Shown here: piece by piece, positions 1-64,000 of the stretch
Layout of the letters: each line of letters begins with the position of its first letter
How positions within the stretch are numbered: position 1 is the stretch's first letter
Source: Bdellovibrionales bacterium GWA1_52_35
GTDB lineage: Bacteria > Bdellovibrionota > UBA1018
DNA: 64,000 bases
NCBI GenBank assembly: GCA_001769805.1
Contig: MEPO01000003.1
Coordinates: forward strand, 62,001-126,000
Direction: 5' to 3'
Translations under genes and position numbers: made by a program
The notes under the pieces: generated by a model
Told to the model about the DNA's origin: nothing
The model's input: the letters and a program-made list of their open reading frames with translations, nothing else
Database searches by the model: none

Positions 1-1
1 C

Positions 2-940
2 TGGCACTGCAAAGGAACCGTCGCTTATTATCAGCAGAATTACTCGGGAGCCCAGCGTTGCTGGAATAGATACCTCAAAGCCGTGAAAGAAGCTGCAGCC
101 CGCAAGCTGGATTTCGGCAGCATGAGTTTGGAAGAGTGCCTTCTAAAGGGCTGGATATCGTTGTTGATGATGTGGCGGCATACGAAGCCTCTCCGGAGCG
201 TGGTGGTCTCAAAATCCCTGCTGCGGAAATTTGAAAACAGAAATTACAAAGGTGTGAACGGGTTTTTGTACCTCCTGATGGGCTGGAGCGCGGAAGAGCA
301 GGCCGATTTTGAAGAGGCGATGCGCTGGTATCAGAAAGCCCATGCGAGTTTCCTGAGTGAGCACAACTGGTATTACCACCTTTATGTATTGCTCCGTTAC
401 GCCCGCGTCTGCCGGATTCAGCAGAATTATCCTCAGGCATATTGGTACCTCGACCTACTGGACAAGGCGACTTCCTCCAGTTCTTACTTCGGCCAATTGA
501 GACAGGCCGTTGCTGATGAGCGTTCGAACCTCGAGCAGGATGCCGTCGATCTTCTCGTGGATAGCCGCAAAGGAATCATCAAAACACGTGAATCCAGCAG
601 CATCTCTTTTGGCAAGCAGTATGTTCTCTTGCATATCCTGGAAGCGCTCTCTGCAGCTCATGGCCGCATCGGCGACGATACTGAGCGCGGGCTTTCAAAA
701 TCGGAAATCATTGAGCGGGTCTGGGACGAGCCTTACCGGCCGGAAGCCCATGACAACAAACTTTATTACAATATCAATCGTCTTCGGAAGCTGATCGAGC
801 CGGATGTGAAAAATCCGCAATACCTTTTGAACTGGAAAGAAGGTTATCGTTTGGCGCCCGGACTCAGGATTCAGTTTGTCGGATTACGCGGTTCAGGGAC
901 TGTGGGATTCGGCGGTTCGAAACAGGGGGGAGCGGTATGA
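2..940 (+). CDS. 5'-truncated TPR-like protein with C-terminal OmpR/PhoB-type winged-helix DNA-binding domain (transcriptional regulator)
   Basis: The ORF is open from base 2 (WHCKGTVAYYQQNYSGAQRCWNRYLKAV...) into the listed 83-940 ORF. Helical TPR-like region, then a wHTH: LSKSEIIERVWDEPYRPEAHDNKLYYNINRLRKLIEP...YLLNWKEGYRL. Confidence 0.65.
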   Translation, partial: WHCKGTVAYYQQNYSGAQRCWNRYLKAVKEAAARKLDFGSMSLEECLLKGWISLLMMWRHTKPLRSVVVSKSLLRKFENRNYKGVNGFLYLLMGWSAEEQADFEEAMRWYQKAHASFLSEHNWYYHLYVLLRYARVCRIQQNYPQAYWYLDLLDKATSSSSYFGQLRQAVADERSNLEQDAVDLLVDSRKGIIKTRESSSISFGKQYVLLHILEALSAAHGRIGDDTERGLSKSEIIERVWDEPYRPEAHDNKLYYNINRLRKLIEPDVKNPQYLLNWKEGYRLAPGLRIQFVGLRGSGTVGFGGSKQGGAV

Positions 941-1434
941 TACGTTTGATTCTGTCCGGATTTGTATTTGCTTTTGCATTGTGGATCAGCGCAGGTGTGA
1001 CGTCGAAAGCCTTGGCCGTCGAGTGCATTAAAGAGCACGGAATCGTGGTCCCAAGTTACCAGGAGTGTGACCCGAAGCCGGAAGGCGGCGGTGGGGACAT
1101 GCCCATTCCGTTCGGGTTGAACGGGAAAGTCGAGCTTGCTGACGGAGAATTTTACTTACTCGTGGGCAAGATCACTGTACTTCCGAAACAGCGGAGCAAA
1201 AAAACTCCGCGTGTCTTCTTCGAGGTGGATTTCGATCAGCACCCTTGGCTCGCAAATGCAAAACGTTACGCCAACCCCGGTTATCCGGTGGAAGGTCCGG
1301 TTTCGTTTTGGAAAAAATATGACGGCCAGACCATCAAGTTTTCGTGCCGCGCTCGTGGACGGATTTGGGGCCGCGGTCAAAGTGCTGAATATGTTATTTC
1401 GCTGGAGGGAACCCAGAATCCCCTAGTCAGGTGA
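937..1434 (+). CDS. Secreted hypothetical protein (165 aa)
   Basis: N-terminal signal peptide (MIRLILSGFVFAFALWISAGVTSKALA). The start overlaps the upstream stop (ATGA). Confidence 0.7.
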   Translation: MIRLILSGFVFAFALWISAGVTSKALAVECIKEHGIVVPSYQECDPKPEGGGGDMPIPFGLNGKVELADGEFYLLVGKITVLPKQRSKKTPRVFFEVDFDQHPWLANAKRYANPGYPVEGPVSFWKKYDGQTIKFSCRARGRIWGRGQSAEYVISLEGTQNPLVR

Positions 1435-4362
1435 TCCGGTGATCAGGCGCGAGCGATAGCCCTGTTTTTCCAGCATCTGACCGGTGACTGAGGCCGGGTT
1501 TCGTAAAAGCTGTTCCGGTGTTCCGGCTGCGACCATTTCGCCACCGGCGGTACCGCCACCTGGGCCCAGATCAATGATCCAATCGGCTTGAGCAATTACA
1601 TCCATATGGTGCTCAATCATGATGACGCTGTTTTTGGCATCCACCAGATCCTGGACGACGCCGAGCAACTTCTTGATGTCCTCGAGATGAAGACCTGTGG
1701 TGGGTTCATCGAAGATATACAGGAGATTTTCCGCAGAGCGATCATCCAGGGAGGCCGCGATTTTGAGACGCTGTGATTCGCCCCCCGAGAGGGTCGTTGC
1801 GGATTGTCCCAATTGGAGGTAGCCAAGACCCACTTCGCGCAGGATTCCGAGCTTTCGGATCAGGATCGAATGATCACGGAAGAGTTCATATGCATCATCG
1901 ATTGTCGTGTGAAGAAGCTGATTGATGTCTTTTCCCCGGTAACTCACGTCCAGGATGCTTTTCTTGAATCGCTTGCCGTCGCATTCCTCGCACGGCAGTT
2001 TCACTTCGGCCATGAAGTGCATGTCGAGGGTGACTTCGCCTTCGCCTTTGCAGACCGGGCAGCGCCCGCCATCCACATTGAACGAAAAATGCTGGGGCAT
2101 GTAGCCGCGACGCAATGAAACGACTTGGCTGGCATACAGCCTGCGAATTTCGTCCCAGGCTTTGATGTAGGTGGCGGGATTGGATCTTGAACTTTTACCG
2201 ATGGAAGTCTGGTCCAAGAGAACGATTCCGCTCAGTTGTTCGGCGCCATAAATCCGGTCGTAATGCCCGGGGACTTCGGTGCTGCGGTAAAAGAGTTTGG
2301 AAAGTGCTTCGAAAACTGTTCTATGCACAAGCGTGCTTTTCCCGGAGCCTGAGACACCCGTCACCACGACAAAACGGTCAAGGGGGAAGTCGACATCGAG
2401 ATTTTTGAGATTGTTTTCGCGGCAGCCGGTGATTTTCAGGGCTCGACGGGCCGGAGGCCGGGGGGGGCGGGAGCGGGATAAAGTGAATGCGCCAGACAGG
2501 TATTTGCCCGTCAGAGATCCGGGAGTTGCGATCAGGGTTTTAGCATTCCCTTGCGCGATGAGTTCTCCTCCGCGACGGCCCGCTCCGGGGCCGAGTTCCA
2601 CGAGCCAGTTCGCCCGGCGCATGACTTCAAGATCATGTTCGACGACGACGACAGTATTGCCCTGATCGCGCAGCCGTTCGAGAATCCCGATCAGGCGATC
2701 TGTATCGGCGGCATGCAGTCCAATGGACGGTTCGTCCAGAACGTAAAGGGTACCGCAAAGACCATTGCCGAGCTGGGTTGCCAGATTAATGCGTTGGAAC
2801 TCTCCGCCAGAAAGCGTGCGCGTCTGTCGCGAGAGGGTGAGATAGCCTACTCCGACATCCTTCAAGAAACTCAGGCGTCGTTCCACCTGGTAGAGAACTT
2901 CCTGGGCAATTTTTTGCTCGCGTGGGGTGAGCTTCAGGGATTGAAACCAATCCAGAGCGTCGAGCATGGAGGAGGCGAGGACTTCTGAAATGTTTCTGCC
3001 GCCGATCGTGACACTGAGGGCCTCGGGTTTGAGACGGCTTCCGTTGCAAACTGTGCAAAGATTCTGGCTTTGGTACCGGCGGATAAAGACGCGGACGTGC
3101 AGCTTGTACTTCCAGCGCTTGAGCTCTTCAAAACATGCCGCGATTCCGGGAAAGGTCGAATCTTCGGGATCGCCGTTCCAGAGCAGTCTGCGTTCCGAGG
3201 CGGTGAGTTCACGGTAACGTTTCCCGACAGAGATTCCATGCCGTTCTGCAAAACGAAACAGCCCTTTCTGCCATTCCGTCGCGGAAGGCTTTGAAAAGGG
3301 ATCGATCGCGCCGTTCTTTAACGTTTTCGAGGGGTCAGGTACAATGAGCGCTTCATCCAGATCCAGGGTGAAGCCAAACCCGCTGCATTTGGGGCAGGCT
3401 CCGAGCGGACTGTTGAAGGAGAAAAGATGAGGCTCGGGGAAGCGATGGGGGAAGCCGCATTGGATGCAGTTGAAACCGCTCTTGAGTTCGTGGAAAGTGT
3501 TCTTATCCCCGTCCGGATCATGAAACAGAATTTTACCACGACCGATCGCAAGGGCCTGATCGATGGAATCCAGGAGTCTTCCGCGGGTTTCGGTATCGGG
3601 AGTCTCTGAGATTCGAACACGGTCGATGACAACCAGGAGTTGCCCGGCATTGATCGCAGTCTGATCGATTTTGGGTGGCAATTTTCCGCCGAGTTCTTCC
3701 AGATCGAGGAGCTCGGAAGATTTTCCCTTTCGCCAGACGAGCCGCGTGAAGCCCTGTTCCCGGATAATTTGAAGCAGAGTCTGGATCTGAACTGCGGGTC
3801 GAGCTTTGGTGCCGCGTGCAGTGGGTTTGGCTTTACCAGTGGCCTTCTTTTGTTTCACCGCTGCTTTGGTCTCAGGTTCCGCTTCAGGTGTTCCCAGGGG
3901 TGCAAGAATCAGAGCCCTGCGACCGGGAAGCCAGTCGGCTGCCCAATCGAGAATTGTTTCGGGATCCACCTTGCGAACAGCGCCGCCGCAATGGGTGCAG
4001 GCAACTTTCCCGACCTTGGCGAACAGGACCCGGAGGTAATCCACAATTTCCGTCTGCGTGCCGACCGTGCTGCGGGAACCGACGACATGGTTCTTCTGCT
4101 GCAGAGCTATGGCGGGAGGAATATTCTCGATCGAGTCGAGATCGGGTTTGGGCATTTTCTCCAGGAACTGCCGCGTATAGGTCGAAAGACTTTCAATGTA
4201 CCGCCTCTGGCCCTCAGCATATAACGTATCAAAGGCCAGAGAACTCTTGCCGCTGCCAGAGAGGCCTGTAATGACCGAGAGCTCGCGCGCGGGGAACTCC
4301 ACCGTGACGTTTTTGAGATTGTTCTGTCGGACTCTCACGAGTCGGATCGGGCGTAAGGTCAT
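1423..4362 (-). CDS. uvrA: Excinuclease ABC subunit A (UvrA), with a Lys/Ala-rich insertion
   Basis: Two ABC ATPase halves ([47 protein letters not shown]), CxxC zinc motifs ([24 protein letters not shown]) and two LSGGE signatures. Confidence 0.95.
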
Positions 4363-4514
4363 GTGTCTGATTCGCTATCTCTGGGCAACTGACTAATTTT
4401 TTGACAGTGTTTCCGGGATTCTGTTTAAAAGTTACTTATGGTCAGTCTCATAAATCACAGGTAAAATCAATGACTTATAGCTGTCTGTCGTTTGAGAGGG
4501 CATTTCCTGGTTGA

Positions 4515-4530
4515 TGGCACTGGCCTTGCT
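4515..4530 (+). promoter_or_regulatory. Sigma54-like -24/-12 promoter element (TGGCACT-GGCC-TTGCT)
   Basis: GG and GC dinucleotides separated by 10 bp, 6 of 7 match to the TGGCACG half and TTGCT at -12. About 65 nt upstream of a small secreted-protein gene with an AGGAG RBS. Confidence 0.5.
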
Positions 4531-4594
4531 CATAGGCGCACGGGTACTCCGGCAATGGCGTCGGTTCCCAGTTGTTACACAGTAGGAGTTGGCC

Positions 4595-4888
4595 ATGATG
4601 CGGATGTTGTTGTTGAGCAGCGGATTTGCCTTTGCCCTGACCAGTATGTCGGTGGCTATGGGCTCAGTGCCCACGGCGGGTCGGGTAACGGATGATACGG
4701 CGATTTATCAGAAACTTTCAGAAATCAATGTGCCCAGGCAGCGGGGAATTAACTTTGATTCTGAAATCGCGCAGCTTTCAAAAGCAGAAGCCCGTTTCAA
4801 CGAAGAGCTGCCGACCTTGAGTAAAGATGCGCGTTTGAGAGGTCCCATGGGACGCATCAACGGTCAGAAATATCGCAGATCAAAGTAA
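4595..4888 (+). CDS. Small secreted hypothetical protein (97 aa)
   Basis: ATG 4595 preceded by AGGAG. Signal peptide MMRMLLLSSGFAFALTSMSVAMG. Confidence 0.6.
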   Translation: MMRMLLLSSGFAFALTSMSVAMGSVPTAGRVTDDTAIYQKLSEINVPRQRGINFDSEIAQLSKAEARFNEELPTLSKDARLRGPMGRINGQKYRRSK

Positions 4889-4910
4889 AGCCGGTTAAAG
4901 CTGGCGCTGA

Positions 4911-5747
4911 CTACACAGATCCCATCCGGGCTTCGGGATTGGCGAAAATATTCGCCAAAGTCTCGGCCATCTTGGCCATCTGCACACCATCCACCAGACG
5001 GTGATCAAAAGTCACAGTCAGGCGAAGCATTTTACCGATGACGATCTGCTGGTCGCGCACGACTGGCGTCTCCCGGACCGCGCCAATGGAAATCAAAAGA
5101 GGCACGCGTGAGTAGGGGACCAGGGGTGCAAAAGCCATGTCCAGACCAAGCGAGCCAATGTTGGTGATCATGATGCTTCCAAAGGGATCCCGGGGGGTGC
5201 CCAGCAGAGGGGTCCAGAGATTCAGGGCATACATCAGAAGTTCAGAAAATTTAATCACAGCCCGGGCCAGAATTCCTGGGACCAGACTCATCGTGGATTT
5301 CATCTTTTTGAAGGCAGGATCGCCTTTTTTCCGGATGGCCTCCACATTGGTCTCCATTTCAGTGACGAAATCAGAAATCGATTTTTTATCCGCGTTGCGG
5401 ATGATCGTGCCTGAAAGGTCCTGTCCGGCGCTATCAGCAGCAACAAGGAAGCAGACATCAACGCTCTGCCTGGGATAGAAGCGACCAAATCGCAGTACAC
5501 AGTTGATGTCGGGATGTTGGGCCACCGTGAGCGCCAGCGCCTTCCCCACGAAATGAGAGAGAGTGATTCGCTTGCCGGTCTGGGCACGGAGCTTGTCAAT
5601 GTACGCGAGAGCCGGGGCAGCATCATAATCTGCAGCGCCATAAACCGTGGGATCTCCCGCGGATCCCCAGGTACCCAGAGCAATGATCCTGCGCGATCCA
5701 ACGCGCAGAGGTCGTCCTAATTTCACGTTCCTTGTGAAGAATGGCAT
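4911..5747 (-). CDS. Stand-alone 2-oxoacid dehydrogenase acyltransferase (E2) catalytic-domain protein lacking a lipoyl domain
   Basis: Catalytic motif FDHRLVDG, E2 fold signatures (LSHFVGKALALTVAQHPDIN, GSIMITNIGSLG). No lipoyl or PSBD domain. Confidence 0.8.
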   Translation of the reverse strand: MPFFTRNVKLGRPLRVGSRRIIALGTWGSAGDPTVYGAADYDAAPALAYIDKLRAQTGKRITLSHFVGKALALTVAQHPDINCVLRFGRFYPRQSVDVCFLVAADSAGQDLSGTIIRNADKKSISDFVTEMETNVEAIRKKGDPAFKKMKSTMSLVPGILARAVIKFSELLMYALNLWTPLLGTPRDPFGSIMITNIGSLGLDMAFAPLVPYSRVPLLISIGAVRETPVVRDQQIVIGKMLRLTVTFDHRLVDGVQMAKMAETLANIFANPEARMGSV

Positions 5748-5786
5748 ATACCGAATAAGTTAACCCGGGCTGCGGGAACAGGCAAG

Positions 5787-8135
5787 CTAAGGCTTGATGA
5801 CTGCAGAAGCAGGCAGGGCCCAATCTGTCGTTTTTTTCTGGTAACGACGCTCGACGATTTTAAATAGATTGTCGTCCGGGTTCAGTCGGCTGAAGTAATC
5901 TTCCGGATCTTCGCTGCCCATGGGATTACTCCCGTCTTCTGCGCGGCCTTCTTTGCCGAATTTCAGAGCTCCGTCGGAGCCGTCACCCGCACCGGAACCA
6001 TTGCCTGAGTTAGAGAAACTTCCGGAACCCATTCGTGCGCCTGAACCACCGGCGCCGCGCCCACCGGCACTACCTGAACCCGAACCGCCGCCCGAACCTG
6101 CTGAGCCGTAATTGCCCGCGGTTTGATCAGCTTCGGGCAGGCCGCCGCTGCCATCCCCGTTTGCATTTCCGCCAGAGCCATTCCCGGTCTGCCAGGCGCC
6201 GTTATCATTATTTCCGATTCCATGTCCCGAGGTTGACAGGCCTCCAGCGCTTCGGGAGTGGTTGGGTTTCTGGACTTGCGGATCGTTTCCGGCAGGCCCA
6301 GCAGCTGCTTTCTGGACACTGCTCTGGGTAGTGGTTCCCGCACTGGCTTCAGAGAGATTGAGTACAGGACTCTTGTCTGCCCCCAGATCCCCTGAGCTGT
6401 CGGCGAGACTGACGCGTTCGCGCGATTGATTCTGCTCTTCCGCGGCATTGAGACCCGCGGATGAGCCGGTCTCAATCGGATAAAGACTGGTGCCGTTGCA
6501 TTCGGCGAGCAGAGAGCAGCTCTGGCAATCCGAGGAATTCGGGTCTGAAAGATCCAGGCTGGATTTCACCGCAGTGAAGTCGGGCGACTCACAGCAACGG
6601 TTGAGTAGAGACCTGACGCTCGGGGTATCTGGCAGCGCGGGCTCGGTCGGAAAGCAGGTGCTCAGCTGGGCGGGAAAACCGCCACCGCCACCACCGCCAC
6701 CGCAGCTCATGCTGAGGTAGGCCGAAATCACCAGGACGGTTATGTTGAAAGCCATGAAAGAGACTACGCCAAAAACCTTCCGGCTGGAGGACAGCTTGGC
6801 AGCTTTCTTGGCTTCTGTTGTTTTGCGGCGCCGCTCAAGCAAAGTTCCCAAGGCGCAAAGGAGAGGCAAGCTGGTTGGAAATTCTGGATTCGGGGTGTTC
6901 TCGGTTTTGAACTTGCCCGGAATATTGTTGTCGATGATGGACTTGAAAAAGTTCTGGATCCAAGGATTGTAGCAATTGTCGAAACTCGCGTTGCCGGCCT
7001 TTTCACCTTTGGAGCGGCTTTTCTTTTTATGCCCGACGGAACTGCCTTTAGCTTGCGCAGAAGCCCGGCAGGAACTGATTTTGTTGTTGAACTCAGTGAT
7101 CCTTGGGACCAGTTGGGTTTCAAATTTCTTCACGCCGGCGTCGATCTGGCATTGCATGAGCGAGGAGAACAATGCGATCCGGTTCTCGCGAGAGGCACTG
7201 AGCATGCAAACCGAATTTCCCGGAATGCCTTCGCGCACCATCTTAGGATCTACGGTTTTGTCCACGTACTTTGCAATCTGCTGTTCTAGCTGAACGTCAT
7301 CGGGTTCACAGAAGTTGACTGCGCGCTTCAGGAGAGTGGGTTCCTTGCTGAGAGTGGCCGAGCCCTTGATAATGTCGGTTGAGATGTTCCGCGCATCCTG
7401 CATCAGAGCCAGATAGTCGTTCGCCATTGAGTGGCAGCGAGGTGAATCGATCGTGAGGCGATAGTGATTCTCGATTTCGGTGGTGACCTTGTCCCGGTAA
7501 AATTTGATTGCCTGGATGACGAGTCCGCGAAGCTGGGCGCGTTCCCAGGTGCTGTTCCCGTTTCTGCCAAAAGTGCCGCAGGACTCCCCGAGATGGTTGG
7601 TCGTGATTTCTCCATCTGCATGGTTGCAGCGGGTGTGAGGGGTGTCTAGCGCAGTGGCGGCCACCCCTTTGCACTCACCCGGAGCCTGGGGAATTTTGAA
7701 ATCGACGATGATTCCTTTGTAAAGGCAGTCGATCCGGATGCGCATGAGCGCTTCGAGATTGTCCAGCAAACCGCTGGTTTTACCGGTCGGCACCGAAGTA
7801 TCGGGATTAATTTCTCTTGTCTTGCTGCGAAGCACGCCGCCCGGAATCACGACGCCACCTATAGTGACATCTTTGCAGGCTTGGAGATCAATTTGCTCAA
7901 TCGAGACGAGCTGGGCGGGCGAGAGGCAGGGGGCCTGAACTGGAAACGGCAAGGTCTTGTTGGGAATGGAAAGCGGCAGGCAAAGCCGGTTCGGGGTGCT
8001 TTCGCCGGGGGGAATTATTTTACAATTCCCCGGGCTATAAGGCGAGTCGGTGCTGGTACCCGGAGCAGCCCAGGCGAGTTGCGTCGCAAAAAATATTGAT
8101 GAAATGACCGACCAAAAAATCTTGTGATTTTTCAT
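5787..8135 (-). CDS. Large secreted/membrane hypothetical protein with Cys-rich N-terminal half, internal TM helix, poly-Gly tract and Gly/Ser-rich C-terminus (782 aa)
   Basis: Signal peptide MKNHKIFWSVISSIFFATQLAWA. TM segment VFGVVSFMAFNITVLVISAYLSMSC followed by eight Gly. Gly/Ser repeats SAGSGGGSGSGSAGGRGAGGSGARMGSG. Confidence 0.75.
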   Translation of the reverse strand: MKNHKIFWSVISSIFFATQLAWAAPGTSTDSPYSPGNCKIIPPGESTPNRLCLPLSIPNKTLPFPVQAPCLSPAQLVSIEQIDLQACKDVTIGGVVIPGGVLRSKTREINPDTSVPTGKTSGLLDNLEALMRIRIDCLYKGIIVDFKIPQAPGECKGVAATALDTPHTRCNHADGEITTNHLGESCGTFGRNGNSTWERAQLRGLVIQAIKFYRDKVTTEIENHYRLTIDSPRCHSMANDYLALMQDARNISTDIIKGSATLSKEPTLLKRAVNFCEPDDVQLEQQIAKYVDKTVDPKMVREGIPGNSVCMLSASRENRIALFSSLMQCQIDAGVKKFETQLVPRITEFNNKISSCRASAQAKGSSVGHKKKSRSKGEKAGNASFDNCYNPWIQNFFKSIIDNNIPGKFKTENTPNPEFPTSLPLLCALGTLLERRRKTTEAKKAAKLSSSRKVFGVVSFMAFNITVLVISAYLSMSCGGGGGGGGFPAQLSTCFPTEPALPDTPSVRSLLNRCCESPDFTAVKSSLDLSDPNSSDCQSCSLLAECNGTSLYPIETGSSAGLNAAEEQNQSRERVSLADSSGDLGADKSPVLNLSEASAGTTTQSSVQKAAAGPAGNDPQVQKPNHSRSAGGLSTSGHGIGNNDNGAWQTGNGSGGNANGDGSGGLPEADQTAGNYGSAGSGGGSGSGSAGGRGAGGSGARMGSGSFSNSGNGSGAGDGSDGALKFGKEGRAEDGSNPMGSEDPEDYFSRLNPDDNLFKIVERRYQKKTTDWALPASAVIKP

Positions 8136-8222
8136 AAATCACACCCCCCGGTGCGCATGGACAGACGGAAAACCCCTATTTAATAATTGTACTTCCTTAT
8201 TCTATGGTTGAAAATCACCAAT

Positions 8223-8870
8223 ATGGCATCGAATTTTGAAGGTCTGCGTGGTTCAGGGCTGCTTATTGCTATGATTTTCACCGCGTTGAGTCCGCTGGTG
8301 CCAACCGCAGTTGGCGCTGCTGATTTCGAAACGGTCATTGAACGGGAAGACCAGGCGCACGATGCCTACTATCGCGGCCTCATGAAGCTCGGACGTAATG
8401 CCACTCCAGCCCAGAGATCCTTGCTCTGGAAAGAAACGGTGCTGCCGGCAAAAGCGGAATACGGCAAAGCAAGTTCAGAGCTGATGACCAAGAGCAGAAA
8501 TGCAATTATGAAGGATGTCGCATCCTATTATGAAACTGACATGAACGAAAAAATTCCTTCCTGGCTGAGTCAGCTGGCCCGAATCGCTGGATTCCCTTCT
8601 GGAGCCGGTGTTGAGAACGCGTCCGCCGCAAGTACGCCAATGCCGTCCGGAATTCCCACCTCGGCTCGCGAACCCGAGGCTGCTCTGGATGTTTCGACAG
8701 TGGAACGTGAATTCGTTTTTCCTGGTCGCCGGCAAAAGCAGGGCGCAATGCCGCAAGCGAGCCCGAGCCCGACAGTGACGCCCGATTTTTTAGAAGTGAA
8801 GCCCGAGACGGGTGATGAGGTCCGGAGTTTTTCGTTTCCGGGCCCAAACAAAACGCCGAGTCCCCGCTAG
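8223..8870 (+). CDS. Secreted hypothetical protein
   Basis: MASNFEGLRGSGLLIAMIFTALSPLVPTAVGA hydrophobic N-terminus, single long ORF. Confidence 0.6.
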   Translation: MASNFEGLRGSGLLIAMIFTALSPLVPTAVGAADFETVIEREDQAHDAYYRGLMKLGRNATPAQRSLLWKETVLPAKAEYGKASSELMTKSRNAIMKDVASYYETDMNEKIPSWLSQLARIAGFPSGAGVENASAASTPMPSGIPTSAREPEAALDVSTVEREFVFPGRRQKQGAMPQASPSPTVTPDFLEVKPETGDEVRSFSFPGPNKTPSPR

Positions 8871-8871
8871 C

Positions 8872-9546
8872 TCAATTCCGCGCGATCGCAATCACGGCTG
8901 CAACCCAGGGGCCGTCATGCGAGAGACTGACCGCAAGGGAATGACTGGCTTCGCTGCCTTTGAGCCAGACCACAGGGGGACTCCATAATTCTTCCGGCAG
9001 ACGCGTCCGAACCACTTCCGCCTCGGCATAGCCCCGGTCCCGCAAAAGTATTTTGGCGAGAAGGCGCACTGCGATCGATTCTTCGGAACGCACGCAGGCA
9101 AGCTCCGCGGGGGTCAGGCCGGTTTTTTCGTTTCTCAAGAGTTCATCTTTGTGGCGAATTGCTGAAAACTGCTCCTGAAGGGCATTGTCCGCGGGAGCGG
9201 CGAGGCAATGAACATAATTTTCATTGTGGTCCCAGCAGAGGTTCAGCTCTAAAAAACCATCCGCCACGTCAGTGCGTATTTGCGCTTTTCCGGTTGGATC
9301 GATCGGAATCAGCGAAGGGGTGAAGACCAGTGCGGGATTGGATTGTTTCGCCAATTTGTAAACTGCTTCCTTGGCGCTCCAGAATTTCCAGAGAGTGAGC
9401 GAGGGGTTTTTGCTCTTTTCCAGGAAACGGATTTCTTCAGCTGAAAGAATTTTCTTCAAAAATTTTGCGTTCTCATGTTTGTCACGGGTACGCGGGGCCG
9501 CAAGGTGGACGAGGTCGTTTCCGATTGCCGGCCCGATCAGCGACAT
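8872..9546 (-). CDS. 4'-phosphopantetheinyl transferase superfamily protein
   Basis: IGNDLVHL ... LWKFWSAKEAVYKL motifs of ACPS/PPTase, and C-terminal SLSHDGPWVAAVIA. Confidence 0.75.
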   Translation of the reverse strand: MSLIGPAIGNDLVHLAAPRTRDKHENAKFLKKILSAEEIRFLEKSKNPSLTLWKFWSAKEAVYKLAKQSNPALVFTPSLIPIDPTGKAQIRTDVADGFLELNLCWDHNENYVHCLAAPADNALQEQFSAIRHKDELLRNEKTGLTPAELACVRSEESIAVRLLAKILLRDRGYAEAEVVRTRLPEELWSPPVVWLKGSEASHSLAVSLSHDGPWVAAVIAIARN

Positions 9547-10325
9547 TTGGGCGCCCGCAGATGTTTCTGAACGAAGAAGACAGCCACCGGCACGAGCAAA
9601 AGTGAGACCCCCTGGCTCGGTGAGAGGCCAAGGAGCGATTCACCTCTGGGGTCCAGTCGAATCCATTCCAAAAAAAATCTTCCGAGCGCATATCCGCCCA
9701 GCAGAGACCAGCCAAGCAGACCGGGAGTCCAGTGATGTCTGTGCTGGACGCGATGTGCGGCAAGGCCCAGAAAAAGCAGCAGGAGAGCCTCATAAAGCGT
9801 TGCGGGATGCAGGGGCACGCCTTGGAGCCCGGAAGGAAACGGCTGGCTCGCAAAATCCCAGTGTTCGTAATTCAAAAGGGTGCCGGGAAAGGCGCCACTC
9901 GGGGTGCCGTAACAGCAGCCGTAAAAGGTGCAGCCCAGTCGTCCGAAGAACAGGGCCCAGATGATTCCAGGTGTCGCAAGGTCCAGAAGTGCACGGATAT
10001 TGAATTTGCGGTTCCAGCCGAAGAGCCACCAAAGGAAGATTCCGACTGGCATAGACACCAGAACGCCGCCGTAAAGCACTAAGCCCCGAAAACTGATGTC
10101 TTCCGTGGCGGCACTGCTTCCTACGGTCACGACTTGCCCGAGATGGGCGCCGAGAAAGAAAGCAACGGTGCAAATCATCACATACAAATTGATCCTGAGG
10201 TCCGGAATGCCATGAGTTCTCAATCCGGCGCGAACGATGAAAAAAAAAGCCCAGATGCCCATCAACGCGAAGAGCGGCCAGGTGGTAAAGGGTTGCCCAA
10301 AGGCAGTGAAAAGAACCGGGTACAT
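9537..10325 (-). CDS. lgt: Prolipoprotein diacylglyceryl transferase (Lgt family)
   Basis: GRLGCTFYGCCYGTPS, HPATLYEA and GRFFLEWIR motifs, polytopic membrane protein. Confidence 0.85.
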   Translation of the reverse strand: MYPVLFTAFGQPFTTWPLFALMGIWAFFFIVRAGLRTHGIPDLRINLYVMICTVAFFLGAHLGQVVTVGSSAATEDISFRGLVLYGGVLVSMPVGIFLWWLFGWNRKFNIRALLDLATPGIIWALFFGRLGCTFYGCCYGTPSGAFPGTLLNYEHWDFASQPFPSGLQGVPLHPATLYEALLLLFLGLAAHRVQHRHHWTPGLLGWSLLGGYALGRFFLEWIRLDPRGESLLGLSPSQGVSLLLVPVAVFFVQKHLRAPKCR

Positions 10326-10416
10326 TTCGGCATTTTAACAACCTTCGATTCGCTTTACCACGTGATTTCCGCATGCTAGCTTACTTCAACGAAAGTAATC
10401 CTCATGGTACTTCCTC

Positions 10417-11589
10417 ATGGCTGATAGAAACCTCAAACGCGAAATCTTCCGTAAATTTCTGAGAAACTCGCGCGAAACGTATGTTCTGGATTCCAAACCC
10501 TTCGTTGAGCTGCCTGATGGCCGGCGGGTTTTCTCGCTCGTCACGCCTCCGCCCAAATCCGCACCGGCCCGCCGCAGAGTGCGTCAGATCATCCGGGATC
10601 AGATGGTCCTTTACCAAAAAAAAGTTTTTTCCAACGTCATCCCGGGCGTCGCGCGGACACCTCATGCCGCAACTTTGGCGATCTGCTACGAGTGTCAATG
10701 TGTTTGCGAGCATTGCTCGGCCGCTCTTATTCAGGAGGAGGTCAGGCAAAAAAAATCAGCACTGACCCTGGCGGAGCTTCTTTCTGCAATTGATGAGGTT
10801 CTGGGACTGGGTACGACCTGTGTGATTTTCACAGGAGGTGAGCCCCTTCTGCATCCGGATCTTCCGGAATTAATCCGGGCCGTGAACCCGGACAAGGCGA
10901 TCTGCACCCTGTTCACAAACGGGGAGTTCCTGAATGACAAGCGTGTTGGGGAACTCAAGGCAGCCGGGATTTTCGGCGTCTACGTCAGCTTCGACTCACC
11001 TGATTCGGGAGAGCACGATCGCAACCGAGGGAGAGCCGGCCTTTTCCTGAAAGCGGCCGAAGGTCTGAAGCGCTGCCAGGAAGCGGGTATTCCGACCGGC
11101 TTGTCGACTTTTGTGGATCGCTCCAGACTTCAGGATGGATCTCTTCATCGAATGATGGAACTTGCGCGGAATCTCGGGGTGCTGGAGGTTTTTCTTTTTG
11201 ATGCGATTCCTGCCGGACGGCTGGCCGAGCACGCCTCTTGCGTGCTTACCGATGAAGAAGCCCGGGCCGTGCAGAGCTTCCGGGAAGATTACAACAAAAA
11301 ACCGGAATTTCCCCGGGTGATCCATCAGTCCATTTTTTCAAATATCAGTTATGGCTGTGTGGCCGAAGGTTGCCCGGCGGCAATGGTGCAGTTTCATCTG
11401 CGGGCCAACGGTGACATGACTCCTTGTGATTTTACCGCCAGGTCCTTTGGCAATATCCGCGAGAAGTCCTTGAAGCAGATCTGGAAGGAAATGACCGAGC
11501 ATCCGCTCTACGCGAACGCCTCCGCGCGTTGCCGTCTGAGCGATGCGAAATTCAGGGAATCACTGTATGGCTCCGATCCCGGAAAATGA
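10417..11589 (+). CDS. Radical SAM/SPASM-like protein
   Basis: Radical SAM CxxxCxxC (CQCVCEHC), TGGEPLLHPDL, C-terminal Cys-rich region with NGDMTPCDF...FGNIREKSLKQIW. Confidence 0.85.
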   Translation: MADRNLKREIFRKFLRNSRETYVLDSKPFVELPDGRRVFSLVTPPPKSAPARRRVRQIIRDQMVLYQKKVFSNVIPGVARTPHAATLAICYECQCVCEHCSAALIQEEVRQKKSALTLAELLSAIDEVLGLGTTCVIFTGGEPLLHPDLPELIRAVNPDKAICTLFTNGEFLNDKRVGELKAAGIFGVYVSFDSPDSGEHDRNRGRAGLFLKAAEGLKRCQEAGIPTGLSTFVDRSRLQDGSLHRMMELARNLGVLEVFLFDAIPAGRLAEHASCVLTDEEARAVQSFREDYNKKPEFPRVIHQSIFSNISYGCVAEGCPAAMVQFHLRANGDMTPCDFTARSFGNIREKSLKQIWKEMTEHPLYANASARCRLSDAKFRESLYGSDPGK

Positions 11590-12658
11590 AAATGAAACCG
11601 TTTTCCTGACGGGCGCGACGGGACTGGTGGGCTCCCGGGTCCTCGAAGCTGTTCTTGGTACTCCGGACACCTCGGTCATTTTGCTGATCCGGAGTAAAGG
11701 AACGCGGTACGCTCGCGACCGGCTGCCGCAGAAATACAGAGCCGACCCGCGCGTGAAAATTTGCGAGGGGGATCTAGCCGATTTTTCAGCGGGTCAGTGG
11801 AGAGCTCTTGGAAGAGTGACTCGCATCATTCACCTCGGAGCGGAGCTGAATTTTGACGCGGAGTTCGAGCAGAGCTTCAGAATCAATGTGGAAGGAACCC
11901 GAAGAATTCTTGATTTTGCGCAGGAATGTCAGCGCAAGGGCACACTCAAGAGCATGGTTTACGTGAGCACCGCGTTTGTCTGCGGCCGACGTGGCGGACC
12001 GATACGAGAAGAGGAACTCGACTGTGGGCAGGACTTTCGCAATTCTTATGAGGAAACGAAATACCTTGCGGAGCTCGAAGTTCAGAAGCATCAGAAGGAA
12101 CTTCCGATCGCGATCCTTCGTCCGAGCATCATTACCGGGGATTCGGTAACGGGAAGGACTTCCGCTTTCAAAGCGGTTTATTGGCTCTTACGAATTTACG
12201 CCAAGGGGTACTGGAAATGGGCTCCCGGAAGCGCCAGCACAGTTGTGGACATCGTACCCGTTGATTTTGTGGCGCGAGCTACGGTGTTTTGTCTCTTCAC
12301 TTCCGCGGCGCTCCGGCGCACGTTGCATTTATGCGGCGGCGCCCAAGGGCAACTCACGGCAGGTGAAATCGGGCAGGAGGCAGCCAGAATTTTCAAGATT
12401 GCGTCTCCCGTTTATATTCCGGCTCGCCTCTTTCGCCCGCTCTGGCTGGTTCTTCGGCTTCTGGTCAACGCAAGAACCCGGCGGATTCTGGCCGAGGCGC
12501 GGGTGTATCGCGATTATTTTGAAATGAACCAGACGTTTGAGACCACGCTTGCCGATCAAATTCTGGCACCCGCCGGAATCAGTGCACCCCCGATGCGGGA
12601 ATACCTGGCGCGAGTGCTTACGTATTGCCGGGACTCGGACTGGGGACGAAAAGTCTGA
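11567..12658 (+). CDS. NAD(P)-dependent extended SDR, male-sterility/thioester-reductase-like
   Basis: FLTGATGLVGSRVLE Rossmann motif, YEETKYLAE (YxxxK), IVPVDFVARA. Overlaps the rSAM stop. Confidence 0.8.
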   Translation: MAPIPENENETVFLTGATGLVGSRVLEAVLGTPDTSVILLIRSKGTRYARDRLPQKYRADPRVKICEGDLADFSAGQWRALGRVTRIIHLGAELNFDAEFEQSFRINVEGTRRILDFAQECQRKGTLKSMVYVSTAFVCGRRGGPIREEELDCGQDFRNSYEETKYLAELEVQKHQKELPIAILRPSIITGDSVTGRTSAFKAVYWLLRIYAKGYWKWAPGSASTVVDIVPVDFVARATVFCLFTSAALRRTLHLCGGAQGQLTAGEIGQEAARIFKIASPVYIPARLFRPLWLVLRLLVNARTRRILAEARVYRDYFEMNQTFETTLADQILAPAGISAPPMREYLARVLTYCRDSDWGRKV

Positions 12659-13250
12659 AGAAGCCGTAGCCGAGCAGTGCTCCGGCAAGGATATCGAAAA
12701 CATAATGTTGTTTGGTCGTTAAAGTGGAAAGCAGGATCAAGGCAGTCCAGAGACCGTAACCTGAGATTTTCAGAAAAGAGAACTCAATCCTTTTTTGAGA
12801 ATGCACATAGTTGAAAAAAACGTACGCGATCACACTGGCATGGAGGCTCGGCATGCAGTTAACTGGGGCATCGACCCCCCGAAGCCAGCTGAAAACCGAA
12901 TGCGTGAAGGAAGGAACTCCTTCCAGTGGATAAAGCTCTCTTGGAAAGCGGACGGGATAAATCAAAAAAATTGCCGCGCTGAAGGCAACCAGGCCCATGA
13001 AGCCAAGAAGGTTGCGCCGGTATTCTGTGAGAGTCCGGTGATACATCCAGGGTAGAAAAAGAAAAGCGCTCATGTAAATCCAGATGGAGGAGGGGAGGAA
13101 CGGGATTGTGTGATCGATGAAGGTCAATTGAAGCAGGCGTGGCTCGTGCCAGAGGAAACGGTTGGTCAGAGCGTAAAGTCCCGCGGCCGCGCCAAAGGCC
13201 AGCAGTCCGGAAGCCCACTTCTGCTGCAGCCCGGTCAGATGTAGCGCCAT
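12618..13250 (-). CDS. PAP2-superfamily membrane phosphatase
   Basis: NCMPSLHASVIAYVFFNY and LSTLTTKQHYVFDILAG motifs, multiple TM helices. Confidence 0.8.
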   Translation of the reverse strand: MALHLTGLQQKWASGLLAFGAAAGLYALTNRFLWHEPRLLQLTFIDHTIPFLPSSIWIYMSAFLFLPWMYHRTLTEYRRNLLGFMGLVAFSAAIFLIYPVRFPRELYPLEGVPSFTHSVFSWLRGVDAPVNCMPSLHASVIAYVFFNYVHSQKRIEFSFLKISGYGLWTALILLSTLTTKQHYVFDILAGALLGYGFFRLFVPSPSPGNT

Positions 13251-13342
13251 CCTGGAATTCTACGTAAGCGTCGGGACTTTCTCCATTCAAAACGTCGGAT
13301 TTCGTTGCCGAGCCGAACACCTTCGCGCTAAAGAGACCGGAT

Positions 13343-13903
13343 ATGGCACTTACTTATTCAGAAGCCGGGATGGTCGGAACAAAGGCCCAGATATTCGAAT
13401 TAAGAGCGACGGACGGCCGAAACCATGCGCTTGCGGATTTTGCCTCATCTAAAGCAGTCGTGGTGATCTTCATGTGCAATCACTGTCCCTACGTGATTGC
13501 CGTCCAGGAGCGCATCAACGCTCTGGCCCGGGAATATCAGGGTAAAGGCGTTCCGGTGCTGGCGATCAATTCGAACGATTCTGTTCGCTACCCCGACGAC
13601 AGCTTTGAAGCCATGGGCAAGCGGGCTCGGGAGCAGGGCTTTGTTTTTCCCTATCTTCATGATGAAGATCAAGCCGTTGCCCGCGCCTACGGCGCCGTTT
13701 GCACCCCCGAGTTCTATTTGCTCCAACCCGGTGCAGGCGCGGAATTCACCATTCGTTATCACGGGCGGATGGACGACAACTGGAAAGAACCTGAAAAAGT
13801 GAGAACCCGGGATTTAGCGCAGGCGATTGATGCGGTTTTGGCCGGCAAACCAGTTGTGCAGGAACAGTTGCCGTCGATGGGTTGCAGCATCAAGTGGAAG
13901 TAG
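13343..13903 (+). CDS. Thioredoxin-family/redoxin (AhpC/TSA-like) protein
   Basis: FMCNHCPYVIAVQERINAL (CxxC), LAINSND, YGAVCTPEFYLL. Confidence 0.85.
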   Translation: MALTYSEAGMVGTKAQIFELRATDGRNHALADFASSKAVVVIFMCNHCPYVIAVQERINALAREYQGKGVPVLAINSNDSVRYPDDSFEAMGKRAREQGFVFPYLHDEDQAVARAYGAVCTPEFYLLQPGAGAEFTIRYHGRMDDNWKEPEKVRTRDLAQAIDAVLAGKPVVQEQLPSMGCSIKWK

Positions 13904-15287
13904 TCGGCAGAAATTCTTCTTCATACCGCAGCGGCGTCTGCCGGCCGGCATCTCGGCAAAGCGGATAATCTTCGGGTGAAACATAGAGGCGGGTGATTGA
14001 GCGTTTTTCGCTGTAACGCTGGAAGAGATCCGTGCACTGCTCGAGGGGGATGAAGCTCGGCGCGCTGTAATGGTTGTCGTAAAGCACGTAAATGGGATCG
14101 CCGGGTTTCCGGAAATATTTGGAAATTTCGCTCGTGGAGGTCGACGAGATGAAATCGATTTTGCGCTCATCCAAGCTGCCGCGGATTTGCTCAAGAAGCC
14201 GCTGTTGTTCCTGGAACGCGGTTTTGCCGGTGGGAATCCCGCTGTGCAGTTCAACCAGCATTCGGTAGTATCGTTTCTCCGTGATTCTTCTGGCCCAGGG
14301 GTTGGAACTTTTCGCAAGATGCGCGAAAAGCCGCGTATCTGTGTGTTCGCAATACTGCTCGATATCTGCCGGCAGCGTGTAATCGCAGTCGGGGCTTTCG
14401 AGGTATTTGCCGAGCATCGAATCAAAAACAATGCTCTTGTAATGAAAGTACACCATCAGAAACATGTGAAAACGCGAAATCAGGAAATCCTCAAAAGCAT
14501 AGATTGCCCGGTGATTCAGGCCGAGAAAACACCTGCCTTCGTTGACGTGATGACTCAGGTTTCCTACCAACCAGTCGAAATCAAACTGGCCGTAGCTGAC
14601 CCCTGAGTGCAGGCTATCGCGCCGGAGGTAGTCCATGCGATCGGCATCGATTTCACTCGAAATCAGCTGGTTCAGCAGTGGGCGAAAATCAACAGTTTCG
14701 CCCTGCAACTGATCTTTGAAAAAATGATCGTCTTTCGGAAGTTCAATGCTGGCTTCAATCAGTGCTGCGATGTGGAGGGGACGGAATCCGAAAGAGCTCC
14801 CGGCTTTTTCGAGGATACCGGTGAGTGCCGAGTCCAGAATCATCTTCAGGGTGTAGTCTTCGTGGGTGGCTTTGCGGGGTTTGTTTCTGGGTTTGACGAA
14901 CGGCACCGCCAGGGTTTTGACGTCCGGCATCGCCACTTCGCTCGTGTGCGAAAGCGGGCCATGCCCAATATCGTGCAGAAGAGCTGCGAGTCGGAGTACG
15001 GCACGAAAGCGGGCGTACGTCGCGGGTTGATTGTTGTGAAGCGTGTCGGTGGATAAATGCGCGACACGGGCACTGGGTCCGCCAAAGATTGTATCGAAAG
15101 CGCGCGTGGCGGTCTCCATCGCGCCCAAGCTGTGAACGTAACGATTATGGGTTGCGCTCGGGAAAGAAAATTCCGCAAAACCGAGCTGCTTGATTTCCCG
15201 CAAGCGTTGAAAATGGCGGGAGTCGATGACCGGAAGCTCGTAAGGCTCTATGAGAATCGCCCCGTGAATAATGTCGCGGATTTCCAT
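13890..15287 (-). CDS. HD-superfamily phosphohydrolase (dNTPase-like, COG1078 type)
   Basis: RLREIKQLG...ATHNRYVHSLGAMETA, LAALLHDIGHGPLSHTSE, EIDADRMDYLRRDSLHSGVSYGQFD. Confidence 0.9.
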   Translation of the reverse strand: MEIRDIIHGAILIEPYELPVIDSRHFQRLREIKQLGFAEFSFPSATHNRYVHSLGAMETATRAFDTIFGGPSARVAHLSTDTLHNNQPATYARFRAVLRLAALLHDIGHGPLSHTSEVAMPDVKTLAVPFVKPRNKPRKATHEDYTLKMILDSALTGILEKAGSSFGFRPLHIAALIEASIELPKDDHFFKDQLQGETVDFRPLLNQLISSEIDADRMDYLRRDSLHSGVSYGQFDFDWLVGNLSHHVNEGRCFLGLNHRAIYAFEDFLISRFHMFLMVYFHYKSIVFDSMLGKYLESPDCDYTLPADIEQYCEHTDTRLFAHLAKSSNPWARRITEKRYYRMLVELHSGIPTGKTAFQEQQRLLEQIRGSLDERKIDFISSTSTSEISKYFRKPGDPIYVLYDNHYSAPSFIPLEQCTDLFQRYSEKRSITRLYVSPEDYPLCRDAGRQTPLRYEEEFLPTTST

Positions 15288-15369
15288 AATTTTGAAAGCA
15301 AAGAGGCGAAACACGGGGCTGCGGATGCGGCCGGCGCGAGCTTCGCCTCTGAAATTCAGATGCTATAAA

Positions 15370-15906
15370 CTATTCTTCTGATTCGTCGTCGAAGCCGAGG
15401 TCATCTTCGTCTTCGTCATCATCTTTTTTTTTCTTGCCGGCTTCTTCGGACTCGTCTTCATCGTCGAGCAGAAAGTCATCTTCGTCTTTATCTTCATCTT
15501 TTTCCTGGAATTCTTCCTGGTCGTTGATGAAAACCTCGTTTTCGGGACGGACATCATCGTGGCCATGTTCGCCATTGAACAGAGAAGCGCCCAGTGCGCC
15601 CACGCCTGCACCGAGACCGGCGGAGGCCGCATGGGTCATCATTTCAGGAGCTTTCTTCTGAGGAGCGGTTTTTTTTGGGGCGGCGTTTTTTGAAGATTTC
15701 TGGGAAGCCTTTTTTACCGCAGTTTTCTTGGGTGCGGTTTTTTTTGATTTTTTTGCCGGGACTTTCTTTAAAACTTTTTTTGTAGCGGCCCTTTTAGCGG
15801 GCGCTTTCTTTATAGCGGGTTTCTTCGATGCGGCTTTCTTGGGCGCGGGCTTCTTCTTTTTCGGAGCCGGTTTTTTAGCTTTTGCTTTTGATTTTTTCGA
15901 GGCCAT
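15370..15906 (-). CDS. Histone H1-like Lys/Ala/Pro-rich protein with acidic C-terminal tail
   Basis: MASKKSKAKAKKPAPKKKKPAPKKAASKKPA... followed by EEFQEKDEDKDEDDFLLDDEDESEE...DDDEDEDDLGFDDESEE. Confidence 0.85.
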   Translation of the reverse strand: MASKKSKAKAKKPAPKKKKPAPKKAASKKPAIKKAPAKRAATKKVLKKVPAKKSKKTAPKKTAVKKASQKSSKNAAPKKTAPQKKAPEMMTHAASAGLGAGVGALGASLFNGEHGHDDVRPENEVFINDQEEFQEKDEDKDEDDFLLDDEDESEEAGKKKKDDDEDEDDLGFDDESEE

Positions 15907-16005
15907 TTTCTTCTCCGTTTTGTGACTGACTAGTAAGTTGAGCTTCTGAAAATAAGCCATAGGAGCAGGGTCATTGCAACAAGTATTCGGCCGCGCACCC
16001 GGTGC

Positions 16006-18033
16006 TCAATGCTTGAGGTAAATGAAATCCTCATCCCCATCTGCTCCACCGTCTGGCCGGTTATTGGGGTTCCCGCTTTTGCCATCTGCGGGTCGGGAGG
16101 CATTCAGGAGTGAATGAAAGGAAACGAATTTAACGCTGTAACCAATTCTCCCCATGGCCTGGGCATCATGGTTTGGAACGGCGCTCCATGACGTCCGGTA
16201 CTGAGAGGGGTCCGTCATCAGCATACCTCCAAGACTCCCGAGGGGCGCGGCAATGCCGGCATTTGCGGGGTCATTGGGCCGACTTGTGAAAGGATCGGTG
16301 ATTTTGACCACCTTCAATCCTTCTCCTTCTTCGCCTCTCCCCTGATTGAGCTGATCAATGTAGTTGCTCAGACCCGCCGAAAGAGATGCTTCCAGATCCG
16401 CCAGCCCCGCTGAAGCCGCCATTCCTGAGCCGCTGGGAGGAGCGAAGAATTCATGAATGGCGCCTTTGATCGCTGAGGAGAGTCCCGCCATTTCGTCTGG
16501 CGGGAAGATCGGGGCCCAAAGCGCGGCGTTTTTTTGGGTGTCAAAGTTGACCATGAACGGATCTGGAACGGTGTCGTTCAGAATATTGTAACGGGTCCCC
16601 TCCCAGGGATTTGGACCCATTGCCGCATGGTAACCGCGTTCGAAGTTCTCCCTTTGAATCGGGGTGAGCAGGTCGGTTTGCATCGATTTGTAGAGCTGGG
16701 ACATGATTTCCTGGTTATCCCAGCCTTTGCCGGCGCCGGCGGCCGAATCACTCTCTTGCACCGGAAGATTTGGAATCTGTCTGCGGATAGTCACATCAGC
16801 GCCAAACTTGCCCTTGGCAATCGCTTTTCGGACGAGCAGTGAGTCATCCGGTAGCGGCGGGCCAATACGGCTTCCAAACGGCTGAGCTGCGGCATAGGCT
16901 TTGAGCTCCATATCTCCGAAAGGCGAGAACATGACCTTGGCTTTGGCTTTCAATCTCACTGCATAATAGGTGAGGATTTGGGGGTCCTTGTAGAACCCCA
17001 GAGTCAATCCTGATTCGGGGGTGGAAATCGCCTGAAGAGTGGTGGTGCAATCCTTGGGGTTGTTGCTGTTTCCAGAGCCGGCCTCGAAGTCCACTGCGTA
17101 AACATCAAAGGCGGCTTTGATCTCATTGAGCTTGATGAGACTGGCTCCCTTGTTCCCGGTCGGAATGAGTTCATCCATGAAGATGGAGTCACTCGCAAAC
17201 GAGTTTTCTCCGAGCGTATTGTAGGCGGAAAGGAAGGCGTTCACGGTCCGTTCCTGGGCGATTGGATCGGGAGCGCTTCTGAGAAGTCTGACTTTACCGA
17301 TATCGACGCCGACCTGTGGAGCAGCATTGAGGTATTTTTCGAGAGTCTTGATCCGGAAACTCAAAAGCAGTTCACGGGGAATCAGGCCAAGATCTCCGGC
17401 GAGGTTTTTGAGCAGGTTCACCAAGGTCGTGAATTTTGGGTCAACGGACGCGAACGAAGGATCAGTATTGTACATCCAAAGCATCAGCAAAAAAGTATTG
17501 GCTTTGGCGATAGAGGCACAGTTTTGTTCCCTGAGTTTTTCAAGATTCAACAATTGCGCACGAAGCACGGTGGTGATCGCGTCCAAGGGGTTGGCCGGAG
17601 GGGCGTTGATCTTTTGAAGCGCAGCAATCTGGCAGTAATTATCTTTGCCGTTGAAGATCATGCAGACGGCGGGCACCTGGTAATCGGTGCTGCCATCTGG
17701 ACTCCAGAGCATGGGGCCGGAGCCGCCCGAGCGGGGGAAGCTCTTTTGGGCCATATTGCCCAGCACGTAATAACGGAAGAGGAACTTCTTGTACGCCCGG
17801 CGCATTTCATAGTTCAGGAACGAAATCTGATTCAGCGTTCGCGCCTGTTGGGCGGCGCCTGAGTACGCGGCCAGGTCGGCGGCATTCTGAAGATTGATCT
17901 TGGCATTGACCAGCATGCCGGTATTCACCACGAAGGCGAAAAACAGCAGAAACGTCATCAGCATAAGTCCAATGAAGATCGAGGCTTGGCCGCGCTCTCC
18001 GCGCCGGGCTTTTTTCAGTTTCTTCAAAATCAT
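16006..18033 (-). CDS. TadG-like (TadE/G N-terminal) secreted protein
   Basis: RRGERGQASIFIGLMLMTFLLFFAFVVNTGMLVNAKINLQNAADLAAYSGAAQQ matches a TadG-like N-terminus. No other tad genes in the window. Confidence 0.75.
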   Translation of the reverse strand: MILKKLKKARRGERGQASIFIGLMLMTFLLFFAFVVNTGMLVNAKINLQNAADLAAYSGAAQQARTLNQISFLNYEMRRAYKKFLFRYYVLGNMAQKSFPRSGGSGPMLWSPDGSTDYQVPAVCMIFNGKDNYCQIAALQKINAPPANPLDAITTVLRAQLLNLEKLREQNCASIAKANTFLLMLWMYNTDPSFASVDPKFTTLVNLLKNLAGDLGLIPRELLLSFRIKTLEKYLNAAPQVGVDIGKVRLLRSAPDPIAQERTVNAFLSAYNTLGENSFASDSIFMDELIPTGNKGASLIKLNEIKAAFDVYAVDFEAGSGNSNNPKDCTTTLQAISTPESGLTLGFYKDPQILTYYAVRLKAKAKVMFSPFGDMELKAYAAAQPFGSRIGPPLPDDSLLVRKAIAKGKFGADVTIRRQIPNLPVQESDSAAGAGKGWDNQEIMSQLYKSMQTDLLTPIQRENFERGYHAAMGPNPWEGTRYNILNDTVPDPFMVNFDTQKNAALWAPIFPPDEMAGLSSAIKGAIHEFFAPPSGSGMAASAGLADLEASLSAGLSNYIDQLNQGRGEEGEGLKVVKITDPFTSRPNDPANAGIAAPLGSLGGMLMTDPSQYRTSWSAVPNHDAQAMGRIGYSVKFVSFHSLLNASRPADGKSGNPNNRPDGGADGDEDFIYLKH

Positions 18034-18073
18034 GTGTTTTCCATTGTGACAAAGCCCTTCAGGTCTGTCCACC

Positions 18074-18090
18074 TGTCCAAAGTTTGGACA
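18074..18090. promoter_or_regulatory. Perfect 17-bp palindrome TGTCCAAA-G-TTTGGACA, candidate operator
   Basis: 8+1+8 inverted repeat about 40 bp upstream of the TadG-like start. A further TGTCC half-site lies just outside. Confidence 0.5.
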
Positions 18091-18163
18091 CCTCATCTGG
18101 CCTGTTTATCGGGGTATTACCCCCGGAAATCTCCTGGATCGATTGAGAGTTATTGCTGCGACG

Positions 18164-18179
18164 CGGCATGGTGATTGCT
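18164..18179 (+). promoter_or_regulatory. Sigma54-like element (CGGCATG-GTGA-TTGCT)
   Basis: GG-N10-GC geometry correct, two mismatches to TGGCACG. Upstream of the 18275 secreted-protein gene. Confidence 0.3.
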
Positions 18180-18274
18180 TAGTCTTGCGCGGCTGTTGCT
18201 AAAAGGCACTAGCGACAAAAGCCGCTTCAGAAGAATGTGGGTGCCTCCGTAGTTGTGGATCAGAGGAGTTGAAG

Positions 18275-18817
18275 ATGAAAACGAGATTCGGTTGGCGCAC
18301 CCCTATGCGCTCTGTACTGAAAATAGGCAGCCTGGTGGCCCTGAGTTTTGTCACCCTGCTGGTCACAGACGTTGAAGCGCGCTCTTCCTCCTGCCCGACC
18401 TGCAACCTGGGCACACCCAAGCTGACATTTCAAAATATCGTCACCCCCCAATTCAACCAGAATATTTCCGGCATTCTCAACGCAAGCCGCATGCAATTCG
18501 CGCCGAGGCCGGCAAGTTCCGGTTTCCACGTGAACTGGGACGGGACAGCGCAGCTCCCAAATACTTTTCAGCCCATCGAAGTTCCTGATTTCGTCCTGCC
18601 GGATTGGGTCAAGCAGTTGACCCCGGGCTGGGATAACGCTGCCCCCGGCTGGGCCGAGGCACTTCAGGCTGCGCAAGCGTACCGGTTTGAGGCGCAAAAT
18701 TTGTCGACTACAGCGAGTCCGCGTGTTTCGGCTCCCTTTGGTCCTGACTACCGCTCAATCGCGGCAGTCCCGACAGTGACTGGCCCGATCGTGACTGCAA
18801 CGATCCAAAGAAATTGA
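18275..18817 (+). CDS. Secreted hypothetical protein
   Basis: ATG 18275 with upstream GAGGAG. Hydrophobic signal MRSVLKIGSLVALSFVTLLVTDVEA near the N-terminus. Confidence 0.65.
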   Translation: MKTRFGWRTPMRSVLKIGSLVALSFVTLLVTDVEARSSSCPTCNLGTPKLTFQNIVTPQFNQNISGILNASRMQFAPRPASSGFHVNWDGTAQLPNTFQPIEVPDFVLPDWVKQLTPGWDNAAPGWAEALQAAQAYRFEAQNLSTTASPRVSAPFGPDYRSIAAVPTVTGPIVTATIQRN

Positions 18818-18894
18818 AAGTTTCGGAGCAACCGCTCCGACCTCAAGCGATGCTTTCGAAAGCGTCGCCGTGTCTCTCCTCTCTCCTCTCATGG

Positions 18895-18933
18895 TCCCGT
18901 GTTTTTCCAGGATGGAAGAAGACGGGATTTTTT
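18895..18933 (+). terminator. Rho-independent terminator
   Basis: TCCCGT...ACGGGA stem with inner TTCC/GGAA pairing, followed by TTTTTT. Confidence 0.65.
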
Positions 18934-18981
18934 ATTTCGAAATGCGATCACCCGATTGCAAAAAGATGGACGCTGCTGGGC

Positions 18982-19127
18982 GGGAAGATCTCCCTTGGAT
19001 CAGGGCTGAGGTTCATATGAGTTTCCATTGGCATCAGGGCTGCAAATAGAACTTGTGACCGCAGGAAGCGGCTCATACTACTCCTCTCTCTCAAGGCCCT
19101 TCGGCACTCGCCGGGGGGCTTTTTTTT
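18982..19127 (+). ncRNA. Structured leader or sRNA upstream of lipA, ending in a strong intrinsic terminator (19093-19127)
   Basis: Hairpin GGGAAGATCTCCC (18982-18994), direct repeats TTGGATCAGGGCTG / TTGGCATCAGGGCTG, hairpin CCGCAGGAAGCGG (19059-19071), then AAGGCCCTTCGGC-ACTC-GCCGGGGGGCTTTTTTTT. Confidence 0.4.
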
Positions 19128-19175
19128 CGATTCCAGACTTGATTCATCAAACCGGGGGGTTTATAACGAGTGGCT

Positions 19176-20186
19176 ATGGCGATCTTCCAGGAATTACCCG
19201 TTCTCGACTCCGCGAGCTTGAGTCCTGCACCTTTGACCAGTGAGCCCGCAAAACCCATTTCACCCTCCAAAGCAGCGCAGATTTTAGCGGGTAAGAAACC
19301 GGAATGGCTTAAGATCCGCCCTCCTGCTGGCGAAAATTACGGAGAGATTAAGCACCTTCTGAGGGATGGAGGCCTCCATACCGTCTGTCAGGAAGCGCAT
19401 TGTCCAAACGTGGCGGAGTGCTGGGCTGCGGGCACGGCCACCTTCATGCTGGGTGGCGATACTTGTACGCGGGCCTGTCGTTTCTGCGCGATCAAAACCT
19501 CGCGAAATCCGCCGGCGCTGGATACGAATGAGCCCCATCAGATTGCCGCGAGCATTGCGACGTTGAAACTCAAATACGTGGTGCTCACTTCGGTGGATCG
19601 CGATGATCTGCCGGACGGAGGGGCGGGACATTTTGCCGCGACCATTCGCGAAATCAAAAGACTCGATCCCAAGATCATCGTGGAAGCACTCGTCCCCGAT
19701 TTTCGCGGTGATGTGGCGGCGATTGAGACGGTAGTTGCGTCCCGTCTGGATGTCTATGCTCATAATGTTGAGACCGTACAACGCCTGCAATACCGCGTAC
19801 GGGACCCGCGCGCGACCTACACGCAGTCGCTCGCAACACTTCGGGCCGCGAAAGCTTACGCTCAAACCATCGGGCATCCTCTGTTCACGAAAAGTTCTGT
19901 CATGCTGGGGCTCGGCGAAACGGCAGAGGAACTCAGCCAATGTTTTGATGATTTACGTGACTATGACGTGGATGTGCTGACGCTGGGCCAATATCTCCGG
20001 CCATCACTCCAACATCTGCCTGTTGAGAGATATTATAGTCCCGCGGAATTTGATGAGCTGAGAGTCGTCGGTGAGCGCAAGGGATTTGCATATGTGGCTT
20101 CTGGACCCATGGTTCGTTCGAGTTATCGCGCCGGTGAATTTTTTATCGAGGGCGTCATCAAGAAGCGCCGCGAACAGGAGAGCTAA
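19176..20186 (+). CDS. lipA: Lipoyl synthase
   Basis: CQEAHCPNVAECW, FMLGGDTCTRACRFCAIKT, VDRDDLPDGGAGHFAATI, EFDELR. Confidence 0.95.
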   Translation: MAIFQELPVLDSASLSPAPLTSEPAKPISPSKAAQILAGKKPEWLKIRPPAGENYGEIKHLLRDGGLHTVCQEAHCPNVAECWAAGTATFMLGGDTCTRACRFCAIKTSRNPPALDTNEPHQIAASIATLKLKYVVLTSVDRDDLPDGGAGHFAATIREIKRLDPKIIVEALVPDFRGDVAAIETVVASRLDVYAHNVETVQRLQYRVRDPRATYTQSLATLRAAKAYAQTIGHPLFTKSSVMLGLGETAEELSQCFDDLRDYDVDVLTLGQYLRPSLQHLPVERYYSPAEFDELRVVGERKGFAYVASGPMVRSSYRAGEFFIEGVIKKRREQES

Positions 20187-21452
20187 GTGGAATTCAAATT
20201 ACCCGAGCTGGGCGAAGGCGTGTCAGAAGGCGAATTGGTGAAATGGGCCGTGAAGCCCGGCGATGTGGTCAAACACGACCAGCCTCTTTGTGAAATCATG
20301 ACGGATAAAGCGACGATCGAGATTCCTTCTGCTTTTGAGGGCACGGTTGCGACTCTTCACGCCAAAGAAGGTGAAATCGTCCACGTCGGACAAATTCTTC
20401 TGAAATTTGAAACGGAAGCTGCCGCAGACCAGGCCAAGAAAGTGCCCACGCATATCGAAGACGTGGCGCCGTCTGTTTCCACGCCCGTCAACCAGGGTGC
20501 GAAACCAGCTCCTGCTGCCTCTCCTTTAAATATCGAAGAGCCCACGATTGCGGCCTCTCCAGCGACGCGGAAGATGGCCAAAGAAGCGGGAGTGGATTTG
20601 AACAAAATTTCCGCCAGCGGTCCGAATGGGCGGGTCCTGCGCGAAGACGTTGAGCGCTACATCAGTTCCGGGGCTCGTAAAACGCCGGCACCAGCAGCTG
20701 CTCCCAAAGTACCCCGCAAGGCAATGCCGGCGCCAGCAGCCGGTTCCGAGCAGCGCGTTCCCTTTGTGGGGCTCCGCAAAAAGATCGCCGAAAAGATGCG
20801 CGCTTCGAAAGACCACGCCGCTCATTACACCTATGTTGAAGAAGCCGATGCGACCGAACTGGTTCAGCTCCGTGCTCATGCGAAAGAAATCGGCGAGCGC
20901 CAGGGTGTGAAGGTGACCTACATTCCTTTTGTGATGAAGGCGATGGTTGCGGCGCTCAAGCAGTTCCCGATGATCAACTCATCACTGGATGAACAGGCCG
21001 GGCAACTGGTCCTGAAGAATTATTACAATATCGGTCTCTCGATCCAGACAGAGGACGGGCTGACCGCGCCGATTGTGAAGAGTGTTGAACATAAAACCGT
21101 GCTTGAACTAGCGCGGGAGATTGAAAACCTCGTGGATCGCGCGCGCAAAAAGCAGCTCACGCTGGAAGACTTCCAGGGCGGAACGGTGACGTTGACCAAC
21201 GCCGGCTCGATTGGCGGCTTATTCGCGACACCTGTGATCAATTATCCGGAAGTTGCGATCATGGGTTTCAACAAGATTTCCCGCAAGCCCGTCGTGAAAG
21301 TGATCGATGGGGTGGAGAAGATCGTGATCCGCGACTGGACTTACTTCTCGATTTCTCTCGATCATCGAGTTGTGGATGGCGGAATCGCGGCGGAGTTCAT
21401 GAAGATTTTCATCAAATACATCGAGAACCCGGGCTTTCTGCTTCTCGACTAG
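20187..21452 (+). CDS. Dihydrolipoamide acyltransferase (E2) of a 2-oxoacid dehydrogenase complex
   Basis: Lipoyl domain TDKATIEIPS, PSBD (SPATRKMAKEAGVDLNKISASGPNGRVLREDV), catalytic LDHRVVDG. Confidence 0.95.
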   Translation: MEFKLPELGEGVSEGELVKWAVKPGDVVKHDQPLCEIMTDKATIEIPSAFEGTVATLHAKEGEIVHVGQILLKFETEAAADQAKKVPTHIEDVAPSVSTPVNQGAKPAPAASPLNIEEPTIAASPATRKMAKEAGVDLNKISASGPNGRVLREDVERYISSGARKTPAPAAAPKVPRKAMPAPAAGSEQRVPFVGLRKKIAEKMRASKDHAAHYTYVEEADATELVQLRAHAKEIGERQGVKVTYIPFVMKAMVAALKQFPMINSSLDEQAGQLVLKNYYNIGLSIQTEDGLTAPIVKSVEHKTVLELAREIENLVDRARKKQLTLEDFQGGTVTLTNAGSIGGLFATPVINYPEVAIMGFNKISRKPVVKVIDGVEKIVIRDWTYFSISLDHRVVDGGIAAEFMKIFIKYIENPGFLLLD

Positions 21453-21453
21453 A

Positions 21454-22179
21454 ATGCAGTTGATTTCCTTACCCGGATTGACGCGGTATTCGGTTGCGCG
21501 CGAGCTTCAGTTGAAGCTGGTTGAGCGCCGGGCTGATGACTTGATTCCGGATACGGTGCTTTTTCTGGAACATTACCCGGTGATCACTCAGGGCCGCGGT
21601 CTGCAGTTCAATGGCACGGAGCGAACCAGGCATATGCCGCTGCCTGCGGCTTTCCCGGAAGGCGTTGAATTCTCAGAAACTGAACGCGGTGGCGATCTCA
21701 CGTATCATGGCCCCGGGCAGCTGGTGATTTATCCGATTTGCAAGTTGGATGGGCAGGGCTTTGGACCGGCGCGCGATGTCGAAGGATTTGTTCGAAAGCT
21801 TGAGGGAGTTCTGATCCAGGAACTTTCTGCTTCGGGGGTTCACGCCGAGAGCCGTCCGGGTGCGACGGGGGTCTGGGTGGGGGACTCCACGCAGGCAAAG
21901 AAGGTGGCCTCGGTTGGAATCGCGGTTCGCAAATGGGTCACCTATCATGGCATGGCAATCAACTGCGTGAACGATCTTTCGCCGTTCGGGTTGATCTCAC
22001 CTTGCGGGTTTTCTCCCGAAATCATGGGTCGTTTGAGTGATGTGCTCGCGCCTGATGCGTGGAGCAAGCTAAGTGGTACTCCGCGCATAAGTTGGCGCAA
22101 GGCTTTGGAAAGAGCGCTGGCCAGAAGAATGTCAGTGGATTCGGTCGTGCGGGAAGTTGACCTGCAGGATTTGCAGTAA
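21454..22179 (+). CDS. lipB: Octanoyltransferase
   Basis: LEHYPVITQGRG, GGDLTYHGPGQLVIYPI, GATGVWVG, KVASVGIAVRKWVTYHGMAINCVNDLSPFGLISPCG. Confidence 0.95.
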   Translation: MQLISLPGLTRYSVARELQLKLVERRADDLIPDTVLFLEHYPVITQGRGLQFNGTERTRHMPLPAAFPEGVEFSETERGGDLTYHGPGQLVIYPICKLDGQGFGPARDVEGFVRKLEGVLIQELSASGVHAESRPGATGVWVGDSTQAKKVASVGIAVRKWVTYHGMAINCVNDLSPFGLISPCGFSPEIMGRLSDVLAPDAWSKLSGTPRISWRKALERALARRMSVDSVVREVDLQDLQ

Positions 22180-22208
22180 AAAGACCTGCAACCCGGGGTT
22201 GCAGGTCT
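22176..22208 (-). terminator. Intrinsic terminator (minus strand)
   Basis: AGACCTGCAACCC/GGGTTGCAGGTCT stem followed by TTTTT on the minus strand. Just after the 94-aa gene. Confidence 0.7.
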
Positions 22209-22217
22209 CATGGAGAA

Positions 22218-22502
22218 TTACTCGGCTATCTTTTCTTCTTCTCTCATCTTTTCGTCAGCTTTGTGGTGGGGGCAGTCTTTGCCTGCGGCTTTGCACTCAG
22301 CCATGTGCTCTTTGTGTTTGTCGCAATCCTTGTGCTTCTTGCCATCTTTATGCTTCTTACCGCCCATGTGCGGGCAGTCTGCCATGGCTTTTCCCTCGCC
22401 TTTGGCGTGGGCGGGGCAATCGTCACAGGCGATTGCGGCAACTGAAAATTGCAGGGCGATGATCGCGAATGCGGTTGAAACAATAGTTATGAATTTTTTC
22501 AT
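22218..22502 (-). CDS. Small secreted His/Lys/Cys-rich putative metal-binding protein
   Basis: MKKFITIVSTAFAIIALQFSVAAIA signal, then CDDCPAHAK...DCPHMGGKKHKDGKKHKDCDKHKEHMAECKAAGKDCPHHK. Confidence 0.75.
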   Translation of the reverse strand: MKKFITIVSTAFAIIALQFSVAAIACDDCPAHAKGEGKAMADCPHMGGKKHKDGKKHKDCDKHKEHMAECKAAGKDCPHHKADEKMREEEKIAE

Positions 22503-22628
22503 GGATTCTCCTTATTGAGTTAAACCGAAATTGTAGTCCCACCCGGTGGGTTGCACTACTTAAGAATTTTTAATTTGCATGATTTGCCCGTCTGTACCTT
22601 TGTCAAGGCGTGGGGTAGGTTGAGGTTT

Positions 22629-23135
22629 ATGAAACTGAGCTTTCGGAATTTTCTGGTGGTTGCAATGGGTGTCTCTGGTCTTTTTGGCTCGGATCTCTGG
22701 GCCGCACCTTCGGACTTTGCCGGCATTTGGGAAACCCAAGATGGAAAAGCAGACCAATACTCTGGGTGGGGCGGGATCAATTTTACGAATTGCAGCATTC
22801 GCGCCGATATCAATACCGTCGAGGATCTCTTCTCAATCAAGAGCATCAGCGTGAAGTGTCAAGAGCCGGGTCAAGAGAAGTTCGTCAAGGTCCTTCCGCG
22901 AGAAGACTTTACTCTCGGTGATAACGGAAAGCTCTGGGGACCCAACGGCAGCGGAAAAATCACTGGGCAGCTGGTCCAGCTTGAGCAATTGGACCCCTAT
23001 GACGGCAATCACTATGTCCGTGCCGAAATCCGGGGCAATGCTCTTTTCCTGCTTTGGTCTTACGTCAGTGAAGAAGGTTTTTCGTTCGATGTGGACGGTG
23101 GGGCAACTGGGTTAGTCCGAACCGTTACACCGTAA
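22629..23135 (+). CDS. Secreted hypothetical protein
   Basis: Signal peptide MKLSFRNFLVVAMGVSGLFGSDLWA. Confidence 0.65.
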   Translation: MKLSFRNFLVVAMGVSGLFGSDLWAAPSDFAGIWETQDGKADQYSGWGGINFTNCSIRADINTVEDLFSIKSISVKCQEPGQEKFVKVLPREDFTLGDNGKLWGPNGSGKITGQLVQLEQLDPYDGNHYVRAEIRGNALFLLWSYVSEEGFSFDVDGGATGLVRTVTP

Positions 23136-23149
23136 CCTTCTCAGAGTAA

Positions 23150-24331
23150 CTAGTGCACGCTTAAATTTCCTGGTGCTGATGGTACCTTGATGGTTGAAGT
23201 CCCGTCTATCGTAATAGGACGTCCATTGGCATTGACTGCACCCGTTGAGTCTACGACATAAAGATACCGGTTCGGGGAGGCAGAAGCCGGGCCTGAATTG
23301 ACCGTGAAAGTGATCGATCCTGCCGACCAAGCCGTTGCGGGTTGCGCATCACAAGCGGTCCTCGCACTCCAGGTGCTGGTGTTGCAGATTTCAACGCGTG
23401 CCTGGGTACTGTCGATGTACATGTCGTCTAAAAATATATCGTAATTATGTAAGCCTCCCGTGCCGTCGTCTTGCGCCCCCCTACCGTCTTCCGTCCCAAG
23501 TAAAACAGTATCGAGCAAGAACGAATACCCCGATGCGCGAGTCATCGCCGAGGTATTCGATGCGGAATCCACGCCCAGCATATTAATGAAAATGCTGCCG
23601 TTGTTAACGCCTGCCGTACTTAATTTTTTGTACATTTCCACCCGAATCCAGGTGTTCTTCGGAGGTGCTGCCAGGTAGGCGACGCCATTACTATAGAAGA
23701 GCTCCGACATGTTAACTCCATTGTTGAAAGCACAATAAGGGCCACTGCCATTGGAAAAATTGAAGGTACCTCCAAGTGAGGTGTTGCCTGACCCATTATA
23801 AAAAGGTATCGCGGTTGACCCTTGTGACCCGCCTGCTGCAGGCGACGAGTTTATTCGTGACATCTTAACAATTGAGTCGTCGTTAGTGTCTGCATTTGCC
23901 GTTCTCCACCAATAGGAGATGAACATCTCCTGCGTGGGGGGGGAGTAGGTGAAATGATTCGTATTAAAATTTTCATAATTCACAATGTGACGCCCGACTG
24001 ACAGATTCCCAGAACGTGCATAGGTATTATAGTAGAGGGCACCTTTACGGTCACAGTTCGGATTTGGAATACCCCCATTTGCACATTCGTAGACTACCCA
24101 AGAAGAATCGCGGGAATTCAATGAAGACCCCGCCGTTCCATTCTCAAACATATCAAACTTGATTGGTGCAGCTCTGGATTTCGTTCCGAAACCACTTCCG
24201 CTGATCGTCACGCTCTGCCCATTGCCGACAGTTCCACTCACAGCCGTGATGGCAGGGGCCGCAATCGCGAAACCACCTGATAAAGAAAGTCCGATAATTG
24301 AGCAAACGACCCAAGCAAATTTCTTACTCAT
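23150..24331 (-). CDS. Secreted protein with IPT/TIG-like domain and possible concanavalin-like beta-sandwich region
   Basis: MSKKFAWVVCSIIGLSLSGGFAIA signal; PAITAVSGTVGNGQSVTISGSGFG TIG-like; EMFISYWWRT...WIRVEMYKKL...YDIFLDDMYID. Confidence 0.65.
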   Translation of the reverse strand: MSKKFAWVVCSIIGLSLSGGFAIAAPAITAVSGTVGNGQSVTISGSGFGTKSRAAPIKFDMFENGTAGSSLNSRDSSWVVYECANGGIPNPNCDRKGALYYNTYARSGNLSVGRHIVNYENFNTNHFTYSPPTQEMFISYWWRTANADTNDDSIVKMSRINSSPAAGGSQGSTAIPFYNGSGNTSLGGTFNFSNGSGPYCAFNNGVNMSELFYSNGVAYLAAPPKNTWIRVEMYKKLSTAGVNNGSIFINMLGVDSASNTSAMTRASGYSFLLDTVLLGTEDGRGAQDDGTGGLHNYDIFLDDMYIDSTQARVEICNTSTWSARTACDAQPATAWSAGSITFTVNSGPASASPNRYLYVVDSTGAVNANGRPITIDGTSTIKVPSAPGNLSVH

Positions 24332-24499
24332 ATTAAATTCCCCGAAGTAGATTGTTTCTTCCATTTTGTGCCTTCCCGGGATTCTTCGCAAGCCAATTGT
24401 CGGTTGGAAATGAGTGGTAACGAACTGTTCGCAACTAATTAAATAGATTTTCAACTGCTCGATAGTGAACAGGCAACTGCACTTGTCATATCGAGTGCT

Positions 24500-25114
24500 T
24501 CAGTGTCGTCCTTTGTTCCCCAGGCCGCCCAGGAGATGCATCAGTTCCTGGCGACAGACCGGATCATCGCGAAAATCACCATGCATCGCACTGGTGATCG
24601 TGTAGCTCTGCTGTTTTTCCACGCCTCTCATCATCATGCAGAGGTGGAACGCTTCGATGATCACCGCCACTCCGCTCGGATTCAGAATTTTTTTCAGCTC
24701 TTCTGCAATTTGTGCCGTCAGGCGTTCCTGAACTTGAAGTCGACGAGCAAAGACATCAACAATGCGGGGAACTTTGGAAAGACCAATAATTTTTTTGCTG
24801 GGAATGTAAGCGACATGTGCCTTGCCATAGAATGGCAGAAGGTGATGCTCGCAAAGCGAAAAGAGTTCGATATCGCGAATGACCACGATGTCGCTCGAAT
24901 CAGCTGTGAAGAGCGCATTCCCAACCACGCTTCTTCCGGTCTTTTTATAGCCGGAAGTCAGAAAGCGCATGGCTGAAGTATAGCGACCGGGAGTATCGCG
25001 CAGACCCTCGCGACTGGGATCTTCTCCGAGCTCTTTCAGAATTTTCCGCATATTTTTGCCAATGGCACTGTGATTGTCTGCTGTTCGCTCTGCTGCTTTG
25101 TCGGTTGAATTCAT
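24500..25114 (-). CDS. folE: GTP cyclohydrolase I
   Basis: [73 protein letters not shown]. Confidence 0.95.
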
Positions 25115-25236
25115 GTCGTCCTCTTGATCACGTCGTATATTTCTTCGTATATCTTTTATTGATGCGGGGGCCAAGTTTTGGTACAGAGTGAACACGCATC
25201 GACCCCAAGGGTGGTAATTCAGCACAGGAGTACCGT

Positions 25237-26340
25237 ATGAGTCAACTTAAAGACGCCGTCATCAATGCCTTAAGGAAAGTTCAAGACCCCGATCTTCATA
25301 AGGATCTTGTTAGCCTGAACATGATCCGTGACCTAGACGTGAAAGAGGACGGAACCGTCTCTCTCCGCGTGATGCTGACCACTCCCGCTTGCCCGCTCAA
25401 AGCAAAAATTGAAGGCGATGTGCGAGCTGCCGTGAAAGCCGTTCCGGGGGTGAAGCAACTGAGCGTCAAAATGGATGCCGAAGTTCGCAAACATTCCGCT
25501 CCCCAGGGTTCCCAGTCCATTGAAGGTGTTGCTCATATCATTGCCGTCTCAAGCGGCAAAGGCGGCGTCGGCAAAAGTACCGTTTCGGTGAATCTTGCTG
25601 TCGCTCTCGCAGCCGAAGGAGCGCGCGTTGGCTTGCTCGATGCCGATATCTACGGACCGAATCTGCCGACCATGATGGGAGTTAAAGAGCCGCCCGGAAT
25701 GGAAGAGGGTCCAAGTGGCGAAGTATTCCTTCCACCCTCCGCTCATGGGGTTAAAGTGCTTTCGATCGGGATGCTCGTCGAAGGTGATCAGCCGCTCATC
25801 TGGCGCGGGCCGATGCTCCACAATGTCATCAGCCAGTTTTGTCACAAGGTGAAGTGGGGAGCGCTCGATTACCTCATCGTCGACATGCCCCCAGGAACCG
25901 GCGATGTCCAGCTCTCGCTTGCTCAACTCGTGCCGATCACCGGAGTCGTCATGGTGTCCACCCCTCAGGAAGTTTCGATGCAGGATGTCCGCAAGGCCTT
26001 CCTCATGTTTGACAAGGTCCGCGTTCCCGTACTTGGAATTGTCGAAAACATGAGCTACTTCAAATGCGATGGCTGCGACAAGAAGCACTCTATTTTTGGT
26101 CAGGGTGGCGGAAGGTTACTTGCAGAAAAATTCAAAACCGAGCTGCTTGGCGAAGTTCCTCTCCTTCCGCAGGTCCGCGAAGGCGGCGATGAAGGCAAGC
26201 CGATCGTCCTGCGCGATCCCCAGGCTGAGCCCGCACAGATTCTCAAGGGTGTCGCGCGCAAAGTGGCGCAGAAGGTTTCGATTCTCGCCAGCGAGAACAT
26301 TAATCCGGCGGATCTCATCCAGATCGGTAAGTTCAACTGA
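25237..26340 (+). CDS. Mrp/ApbC/NBP35-family iron-sulfur P-loop ATPase with N-terminal DUF59 (MIP18) domain
   Basis: [54 protein letters not shown]. Confidence 0.95.
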
Positions 26341-26352
26341 GCCGTTTCAGCT

Positions 26353-26805
26353 CTAATTGGCTTCGATCTGCACAGTAAGAACGGTTCCGGCAGGCACGGT
26401 CGAAAAATCAATTGAGATTTCGTTGGAGTAAGGACTTTCGCACCCTTCCGCACAGATCGGGCTGCCGGGGCTTGCGTACGCTGTCATCGAAAAATATACC
26501 CGGCCAATCGCGCCGAGATTCGGAACTGTGGCAGTCTTGGCCTCGGGAGCGATCTCCAACTCATGTTCATAGCCCGTGAACGCGTGGTTGGTTTGAGAAA
26601 TCCTGCCGTAATAAAGTTTGAACCCTGTGATTCGCGCCCGCTCGCTGTCAACGTAATCCCAGCCTACAATTGCTGTACAGGTTTGAGCATCCGTGCACGT
26701 TGCTGTTAAATCGGGAGCACGATTGTTGATTGAGACCTTCCCGCAAGCGCTCAAGGTGAGCAACGTGAACAGGGTGAGGAACACTTGAGTGATTGTTTGA
26801 TTCAT
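26353..26805 (-). CDS. Putative lipoprotein with Fn3-like region
   Basis: Start MNQTITQVFLTLFTLLTLSAC (lipobox LSAC), then VGWDYVDSERARITGFKLYYGR. Confidence 0.6.
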   Translation of the reverse strand: MNQTITQVFLTLFTLLTLSACGKVSINNRAPDLTATCTDAQTCTAIVGWDYVDSERARITGFKLYYGRISQTNHAFTGYEHELEIAPEAKTATVPNLGAIGRVYFSMTAYASPGSPICAEGCESPYSNEISIDFSTVPAGTVLTVQIEAN

Positions 26806-26840
26806 AAAAGTACCAACCATTTCTGACGAACGACTTGTTC

Positions 26841-26855
26841 TAACGCAAGGCGTTA
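26841..26855. promoter_or_regulatory. Inverted repeat TAACGC-AAG-GCGTTA, candidate operator
   Basis: Perfect 6+3+6 palindrome in the divergent intergenic region between the lipoprotein and AlkD-like genes. Confidence 0.35.
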
Positions 26856-26910
26856 AGCTAATCAAGAAATGGGTTGTTCTGGTTAAGTTACTGATATATA
26901 TGAATTATTA

Positions 26911-27645
26911 ATGATAAAATCCCAGGTATCAGCTAAAGTAATTCAGGTCCGGCTCAGAAGGGCAGGGAACCCCGCCAAAGCCAGAATTCTGGGCTCATTT
27001 TTTAAAACCGGTCCCGGTCAGTACGGCGCAGGGGATGTTTTCCTCGGGCTGAATGTCCCTGAAATCCGCGCGGCCATGCGAGAGTATGCGGAAATCAGCC
27101 TGCCTGAAATCGAGAAGCTGCTGCATTCGCGTTTTCATGAAGCCCGGCTTCTGGCCCTCCTCCTCTGGGTGCGCAAATTTACAGCGAAAGGCGTGTCCGC
27201 TGCGGTTCAGCACAAAATTTTCCGAAATTATTTCAAAAACATCCGCTTCATCAATAACTGGGATCTCGTCGATCTTTCCGCTCCGCAAATCGTCGGCGGT
27301 TTTTTGTACGGAAAAAAACCTGACCTGCTTTTTAAAATGGCGCGCTCGCGTCACCTCTGGACCCGGAGAGTTGCCATTCTGGCGACTTTTTATTTCATCC
27401 GGCAGAATCGGTTTGCAGAAACGCTCAAAATTTCCGAGCTGCTCTTGAAAGATGAAGAAGACCTGATTCATAAAGCGACAGGATGGATGTTGCGCGAAGT
27501 CAGTAAGCGGGATTTTGGGCTGGCTGAAGAATTCATCAACAGACATGGCACCCGAATGCCCCGGACCATGCTTCGGTATGCGATCGAGCGTTTTCCAGAA
27601 AAACTGCGGAAGCATTATCTGAAGCGCCCCCGAGAATTCAGTTAA
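26911..27645 (+). CDS. DNA alkylation repair enzyme (AlkD-like HEAT-repeat glycosylase)
   Basis: GDVFLGLNVPEIRA, HEARLLALLLWV, INNWDLVDLSAPQIVG, RHLWTRRVAILATFYFIRQN, HKATGWMLREVSKRD. Confidence 0.9.
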   Translation: MIKSQVSAKVIQVRLRRAGNPAKARILGSFFKTGPGQYGAGDVFLGLNVPEIRAAMREYAEISLPEIEKLLHSRFHEARLLALLLWVRKFTAKGVSAAVQHKIFRNYFKNIRFINNWDLVDLSAPQIVGGFLYGKKPDLLFKMARSRHLWTRRVAILATFYFIRQNRFAETLKISELLLKDEEDLIHKATGWMLREVSKRDFGLAEEFINRHGTRMPRTMLRYAIERFPEKLRKHYLKRPREFS

Positions 27646-27712
27646 TCAAACCTGGGGGTTGAAATTCATCGTTGCCCGGTGTAGGTTTAGGTTACTAACA
27701 AAGGAGTCCTTC

Positions 27713-28216
27713 ATGGCAACGATCACACTTCAAGGTAATACGATTCATACCAGCGGCAGTCTTCCTGCGCTCAACACCTCGGCAATAGATTTCAAACTGA
27801 CGAAAGCGGACCTTTCGGACGTTTCACTCAAGGATTACGTCGGCAAGCGCAAGCTCTTGAACATCGTTCCCAGTCTCGATACCGGCATTTGCGCCGCTTC
27901 GGCCCGCAAATTCAATACTGAAGCTTCCAAGGTTCCAAACGCAGTCCTGCTGACCATCTCTGTTGATCTTCCTTTTGCCCAGAAACGTTTCTGCGAAGCT
28001 GAAGGAATCGAAAACGTGGTCATGCTCAGCGATCTTCGCAGCCGCACCTTCGGAAAAGATTACGGTGTCGAGATCACCACCGGCCCTTTGGCAGGATTGA
28101 TGAGTCGTGCGATTGTCGTGCTCGATGAAAAAGACCGTGTGATTTACACCGAGCAAGTTCCGGAAATCGTGCAAGAGCCGAATTACGACAAAGCCTTGAA
28201 TGCACTGAAGGGCTGA
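27713..28216 (+). CDS. tpx: Thiol peroxidase
   Basis: LNIVPSLDTGICAASARKFN, DLPFAQKRFCEAEGIENVVMLSDLRSRTFGKDYGV. Confidence 0.93.
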   Translation: MATITLQGNTIHTSGSLPALNTSAIDFKLTKADLSDVSLKDYVGKRKLLNIVPSLDTGICAASARKFNTEASKVPNAVLLTISVDLPFAQKRFCEAEGIENVVMLSDLRSRTFGKDYGVEITTGPLAGLMSRAIVVLDEKDRVIYTEQVPEIVQEPNYDKALNALKG

Positions 28217-28217
28217 T

Positions 28218-28847
28218 TCAAGTCGTTTTAACAACGATATCGTTGATCAGATTGCCAGCTTCATCCGCGCGGTCCGCGGCATTCGAGAGATGCCGGTAGA
28301 CTTCGCGGAGCTTCAGCATCTTTACGATTGAGGCCGGATCAGTCGGTCCTGCGAAAAGCTCGGCGATGGCGCGGCGGTAAGCCTTTTCCATTTCATTTTC
28401 AAAACGCTTGGCTTGCCGGGCGTGCTCAGACGCAACTGTGGGATGAGCTTCCAGTCGTTGCAAAGCCAAGTGCAGTTCTTTCGAGGCATCCAGTAAAAGT
28501 TGGGCCATCAGGCTGAGATGCTCGTTCGGCGCCAATTTAAGAATGGTCATTTCATCTACAGTGGAATGAGCGTAATCGAGCAAGTCGTCCACTGCGCGAG
28601 AAAGACTGTTGATATCCTCACGGTCAATGGGGGTCACGAACGTCCGGTTGAGCTCGTCAATGAGCATGCGACGGACTTCATCGGCTTCTTTTTCTGCCCG
28701 GTTCACGCGCTGCTCATTTTCCTCACTCGGATCTTTCATGTAAGCGGCGAGGCCTTGAAGGCCGACTACGCCGATTTCCGCCTGACGGGTAAGATAACGC
28801 ATGAAATTATCTTGCTTCGGTTTGAATAGATCATTGAACCAGCTCAT
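28218..28847 (-). CDS. DUF47-family PhoU-like protein
   Basis: EKEADEVRRMLIDELNRTFVTPIDREDINSLSRAVDDLLDY. Overlaps the PiT transporter gene by a few bases. Confidence 0.9.
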   Translation of the reverse strand: MSWFNDLFKPKQDNFMRYLTRQAEIGVVGLQGLAAYMKDPSEENEQRVNRAEKEADEVRRMLIDELNRTFVTPIDREDINSLSRAVDDLLDYAHSTVDEMTILKLAPNEHLSLMAQLLLDASKELHLALQRLEAHPTVASEHARQAKRFENEMEKAYRRAIAELFAGPTDPASIVKMLKLREVYRHLSNAADRADEAGNLINDIVVKTT

Positions 28848-29887
28848 ACAATGCTCCTGATAATGAGATAAAAGATACCCGCAAGCCCTGCAGCCGAAGG
28901 CAGGGTGATCAGCCACGTCAACATAATCTGTTTGCCCACACCCCAGCGAACTTTTGAAAGGCGTTCGGCACTCCCTACGCCCATAATCGCACTGGTTACG
29001 ACTTGTGTGGTGCTGACCGGACCTCCCACCAGAGTTGCAGCAAAAATGACGCCTGCTGACCCAATTTGAGTCGTGAAACCATCGACCGGGCGGATTTTAA
29101 AGAATTTTCCGCCTAACGTCTTGATCAGCCGCCAGCCACCAATCGAAGTGCCTAAGGCAATCGTAAAAGCACTGACAAAAACGACCCAGAAAGGAACTTT
29201 GAATTCGGGAATGACGCCAGCCGCCAAGAGACCCATCGTGATCACTCCCATTGTTTTCTGGGCGTCGTTGGTTCCATGGGAGAGGGCGAGTCCCACGGCT
29301 GTGACGACTTGGGCTTTTTTGAAGAGAATATTGATATTCGGCGTCGCGCTGCGTGAGAGGAAGCGCACCAGCTTGAGCAGGAAATAGCCGGCTACAAAGC
29401 CCAAAGGCGGCGATATCACAAGAGCGGTCAGAATTTTCAGCAGGCCTTTGATTTTAACAACGTCGAAAATGGCATAAAAATCATTGATGGTACTGATCCC
29501 GATTATTAAATGCTGAAATGCATTTTCCGCGATTCCAGCACCCAGAATGCCGCCCATCAGTGCATGGGATGAGCTGGACGGAATTCCAAAATACCAGGTA
29601 ATGACGTTCCAACAGACTGCCGAAATGAGTGCCGCCATGATCACGGGGAGGGCTTCACGGGCATCTGCTGGAAGCTGCAGGATGTCAGTGCCGATGGTTT
29701 CGGCCACAGCAACACCAAATATGAAGGGACCGATGAATTCGGCAATTGCGACGATCGTAAGCGCTTGACGCGGAGAGAGAGCCCTCGAGGATATCATCGT
29801 GGAAACGATGTTCGAGCTATCATGAAAGCCGTTCATGAAATCAAAAAAAATCGCAAATCCGATGAAAATGAAAAGTATCGTCAGCAT
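28844..29887 (-). CDS. PiT-family inorganic phosphate transporter
   Basis: GFHDSSNIVSTMISSRALSPRQA, GIPSSSSHALMGGILG, LSHGTNDAQKTMGVI. Confidence 0.93.
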   Translation of the reverse strand: MLTILFIFIGFAIFFDFMNGFHDSSNIVSTMISSRALSPRQALTIVAIAEFIGPFIFGVAVAETIGTDILQLPADAREALPVIMAALISAVCWNVITWYFGIPSSSSHALMGGILGAGIAENAFQHLIIGISTINDFYAIFDVVKIKGLLKILTALVISPPLGFVAGYFLLKLVRFLSRSATPNINILFKKAQVVTAVGLALSHGTNDAQKTMGVITMGLLAAGVIPEFKVPFWVVFVSAFTIALGTSIGGWRLIKTLGGKFFKIRPVDGFTTQIGSAGVIFAATLVGGPVSTTQVVTSAIMGVGSAERLSKVRWGVGKQIMLTWLITLPSAAGLAGIFYLIIRSIV

Positions 29888-29975
29888 AGAAGTGAATGAC
29901 TGAGGACATCATTAGATCTCGACCGAGTCAATCGGGAAACTTTCGGTTCAGCCGGATATCGGATAGAGTTCAGAC

Positions 29976-31184
29976 ATGAGGTTTTTCGGGATTCTGCTCG
30001 CCGTTTTCGTGTCGACTTCATTTTCTGGGGCTGCCGAGCCCGGCAGCCCTGACCCAAGGCCTGTACCGGTTGTTCTCTCTTGCGCTGAAGCAGCCGCGAT
30101 CTACCATTCGACTTATAAAGAGGAGATGAGCCGTGGGGGGCTGGAGAGTGTAGCGAGGGCAATTCTTGAGCAGGCGGTTCAGACCCGGCGAATTCCGGGG
30201 GCGAGTATCGCCTTCGGGGACGGTTCGGGGATCTCCCTCGCTCTGTCCCGCGGGACATTGTCCCTGGAGAACGCCACTCCGGTCAATTCTGAGACGCTTT
30301 ATGATCTGGCGTCCATGACCAAAGTAATCGCAACGGCGACCGCGATCATGATTTTGAGAGAGCGGGGACTTCTCTCGCTGAGTTCGCCCTTACAGGAGTA
30401 TCTGCCGGAATTTGCGAAAGCGGGATTTGGCAAAGTTCCTCTTGAGCGGTTCTTGCGCCATCGGGCCGGAATCCGGGATGTCGCTCTGCCCGCGAAACAT
30501 TGGTGGAGAAACGCCAAGAAAGCTTATCTCTCAAAATTGCTGAAAGACGGCTTGGTTCCGGATCCGTCGCAACGCCAGCGCTTCAGCTATACTGATGCAG
30601 CTTACATCTTACTGGGTGAAGTCGTTGAGCGGGTCTCAGGGCTAAGGCTTGACGCTTTTGCACGTCTGGAAATTTTTGAGCCGCTCGGGATGAAGCGAAC
30701 GGGCTATTTGCCGCCGGTTGGCAGTGTTTGCGCACGAGCTCTGCGAAGTTGCCGGCCACATGATCCCCTGGCGTATGCTTTCGGGGGGGTTGCCGGGAAT
30801 GCGGGCGTATTTTCCACGGCAACTGAAGTTGCTCTTTTCGCTCAGATGATCCTGAATCGAGGCCTGCTCGTTGATCGGCAAGGCAGGCAGCGGCAGTTTC
30901 TTTCGACCGATTCGATCAGGTTCATGACTTCGGATCCTGAGCATTCTGTTGATCTTCGGGGCTTGGGCTTTGATATCGATACGGCCTATTCGTGTGCGCC
31001 CCGGGGCGATTTTTCAAGGGAATCCTTCGGTCATACGGGATATACTGGTACATCGCTCTGGATCGACCCGCTTGCTCATAAATTTCTGGTGCTCTTGACC
31101 AATGAAGTGGATATCGCCAAAGGCCCGATCAGTGCAATTCGTTGGTGTCTGGCCAAAAGCGCAGCTGACGAAGGCCGCTTTTAG
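29976..31184 (+). CDS. Serine beta-lactamase-like hydrolase (class C/DUF-type, secreted)
   Basis: Signal peptide, SMTKVIATATAIMIL (SxxK), FSYTDAAYILLGEVVERVSG, FGHTGYTGTSLWIDP. Confidence 0.88.
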   Translation: MRFFGILLAVFVSTSFSGAAEPGSPDPRPVPVVLSCAEAAAIYHSTYKEEMSRGGLESVARAILEQAVQTRRIPGASIAFGDGSGISLALSRGTLSLENATPVNSETLYDLASMTKVIATATAIMILRERGLLSLSSPLQEYLPEFAKAGFGKVPLERFLRHRAGIRDVALPAKHWWRNAKKAYLSKLLKDGLVPDPSQRQRFSYTDAAYILLGEVVERVSGLRLDAFARLEIFEPLGMKRTGYLPPVGSVCARALRSCRPHDPLAYAFGGVAGNAGVFSTATEVALFAQMILNRGLLVDRQGRQRQFLSTDSIRFMTSDPEHSVDLRGLGFDIDTAYSCAPRGDFSRESFGHTGYTGTSLWIDPLAHKFLVLLTNEVDIAKGPISAIRWCLAKSAADEGRF

Positions 31185-31233
31185 GGGTATGCTCGGAGCG
31201 CTCGACAGCTGAAAATTGAGAAAGGACGATATT

Positions 31234-32232
31234 ATGGAAAAATTTTCGTACAAAGAACTGGGTCTGGTCAATACACGTGAGATGTTCGCCAAAGCGATGA
31301 AGGGCCGTTACGCCATTCCCGCCTACAATTTCAATAATATGGAGCAGCTTCAGGCGATCGTTTACGGCTGCATTGAATCCAACTCGCCCTTCATTCTTCA
31401 GGTCTCGAGCGGCGCGCGCAAATACGCGGATGCCACCCTGCTTCGTTATATGGCGATGGGTGCGGTCGCGATGATCCGCGCGGCAAAATCGCCGGTCAAA
31501 TTCGCCTTGCATCTGGATCATGGTGATACCTTTGAGCTTGCCAAATCGTGCATTGAATCCGGCTTCTCTTCCGTCATGATCGATGGTTCCCATCATCCTT
31601 ATGAGGAGAACGTCCGTCTGACCCGCCAGGTGGTGGAATTCGCGCATGCGAATGATGTCTCGGTTGAGGGCGAGCTCGGGGTGCTTGCCGGCATCGAAGA
31701 TGATGTGGTCGCCGCCAAATCCGTTTACACGCAACCCGAGCAGGTTGAAGATTTCGTGAAAAAGACGGGGGTTGATTCGCTGGCGATTTCCATCGGCACT
31801 TCCCATGGCGCAACCAAGTTCAAACCTTCGCAATGCACCAAAACCGCCAATGGTGTGCTCGTGCCGCCTCCGCTCCGTTTTGACATTCTCGAAGAGATCG
31901 AAAAGCGAATTCCGGGATTCGCAATTGTTCTTCACGGTGCTTCTTCGGTGGTTCCGGAGTACGTCAACCAGATCAACGAATTCGGCGGCAAGCTCGAAGA
32001 TGCCGTCGGAATTCCGGAAGAAGAGCTGCGCCGCGCCGCCCGGTCCTCCGTATGCAAAATCAATATCGACAGCGATGGTCGTCTCGCCATGACCGCTTCG
32101 ATTCGTAAAGTCTTTGCCCAGAACCCGAAGGAATTCGATCCGCGCAAGTATCTCGGCCCGGCTCGCGATGAATTGAAGAAGCTCATTATTTACAAAAACA
32201 AGGAAGTGCTCGGATCTGCAGGCCAGAGCTGA
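31234..32232 (+). CDS. Class II fructose-bisphosphate aldolase
   Basis: IPAYNFNNMEQLQAI, FALHLDHGDTFELAKSCIESGFSSVMIDGSHHPYEENVRLT, LHGASSVVPEYV. Confidence 0.95.
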   Translation: MEKFSYKELGLVNTREMFAKAMKGRYAIPAYNFNNMEQLQAIVYGCIESNSPFILQVSSGARKYADATLLRYMAMGAVAMIRAAKSPVKFALHLDHGDTFELAKSCIESGFSSVMIDGSHHPYEENVRLTRQVVEFAHANDVSVEGELGVLAGIEDDVVAAKSVYTQPEQVEDFVKKTGVDSLAISIGTSHGATKFKPSQCTKTANGVLVPPPLRFDILEEIEKRIPGFAIVLHGASSVVPEYVNQINEFGGKLEDAVGIPEEELRRAARSSVCKINIDSDGRLAMTASIRKVFAQNPKEFDPRKYLGPARDELKKLIIYKNKEVLGSAGQS

Positions 32233-32281
32233 GCAAGCTCTATCTAATAGATGTGCATGCGATCATTGAACTGATGAATAG

Positions 32282-32480
32282 AAGGGGCAGTTCCTTTCTG
32301 AAACGATCGTGATCAGTGTTGCAGGGGGCCTGCTCGGAATCGGGCTGGGCTACTTCCGTTTCGCCCACCGCAATCTTTCTCGCTTTCTTTTTTTCCGCCG
32401 GAATCGGTGTTCTTTTCGGGATTTATCCCGCCAAAAAAGCTTCGGAGTTGCATCCCATCGATGCGCTCAGATATGAATGA
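32282..32480 (+). pseudogene. Frameshifted C-terminal remnant of a MacB/FtsX-type ABC transporter permease
   Basis: Frame 1: [25 protein letters not shown]; a different frame: [39 protein letters not shown]-stop. Together these resemble the conserved permease C-terminus. Confidence 0.7.
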
Positions 32481-32497
32481 TTGCGAGGAGAGCAACC

Positions 32498-35176
32498 ATG
32501 GCTGACGTCTCTGGTAAATTCAATTCATTTATTAACAAGTTGACGGGACGGAGCCCTGCGCTTGATCGGCCCGCATCCGAAACCCGTGAGCCTACTTCTC
32601 CTGCGCTGTCATCCCAAGAGCAGGAGGCCCAGTTCAGTTCTTTGAACGAGGCCGATCTGAAGGATGCTGTTTCCAGCTTGTCTGAGCGGGCGGTGATCCG
32701 GTGTCTGCAGACTTTCACGAATCAGGAGCTTAAAATTCGAATCCTCCAGGCGGTTTCCGATCAGGCCACACTGAAGCGCGTGAACCGGAGTGCCGTCGAC
32801 AAAAAACTGAAGCGGATCGCTGACAAACAGCTTCGCAAAATTACCGGCGCCGGGACGATCAATGCTGAACAGGAATTGACCGCGATTTCAGAACGAATTC
32901 AGGAGTTCCTTGTCAGCCCCGACTGGAGCAGTGCCCGGGATCTGCTGAACGAAGCCTTCGATGCGAAAATTGACGATTCTCAGCCCTCACAGACAGCTAC
33001 TCATTTTGTGGCGCTGAGAACGCGTCTGAAAGCCAAGATCGACTTGTATGAGAAAACCTGTGCTGAAATGGAAGCCATTTCCGATCAACTCGATCCAGCC
33101 AGGGCAAATTCCATTTCCAGGGTTGTGCGTGAGAACCTGCAGAAACGCTTCAAGGAACTTGAAGAAAAATATGCATTTCCGCAGGACTTTGTCGTCCTCC
33201 AGAAATTCGCCCGGAACCTGGAAGCAGGAGACAAATCTCGAAAAACCGATCTGAAGCGGCCCGCGGAACTGACCACAAGTCAGCCGGACTTGAACAAGGC
33301 GGATCAGCTTTCGATTGAAAAAAAGGAAAAACAGGAACGAGCGGAGAAGAATCGCGAGTATCAGGCAAGAGAGCTGGATCAGTTCCTCACGCGAATCCGC
33401 GAAGCAGGTGAGCAGCTGCGCCATCCCAAAATTGAGAGTGAACTGCGGTTTCTAAAAAAAGCACTCGCCGATCTTCAGCGCTGGAGAAGCAACTTCCCTG
33501 AGAAGTTATCTGAAGCGGAAACTCTGCTTAAGGAATTGTTCTCCAAGCGCGCCGAAGTGGCCAACGAGGAAAAGTGGAGCGCCTGGGCCCGAACCGAGAG
33601 AGCCCAGCGGATTCAGGCGGAGTTAGCCGAGCTCATCGCAAAAATCGAGACCGCCGGGGACCCGGAAACGGCTCTTGTTCTTGCTTCGGGGCTGGGCCAG
33701 CGGCTTTTTGACTGGTCCAGAGAGATGAAGGAGTTGGGAAGTCTTGAAAGAGGGAAAGATCACAAGATCTGGGAGCAGTTCAAAACCCAGACTGATCAAG
33801 GTTGGGTCCTCTGTGACAAAATGAGGGATTTGGCTTTGGAAAGCCTCAAAGCAATAGTATCGGAGCATCTCGCAAAACCGATTGAATTGACGGCCACAGT
33901 ACTTTCAGACCCGCGGACCCGGCTTGAATTCAAGAGTTCAGCATTCGATGAAACTGTTGCCGCAAAGGTCCGAGAGCTCCAGACTGCCTGGAGTCAGATC
34001 GGCGAAAAAAAGTCCTCCAAGACGCAGGAACGCAATATTGTTTTCGGAAAACTTTTTGAAACGTATTTCCGATTTTTTAATCTTCAGCTCGGTCAGGTGA
34101 AGCGGATTGAAAAAAATGCGATTGAGAAGAAGCAGAATATTTTAGCTGAAATGAGAAATGTGAGCGAGCCTGAGCCGTCGACCATCAGTGCTCCGAAAGG
34201 TGCCATTCGCCCGATCGTTCAGACACTGGTCAATCGCCTCAGAACTGCCCTAAGCATTGAAGAGAGGTGGAAACGAGATCCTCTGCCAGAAGGAGCCAGG
34301 GAGCTTCAAAAGCAGTTTGATCTTTACCAGACCCGTCTGGGCGCTGAACTCATGAGTGAGCTGGAGAAGCAGGTGAGTCTCGCTCAAGAAATCCAGCCGA
34401 AACTTCAAGCCGTTCTGGAGCAGATTCAGGCGAAGACCGGCGCCAATCTGCCGCGAGCGCTTCAGGCCGTTGATCAGCATGAAAACGAGATCAGGACAGT
34501 GGAGCGTTACCTGACGCAGCTCAGGGAGTTCTCCAGGAAGTTCGATGTCCAGTTCAGTGAGACCACCTTCCGGCAGGTATCGGATTTGATCCGACAGCAG
34601 GTGAGCCAGGCCAGGCAGGCCGTCAAAGATGAGACCACGCAACGGGCGGAAGCTCGGAATGCCGTGATTCGAGAAGCCGAGTCTCTCGCTCTCTCCGCTG
34701 ACTGGGATGCAAGCCGCGCCCGGTTCGAGGAACTGGCAAATACCTGGAAGACCACTGGGAGCCTGGGTCAGCCCCAGGATTCTCTGTTTAATCTGGTTTT
34801 CGAAAATATCCGGAGTTTCTTTCTGAGTCGGAGCGAATGCCGGGAAAAGGCCTGCAGTTCTGACGAAAAGATGAAGATCCAGAATCGCAGGAAAGAGCTG
34901 CTCCTCTCACTGGAAGCACTGGCGCGATTCAGCAAAGCGGAGACTTTTCCTCTGCCTTTCCTTGAAGAAGAGCGTGCACGCGCCTCCGGCAAGATCCTGG
35001 AACTTGGCTTCAAGTACAATCAGATTTTATCCCTGGATCCCAAAGAAGGAATTCTCAAGGAAACAAAGAAGATCATGACAGAATGGGCCCGTCAGGGGAT
35101 GCCCGAAGATAGAATGCCCGAATATTGGGCTTTCTACCTCAAACGTGTTTACGCGCTCTTAGGTATTCGCTTCTAA
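32498..35176 (+). CDS. DUF349-like coiled-coil/helical repeat protein (about 892 aa)
   Basis: Repeated SPDWSSARDLLNEA, LSADWDASRARFEELANTWKTTGSLG and AWSQIGEKKSSKTQERNIVFGKLFETYFRFF patterns typical of DUF349 repeats. Confidence 0.7.
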   Translation: MADVSGKFNSFINKLTGRSPALDRPASETREPTSPALSSQEQEAQFSSLNEADLKDAVSSLSERAVIRCLQTFTNQELKIRILQAVSDQATLKRVNRSAVDKKLKRIADKQLRKITGAGTINAEQELTAISERIQEFLVSPDWSSARDLLNEAFDAKIDDSQPSQTATHFVALRTRLKAKIDLYEKTCAEMEAISDQLDPARANSISRVVRENLQKRFKELEEKYAFPQDFVVLQKFARNLEAGDKSRKTDLKRPAELTTSQPDLNKADQLSIEKKEKQERAEKNREYQARELDQFLTRIREAGEQLRHPKIESELRFLKKALADLQRWRSNFPEKLSEAETLLKELFSKRAEVANEEKWSAWARTERAQRIQAELAELIAKIETAGDPETALVLASGLGQRLFDWSREMKELGSLERGKDHKIWEQFKTQTDQGWVLCDKMRDLALESLKAIVSEHLAKPIELTATVLSDPRTRLEFKSSAFDETVAAKVRELQTAWSQIGEKKSSKTQERNIVFGKLFETYFRFFNLQLGQVKRIEKNAIEKKQNILAEMRNVSEPEPSTISAPKGAIRPIVQTLVNRLRTALSIEERWKRDPLPEGARELQKQFDLYQTRLGAELMSELEKQVSLAQEIQPKLQAVLEQIQAKTGANLPRALQAVDQHENEIRTVERYLTQLREFSRKFDVQFSETTFRQVSDLIRQQVSQARQAVKDETTQRAEARNAVIREAESLALSADWDASRARFEELANTWKTTGSLGQPQDSLFNLVFENIRSFFLSRSECREKACSSDEKMKIQNRRKELLLSLEALARFSKAETFPLPFLEEERARASGKILELGFKYNQILSLDPKEGILKETKKIMTEWARQGMPEDRMPEYWAFYLKRVYALLGIRF

Positions 35177-35189
35177 ATAAGGCAAAGAC

Positions 35190-36830
35190 TCAGCGCTTCG
35201 GACCCGCATCGATGATTTCCCGCGGGCAGCCATCGGAGAATTTTTTGAAATTCTCGATGAAGCGTGAAGCCAGCTGACGATAGCGATCTTCATAGGCGGC
35301 CTTGCTCTCCCAGGAGCTGGAAGGATCCATCACACTGGCCGGAACGCCCTCACAACTCGTGGGCACTTCAAAGCCGAAGACCGGGTCGCGGCGGTATTCC
35401 ACCTGGTCGAGTTTGCCATCCAAGGCCGCGTTCAGGAGAGCGCGCGTGTGCTTGATGCTGATTCGCTTGCCGACGCGGTAGGGGCCTCCGACCCAGCCGG
35501 TATTCACGAGCCAGCACTTGACGCCGTGGCGCAGGATTTTCTTTTTGAGAATTTCCGCATAAAAGGCCGGATGATGTACCATGAACGGCCCGCCAAAGCA
35601 GGCAGAGAACGTGATAGAAGGTTCTGCCGTCATGTCCATCTCGGTTCCGCTGACCTTGGCAGTGTAGCCGGAGATAAAGTGATAGAGCGCCTGCTCCGGG
35701 GTGAGCCGCGCGATCGGAGGCATGACTCCGGAAGCATCACAGGTCAGAAGAATTATATTTTTCGGGTGTCCTCCCCGCTTTTCTGCGACCGAGTTGCCGA
35801 TGAAATCGAGCGGATAGGAAGCACGGGTGTTTTCTGTCATGCGGTCGTCGGTCAGATCCAATTGCCGGGTGATCGGATCGTGAACCACGTTTTCGAGTAT
35901 CGTTCCGAAGCGCCGCGTGCAGGAAAAAATCTCGGGCTCCGCACTGGCGGAAAGATTGATGACCTTCGCGTAGCAACCGCCTTCAATATTGAAGACGCCA
36001 TCATCGCTCCAGCCATGTTCGTCATCGCCGATGAGTTTGCGATTCGGATCAGCAGATAAAGTTGTTTTCCCGGTTCCCGAGAGCCCGAAGAAAAGAGAAA
36101 CATCATCCGCCTTGCCGATATTTGCCGAGCAGTGCATGGACATCACGCCTTGCAGGGGCAGCAGATAGTTCATGACCGTGAAAATGGACTTCTTGATTTC
36201 GCCGGCGTATTGCGTGCCGCCGATGATCGCGATGCGCTGTTCAAAGTTCAGGATGATGAAAGTCTTGGTGCCTGTGGAATCGATTTCCGGCATCGCATTG
36301 AACGAAGGCGCGCAGATCAACGTGAACTGCGGAACCAGCTTACGGAGTTCGTCGTGAGTCTCGGGTTCAATGAACATGTTTTTGGCAAACAGGCTGTGCC
36401 AGGCATATTCGGTGATCACGCGGATGGGCATCCGGTAGTTCGGGTCGGAGCCGGCGTAGGTGTCCTGGACGAAGACATCTCGTCCCTGCAGGAAGCCCTG
36501 CAGTCTGCTCATGAGCAGGCTGAATTTTTCGGGATTGTACGGGCGGTTGTATTCGCCCCACCAGACATGGCCTTCGGAATCGGTTCCGCGGACCACGAAT
36601 TTGTCGTTCGCCGAACGCGCGGTGTGTTTGCCTGTGCTGCAGACGAAAGGGCCATGCTGACTGATGCGGCCTTCTTTGCGGAAGATGGCTTCTTCATAAA
36701 GGGCGGGCGCGCTCAGATTCCAGTAAACATTGCCGAGATTCTGAAAGCCAAGATTATCGAGGCCGAATTCACTTTTAACCGCTTTGGCTTCGCCGGTTGC
36801 CGGGGTTTTGATATCGAGGAGATTCATCAT
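35190..36830 (-). CDS. pckA: Phosphoenolpyruvate carboxykinase (ATP)
   Basis: FFGLSGTGKTTLSADPNRKLIGDDEHGWSDDGVFNIEGGCYAK, YHFISGYTAKVSGTE, ATGATGA start-stop overlap with the upstream gene. Confidence 0.95.
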   Translation of the reverse strand: MMNLLDIKTPATGEAKAVKSEFGLDNLGFQNLGNVYWNLSAPALYEEAIFRKEGRISQHGPFVCSTGKHTARSANDKFVVRGTDSEGHVWWGEYNRPYNPEKFSLLMSRLQGFLQGRDVFVQDTYAGSDPNYRMPIRVITEYAWHSLFAKNMFIEPETHDELRKLVPQFTLICAPSFNAMPEIDSTGTKTFIILNFEQRIAIIGGTQYAGEIKKSIFTVMNYLLPLQGVMSMHCSANIGKADDVSLFFGLSGTGKTTLSADPNRKLIGDDEHGWSDDGVFNIEGGCYAKVINLSASAEPEIFSCTRRFGTILENVVHDPITRQLDLTDDRMTENTRASYPLDFIGNSVAEKRGGHPKNIILLTCDASGVMPPIARLTPEQALYHFISGYTAKVSGTEMDMTAEPSITFSACFGGPFMVHHPAFYAEILKKKILRHGVKCWLVNTGWVGGPYRVGKRISIKHTRALLNAALDGKLDQVEYRRDPVFGFEVPTSCEGVPASVMDPSSSWESKAAYEDRYRQLASRFIENFKKFSDGCPREIIDAGPKR

Positions 36831-38044
36831 TTCCAGTCCCTCACACATTTTCTGTCGCCAATGAAAATTTCTTTCGGAGCATTCGGATCCAGTGCCCACT
36901 TGATCCGCTGCAGGCCCTCGGTGATTTCCTTGATCGATCCGCAGTAGCTTAAACGGAGATGTCCTTCCATTCCGAATTCCTTGCCGGGCACGGTCACGAC
37001 CAGCGCCCGCTCGAGTAGCATGTTCGAGAGCGCCTCGGAGCTGCGGTTATAATGGGAGAAGTCCGGCAGGCAATAGAACGTGCCGCCGGGCTTGATGCAG
37101 TGAACGCCGTCAAAAGATTGGAGCTCCTTCATCATGATATTGCGTGAATTCTCGAGGGTCATGTTGAGACTCTTGGTCACGCTCTGCATTCCCGTAAGGG
37201 CGCCGATTGCGGCAGATTGCAAAAGCGCTGAAGGACAGGAAACGGTCTGACCCTGAATATTGGTCATCACTTCAATGAGCGGCTTGGGAGCGATGACCCA
37301 GCCGATTCTGAATCCTGTCATACCATAAAGCTTCGAAAGGCCATTGATGACGATAAGGCGGGAATTCTCAGACTGGTCTTTGGCATACTGATACGGCGAA
37401 ACGGCTTCATTACCGTCGAAGATGAGCTTGTGATAAATATCATCCATGATGAGGAAGATTTTTTTGTTTTCGCAAAGCTCGACCACACCTTTGACAAATT
37501 CGGCCGAATAGACTGCCCCTGAGGGGTTGTTCGGACTGTTGATAATGACGGCTTTGGTGTTTGAGGTGATGGCAGCGGCGATTTCGGAAATTTTAGGTTC
37601 GAAACGTCCGTCCAGCGGTTTGACGATGACGGGAACGCCGTAGACCATTTTCACCATTTCGGGATAGCTGACCCAGTAAGGAGCGGGAATGATGACTTCG
37701 TCCTGCGGATTAATGATTGCGAGAAAGAGCGAGTAAAGAGCGGCCTTGGCTCCCGGAGCCACCATGACGTTCTGCGGGCCGATGACTTTGCCGTAATTGT
37801 CTTCGGTGTAGCGGATTATGGCTTTCTTCAGAGCCGGAATGCCGTCGGTCGGCGTGTACTTCACTTCTGCGGAAGTCAGCTTGGCGGACGCGGCGAGAAT
37901 CGCATCGATCGGCGTTTTGATTTTCGGCTCGCCCGTCCCGAGATGAATAACGGCCTGCCCCTGTTCGCGGAGCAGTGCCGCTTTCTCATTCAGCTTGAGT
38001 GTCGGAGAGGTAGCAATTGTTTTCGCCAGATGACTGATGCTCAT
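36827..38044 (-). CDS. Class I/II PLP-dependent aminotransferase (aspartate aminotransferase-like)
   Basis: AVIHLGTGEPKIKTP, INSPNNPSGAVY, NGLSKLYGMTGFRIGWVIAP. Confidence 0.93.
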   Translation of the reverse strand: MSISHLAKTIATSPTLKLNEKAALLREQGQAVIHLGTGEPKIKTPIDAILAASAKLTSAEVKYTPTDGIPALKKAIIRYTEDNYGKVIGPQNVMVAPGAKAALYSLFLAIINPQDEVIIPAPYWVSYPEMVKMVYGVPVIVKPLDGRFEPKISEIAAAITSNTKAVIINSPNNPSGAVYSAEFVKGVVELCENKKIFLIMDDIYHKLIFDGNEAVSPYQYAKDQSENSRLIVINGLSKLYGMTGFRIGWVIAPKPLIEVMTNIQGQTVSCPSALLQSAAIGALTGMQSVTKSLNMTLENSRNIMMKELQSFDGVHCIKPGGTFYCLPDFSHYNRSSEALSNMLLERALVVTVPGKEFGMEGHLRLSYCGSIKEITEGLQRIKWALDPNAPKEIFIGDRKCVRDWK

Positions 38045-38260
38045 GAACGTAAGTCCCCCGCGGGTGTAGTTCCCAGAGATTATTGAAGATTGAGAGTGGT
38101 CCAAAATTAATCAATATTCTCCGCGAAGTCAATGAATGCAAAGACTGCCCTTGTGCTGCCAAAAACCGGGAGATCATTTAGGTTTTTCCTAACCATTAAT
38201 TTCTTGCTAGCAATGACGCGCCGTGTTACTGGTTGCGCAACTTTGGAACGGAGAACCCCA

Positions 38261-38749
38261 ATGAAGTCCTTAATAACGATTGCTGTTCTGACTCTTTTTG
38301 CCTTTACTGCTGATGCGGCCCCCCTGGTAATCCCGTCTCTTTCTCAAACCGAAGCAAAGATAGACATAGCTCGCGTGATGGATTCCACGGTGCTCGGACA
38401 GAACGAGAGCAAGGACATTAAAGTCAGATTGATCACGGTGGATAACGGGAAAAGTACGGACGTCAGTCCGCGCTACAGACTTCTCCTGACGTATTTTCAC
38501 GCTGGAGAAACGAACAACGTTCAGACAGCCTTCGAGCTCGGCTCATTTTACGAAGTGCTCAAGACCAGCCGGGTGGGACCCGGAATCTACCGCGTTAATG
38601 TGAAGCAATGGACTGATTCGGGCAAGTTCGAAAAAGTATCCCTCACGATCAACACGACTCAGGTGTTTATTGATGACAACAAGTTAATGCCCGAAGAGTT
38701 CCAGGATCCTTACTTCAGTTCCTCAATTTCCGTTGAGCAGTCGAACTGA
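38261..38749 (+). CDS. Secreted hypothetical protein
   Basis: Signal peptide MKSLITIAVLTLFAFTADAA. Confidence 0.65.
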   Translation: MKSLITIAVLTLFAFTADAAPLVIPSLSQTEAKIDIARVMDSTVLGQNESKDIKVRLITVDNGKSTDVSPRYRLLLTYFHAGETNNVQTAFELGSFYEVLKTSRVGPGIYRVNVKQWTDSGKFEKVSLTINTTQVFIDDNKLMPEEFQDPYFSSSISVEQSN

Positions 38750-39613
38750 TCACGGAGCTATCATCCAGTATTGATCGAAGACTCTTCCCAGCAGAATAAT
38801 AATGCAGACCGCCTTCAGAAGGCGGGGTGAATCTTTGACTGATCGGAAGAGCAGGGCCATAAAAGGCACGGCAAAAGAAATTATGACGATTGCCTGAGCA
38901 ACAGTCCTCCAGTTGCCTTCGGTCCTTCGGATGAACCACGAAGTTTCCTCCGGCAACTGGCCCAACCAGATGATCAGATACTGGCTGAATGCGAGGTAAG
39001 ACCAAAGAAGTGTGAGCATCAGCAGGAGATTGCCCAGATCGCGCCCCAAGGATTTTCCAAGCAGGGGCGAAGTACCGGGTGCGGAGTGCTGTTGAAGATT
39101 CAAAGTGGATGGGATGAGTACAGCGAACGCCAGCGCACTCAAACCGCAGCTCACAAGGTATACTAGGCCGAGTTCACTCGAGTACCAGTGGGGCTCCAGA
39201 GTCATTATCCAGTCGATTGCCGCAAAGGAGACAGCGAAGCTGTGGATGAGAAGACCGATTGCTGCCAGTTTCTGGGTCGGCGCCCGGAGCAGAAAATAGG
39301 AAATTCCGGACCAGATCCCGAAGTAGGTAAGTGCGCGAAGCGCGAAAATCGGCAGGCTCAGGAAGACTGGATGAGTCGCATGCCGGGTGCTGACCCAGGG
39401 GAAGAGCTGATTCGCCCCGATGATCAGTGGAATGAACAGAATTGCCAGAATCGGCAGCAGACGAAGCGTTCTCTCCAGAGCGGGACGGAGTGCCTGCCCC
39501 CAATGACCTCCGGTTAAATGAAAGATCATCAGAAGTCCCAGACCGCCTAGCGGAATTTGAAGCACCAGGAGCCAGACCGTCAGATAAATATGTAAAAAGA
39601 AATCGATCGTCAT
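38750..39613 (-). CDS. actF: Alternative complex III subunit ActF (polytopic membrane protein)
   Basis: Position after ActE in an ACIII operon. Multi-TM, LEPHWYSSELGLVYLVSC. Confidence 0.8.
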   Translation of the reverse strand: MTIDFFLHIYLTVWLLVLQIPLGGLGLLMIFHLTGGHWGQALRPALERTLRLLPILAILFIPLIIGANQLFPWVSTRHATHPVFLSLPIFALRALTYFGIWSGISYFLLRAPTQKLAAIGLLIHSFAVSFAAIDWIMTLEPHWYSSELGLVYLVSCGLSALAFAVLIPSTLNLQQHSAPGTSPLLGKSLGRDLGNLLLMLTLLWSYLAFSQYLIIWLGQLPEETSWFIRRTEGNWRTVAQAIVIISFAVPFMALLFRSVKDSPRLLKAVCIIILLGRVFDQYWMIAP

Positions 39614-40083
39614 TTCGAAACCTTCATTTGCTGCAAATGGAAAACCAGAGCCCAGCGATCTGAGGGGTTGATGCTGGCACCAAAGGGATGTTCTATCAGG
39701 CCACGTTTGAATATTGCCGAGAAGAGTGCCTCATCTTCTGAAAACTGTTTCGCAGTAAATGGTTTCAGACGAGCGAAACCGTGACGCGTGACCTGACCCT
39801 CTCCCGCGCCATTCTCGCCGTGGCAGGTGGCACAGAAGATCCGGTACCGCTCTTGCCCCCGCTTGAGAATCGCGGCAGAGGGAACCGGCTTGCGCTCCGA
39901 AAATTCCTGCTCTCGCGAAACCGTCCCGGAGGGGACCGGGCGCGCGGAACTGCTGTCGCTGAAAAACGATGTCGGTGCGTAGGCCAGAAATTTCGGCTGG
40001 GTCGCCATTCTTTGCTGGCAGCCTTGCAGAATAATTGAAGCGGTAATCAAGACAGTGACAGGTCCATACTGGTTCAAGTTCAT
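39610..40083 (-). CDS. actE: Alternative complex III subunit ActE, mono-heme cytochrome c lipoprotein
   Basis: CATCHGENGAGEGQVTRHGF; lipobox-like ILQGC; PTSFFSDSSSARPVPSGTVSR. Confidence 0.85.
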   Translation of the reverse strand: MNLNQYGPVTVLITASIILQGCQQRMATQPKFLAYAPTSFFSDSSSARPVPSGTVSREQEFSERKPVPSAAILKRGQERYRIFCATCHGENGAGEGQVTRHGFARLKPFTAKQFSEDEALFSAIFKRGLIEHPFGASINPSDRWALVFHLQQMKVSK

Positions 40084-40673
40084 CGAAGTGGGACCTCCAC
40101 GAGATTGTAACCGGCCAGTCGCTCCAGCAGTCGAGTTGCGGCGGAGGTGGAGTAGAGCGGATCATTGGCTTTGATCACCAGAATGTATTGGGAATGCCGG
40201 GGTTTCCCATAGTTTGGATGAAAAAATATCGGATGATGAAGACGAGGAAGGCCATTGATGATCAGCATGCCGAAGACGGCTGCGACTCCTGCAAAAAGGA
40301 TGGTCATTTCGAAGGTGATCGGGATGAATGCAGGCCAGCTTGCATGGGGTCGACCGGCAACGGTCTGCGGATAATCCAATACCGCAGAATAGTATTGCAT
40401 ACCAAATCCCGTGCCCATTCCGATCAGTGCTGAAATGAGGGTTATTCCCGGAAGAAAGGAGGTACGGGATAATCCCCGCCCGGAGAACGAGGGGTCAATA
40501 ATCCCTGCGAGAGATTCAATATGAAACGGGGTGAAAGCCTCCATTTTTGTGAAACCGGCGTTTCGGGCACCCTTGGCAGCCAGCAGCAGGGCTTCCGGGC
40601 TTTTGAATTCGGCAGCCAATCCATACAGAGCGAACGGAGTGTTTTCCTGAGAGTCATTTATTGGTATTGGCAT
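40080..40673 (-). CDS. actD: Alternative complex III subunit ActD (DUF3341)
   Basis: ALYGLAAEFKSPEALLLAAKGARNAGFTKMEAFTPFHIESL; HHPIFFHPNYGK. Confidence 0.9.
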   Translation of the reverse strand: MPIPINDSQENTPFALYGLAAEFKSPEALLLAAKGARNAGFTKMEAFTPFHIESLAGIIDPSFSGRGLSRTSFLPGITLISALIGMGTGFGMQYYSAVLDYPQTVAGRPHASWPAFIPITFEMTILFAGVAAVFGMLIINGLPRLHHPIFFHPNYGKPRHSQYILVIKANDPLYSTSAATRLLERLAGYNLVEVPLR

Positions 40674-41976
40674 CGGATTTTTCCTCGCTCAGCAGCTTGC
40701 GCATTTCAGAAATGGAGATCGCCGGGATAAAGGCAAGGAACAGCAAAAATGCAAAGCCGAATAGCCCGATTGAGCCGAGTAAGGCTCCCCAGTCCCAAAC
40801 CGTCGGATAATACATTCCCCATCGGGAAGGCATAACATTGCGGTGAAGGCTGGTCACGATGATGACAAAACGTTCTGCCCACATTCCAAGCTGGATACCG
40901 AGGGAAACGCTCAGAAGAATTGCACCGTTTTTGCGGCATTTGGCGCTCCAGAAAAATTGCGGAAGGGCGACGTTGCACACGAGCAGTAACCAGAAGAGTG
41001 GCGCGTAAGGACCCAGCGCCCGGTTCACCCAGGTGAATTTCTCAAAAGAGCTGTTTGAATACCACGCGGTGAAGCCTTCCATTACGTAGCTGTAGGCGAC
41101 AATCAGGCCCGTAACGAGAATCAGCTTGGCGGCTTTGTCCAGATGAGCCTCGGTGATTAGATGCTTGAAACCGAAGTAGGTCCGCAGTGGCACGGCAATC
41201 GTCAGAACCATCGCGAACCCGGAAAAGATCGCTCCAGCGACGAAATACGGCGGAAAAATCGTTGAGTGCCAGCCCGGCACAATCGAGGCGGTGAAATCCA
41301 GGCTGACCACGCTGTGCACTGATACCACCAGTGCAGTGGCCAGTCCCGCGAGCAGAAGATAAACCACCTGATAGTGCTCCCAATGCCGTACGGAGCCGCG
41401 CCAACCCAGGGCGAAGATTCCGTAAAGAAACTGTTTCAGGCGTGAAGTGGTCTGATCGCGCAGGACTGCGAGATCCGGAATGAGCCCGACGTACCAGAAG
41501 AGCAGGGAAACCAGAAAATAGGTGGTCACAGCAAAAACATCCCATACCAGAGGGCTTCGCCACTGGGGCCAGGTCCCCATCGTATCTGGATAGGGAAGGA
41601 GCCAGTAAAGATACTGGGGCCTGCCCAAATGAAGAACAGGAAAAAGCCCGGCGCACGTCACCGCAAAAAGGGTCATTGCTTCGGCAAAGCGGTTGATCGA
41701 TGAACGCCAGTTCTGCCGCATCAGCAGAAGAAATGCGGAAATAAAAGTTCCAGCATGGCCGATTCCGATCCACCAGACAAAATTCGTGATGTCAAAACCC
41801 CAGACCACCGGAATATTGATTCCGAACACACCCACGCCTCGCGTGAACAGATAGTAGACTGTCAGTCCCAGCACCAGAAGCAGCAAGGAACTCAGCCCGA
41901 GCAATCCCAGGAATCCGCTGGACTTCTTGCGCAAAAGAACCCATTCGGAGATAATCGAAAGATCCTGCTCTTTCAT
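40654..41976 (-). CDS. actC: Alternative complex III subunit ActC (NrfD-like)
   Basis: NrfD family: WGFDITNFVWWIGIGHAGTFISAFLLLMRQNWRSSINRFAEAMTLFAV; HLGRPQYLYWLLPYPD. Confidence 0.92.
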   Translation of the reverse strand: MKEQDLSIISEWVLLRKKSSGFLGLLGLSSLLLLVLGLTVYYLFTRGVGVFGINIPVVWGFDITNFVWWIGIGHAGTFISAFLLLMRQNWRSSINRFAEAMTLFAVTCAGLFPVLHLGRPQYLYWLLPYPDTMGTWPQWRSPLVWDVFAVTTYFLVSLLFWYVGLIPDLAVLRDQTTSRLKQFLYGIFALGWRGSVRHWEHYQVVYLLLAGLATALVVSVHSVVSLDFTASIVPGWHSTIFPPYFVAGAIFSGFAMVLTIAVPLRTYFGFKHLITEAHLDKAAKLILVTGLIVAYSYVMEGFTAWYSNSSFEKFTWVNRALGPYAPLFWLLLVCNVALPQFFWSAKCRKNGAILLSVSLGIQLGMWAERFVIIVTSLHRNVMPSRWGMYYPTVWDWGALLGSIGLFGFAFLLFLAFIPAISISEMRKLLSEEKSDANTNK

Positions 41977-44738
41977 ATTTCCTCCTTTTCGATCCGTGCG
42001 AGATAGGTTGTGCGCGGGCGGGTACCCAATTCTTCCAGCATTCCATAGCTGCGAGGATTGTCCCGAAGCCGGGTCACATGGGCGGAGGGATCATTGAGAT
42101 TTCCAAATACAATGGCTTGCGTTGGGCATGCTGCCTGGCAGGCTGTTTTGACTTCACCATCCACGATCAGGCGACCCTGAGCGCCTGAAGCGATCTTCGC
42201 GGCATTCAGCCGCTGAACACAGTAGGTGCATTTTTCCATCACCCCCCGACTCCTGACACTGACGTTCGGATTGCGCTGGAGTTTCAGCGACTCTGTTTCT
42301 TCGTCCACGTACTTCAGGAAATTGAAGCGACGGACTTTGTAGGGGCAGTTGTTAGAGCAATACCGAGTTCCGACGCAGCGATTATAGACCATGTTATTGA
42401 TCCCGTCGTCATCGTGAGAAGTGGCGCCGGTCGGGCAGACAAGTTCACAGGGGGCGGTTTCACAATGCATGCAGGGAACCGGCTGGAAGTAGATTTTATT
42501 ACCTTGGGGTGCCTCTCCGTAATAGCGGTCAATTCTCAGCCAATGCATGGAGCGCCCTCGCTCGCACTGATCTTTCCCGACCGTCGGTATGTTATTCTCC
42601 GCTTGACATGCGATTACGCAGGCGCTGCAGCCGGTGCAGGCATTCAGGTTAATGCTCATTCCCCATTTATAGAGCGCATCTTTCAGGTCTGGATCCGGTG
42701 CCGACCTTTTGGGAGCGAGAAGGGGCGAGGCGTGGATCGGCTTGTGAGGCGCGTTTTTGCGAGTGGTTCGAATGAAGCTTGTTTCAGTTCCCGGCAGCAT
42801 CACCCCTTGCTCTTGCGTGGTGACCAGTGAAACTTTCGCCGCAGACGGGATCTTCTGCACGGTAGTGGAGGCATAACGGAAAGGGTGAGTGGATTGCTGG
42901 AGAACATAGGCATTGAAACCGTGACCGGAACCCACCGATCCCGCATGGGTGCGGCCATGGCCCAGGTGCAGGGTTCCCGTGTTTTCGCGCTGTCCGGGTG
43001 CAATCCAGATCGGGAGCTGAACGGGGGACGCGGAACCCGTGATTTGCACCGTATCACCATTTGCAAGAGACCAGCGCTTGGCGTCTTCCGGGCTGATCAT
43101 CAGGGCGTTGCCCCAAACCAGTTTTGAGAGGGGCTTTGGAAGTTCCTGTAGCCAGGCATTGTTCGCGTATCGGCCGTCATCCAGAGTGGGATCGGGTCTG
43201 AGAAATATTTCAAATTCCTGCGAATCGCTCTTCTCAGGCTCGACGAATTTGAGCATATCGGCTTTGGGTTTGACGCGCAGAAAAGACGCGCGGGTCTCCG
43301 CAATCACCCCTCTGCGAAGGGCTTCATGCCATTCCCGTTCGTTAAGATTTGACCAGGTTTCGCGCAAGAGCTCTCGGGCTGAACGTGAGTCGCCGGCAAG
43401 AGCGCCCAGCAACTGTAATTTGGATAGGGAGTTGAAAATCGGCTCAATCATCGGCTGGGTGAGACTGGCTGTTCCGTCGAAAGCCCGAGCGTCATCCCAT
43501 GATTCAAGTTCATGTTGTAGCGGGATATGCCAGTCGCAGAGTTCCGCGGACTCATCAGCGTAAAGACCCGCATGTATCTTATGCGGAACTTGCTTCAGAG
43601 CTTCCGCAAAATGCAGATCGGCTGGTGCAGCGTAAACCGGGTTCGAGTCCAGGATGAGAAGTGTTTCGATCTGACCAGTCATCATTTCGCGGCAAAGTTC
43701 GGTAAAGGCATGCAGTTTCGGGGGATTCACTTCGGGTGGCGCGATATATTCTATGGTTTTACCTATGTTCCCGAGTTCCGCGTTCAGCAGCTGAATTTTA
43801 GCGTGAACGGTTGCTGGCAGGTAATCACCGGCCAGAATGATGCTGCGACCTCGCTGCTTTCTGAGTTGAGCCAGAATAGGACGGAGGCGCGTTTTCATTA
43901 ATCCTGAGCCGAAATGGCCAGGGTCAGTGAGTATTTCCACGGCTTCTTGAAGCTCGCGAGAGTTTACCGGATAACAGCGATCGGAGTGAGCGCCAGTCAG
44001 TGACGGACTGCACTCAAAGGTGTAGAGTCTTCGGCTGGAATTTTCGCGCTCGATGACGAAATCATGGGCATGACGGAGGTTTGCGGGTCCCCGGTCGATA
44101 AAATCAGAGTCGAGGCTGATGACGAGGTCTGCGTTTTTGAAGTCGTAAACCGGTACTGTCGGGCGGCCCAACGCCCTGGCACAGCCTTCAGCGGAATTTC
44201 CCGGATTCAGTGGGTCGTAAGAAATCCAGCGCGCTTCCGGACTGCGCTTCAGAATTGAATGAATGAGCCGGGTCTGGGTGGGGGAGGTGATCCTTCCACT
44301 CAGAATTCTCAGCTTCGAAAGTGGATTTTTGAAGGAGGCCCTGAATTCACCCCAGGTGGCCTCCCTGACATGGCCTTCGCGTCGATAGCTGATGTGTTTG
44401 GAGCGATCCGGATCATAGAGATCCAGAATGCTTGCCTGCATGAATGCGTCGGTCGCCCCGAGGCTGGCTGGATGATCTGGATTGCCCTCTATTTTGGTGG
44501 GACGGCCCAGGTGGGTTTCAACCAGGATTCCTCTCCCATAGCCTTGTTGGGTCAGGGTGGAAGCAAAGAAGCGCGGAATTCCCGGAAGGGTGCCTTCGGG
44601 CTGACGGACATAAGGGATCGCGCGATTGAAAGGTTTGACACAACCTCCAAGTGCAGCCAGCACCAGCGGCGCACTCAGCACGCTCAGAAATTCACGACGA
44701 TTCAGATTTCCGTTCAGAAGCTCTTCTACCGATGACAT
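41973..44738 (-). CDS. actB: Alternative complex III subunit ActB (Fe-S/molybdopterin-oxidoreductase-like fusion)
   Basis: Start MSSVEELLNGNLNRREFLSVLSAPLVLAALGGC. 4Fe-4S motifs CTGCSACVIACQAENNIPTVGK, CMHCETAPCELVCPTGATSHDDDGINNMVYNRCVGTRYCSNNCPYKVRRFNF. Confidence 0.92.
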   Translation of the reverse strand: MSSVEELLNGNLNRREFLSVLSAPLVLAALGGCVKPFNRAIPYVRQPEGTLPGIPRFFASTLTQQGYGRGILVETHLGRPTKIEGNPDHPASLGATDAFMQASILDLYDPDRSKHISYRREGHVREATWGEFRASFKNPLSKLRILSGRITSPTQTRLIHSILKRSPEARWISYDPLNPGNSAEGCARALGRPTVPVYDFKNADLVISLDSDFIDRGPANLRHAHDFVIERENSSRRLYTFECSPSLTGAHSDRCYPVNSRELQEAVEILTDPGHFGSGLMKTRLRPILAQLRKQRGRSIILAGDYLPATVHAKIQLLNAELGNIGKTIEYIAPPEVNPPKLHAFTELCREMMTGQIETLLILDSNPVYAAPADLHFAEALKQVPHKIHAGLYADESAELCDWHIPLQHELESWDDARAFDGTASLTQPMIEPIFNSLSKLQLLGALAGDSRSARELLRETWSNLNEREWHEALRRGVIAETRASFLRVKPKADMLKFVEPEKSDSQEFEIFLRPDPTLDDGRYANNAWLQELPKPLSKLVWGNALMISPEDAKRWSLANGDTVQITGSASPVQLPIWIAPGQRENTGTLHLGHGRTHAGSVGSGHGFNAYVLQQSTHPFRYASTTVQKIPSAAKVSLVTTQEQGVMLPGTETSFIRTTRKNAPHKPIHASPLLAPKRSAPDPDLKDALYKWGMSINLNACTGCSACVIACQAENNIPTVGKDQCERGRSMHWLRIDRYYGEAPQGNKIYFQPVPCMHCETAPCELVCPTGATSHDDDGINNMVYNRCVGTRYCSNNCPYKVRRFNFLKYVDEETESLKLQRNPNVSVRSRGVMEKCTYCVQRLNAAKIASGAQGRLIVDGEVKTACQAACPTQAIVFGNLNDPSAHVTRLRDNPRSYGMLEELGTRPRTTYLARIEKEEI

Positions 44739-45289
44739 GCGGAGCACCTCGTGATCCGATGGCTTGTAATCGGGTCGGCTTTGCGATGACAGGCGAGGCA
44801 ATCTTTCATGTAGAAATCGCGAAACTTCCACGTCAAAGGCATTGCTTCCACGGGGCCATGGCATTCCGAGCATTTCACATCGCGGTTTACGTGCGCACTG
44901 TGGTTGAAATAGACGAAGTCTGGCAGAACATAAACGCGCTGCCACTGAAGGGGGATTCCGGAACGCAAGCTCTCGCGAACCGGTTCCAGAACTGCACTGT
45001 CTTTCCAGATCTGCGAATGGCAGCTCATGCAGATATCCGTACTGGGGAATCCTGCGTGAGCTGATACTTCTGCTGAAGTATGGCAATAGCGGCAATCGAC
45101 CCCGGTCGCCTCAATATGATGCTGATGATTGAAGGGCACGTCCTGCTCTGGCGCCAAGCCCACCCCGGTTTGGGACGAAGACCTTTGAAAAATGTGAAAA
45201 CCCCAGCCTGCCAGTGTGATCAGGAGGAGAGCGATGGGTATTCCCCATTGAATGAAAGTGCTGGTTTCCCGAGTGAAGATTTGAGGCAT
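44726..45289 (-). CDS. actA: Alternative complex III subunit ActA (pentaheme cytochrome c)
   Basis: Five CxxCH motifs (CRYCH, CMSCH, CSECH, CLACH, CSACH) and an N-terminal TM anchor. Confidence 0.92.
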   Translation of the reverse strand: MPQIFTRETSTFIQWGIPIALLLITLAGWGFHIFQRSSSQTGVGLAPEQDVPFNHQHHIEATGVDCRYCHTSAEVSAHAGFPSTDICMSCHSQIWKDSAVLEPVRESLRSGIPLQWQRVYVLPDFVYFNHSAHVNRDVKCSECHGPVEAMPLTWKFRDFYMKDCLACHRKADPITSHRITRCSACHR

Positions 45290-45314
45290 AGCGGTTTACG
45301 GCCGCGCGGCAAAT

Positions 45315-45330
45315 TGCAAACGCTATTCCA
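45315..45330 (-). promoter_or_regulatory. Weak sigma54-like element upstream of actA (TGGAATA-GCGT-TTGCA)
   Basis: TGG-N8-TTGC geometry, but the upstream half deviates from CACG. Confidence 0.2.
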
Positions 45331-45462
45331 GTGTGTTCGCTGGGGGTCCAAATTCCTTCCGGCAGAGCATTGTAACTTTTTGTAATTGAAAACCCGGACT
45401 CAGGCTCCCGCTTCATTGCCGAAGTTCTGAATTCTCTTTATAAGCGGGGCAAGGAGACTGAT

Positions 45463-45885
45463 ATGAAAAAGCAGATGAACTTGTTTGTTATAGGTTTGGT
45501 GGCCCTTGTGAGTGTTCCGGGAATTGCTGCGGGTGACACAACTCGTCGATTCTCTTGCCTGATCAATAAACTGAATACGCTGGATATCGAGGTCAAATCG
45601 GTGGACGGGGAGATTCGGGAAGTCGATTTGCAGACCAGGATCTTTTCCGGGGAGCGGGAAGAGCACGTGGTCACGCTCTCCAAACCAATGTTGCGCGTCA
45701 TCGAATATGGGAACGTGATGATGGTGCAGGAGGACTTCGGCAGGAGTGGCTATGTATTTTTGCGTTTTGAAAAAAAATCCGCCACTCATTACGACGGACT
45801 GATTGATGTCAGCTACTTTCAAAATCGTTCATTCAACACGGGCGGAAATCTCATCTCTCTACCGTGCTTCAGTTATGAATCGTAA
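45463..45885 (+). CDS. Secreted hypothetical protein
   Basis: Signal peptide MKKQMNLFVIGLVALVSVPGIAAG; AGGAG RBS region. Confidence 0.65.
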   Translation: MKKQMNLFVIGLVALVSVPGIAAGDTTRRFSCLINKLNTLDIEVKSVDGEIREVDLQTRIFSGEREEHVVTLSKPMLRVIEYGNVMMVQEDFGRSGYVFLRFEKKSATHYDGLIDVSYFQNRSFNTGGNLISLPCFSYES

Positions 45886-46267
45886 TTCCGCCTTTATTGG
45901 GGATGGGGTCGCGATCCGTAAAGTGGATCAGAACTCCATCCTGCTGGAGAGGGTTGTCAAAGATATTCTCTACGGCGGAAACATCCGAAGCGCGATTCAT
46001 CCGAACCGCGATGCAATCGATCATGGGACCGATATAACGAAAGTCAGTGATCAGGGCGCCTGAGCGTTCCTCGCAGGAAGCTGTCGCAATGTATTTCACA
46101 TTGCGGATCTTCAGAAGCATGCTCATGTACTGCCTCTGGATCTTCAGGGCAAAGCCAGGAGCGGGAGCTGGTACCGGGGTCGGAGGCGAAAACAAAACCT
46201 CTCCGAAAAGTTGAGAAGAGGTCAGAAGCGTCGAGATCAGAAGCACAAAAATCGTGGTCTTTTTCAT
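45869..46267 (-). CDS. Secreted hypothetical protein
   Basis: MKKTTIFVLLISTLLTSSQLFG signal peptide. Confidence 0.6.
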   Translation of the reverse strand: MKKTTIFVLLISTLLTSSQLFGEVLFSPPTPVPAPAPGFALKIQRQYMSMLLKIRNVKYIATASCEERSGALITDFRYIGPMIDCIAVRMNRASDVSAVENIFDNPLQQDGVLIHFTDRDPIPNKGGITIHN

Positions 46268-46421
46268 CTGAGCTCCTTCCTATATATTGGCACCGCACAT
46301 GTCAAATAGAGTCTGTTCCCAGGAATCTCGGTTTTTTTTGAGTTCTTGCTCACGTTTGGAGCCCATTAGTGATACAAGTCGGTCTGAAAAAGTGCGATTC
46401 CAGTACTGACAAGGAGTTAAG

Positions 46422-46910
46422 TTGATGTTTCAAAGAAGTGTAACCCTATTATTGATTCTAAGTTCTGCATATTCCACCGCTTTTGCAGCAGATCACCCAA
46501 TATGGTTCGGCAATTTTACCGTTCAGATCACGCGAGCTGATTCGGCTCCTCCTTGCAATGACGCAAACCGCGTTCAGGATGGACGGGTCGAGTTCGACAG
46601 CTGGGCGCGCACCCGGTCAGTGATCTCTAACTTTTGCTTTGAGCTTTATGTTCCCGGGGCTACAGATCAGGTTGAGGCAGTTCCGGGGCAACTTGATGTC
46701 TATATCAATGCTCCCAATAAACATTCTGCTCGGTTTGTTGAAAAGCGCGGCAATAATTTTGTGTATTTGATCAACTTGCGGGATTTGGATCCGGTATTAC
46801 ATGGGATTTCCCCGAGCGGGAACGTCGAGCGGGAATTTGAATCAAAAATTTTTTATAATGGGATGACGACCGAAAACTCCGTGGTCAAAGTGAGCTTTGT
46901 CAATCGATAG
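46422..46910 (+). CDS. Secreted hypothetical protein
   Basis: MMFQRSVTLLLILSSAYSTAFA signal peptide; AAGGAG RBS. Confidence 0.65.
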   Translation: MMFQRSVTLLLILSSAYSTAFAADHPIWFGNFTVQITRADSAPPCNDANRVQDGRVEFDSWARTRSVISNFCFELYVPGATDQVEAVPGQLDVYINAPNKHSARFVEKRGNNFVYLINLRDLDPVLHGISPSGNVEREFESKIFYNGMTTENSVVKVSFVNR

Positions 46911-46941
46911 GCTTTACACGGGCTTCCGGCTGGAGCAACGT

Positions 46942-47757
46942 TTAACTTAAAAGAGTTTTCTCATAAGGGAATAACTGAATATTGAGCTGCATGACCTTCT
47001 CCCCGCTTTCCTCGTCGGAAAGTTTCGTTACCTTCTCCAGTAGTGCTTTGATTTCATCCTGGTATTTCTGGAAGCTGGCGGGAGCGATGGTGAAAGTATG
47101 TGCAAAGAACTTGGCATCCTGATTATACATTTTGTCGAAAGCCCGGACTGAGAGACGCAGTTGCTGATTTAGAAACTGTTTCTGGGCCTGGCTTCGGGTT
47201 TTTTTATCATGAAGAATCAGATGACGCTGGTTCAATTTATAGATGTTCTGCTCGCAGGTCACTATTCCCTCGTTCAGAAGCTGGGTAAGAATCGTCTTCG
47301 TGGCTGCAGGGGAATAACCGAAGGGCTCGCCACCAGAAAGTGCGTGGTCCTTGTGCTTTCCTTCGATGGATAAAAGGAGCGCTGGCAGAATCCCGCTGGA
47401 CAAAAGGAAGGATACCTTTAGTCGCGAGGAGGACTCGGGTTTATCCTTATGTAGTTCTTGCAAACGGCGCTCATAAAACTGCTTTTCAGAGTTCGATTCC
47501 GCCTGAGTGAAATGTACCAGTGTTTCAAAAAATTCTAGTTCGTTGATTGAGAAGCTGAGCGCGTCGGCAACGAGGTGGATGTTGTGGATGGTCAGATTCC
47601 GCTTGCCGGAAAGAATTAGCTGAATGTGGGCGGGAGAGGAGAGTCCCAGTTGCCTGGCGAAAGCCGCGTAGGAAAAAGAGGAATTTTTTCTTTTTTGCGT
47701 GAGATAGAAATCTTTCAGAAAGACACGGTATGATTTATAGTCATAAACGAGACGCAT
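46942..47757 (-). CDS. TIGR02147-family protein (HTH-containing)
   Basis: YKSYRVFLKDFYLTQKRKNSSFSYAAFARQLGLSSPAHIQLILSGKRNLT...ELEFFETLVHFTQAES...LNIQLFPYEK. Confidence 0.85.
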   Translation of the reverse strand: MRLVYDYKSYRVFLKDFYLTQKRKNSSFSYAAFARQLGLSSPAHIQLILSGKRNLTIHNIHLVADALSFSINELEFFETLVHFTQAESNSEKQFYERRLQELHKDKPESSSRLKVSFLLSSGILPALLLSIEGKHKDHALSGGEPFGYSPAATKTILTQLLNEGIVTCEQNIYKLNQRHLILHDKKTRSQAQKQFLNQQLRLSVRAFDKMYNQDAKFFAHTFTIAPASFQKYQDEIKALLEKVTKLSDEESGEKVMQLNIQLFPYEKTLLS

Positions 47758-47820
47758 GAATCAACTGTAACAAATCCATGCCCACTCGCAAATGCGTAAA
47801 CGCGGCTGAAATTTTGCTAT

Positions 47821-49125
47821 GTGCGTGATCTGATGCAATTCGCCATTTTTCAATTTCCCTATCTTGGTAACGGAATGATCATCGGGCTGAACGCGGTGAT
47901 TCATGTGCTTTTGAGCCATGGTTTCGCCATCGGCGTCTTTGCGATGCTGACTCTTTCGGAATGGCTGAGTAATGGAAGCCCCGAACACGAGCGTTTCAAC
48001 CGAAGTCTTCTGCGGATTTCTGTCATTGCGGTAACCGCATTCGGATCCATTACCGGAGCCGGCATCTGGTTCACTATCGGGGCGCTCACACCCGAAGGAA
48101 CTGCCTCCATGCTGCGTGTCTTCTTCTGGCCGTGGTTCATTGAATGGGTGGTTTTCGTGCTTGAAGCCGGTACTTTGCTATACATTTTCTTTTTCTGGGA
48201 TCACTGGACCGGGCCTCGCCGGGTCCGTCGTTTCATCTGGCTGGGGGTTTATGCCATTCTGGCCATACTTTCTGCCGTACTGATCACCGGTATTCTGGGT
48301 TTCATGCTGACCCCGGGTGCCTGGCCTGAAACCCTGCGCTTCAGCGATGCTTTCTTTAATCCGACCTTTCTTCCCCAGCTGGTCTCTCGTTTCGGGATTG
48401 CGTTCAGTCTGGGGGCATTGATCTCGATTGTTATCTTGCTTTTCAAAAAGCACGAAAGCGCATTGCAAAAGCCGCTGCTCCGGGTCCTGGGTGTCGCTCT
48501 CGGCACGTCACTTCTCCTCTTTGCGGGCGGAATAGGGGCATATTGGCCCAGGATTCCGATTCGCTTCCGTGATTACACACACTTCTCTATTTTGACGGGT
48601 CAGTATTCCCAGCATGCTGTAGCCTTGAAGATCTTCCATGAAGCGGGGTTGTTATCGCTCTTGTTACTGATCGGCTTCGCCGTTGCTAAATTGCTGAAAC
48701 CGACCAAAATTCTGAGTCTCGTCTGCCTGCTTTTTATCATGATTCTCACGGCAGAGTTTGAGCGAGTCCGCGAATTCATCCGCGGGCCCTACCTCATGCC
48801 TGGTTACATGTACGCTAACGGGATAACTGTGGCGGAGCATCTGATTTTTCGCGAAAAAGGAATGCTGCCGACCTTGAATCCTCCGCTAAAAAATAGGGAA
48901 CAGCAGGGGGCTTACCTTTTTGCACGGAATTGCGGTGTTTGTCACAGTGTGAATGGCATCAATGATATTCGCGACCGGGTCAGAGGACGCCCGAAAGACG
49001 GAATTCAGGTCATCATCGGCCGGACGCATGAGATGCTCCCGTTCATGCCCCCGTTCTCAGGAAGTGAACCTGAAAAGGAGCTTCTTGCAGATTACCTTTA
49101 CCGGTTGACGGGAGGCACGCCTTGA
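47821..49125 (+). CDS. Cytochrome bd subunit I-like membrane protein fused to a C-terminal c-type cytochrome domain
   Basis: CydA-like first helices (VIHVLLSHGFAIGVFAM; FIEWVVFVLEAGTLLYIFFFWDHW), C-terminal CGVCHSVNGI...EMLPFMPPF. No GRQPW Q-loop motif. Confidence 0.7.
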   Translation: MRDLMQFAIFQFPYLGNGMIIGLNAVIHVLLSHGFAIGVFAMLTLSEWLSNGSPEHERFNRSLLRISVIAVTAFGSITGAGIWFTIGALTPEGTASMLRVFFWPWFIEWVVFVLEAGTLLYIFFFWDHWTGPRRVRRFIWLGVYAILAILSAVLITGILGFMLTPGAWPETLRFSDAFFNPTFLPQLVSRFGIAFSLGALISIVILLFKKHESALQKPLLRVLGVALGTSLLLFAGGIGAYWPRIPIRFRDYTHFSILTGQYSQHAVALKIFHEAGLLSLLLLIGFAVAKLLKPTKILSLVCLLFIMILTAEFERVREFIRGPYLMPGYMYANGITVAEHLIFREKGMLPTLNPPLKNREQQGAYLFARNCGVCHSVNGINDIRDRVRGRPKDGIQVIIGRTHEMLPFMPPFSGSEPEKELLADYLYRLTGGTP

Positions 49126-50681
49126 AAGATCTGAGTCAGTTTCATGATATTATGCTGCCTTTCCCTCTGGATTACGACATTGCGAAGGTTCTGCTCTTTG
49201 TTATCTTTGTCGTGCATCTGACACTGGTCTTACTCATGATTGGAACGGCGATCCTGGCGGCTGTTGGTTTGATTCGCGGGCGTAACCGGCGCGAAGGCGA
49301 GTCGGACTGGGGCTACCAGTCCTTGCGGGGATTTGTCAGTCTTAAAAGTCTCGCCGTTGTCTTTGGCGTCGGACCCATCCTACTCATGCAAATGGCGCAA
49401 CCCTTGCCCTTTCTAAGTTCAGTCAATGCACTTGCCCCGTATTGGATGGGGCTTGTGATCCTGATTTCGAGTGCCTTCTACTTGATTGACTCGATAGCGC
49501 ATCATGACAGCCGCAGTCCGCGGTGGCGCTTCAAACGCATCGTGCCCGGGTTGATTTTACTGCTTTCGATACCGGCCGTTTTCGTGGCAGTCCTTGTGGG
49601 CGCCGAGAACATGGAGCTTACTCCGAGAGAGCTGCTTTTTCATTGGATTCTCAGGTATTTTCATATTATCGGTGCATCGCTTGTTCTGGGCAGCCTCTTT
49701 CAGTATTTCTTTTCGACCCGCAATCTCCTCCCGGAAGATCGGCAGCAGCGCAGGGAAAATTTACTCTATTGGGCATTTGCCGGAACCTTGTTGCAGGTTC
49801 TGGATGGCGTTGCACTTTACATGTCACTCCCAATGCCAGCCACTCCGCTCGCCAACGGTCTCATTCTTCTGGGTGCAACCATAGCGATCATTTTGCTTTG
49901 GCGACTTTTGCAAGTTCAGAAACGAGGAAGGGACTTGCGCGTGAGAGAGGCGGCGAGTCTGGGTCTATTACTCATCCTGCCGATGCTGGGTGCGAGGCAG
50001 GTCCTGCAGGACAGTGTGCTGGTGCCTCAGCAGAAGCAATTTTCTGCAAATGCGGCGGCTCTCGCGCCGGTTTATGAGCCTTTTAGAAAGAAAGCCGTCG
50101 CTGAGTTTCGGGGCACGCTGAATGAACCGCAAAAAGGTGCGACAGTGATTTACATGAAGAGCTGCGCGTTCTGTCATGGGGTGGTTGGGAACGGCCAGGG
50201 ACCTGATGCGGGTAAAATCGCGATTCCGCCCCAGGATCTCACAACCATACGCTTTAAACCGCAAGAGCTTCGGAGGATTCTTCTGGAGGGAGTGCCAGGT
50301 TCGGCAATGCCCCCGTTCAACTATTATACGAAAGGTGAGCTGGAGGACCTTACGGAATTTCTAAACAAGGAATTCTCGATTTTAAGGAAACCCAAGCCGG
50401 TTCCCATTCGCCTGCAACCTGATGAGCGGGTACGCGCCCAGGAACTATATGCTGCTATGTGTGTCCAATGCCACGGAGAAGGTGGACGACCCACTCCGGA
50501 GCAGGTAAGTGTGTACCAGCCTCCGCCTCCCGATTTCACTCAGCAGACATTCGAGCCGGAACGCATGTTTCAACTGATCACCGACGGCTACCCCGGGACG
50601 GCAATGGGGGGTAACCAAAGCATGACTGAACGTGAACGCTGGGCAATGGTCGAATGGGTGGGCAGCTTTTACCAGCATTAA
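49122..50681 (+). CDS. Polytopic membrane protein with two C-terminal c-type cytochrome domains (partner of the bd-like subunit)
   Basis: Multi-TM N-terminal part, then CAFCHGVVGNGQGPDAG...MPPFNYYTKGE and CVQCHGEGGRP...GTAMGG. ATGA overlap with the upstream gene. Confidence 0.7.
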   Translation: MKDLSQFHDIMLPFPLDYDIAKVLLFVIFVVHLTLVLLMIGTAILAAVGLIRGRNRREGESDWGYQSLRGFVSLKSLAVVFGVGPILLMQMAQPLPFLSSVNALAPYWMGLVILISSAFYLIDSIAHHDSRSPRWRFKRIVPGLILLLSIPAVFVAVLVGAENMELTPRELLFHWILRYFHIIGASLVLGSLFQYFFSTRNLLPEDRQQRRENLLYWAFAGTLLQVLDGVALYMSLPMPATPLANGLILLGATIAIILLWRLLQVQKRGRDLRVREAASLGLLLILPMLGARQVLQDSVLVPQQKQFSANAAALAPVYEPFRKKAVAEFRGTLNEPQKGATVIYMKSCAFCHGVVGNGQGPDAGKIAIPPQDLTTIRFKPQELRRILLEGVPGSAMPPFNYYTKGELEDLTEFLNKEFSILRKPKPVPIRLQPDERVRAQELYAAMCVQCHGEGGRPTPEQVSVYQPPPPDFTQQTFEPERMFQLITDGYPGTAMGGNQSMTERERWAMVEWVGSFYQH

Positions 50682-53600
50682 GCTGCGAGCTTCAGTTGCG
50701 CACGCTCAGGTTTGCGAAGTTTAAAGAACAGACTGTAGACGCACGGAACGACCAGTAGGGTCAACGTCGTGGACACAATGATTCCACCGATAACGGCGAT
50801 GGCCATGGGCACCCGGGTTTCGGAACCCGGCCCGAGAGCCAGGGCGGGCGGAATCGCACCGGCGATGGTTGCAAGCGAGGTCATGGAGATCGGGCGCAGC
50901 CGGATCGGGCAGGCTTCCAGCAGGGCCTCGTTGACGGAGGTTTGCTTTCGCCGGCGAATCTGATTGGTAAAGTCGACGAGAAGAATGGAATTCTTTTTGA
51001 CAATCCCCATAAGCAAAATCATTCCGATCAGGCTGTAGATATTCAGGGATTGTCCCCCGATCAAGAGCGCGAGGAATGCTCCTGAGATACTGAAGGGAAG
51101 GGCCATCAAAACCGTGATCGGATCAACGAAGCTGTCGAATTGCGAGCCGAGGACCATATAAGAGACGACTATCCCCAGCACCAGGACCAGAAGTAAGCCG
51201 GCAAAAGATTCCCGGAATGTCTCGGAGCTCCCGCTCAGGACGATGGAGTACCCGGTCGGCAACACTTCTTTGGCAATTATCTCCGCCGAATTCAGGGCAT
51301 CGGCTTGGGACTTTCCCTGAGTGACGTTGGAAAAAACGGTGATCGTGCGCTGGCGGTTTTGACGGGAAATCGACTCGAAAGTGGATTGCGTTTCCAGCCG
51401 GACCACCGAGCTGAGGGGCACCAGTTCTCCGCGATTGTTGCGGACATAGAGTCGGGCAATTTGACCGGGCCGCGAGAGCTCGGTTTCTGCCAGGCGAACA
51501 CGGATGTCGTAGCGTCGCCCTCCTTCGGAATATTGCCCGACAATTTCGCCGCCCATCATTGCACTGATGACCTGACCTATGGCCTGAATGCTGGTGGCAT
51601 GTGCCGCCGCTTTGTCACGGTCAGGGATCACCCGGATTTCGGGTTTGCCCACCTGGTAATCGGAATCGAGATCCGTGACCAGGCCGGTTTCCTGAAGTCG
51701 GGATTGAATCGTGCTCGCGTATTCCCCGAGCTTGTCCCAATCCGGGCCTTGGATCGAAAATTCGACCGGAAAACCCCGGGACGCTGTGAAACCGCGAACA
51801 GACAGGTCCTGCATCGTTGTTTTCACATCAGGAATTCTGGTCAGTTCCTTGCGGCATAATTCCATGAATTCCAATTGCGAGAGCTCTCGTTCTTTGGGTT
51901 GTTTCAAGGTCACGAACATGATTCCCGTATTAATCTGTCCACCCGTGAAGCCTCCGACTGAGGTGTAATACCGGGCGACTTCCGGTCGCGATAAAAGAAA
52001 GCGTTCAGCTTCCTTGAATTTCTCGTCCGTAAATTCAATGGAAGATCCGACGGGCGTCTGCATTCTGAGGAGGAAGACACTCTGGTCCTGCGCAGGTACG
52101 AATTCCTTGTTCAGAAACCGGATGCTTGCAAATGAAAGTATGAAAAATGCGAAAGCTCCGAGGACCACTTTCCAGCGATGACGGAGCGCCACGATGAGAA
52201 CTTTCAGATAGATCACGCGGCTGAGGTCAAACAGGTGTTCCACCAGGCGGCCGAGCCGGGTTCGGCGTTTCCCCACCGTGAGGAAAGTTGAGCAGCGCAT
52301 CGGTGTGAGAGTCAGTGCTTCCAGCAAAGAGAGGGAAACCGCTACCGTGAGAGTCACGCCAAACTGAAAGAAAAACTGTCCGATGATCCCCTGCATGAAC
52401 GCGACGGGTAGGAAAATCGCGATAATCGCGACGGTTGCTGCTACTGCGGCGAAGGTGATCTGACGCGATCCGAGCAGTGAAGCGGTGACCCGGTCCTGGC
52501 CCGCTTCCATGTGCCGGGCGATGTTTTCAAGAACCATGATCGCATCGTCGACGACAATCCCGATGGAAAGGCTCAGCGCGAGAAGCGTGAACGTGTTCAG
52601 CGTGAAGCCCGCAAAGTACAGCACAATGAAAGTCCCAATGATCGATGTCGGAATCGCGAGAATGATATTGAGGGTCGCGCTCCAGGAGCCAAGAAAAAGC
52701 CAGCACACGAGCGCTGTCAAGACGGCGGAAAGCAGCAGCGTGATATTCAACTCCTCGACGGTGTCGCGGATGAATTGCGAGGCGTCAAAATTCACGGCGA
52801 GTTCAATTTCTTTGGGCAGGCTGGCTTTCACCTCATTCAGTCGGGCTTTGACTGCCGTCGCAACGGCCACGGCGTTGGCACCGCGCTGTTTGCGGATTCC
52901 GAGGCCGACCGCCGGTTTGCCCATGGTCCTGCTGATGCGCCGCAGATCCGCCATACCTGCTTCCACCTTGGCTACTTGCTTGAGTCGAATCGGGCGGTAG
53001 TTCGGCGCGCCTCCTCGGGAATTTATGATGATATCCTCAAAATCCTTTGGTGTTTTTGCTTCTCCGAGCATTCGGATATTGGATTCATACCGACCCCGCG
53101 TCACATATCCGCTCGGAGGTTCCGAGTGTTCGTTCTGAATTGCTGCGATCACATCGGTGGCAGAGAGATAGAATTGATGCAGCTTTTCAGAAGACATCCA
53201 GATCCGCATATTTGGCTCAATATAGCCGCCCAGAATAATGTCGCCGACGCCGGGGATGCTCGTGAACCGGTCTTTCAGTTGATCCCGGACATAGATCGTC
53301 AAGTCACGTAAAGGAAGAGAATCGCTGGAAGCGGCCAGCCAAAGAATCGGCTGATCTTCGGGATTCGTTTTAGTGACGACCACGGGATCCATGTTCTTGG
53401 GCAGGAGGCGCTGGGCTTGTGAGATTCGCGTTTCAACATCCCGAAGCGCTGAATCAATGTCGCGACCCAGTTCGAACTCGACGGTGACCGTTGAGGCTCC
53501 CTCATAAGAGACGGATTTCACGTTCCGGACGCCTTCGACGCTCATGACCGCGTCTTCCACGGGATCCACGACCTGGGTTTCCATGATTTCCGGAGCTGCC

Positions 53601-53758
53601 CCGATGAGGGACAATTGGGCAGTCACCACGGGAAAATCGACGTCGGGGAGTTGACTCACACCCATTCGGACGAACGAGATCCCGCCGAAAACGATCAGAG
53701 CGGACATCAGCATCCAGGCGAAGACCCGATGGCGAATGGAAATTTCTGAAAGGGTCAT
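50678..53758 (-). CDS. RND-family efflux permease (HAE1/AcrB-like)
   Basis: RHRVFAWMLMSALIVFGG, GIVVDDAIMVLENIARHMEAG, two MMPL-type halves, SIGMILLMGIVKKNSILLVDF-like motif. Confidence 0.93.
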   Translation of the reverse strand: MTLSEISIRHRVFAWMLMSALIVFGGISFVRMGVSQLPDVDFPVVTAQLSLIGAAPEIMETQVVDPVEDAVMSVEGVRNVKSVSYEGASTVTVEFELGRDIDSALRDVETRISQAQRLLPKNMDPVVVTKTNPEDQPILWLAASSDSLPLRDLTIYVRDQLKDRFTSIPGVGDIILGGYIEPNMRIWMSSEKLHQFYLSATDVIAAIQNEHSEPPSGYVTRGRYESNIRMLGEAKTPKDFEDIIINSRGGAPNYRPIRLKQVAKVEAGMADLRRISRTMGKPAVGLGIRKQRGANAVAVATAVKARLNEVKASLPKEIELAVNFDASQFIRDTVEELNITLLLSAVLTALVCWLFLGSWSATLNIILAIPTSIIGTFIVLYFAGFTLNTFTLLALSLSIGIVVDDAIMVLENIARHMEAGQDRVTASLLGSRQITFAAVAATVAIIAIFLPVAFMQGIIGQFFFQFGVTLTVAVSLSLLEALTLTPMRCSTFLTVGKRRTRLGRLVEHLFDLSRVIYLKVLIVALRHRWKVVLGAFAFFILSFASIRFLNKEFVPAQDQSVFLLRMQTPVGSSIEFTDEKFKEAERFLLSRPEVARYYTSVGGFTGGQINTGIMFVTLKQPKERELSQLEFMELCRKELTRIPDVKTTMQDLSVRGFTASRGFPVEFSIQGPDWDKLGEYASTIQSRLQETGLVTDLDSDYQVGKPEIRVIPDRDKAAAHATSIQAIGQVISAMMGGEIVGQYSEGGRRYDIRVRLAETELSRPGQIARLYVRNNRGELVPLSSVVRLETQSTFESISRQNRQRTITVFSNVTQGKSQADALNSAEIIAKEVLPTGYSIVLSGSSETFRESFAGLLLVLVLGIVVSYMVLGSQFDSFVDPITVLMALPFSISGAFLALLIGGQSLNIYSLIGMILLMGIVKKNSILLVDFTNQIRRRKQTSVNEALLEACPIRLRPISMTSLATIAGAIPPALALGPGSETRVPMAIAVIGGIIVSTTLTLLVVPCVYSLFFKLRKPERAQLKLAA

Positions 53759-53795
53759 AAATTACCCAAAAAATTTGCTCCAGACCGTCTGCTTG

Positions 53796-53811
53796 AGCAA
53801 TCGAGATGCCA
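53796..53811 (-). promoter_or_regulatory. Sigma54-like -24/-12 element (TGGCATC-TCGA-TTGCT)
   Basis: GG-N10-GC spacing, TGGCA and TTGCT matched. About 38 nt upstream of the RND permease start. Confidence 0.4.
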
Positions 53812-53854
53812 GACATTGACGCTGATCGCGTAACCGAGTAAGTAGACAGGACTC

Positions 53855-55693
53855 ATGGCTATCCTCGTCAGCGCACATCAACTCACCAAGGCTTTTGCCG
53901 CACGACCATTATTTTCCGGTCTTACCTTCGCCATTTCCGAAGGCGAACGAATCGGCCTCATCGGACCCAACGGAGCTGGTAAGTCCACTTTGCTGCGGAT
54001 CCTCGCAGGCCAGAGCGGTTATTCCCAGGATGCGGGAACCCTTTCCATTCAGCGGGGCCTGAGAATCGGATTTCTGGAGCAGGTGCCACAATTTCTGCCG
54101 GGAGCCACAGTACTGAGTACCATTCTGGAGGGTGTTCCTGGCAAGAGCTTGAGTCATGATGACTCCGATCATTGGGAGCAGCACGGAATCGTACATGAAT
54201 TGAGTTCCCGGTTCGGCTTTGATCAGCTCCCCGGTGGAACAGAAACCAAGGTCGAACTCCTTTCGGGCGGCTGGAAAAAGAAAGTGGCGCTCGCCCGGGA
54301 GCTGGTGAAAAAGCCGGATCTTCTGCTTTTAGATGAGCCGACCAATCATCTGGACGTTGAAAGTATCCTGTGGCTTGAAAATCTGCTGGCTCGCGCGAAT
54401 TTTGCCGCCCTGACGATTACCCATGACCGGCTTTTCCTTCAGAGAATCGCAAACAGAATAGTGGAACTCGACCCCAGGCATGTCGGGGGGCTTTTGAGCG
54501 TTCAGGGCAATTACGCGGATTATCTCAGCGTTCGTGAACAGATCATCCTGGCGCAGGAGAAGCGCGAAGTGATTCTCAAGAACACCCTGCGCCGCGAGAC
54601 TGAGTGGCTCAGGCAGGGCGCAAAAGCCCGGACCACCAAACAGCAGGCCCGTATCAACCGGGCAGGAGAGTTGAAGGATACCGTCGAGGACCTTTCGACC
54701 CGGAATCTGGTTCGGACCGCTCGGATTGACTTTCAGGCTGCTGAAAAAAATCCCAAGAAGCTGGTCGAAGCCAAAAGAATCTTCAAGTCTTACGGACCCA
54801 AAAAAATATTTTCCGATCTGGATCTGCTGATCACGCCGGGAACACGACTCGGGCTGCTTGGCCCGAACGGTTCGGGCAAATCAACCTTGATCCGGGTGCT
54901 TCTCGGCACGGAACCTCCATCGGGTGGCGAGGTGTTCCGCTCGGAACACCTTTCCGTCGCATATTTCGATCAGACGCGTGAAGCGCTCGATCCCCTTAAA
55001 ACCGTGGCTAAAACCTTGTGTCCCACCGGCGATTATGTCGGCTACCGCAATATGCGGGTGCATATCCGGAGTTATCTGGATCGTTTTCTTTTCACCCAAG
55101 GTCAGATGGACATGGCCGTGGGGAAACTCTCCGGCGGAGAGCAGGCTCGACTGCTGATCGCACGCCTCATGTTGACTGAAGCAAATTTACTGGTCCTCGA
55201 TGAGCCGACCAATGATCTCGATATGGCGACACTGAATGTTCTGGAGGATTGTCTGGCTGAATTTCCAGGTGCTGTTATCCTGGTGACCCATGATCGGTAT
55301 TTTCTGGATCAGGTGACAAATAAAATTCTTTCGTTCACCGATGGCAAGCTGCTGACCTTTGCGGATGTCGGGCAGTGGGAGACCTGGATCACGACTCATT
55401 CCCGCAATTCCGGAGCGAAGACACAAAGCGTTCAGACGGGAAACGGATCAGGAACCAACTCATCTGGTAAGAGGCGAAAGCTCAGTTTCAAGGATCAGCG
55501 GGAACTCGATGGAATGGAGGCCTCCATTCAGCAGGCCGAAGCCCGGCTCCAGCAATTAACCGAAGAAAGCTCGCATCCGGAGAATATCTCGAATGCCACC
55601 AATCTTGCGCGAATCACCCAGGAGCTATCGCTGGCCCAGTCTGAAGTGGAGCGACTTTATGTTCGCTGGGGAGAGCTGGAAGGCAATGGTTGA
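53855..55693 (+). CDS. ABC-F family ATPase (Uup/EttA-like)
   Basis: Two ABC domains (GPNGAGKSTLLRILAG, LSGGWKKKVALARELVKKPDLLLLDEPTNHLD; GPNGSGKSTLIRVLLG, LSGGEQARLLIARLMLTEANLLVLDEPTNDLD), C-terminal coiled coil. Confidence 0.93.
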   Translation: MAILVSAHQLTKAFAARPLFSGLTFAISEGERIGLIGPNGAGKSTLLRILAGQSGYSQDAGTLSIQRGLRIGFLEQVPQFLPGATVLSTILEGVPGKSLSHDDSDHWEQHGIVHELSSRFGFDQLPGGTETKVELLSGGWKKKVALARELVKKPDLLLLDEPTNHLDVESILWLENLLARANFAALTITHDRLFLQRIANRIVELDPRHVGGLLSVQGNYADYLSVREQIILAQEKREVILKNTLRRETEWLRQGAKARTTKQQARINRAGELKDTVEDLSTRNLVRTARIDFQAAEKNPKKLVEAKRIFKSYGPKKIFSDLDLLITPGTRLGLLGPNGSGKSTLIRVLLGTEPPSGGEVFRSEHLSVAYFDQTREALDPLKTVAKTLCPTGDYVGYRNMRVHIRSYLDRFLFTQGQMDMAVGKLSGGEQARLLIARLMLTEANLLVLDEPTNDLDMATLNVLEDCLAEFPGAVILVTHDRYFLDQVTNKILSFTDGKLLTFADVGQWETWITTHSRNSGAKTQSVQTGNGSGTNSSGKRRKLSFKDQRELDGMEASIQQAEARLQQLTEESSHPENISNATNLARITQELSLAQSEVERLYVRWGELEGNG

Positions 55694-56772
55694 GCGGACG
55701 GCTGTATTGGTATGACACTCCTTACCTTGTCCCTGAAGCCTTCTTTGCTTTCGGCTAACAGATAGGCTTCTTCGACATCCGCATTGCCTTGTGCAACCTG
55801 TTCCAGCAGCGCATCGTCCATCAACTTCATCCCGCGGCTCTGACCGGCAGAAATAATATTGTAGAGGTTGGAAATATTTCCTTCGCGAATACTGGGCCCC
55901 ATGCCGGGGCCTTCTAGAAGTATTTCGTTGACGGCGACACGACCGCCACTCTTTTTTTTCATGAGCAGCTGGGCACAGATTCCCCGCAGCGAATCCGCGA
56001 GCATGGATCTCGCCATGCCCTGGAGAGGAGCCGGGAATACGTCGATGATCCGGTCCACTGTTTTCACGGCTGAGTTCGTATGCAGGGTGCCGAAGACAAG
56101 AACTCCTTTTGAGGCGGCTGTCAGAGCGAGCGAGATCGTCTCGAGATCGCGCATTTCGCCCACAAGAATTACATCACAGTCCTGCCGTGCGGCCGAGCGC
56201 AGCCCGTCTGCAAAGGTATTCACATCACTGCCGACTTCCCGCTGACAGAAGGAGCTCATTTTGTTCTTGTGAACGAACTCGATGGGCTCTTCGATCGTAA
56301 GAATGTAACGCCGGTAACGCTCATTGATATGGTTGATCACGGCAGCAAGCGTCGTGCTTTTTCCTGAACCCGTGGGACCGGTAACGAGCACCAGCCCGGA
56401 CCGGAAGTGAGCGAAGTTCTTGATGACCTTTGGAAGGTGGAGTTCTTCCACGGTGAGTATCTTCGTGGGGATGATTCGGAAAACTGCCGCCATTCCATGA
56501 ATTTGCCAATAGTAATTGCAGCGAAAGCGCATGGTGGCGTCTTTTTCATACGCGAAATCGAGATCTTTGGTTTTAAGGAAGTTAGCCCATCGGGTCGGGT
56601 TGCAGATTTCCTGCAGAAACGTCCGTATGCGCGCCTCGTCCAGCAGGGGCTCCTCGCTCAGGGGTATGATGGAACCGTGTTGCCGGAGCTTGGGGCGCTG
56701 GCCCTGGACCAGATGCAGATCAGAAGCTTGATGGGCGATCATCAGGTCAAAGAGTTGGTCGATTTTAGCCAT
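55657..56772 (-). CDS. PilT-family twitching ATPase
   Basis: TGPTGSGKSTTLAAVINHIN, EEPIEFVHKNKMSSFCQREVG, DCDVILVGEMRDLETISLALTAASKGVLVFGTLHTNSA. Confidence 0.92.
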   Translation of the reverse strand: MAKIDQLFDLMIAHQASDLHLVQGQRPKLRQHGSIIPLSEEPLLDEARIRTFLQEICNPTRWANFLKTKDLDFAYEKDATMRFRCNYYWQIHGMAAVFRIIPTKILTVEELHLPKVIKNFAHFRSGLVLVTGPTGSGKSTTLAAVINHINERYRRYILTIEEPIEFVHKNKMSSFCQREVGSDVNTFADGLRSAARQDCDVILVGEMRDLETISLALTAASKGVLVFGTLHTNSAVKTVDRIIDVFPAPLQGMARSMLADSLRGICAQLLMKKKSGGRVAVNEILLEGPGMGPSIREGNISNLYNIISAGQSRGMKLMDDALLEQVAQGNADVEEAYLLAESKEGFRDKVRSVIPIQPSAQPLPSSSPQRT

Positions 56773-56775
56773 GCT

Positions 56776-58074
56776 TCATTCATCCTTCGGTGCGAAGCGC
56801 TGGTGAGGAGCCTGGTTCTCGGAAGCAAAATACGCCTCCAGCCCGGAAATGGTACCAGCCTTCAAATGATCAGATATCGAGGAGTCCATGCTGTGCATTC
56901 CCAGTGCCGCGCCCGTCTGGACCACCGACGGAATCTGAATGAACTGGCTTTTGCGGATCAGGCTTCCAATCGCCGAGTTGTTGATGAGAATCTCGGTTGC
57001 CAGTACCTGGCCTGCATTGTTTTCGAGTGGAATCAATTTCTGTGCGATAATTCCGCGGAGCGATTCCGAGATCATCATCTGGATCTGCTGTTTCTGGTCA
57101 GCCGGAAACATATCGAGCAGCCTCGTGATCGTCCGGACCGCGCTGGTGGTGTGCAAGGTCGAAATCACCAGATGGCCGGTCTCAGAGGCCGTGATGGCGA
57201 GAGAGGCGGTCTCATAATCCCTGAGCTCGCCAATCATGATGACATCCGGATCTTCCCGGAGGGCCGCGCGCAAAGCCGCTGAAAAGCTGGCCGTATGGTC
57301 GATCAATTGCCGTTGGCTGAAATGTGCTTTATTCGGCACGAATACATTTTCAATCGGGTCTTCCAGTGAAATGATGTGGCAGGACCGCTTTTGATTGATC
57401 ATCTCCAGCATCGCGGCAACAGTGGTGCTCTTGCCACAACCACTGGGGCCGGTGACCAGGACGAGGCCCTGATGATAATTGGTCAGTTGCGTCATGACAG
57501 TTTCGGAAAGGCCCAGACTCTTGGGAGTCGCAATATTTTTGCGGATCATGCGGAAAGACCCGTCATAACCGTTCTTCTGCTTCAGAATACACATGCGATA
57601 ACGTTCGTCTTCCAGGACGAGCGAGGTATCCAGGTACTTGTTCTTCAGCAGCAGCTCGCGCTGAGCAGGGTCCAGCAGATTAAAAAGTAGGGTCTCGGCT
57701 TCTGCGGCGTTGATGGGAGCAGGACCGAATTCCTGGAGCGTTCCGAACTTCCGAACGACTGGGGGGCTCCCGACAATGATGTGAAAGTCAGAGGCCCCGG
57801 CCGCGCGGGCTGAACTGAGAAGCTGGGCGATGGGAAGACTTTTGCCCGGGGCAGGTTTGGTTGAAGCAGGCCCTGCCTGGGTGGCCCTTTGCCAGGTGCT
57901 TTGGATCTGCTCGGCATGCCCCGCATTGAGGAGCTGCGCCTGAAGAAGGACTTGGAGCAGAGAAATTCCTCCCACAGCCTGCAGCTGGCTGGCTTTGGCA
58001 ATCTGAATTTGCGCGGTGGATAATAACTTATTGTGGAGTACAACCTTTTCGACAAACTGATCGAAGGCATCCAT
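56776..58074 (-). CDS. PilT/PilU-like ATPase with N-terminal extension
   Basis: TGPSGCGKSTTVAAMLEMIN, DPDVIMIGELRDYETASLAITASETGHLVISTLHTTSA; about 90-residue N-terminal domain absent from the neighbouring paralog. Confidence 0.9.
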   Translation of the reverse strand: MDAFDQFVEKVVLHNKLLSTAQIQIAKASQLQAVGGISLLQVLLQAQLLNAGHAEQIQSTWQRATQAGPASTKPAPGKSLPIAQLLSSARAAGASDFHIIVGSPPVVRKFGTLQEFGPAPINAAEAETLLFNLLDPAQRELLLKNKYLDTSLVLEDERYRMCILKQKNGYDGSFRMIRKNIATPKSLGLSETVMTQLTNYHQGLVLVTGPSGCGKSTTVAAMLEMINQKRSCHIISLEDPIENVFVPNKAHFSQRQLIDHTASFSAALRAALREDPDVIMIGELRDYETASLAITASETGHLVISTLHTTSAVRTITRLLDMFPADQKQQIQMMISESLRGIIAQKLIPLENNAGQVLATEILINNSAIGSLIRKSQFIQIPSVVQTGAALGMHSMDSSISDHLKAGTISGLEAYFASENQAPHQRFAPKDE

Positions 58075-58192
58075 TCAGTTAGCGTAAACCGAATTCGGGA
58101 TGGTGACGAGAGCTGTTTTTCAACCAGTGCCAAGATTTTGTCTCCTGTTGTGAAAGACCCGATCACGCTGTTCGACGTCTCTCGGCTGCAGC

Positions 58193-58222
58193 AAAAAGGC
58201 CGGATGGCACAGCCACCCGGCC
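58193..58222 (-). terminator. Intrinsic terminator (minus strand)
   Basis: GGCCGGGTGGC-TGT-GCCATCCGGCC-TTTTT on the minus strand, immediately after the outer-membrane-protein gene. Confidence 0.75.
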
Positions 58223-58246
58223 CTTTCAGTCGGAGTTTGTGTTGGG

Positions 58247-58885
58247 TTATGCCAACGGGATCGCCAATGTTAGAGAACCGGTGTAAATCGCTTCTTCCGT
58301 TCCCAGCGTCACGTCAGGGCGCAAGCCCAGTGCGACTCCGCCCAGACCCCATTCCATGTCAGCACCCACATTGGGGAATGCTGTTGTCTTGCTGGTCTGA
58401 TCAGTGCCGATCACAATCGAGTTGGGTTGCGAGCGGTAAGTGATGTTTGCTCCACCGTGCGCTGCCAGTCGGAAATTATCGGTGAAGTTATACCCGATCT
58501 TCACGTTGGCTGGCACGTAGAAGAAGTTGGCTCCTTCATTGCCCTGTGAGACCTCAGAATCGGTACCGAAGAAATTGGCATCTGAATTCCCAAGGTGGGA
58601 ATAGATGATACCGGTCGACGGACCGATGTACCAATTGCTCATCGACTCCGGCATCACCGTGCTGGCGATGTTCCAGTCAAGAGTAAGACCGGCGGCAAAG
58701 CGGCTCGTGTCTTCTCGCTGGGCATCCTTGAAAACCAGAACACCGGCTTGCGGCCGAACGGCCAGCTTCTCTTCCTTGAGACCACCGGGCACCTTCGCTT
58801 CCGTGCGAGAACCCATATCATCCTGCGCCCAGGCTGCCAGGCTTCCCAGCGCGCTGATCGCTATCACTAGTAGTTTTGTATGCAT
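58247..58885 (-). CDS. Outer-membrane beta-barrel-like protein
   Basis: Start MHTKLLVIAISALGSLAAWAQ; alternating beta-strand pattern (NVKIGYNFTDNFRLAAHGGANITYRS) ending GSLTLAIPLA. Confidence 0.7.
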   Translation of the reverse strand: MHTKLLVIAISALGSLAAWAQDDMGSRTEAKVPGGLKEEKLAVRPQAGVLVFKDAQREDTSRFAAGLTLDWNIASTVMPESMSNWYIGPSTGIIYSHLGNSDANFFGTDSEVSQGNEGANFFYVPANVKIGYNFTDNFRLAAHGGANITYRSQPNSIVIGTDQTSKTTAFPNVGADMEWGLGGVALGLRPDVTLGTEEAIYTGSLTLAIPLA

Positions 58886-58916
58886 ACGTATATCTCCCAT
58901 GTTTATCGACATTTTG

Positions 58917-58932
58917 TGCAACAGCCAAGCCA
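58917..58932 (-). promoter_or_regulatory. Sigma54-like element (TGGCTTG-GCTG-TTGCA)
   Basis: Correct -24/-12 spacing, two mismatches. About 32 nt upstream of the outer-membrane-protein start. Confidence 0.35.
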
Positions 58933-58984
58933 ACTCGGCGCGGCGGTTACGGACCTGCAGGTCAATTCCTTCAAAAGGAATGCG

Positions 58985-59644
58985 ATGCCGATACCATTTG
59001 ACGAGTTCCGCCCAATTTTTCCGCCGCATCCAGCGGCTAAATGGCGACCGGAAGAGCTCGCATCCGTTACGGGCTACCTTGCCCAATACAAATACGATGA
59101 CTGGCGGACCCTGGTTTATGTCTTCCCTGACGGCGAAATACAGTTATATGGCAGGAAAAAGCAGAGGTTGGCCCGCTATCGTCCGCCGCTGGAACTGATC
59201 CGTTCGCTGGAAGCGTTGAACTTTTCCAAGGGGAAATTCCAGGTTCTGGATGGGGGCTTGCTGCATTACAAGACAGAAAGAGTGAAGGACACTTTGGTTC
59301 TGTGGGATGTTCTCGTATATGACGGACAATACTTAATTGGCACGAATTTCACGCAGCGCTATGGCATTTTGGAGGAAATGACCGGCCGCCCGGAAAACTG
59401 GGTTTATCTGGCTGCTGGAGCCCTGAGAATCCCGGTCGGCCTGCAGATTTCCGGAAATCTGTGGCTCGCTCCTGTTTTCAGTTCAAATTTCAGTGAACTA
59501 TATAAAAATGCCAGCCAGCTTCCGGAAATTGAAGGTTTGGTACTGAAAGATCCAAATGCCCCACTTCAGCGGGCGTGGACAATGGACGAAAACGCCACCT
59601 GGATGATCCGGGTGCGGAAACCGGAAGTACACTATCGGTTCTGA
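58985..59644 (+). CDS. Truncated ATP-dependent DNA ligase-like adenylation-domain protein (219 aa, no OB fold)
   Basis: Motif I-like YKYDDWRTLVYVFPDG; LDGGLLHY...LVLWDVLVYDGQYLIGTNFTQRYGILEEM; motif IV-like EGLVLKDP; ends at WMIRVRKPEVHYRF. Confidence 0.65.
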   Translation: MPIPFDEFRPIFPPHPAAKWRPEELASVTGYLAQYKYDDWRTLVYVFPDGEIQLYGRKKQRLARYRPPLELIRSLEALNFSKGKFQVLDGGLLHYKTERVKDTLVLWDVLVYDGQYLIGTNFTQRYGILEEMTGRPENWVYLAAGALRIPVGLQISGNLWLAPVFSSNFSELYKNASQLPEIEGLVLKDPNAPLQRAWTMDENATWMIRVRKPEVHYRF

Positions 59645-59672
59645 TCGGCGCGTAATTTGAAACCATAATGGT

Positions 59673-60446
59673 ATGGCGACAAATCCAAGGAAAAACGGAC
59701 AGCATAAACTCGTGTCGGTGCCCGGCGGAAAAGAGCAATCAGCCGTGGGTGAGTTGTTGAGCGGCAGGGTCTCCAAGGCCCCTCGGACGCCCAGGAAGAA
59801 AAAAGCTGAAATTCCCGCTCAGGAGTTGCCCAAAGAGGTGGCGAAGCTTGCGAATCTGTTTGCTGCCGCACGAACCATCAAGAAAGAAATCGAAAGCAAG
59901 GAACAGTATGCCAGGAATCGTCTGGACGAGTTCTGTCTGCGCGACTTCGCGCGTCGCGCTGCTTTGAGTGATCGCCGACCCGGAAGCATTGATTACAGTT
60001 CTGATTACGCGAAATTTAAATTTGTACTGACCTCCCGGACGACCCTGACTCCGGAAAAGGAAGAAGCATTGACGGATCTGGGATTGCCCCTCGGTGAGCA
60101 GACCCGCCTTGCAGGAATCGAGATCAATTACGAAGCAATCCGGGCGCATGGTCTAGAGGAAAAATTGCGGCAGGCTCTGGAATCCATGGATATTGACAAG
60201 AGCATTCTCGACGAGTGCTTCCGGCCCAAGGTGGAACTCAAGGAAAGTTTCTACGATCGCTTGCCCGAACTTGTTGGACATATTGTCGAGCGCAAGGACG
60301 AACTCGAGGACAAAATGCACGAAGTGCTTCGTATTCTGCAGCCGACCGCACAGCTCCGGAATGTGGATGTGAAAGGCCTGACCGCCAAACAATGTTTCGA
60401 TCTTGTCACGCAGACCGAAATCGAAGCCGAGGAGGAGATTGCCTGA
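59673..60446 (+). CDS. Uncharacterized protein with basic N-terminal tail (257 aa)
   Basis: ORF tightly linked between the ligase-like and LigD-Pol genes. Basic tail SKAPRTPRKKKAE then a charged helical body. Confidence 0.75.
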   Translation: MATNPRKNGQHKLVSVPGGKEQSAVGELLSGRVSKAPRTPRKKKAEIPAQELPKEVAKLANLFAAARTIKKEIESKEQYARNRLDEFCLRDFARRAALSDRRPGSIDYSSDYAKFKFVLTSRTTLTPEKEEALTDLGLPLGEQTRLAGIEINYEAIRAHGLEEKLRQALESMDIDKSILDECFRPKVELKESFYDRLPELVGHIVERKDELEDKMHEVLRILQPTAQLRNVDVKGLTAKQCFDLVTQTEIEAEEEIA

Positions 60447-61378
60447 GCATCGAGTCACGGTATGTCAACGTCCAAGGGCGACTCCTCAAGTTTTCCAACC
60501 TGAGCAAGGTGTTTTATCCGGCCTCAGGTTTTACGAAGGGTCAGATCCTTGAGTATTACCGCAAAATCGGCCCGACTGTTCTGCCGTATCTCCAGAACCG
60601 ACCCTTTACGTTAAAGCGGTTTCCGGACGGAGTACGGGGGAGCGCATTTTACGAAAAGCAGTGTCCCCACTACCGGCAGCCCTGGGTCGCCACGGGTATC
60701 ATGGGTTCCACCCGGTATTGTCTGATCAATGATCTGGCGACCCTGCTTTGGGCCGTAAACCTGGCGGCAATCGAACTCCATACCACGCTCGGGACCATCT
60801 CCTCGCCACAGAAGCCGACGATGTGTGTCTTTGATCTGGACCCAGGAGAAGGCGTGGATCTGAGCGGTTGCATGGAAGTGGCTTTGCAGATGCAGAATAT
60901 ATTTAAGACGCTCCGCCTCGAGGCCGTACCAAAGACCTCCGGGATGAAAGGTCTTCATTTGCTGGTACCCCTGAATTCCCAGCAGGCAATCGGTTCGGTG
61001 AGGGAGTTCACGAAACAGGCAGCAGAGTTCATGGAGCTTAAATTTCCTGACTTGGTCACCTCGAAGATGCCCAAGCAGTACCGAGCTGGAAAAGTCTACA
61101 TCGACTGGCAGCAGAACACTGATTTCAAGACAACAACCTCGGTGTACTCACTGCGGGCTAACGAATTCCCCACGGTTTCAACCCCGCTGGACTGGCGTGA
61201 AATAGAACCCGGAACTGCGCGGAATTATGAAGTGGCGGAGGTTCTGGAACGCGTCAGGAAAAAAGGGGATCTTGCTGCTCCTGTATTGGAAACGGTCCAG
61301 ACGCTTCCGGTTTTCAATGATGATCTCAGGGGCATACTGGGGCGCGCCCTTGAAAAAAAATCCAAAAACGCGGCGTAA
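60443..61378 (+). CDS. LigD-type polymerase/primase domain protein (stand-alone PolDom)
   Basis: SNLSKVFYPASGFTKGQILEYYRKIGPTVLPYLQNRPFTLKRFPDG, CVFDLDPGEG, PKTSGMKGLHLLVPL, KVYIDWQQNTDFKTTTSVYSLRA. Likely CTG start at 60443 (GGAGGAG RBS, CTGA overlap). Confidence 0.85.
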   Translation: MSIESRYVNVQGRLLKFSNLSKVFYPASGFTKGQILEYYRKIGPTVLPYLQNRPFTLKRFPDGVRGSAFYEKQCPHYRQPWVATGIMGSTRYCLINDLATLLWAVNLAAIELHTTLGTISSPQKPTMCVFDLDPGEGVDLSGCMEVALQMQNIFKTLRLEAVPKTSGMKGLHLLVPLNSQQAIGSVREFTKQAAEFMELKFPDLVTSKMPKQYRAGKVYIDWQQNTDFKTTTSVYSLRANEFPTVSTPLDWREIEPGTARNYEVAEVLERVRKKGDLAAPVLETVQTLPVFNDDLRGILGRALEKKSKNAA

Positions 61379-61380
61379 AG

Positions 61381-62088
61381 TCAGAAGTCAAATCCAGCGC
61401 GAAACACCACTTTCGGGGCAGCGTCGAAAGGATCCGCGGAATCGATTGCTGCGGAAGTGAGTTCATTTTTCAAAGACTTTCGGTTGCCATCAAAAACCAT
61501 CATGGCTCTGATGAAACCATTCCGGCCTATTTGTTTGGAAACGCCGGCGCGGGCGCTGAAAGCAGTCTTGTCCCGGGTCCGAATATCGAGGCCGCTTTCG
61601 AGGGCCGCTTCAAGCTGTACGATATTGGCGAGGTTCTGCTCGGATAGAATTCTGATGCCGGCAAATTGGGACACCTGTCTATCCTGCACCCCCTGGCTCA
61701 TGCCGAGAGGAATAGCTGTAATAGTGGTTTGCCCATCACCGTGATTGAAGTGGGTCCCAAGCTCCACGCCAAGCCGGCGCTGGATTTCGTCCTGTTTGAT
61801 CAAAAAGGCGAAGGCGGGTTCCAGCGGGTGTATGACTCCACTGGTCTTCAGGCGCACCGAGCCGATGATCTGGTCCTCCTGATTTTGGGTCTTGATGTTT
61901 CCGATTCCGGAAATATCAGCCCGGAGCAGGCCCAACTTGCCCTCCCCCTCGGCAAGCGGGACAAACTGCCCCTGATGAAGGACTCCTTCGGTGGATGGTT
62001 TCTCCTGGAATTCCGCATGCGCGACAGAAGCAATAAACGCCAAGAGTGCAAAAAGTGAAATTTTCAATGCGGGCACTTTTCGAGTCAT
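61381..62088 (-). CDS. Secreted/outer-membrane hypothetical protein
   Basis: MTRKVPALKISLFALLAFIASVAHA signal peptide, beta-rich sequence ending in VVFRAGFDF. Confidence 0.65.
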   Translation of the reverse strand: MTRKVPALKISLFALLAFIASVAHAEFQEKPSTEGVLHQGQFVPLAEGEGKLGLLRADISGIGNIKTQNQEDQIIGSVRLKTSGVIHPLEPAFAFLIKQDEIQRRLGVELGTHFNHGDGQTTITAIPLGMSQGVQDRQVSQFAGIRILSEQNLANIVQLEAALESGLDIRTRDKTAFSARAGVSKQIGRNGFIRAMMVFDGNRKSLKNELTSAAIDSADPFDAAPKVVFRAGFDF

Positions 62089-62109
62089 GAATTCCTCTGG
62101 GATTCATAG

Positions 62110-62125
62110 AGCAATTTCACGGCCA
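62110..62125 (-). promoter_or_regulatory. Possible sigma54-like element (TGGCCGT-GAAA-TTGCT)
   Basis: TGG-N8-TTGC geometry with a degenerate upstream half, 22 nt before the secreted-protein start. Confidence 0.25.
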
Positions 62126-62268
62126 TTCGTGCCATTCGGAAATTCTTGGGTATTCCGGGCGGGAGCGGGGACCTGTGTCGGGCATGACACTCGACGGCGC
62201 CTGTGCAGCTGAATACTTTGTGACTGTTGCAGAGTTTGGACTGCCCGTTGCATCTTGGGGCGTCAGTT

Positions 62269-62925
62269 ATGAAAACTACTTCCGGTTGTTTCAAAGTCGA
62301 AGTGCAGGATAAAAAGAATGTTTTCAATTATTATCGAAAACTTTCAGCAAACTATGAAGGTTATGCGGGAGCGGGATTTTATCATTTTTTTCGTCAACGG
62401 GAGCGCCGGGCGGTTCTCGAGTTCCTGGATCTGGAGCCCGCTGCACGATTCCTGGATGTCGGCTGTGGCGGTGGTTTTTACGCGCTGTCGGCCAAGCAGG
62501 CGGGAATGCATGTTACGGCAACAGATATTGTCCCGGAATTCACAGAGCGCCTGCGTGACAAGGTCGATGAGGTGGTGCAATCGGATATTGAGCAACTCTC
62601 TTTGAAGGGCCAGTTTGATCGCATTGTCTGTGCTGGAGTTCTGGACTTTGTCGTTGATCCGGAGGGCGCGTTGCGCAAGTTGGCCGGTCTTCTTGTCGAA
62701 GGTGGCAAATTGGTAGTTCTTCTGCCTCGTCAGGGCTGGGGAGGGGAGCTTTACCGGTTTGAGAAATGGATCTTCGGAATTCGTATCAACCTGTTTTCCC
62801 AGGAGTGGTTTGACAGCATGACCGCAAGCATGAATCTGATCCATGAAGGCAGAAGGAATCCCCTGCCCAACAGCATGGTTCTTTCTTACACTAAGATGCC
62901 GGATCGCGCTTGGCGATCCGGCTGA
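62269..62925 (+). CDS. SAM-dependent class I methyltransferase
   Basis: ARFLDVGCGGGFYALSAKQAGMHVTATDIVPEF; FDRIVCAGVLDFVVDPEGALRKLAGLLVEGGKLVVLLP. Confidence 0.88.
   Translation: MKTTSGCFKVEVQDKKNVFNYYRKLSANYEGYAGAGFYHFFRQRERRAVLEFLDLEPAARFLDVGCGGGFYALSAKQAGMHVTATDIVPEFTERLRDKVDEVVQSDIEQLSLKGQFDRIVCAGVLDFVVDPEGALRKLAGLLVEGGKLVVLLPRQGWGGELYRFEKWIFGIRINLFSQEWFDSMTASMNLIHEGRRNPLPNSMVLSYTKMPDRAWRSG
62899..62921. other. 9-bp perfect-stem hairpin spanning the 3' end of the methyltransferase gene
   Basis: CCGGATCGC-GCTTG-GCGATCCGG, lies inside the last codons between convergent genes. No U-tract. Confidence 0.6.
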
Positions 62926-62932
62926 GCTGAAC

Positions 62933-63538
62933 TCAAAAGAAATACTTTAGAGTACCGAGTACGTTCACAATCGTGCTGACGCCGTTCACAGTCGAATAAC
63001 CTGAAATCGGCTCATCGCTTGTCGTCTTGAACAGCAGGTTCAGTTCACCGCCTGCGGCCAGGCGTTCCGCAACGGGAATTTCATAGCCGGCTTTGGGGCC
63101 GATGAATAGGTTCATATTCCTTTTGCTGTCGTTATAGATTCCGGGTGCCGCGGCTTCTATATAAGATGAGACCAGTCCCGCTTTGGCTCCCAACTCCAGC
63201 CCTTCCATCAGCTCGCCCATCAGTACAGTGGCTTCGCCGCCAAAAAAAGTCATCGATTGGCTGCTGTTGTTCAGCGTGACGGCTGCCGAAGTGATTGAAC
63301 CCAGCGTAATGCGATCGACGAAAACGCCCGCGGAAGCCGTCGGTGTCAAGCGCATGCCAACAGTTCCGCCGTAGCTCAGATCACTGCCCTGCTGGTTGTT
63401 AGAGAAACCGACGCCCAGTTGTCCGGCCACGAACACGGATTGGCCACCGATTGCCGAAGCGGCTGAGGCGTTGCTTGCGTTAAATATACTGAAGATCAGT
63501 CCTATGCTGCAAAACCCTGAAAGCATTTTTTGTTTCAT
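62933..63538 (-). CDS. Secreted/outer-membrane beta-barrel-like protein
   Basis: Signal MKQKMLSGFCSIGLIFSIFNASNASA, terminal VLGTLKYFF pattern typical of an OMP C-terminus. Confidence 0.65.
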   Translation of the reverse strand: MKQKMLSGFCSIGLIFSIFNASNASAASAIGGQSVFVAGQLGVGFSNNQQGSDLSYGGTVGMRLTPTASAGVFVDRITLGSITSAAVTLNNSSQSMTFFGGEATVLMGELMEGLELGAKAGLVSSYIEAAAPGIYNDSKRNMNLFIGPKAGYEIPVAERLAAGGELNLLFKTTSDEPISGYSTVNGVSTIVNVLGTLKYFF

Positions 63539-63552
63539 ACTTTTTCCATTCC

Positions 63553-63566
63553 GCGCAAATTTGCGC
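63553..63566. promoter_or_regulatory. 14-bp perfect palindrome GCGCAAATTTGCGC
   Basis: Lies in the 36-bp gap between two same-strand genes. Confidence 0.35.
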
Positions 63567-63574
63567 AACGGTCC

Positions 63575-64000
63575 TTACCCGGAGCTGGCAACTTCAGCAG
63601 CTTTGATTGTGATTGAAACCGGGCTTGTACTGACGGCTGTTTGGCCATCCGTGTTTGTTGCGATGATATTCGCTTCATATCGCATCGATTCGCCACTGAC
63701 AGCCAAGTCTTGAACCTGTCTGGGTGTCAAGCTCGCGCGCCAGGTGGTGCCACCGATGTTCTGCATGGGAACTTCGAGCGGTACATGGAGGAATCTCACG
63801 CGGACGTCAGATACCTGGGCGTTGAAATCCTTGATGTCGGCGAGAAATTCAGGCGCTTTGGGGGTGGCCATGTCTTTTCCGATCTCGATTGAGTCAGGAA
63901 CGGCTCGTTGATTTATGACCGTTGGACCGCTCGGTGAAATATCCTTTCCTGAGTTCCCCTGGACTCCAGCACCAGCGCAACCGAAACCCAGAGCTGCAAT
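63575..64000 (-). CDS. 5'-truncated putative lipoprotein (runs off the right edge)
   Basis: Minus frame is open to the window edge: IAALGFGCAGAGVQGNSGKDISPSGPTVINQRAVPDSIEIGKDMATPKAPEFL... Confidence 0.6.
   Translation of the reverse strand: MAALGFGCAGAGVQGNSGKDISPSGPTVINQRAVPDSIEIGKDMATPKAPEFLADIKDFNAQVSDVRVRFLHVPLEVPMQNIGGTTWRASLTPRQVQDLAVSGESMRYEANIIATNTDGQTAVSTSPVSITIKAAEVASSG

Follow-up and report, generated by a model that had tools for sequence, protein, structure and literature searches.

A candidate Ku-independent DNA-end repair module that combines LigD parts with an OB-less ligase-type protein and a conserved partner family

The window analyzed here, a whole stretch of 64,000 nucleotides, carries three co-directional, tightly packed genes (Table 1) encoding a pared-down ligase-type protein (P1), a middle protein (P2), and a LigD-type polymerase (Pol). 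The packing put forward in the preliminary description is real. A gap of 28 bp separates P1 from P2, and the 4-bp overlap (CTGA) between P2 and Pol holds, given the CTG start of the third gene at 60443. That start is probable from the sequence context; an AGGAG-like motif closely precedes it, and the next conventional start upstream is a GTG at 60215, within P2. P1 and P2 are under purifying selection, with a dN/dS of ∼0.27 between two relatives, G002 and G025, and in that comparison P1 was about equally as low as P2 and Pol. The assembly of the window's own genome (G000) comprises 35 contigs and is 92.6% complete, so the absence of a gene from it falls short of proof. Upstream of the trio are two neighboring genes for PilT-like ATPases. 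An ABC-F-like ATPase gene adjoins P2 in G030 and G020, and the window has a homolog ∼3.3 kb upstream of the trio, perhaps a remnant of shared gene order. The window and G019 each have, close to the module, a gene for a predicted outer-membrane protein, and the two are similar.

Table 1. Features of the trio, its P1 motifs, and related genes in the window and in other genomes
Feature	Location	Position	Strand	Remark
P1 (gene 1)	Window	58985-59644	+	219 aa; OB-less covalent nucleotidyltransferase, ligase superfamily
P2 (gene 2)	Window	59673-60446	+	257 aa; family without a library match, of predicted helical/hairpin make-up
Pol (gene 3)	Window	60443-61378	+	Stand-alone LigD-type primase-polymerase (PolDom); start probably a CTG that overlaps the P2 stop
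P1 motif I	P1	K36-Y-D-D-W-R
P1 motif III	P1	LDGG		Glu lost
P1 motif IIIa	P1	D108
P1 motif IV	P1	E183-G-L-V-L-K188
P1 motif V	P1	R209-V-R211-K
ABC-F-like ATPase homolog	Window	53846-55690
PilT-like ATPases (two genes)	Window	55657-58074	-
Predicted outer-membrane protein	Window	62936-63574
LigD phosphoesterase (PE)	G000:C24	102559-102876		Stand-alone gene
ABC-F-like ATPase	G030, L061	3162-4937		Adjoins P2
ABC-F-like ATPase	G020, L067	2611-4437		Adjoins P2
P2	G020, L067	4564-5238		Short of its C-terminal part
Predicted outer-membrane protein	G019, L058	6479-7141
DUF72-type gene	L071	2829-3653
DUF72-type gene	L091	8066-9016
DUF72-type gene	L094	4935-5729
DUF72-type gene	L096	3121-3963
DUF72-type gene	L103	3659-4618
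DUF72-type gene	L057	3766-4794
Phage-like stretch	G165, L240	2922-8784		AAA-type ATPase gene, OB-less P1 homolog, weak P2-like gene

The first protein had been likened to the nucleotidyltransferase (NTase) half of ATP-dependent DNA ligases, and profile comparison bears this out. P1 matched Pfam DNA_ligase_A_M at 5.3e-9, beyond the curated cut-off for that NTase domain; the profile indicates a ligase-type fold and not the structural unlikeness to ligase NTases that had been named beforehand as counting against the idea. The motif I lysine and motif IV glutamate by which a DNA ligase is recognized are present (K36 and E183). In an alignment of 12 to 14 diverse P1 homologs, K36, D108, E183, G184, and R211 were invariant; the adenylylation lysine K36, together with D108, E183, and R211, is kept across 20 to 53% identity, and the motif IV lysine K188 is found in nearly all. 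The unusual KYDDWR and LDGG motifs read as first described, and the sequence indeed stops just past motif V, which leaves none for a C-terminal OB domain with motif VI. The motif I DG is DD in the window's P1, the motif III glutamate is glycine in all five P1 proteins of the type A defined below (LDGG in the window and LDGG or LDAG elsewhere), and both motif V lysines are arginines in the window's P1 branch. The motif III glutamate is present in type-B and phage P1 proteins, and the phage motifs are nearer to canonical. Type-A P1 proteins, the window's included, match DNA-ligase families; type-B and some phage P1 proteins match Pfam RNA_ligase (1e-5 to 5e-8), and their matches to an RNA ligase family of PHROG reach 6.6e-7. 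Ligases normally require the OB fold for self-adenylylation. In the Mycobacterium tuberculosis LigD, the nucleophile is Lys481, and nick sealing needs Glu613 and Lys637 (PMC8656161).

The third gene was correctly identified as a LigD-type PolDom. It matched Pfam LigD_Prim-Pol at 1.2e-80, and its best PDB match was the M. tuberculosis LigD PolDom (E = 9.7e-55), with the FDLDPGEG and VYIDW catalytic motifs aligned. A stand-alone gene for a LigD phosphoesterase (PE) was detected at 2.8e-41 on another contig of the same genome, and the H, H, and D positions of its HHARRLHWDF motif are intact by eye. The genome-wide search for Ku that the preliminary description had proposed was run with PF02735 and found no Ku in the window's own genome; the same search detected Ku in Bacillus subtilis and in 61 of the phylum's genomes. 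A LigD ligase domain with both NTase and OB was likewise not found in that genome, where Pol and PE are encoded separately and nothing but P1 matches DNA_ligase_A_M.

The middle protein had been reported to match no recognizable family, and this holds in Pfam, NCBIfam, PHROG, and PADLOC, defense families included. Its basic tail exists but sits N-terminally (+9 over residues 1 to 45), and the remainder is acidic (−10). The tail is predicted to be followed by a long helix, a beta hairpin, and a helical C-terminal half. AlphaFold models of type-A and type-B P2 were of moderate confidence (pLDDT 70 and 77, respectively) and, with the B model built from B sequences alone, agree in a predicted order of helical N terminus, beta hairpin, helix, short helices, strand, two helices, and strand. 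Neither model had a significant fold match in the PDB, nor did the type-B model in a viral library. Direct profile comparison of the two types was weak, and the phage homologs described below connect them: type A matched the phage profiles at 84 to 85% (E about 7e-6), type B matched them at 37 to 72%, and type A plus phage matched type B at 96% (E = 3e-9). By these profile comparisons, the A, B, and phage proteins are one family, with the phage group bridging A and B.

Two candidate relatives of P2 were set aside. PprA appeared only at an E value of 4.8, and no claim is made for it. Phage Mu Gam is an end-binding protein that has been described as Ku-like, and type-A P2 shares with it a helical N terminus, a beta hairpin, and an EINxEAI-like stretch. 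The type-A profile gave a Gam probability of 14.7% and a score of 28.5 versus 21.5 for the best column shuffle. However, the signal was lost once the phage P2 group was added, with the probability down to 2.9% with all P2 groups included; the register was incoherent, and no Gam match of P2 was found in Pfam or PHROG. Homology of P2 to Gam is unsupported.

A search among 58 relatives found P2 in seven genomes, all of type A, and a wider profile found it in 16 of the 369 genomes of the phylum, a set consisting mostly of metagenome-assembled genomes. Single-sequence P2 scans of the genome and viral collections gave no match; a type-B query found no P2 in named phages or plasmids, and a type-A query found none in phages. 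Named relatives are labeled Bdellovibrionales, Bdellovibrio, Silvanigrellales, Bacteriovoracaceae, and Deltaproteobacteria. A profile of the operon form returned 11 loci, and those with a taxon name belong to Bdellovibrionales and allies, Silvanigrellales, or Deltaproteobacteria. In type A (G000, G002, G005, G019, G020, G025, and G030), Pol, P2, and usually P1 are separate genes, as is PE in five of the seven. Gene order varies within this type, with Pol divergent from P2-P1 in G002 and G025, the two genomes in which PE was undetected, and PE lying between P1 and P2 in G005. A PE domain is present in most P2 genomes. Type B (G001, G011, G024, G303, G304, G332, G335, and G368, plus loci L103 and L108) has the order LigD-P2-P1, a layout found at ten loci from four families, including L103 and L108. 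A gap of ∼1.3 kb follows LigD before P2-P1 in G332, and in G334 (L094) P2-P1 lies at a contig end with LigD on another contig. P2 occurs without P1 in G020 and G030; the G020 gene is truncated, and the module may be decaying in that genome. The clearest recurrent neighbor besides the core genes is a gene with an SGWTY motif, which we take to be of the DUF72 type; it lies after or near P1-P2 in six loci of both layouts and is a possible further component of the module.

The P1-P2 pairing is above chance, given its joint recurrence across many genera and the purifying selection on both proteins. P1-P2 occurs with LigD parts across genera, and the outcome named at the outset as fatal to the idea of an operon, that the trio is never conserved together, was not observed. 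The proposal of a split or alternative LigD-like module stands as far as the parts are split and shared across genera with no Ku found. It had not foreseen the PE gene elsewhere in the genome, the LigD-P2-P1 operon with its eroded ligase domain, or the pair in huge phages.

The loss of a LigD ligase active site accompanies the pair. The ligase region of type-B LigD has no canonical motif I or V, and the ligase domain is missing altogether from the LigD proteins of L093 and L108, whereas the full-length Ku-associated LigDs that we examined have kept motif I. In G030, which is without P1, a stand-alone ligase of the LigD type with an OB domain is present, interrupted by an assembly N, and two fragments of such a ligase remain in its congener G020. 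This pattern fits, without proving, the idea that P1 is interchangeable with a LigD-type ligase.

P2 and Ku are distributed quite differently among genomes with a LigD polymerase. The polymerase was found in all 16 P2 genomes and in 59 of the 61 Ku genomes among the 369. Of 81 Pol genomes, 15 have P2 only, 58 have Ku only, 1 has both, and 7, some of them partial or of low completeness, have neither (odds ratio, 0.008; Fisher P = 3e-10, a statistic that ignores shared ancestry). The single P2 genome with a Ku match, G303, has two LigDs, one beside P2-P1 (L091) and the second beside Ku (L222), ∼575 kb from the P2 operon. In a tree of LigD Pol sequences, the P2-associated polymerases are split from nearly all Ku-associated ones by a branch with support of 100/99. 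The exception is G331 (L230), in which Pol groups with the P2-associated proteins, ligase motif I is intact, P2 is undetected, and Ku lies on another contig. We infer that G331 could represent an ancestral state.

Homologs of P1 were present in 5 of 50,697 phage records, all from uncultured phages of 595 to 735 kb. Four of the five (635 to 735 kb), and no others of the 50,697, also have a P2 homolog. LR756501 and LR756503 are probably one phage, since their lengths are equal and their matches identical. P1 and P2 are adjacent in two of the four records, the 735-kb phage among these, and again in L257, a viral contig. Searches of the huge-phage records with P1-P2 for Pol and PE homologs gave none, and for that reason the pair may have a role other than end joining in phages. 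In G165, a genome of the phylum in which the first search detected no P2, P1 belongs to a phage-like region. A weakly P2-like gene lies ∼4 kb from it, and the score of this gene, 13 to 15 bits against a best shuffle of 11.2, is only suggestive of a P2 relative.

We give about even odds (a probability of roughly 0.5) that the trio belongs to a module for Ku-independent repair of DNA ends, one that arose from LigD-type nonhomologous end joining (NHEJ), with P1 replacing the LigD ligase domain and P2 acting as a scaffold or end binder. The phosphoesterase encoded on the other contig would trim 3′ ends, the polymerase would fill gaps or align ends, and P1 would provide adenylate transfer or sealing instead of the LigD ligase domain. 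P2, the leading candidate for a Ku- or OB-like role, would hold the DNA ends, P1, or both, standing in for Ku and for the OB domain of the ligase. P1 and P2 would be a functional pair, perhaps a complex, which huge phages carry as well but with neither Pol nor PE. Several observations stand against this reading. The window's P1 branch lacks the motif III glutamate, has arginine for both motif V lysines, and has no OB fold; fold searches with P2, whose core is acidic, gave no significant match; G020 and G030 keep P2 without P1; and PE is undetected in G002 and G025. A bolder form, about which we are rather doubtful, makes P1-P2 a DNA-sealing enzyme of two subunits, with P2 taking the place of the OB domain as well as of Ku, so that a pair shared with phages would have displaced Ku and the LigD ligase domain in a new kind of bacterial end joining.

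The same genes might instead serve repair of gaps or single-strand breaks or base excision repair (BER), like mycobacterial LigC and Prim-PolC, with P2 as a loading or scaffold factor at gaps and not a Ku substitute. Prim-PolC and LigC form a BER complex that acts without Ku, and Prim-PolC binds short gaps (PMC5663958); a stand-alone Pol in a genome with no Ku found agrees with such a role. We think this unlikely. No glycosylase or other BER gene was recognized by eye among recurrent neighbors at 25 loci, most P2 genomes have the PE domain typical of LigD, and LigC is a full ligase with an OB domain, unlike the OB-less P1, the only such protein in the window's own genome.

Two further explanations turn on P1. 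The RNA-ligase matches of type-B and some phage P1 proteins, and the occurrence of P1-P2 in huge phages without Pol or PE, would suit a phage-derived pair for RNA or nick repair that was recruited beside LigD parts, its substrate perhaps RNA or the DNA/RNA junctions left by ribonucleotide filling. This seems improbable for the module at hand; type-A P1 proteins, including that of the window, have their matches among DNA-ligase families, and in bacteria P1-P2 is closely linked with LigD Pol and PE. Least probable in our estimation is the suggestion of the preliminary description that the ligase fold has become a nucleotide sensor, with P1 of the window lineage devoid of ligase activity and serving Pol and P2 as an AMP/ATP-binding subunit, structural or regulatory. 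The exchange of the motif III glutamate for glycine in all five type-A proteins, the motif I DD, and the missing OB fold are what such a protein might show, but the catalytic lysine, the motif IIIa aspartate, and the motif IV glutamate are invariant, the motif IV lysine is nearly so, and dN/dS is about as low as for P2 and Pol.

Bacterial end joining is taken to require Ku. The P2 lineage appears to keep the LigD polymerase and phosphoesterase, lose Ku, let the LigD ligase domain decay, and carry P1 and P2, and the question of Ku replacement becomes directly testable in it. The module also gives a first hint at the function of a protein pair encoded by huge phages of 635 to 735 kb, and it may be an instance of a ligase that functions with no OB domain. 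We found no description of a P1-P2/LigD module in our search of open-access literature.

Bacterial NHEJ, as in M. tuberculosis and B. subtilis, consists of Ku and LigD. The present module resembles it in its LigD-type polymerase and phosphoesterase domains and in its co-localized genes, and differs in having no Ku match, a lost or eroded LigD ligase domain, and an OB-less P1 with P2 instead. The archaeal split NHEJ of Methanocella paludicola likewise has Pol, PE, and ligase as separate proteins; however, it has Ku and a full ligase, neither of which was found here. The LigC/Prim-PolC system shares a stand-alone primase-polymerase linked to a ligase-type gene and no requirement for Ku, but here P1 has no OB domain, P2 and PE are present, and no glycosylase linkage was seen. 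Jumbo phages encode stand-alone ligase DNA-binding domains (PMC7824862), a precedent in large phage genomes for ligase parts carried on separate polypeptides. In that case the part on its own is the helical DNA-binding domain; here it is the NTase, accompanied by P2, which has no Pfam ligase domain match.
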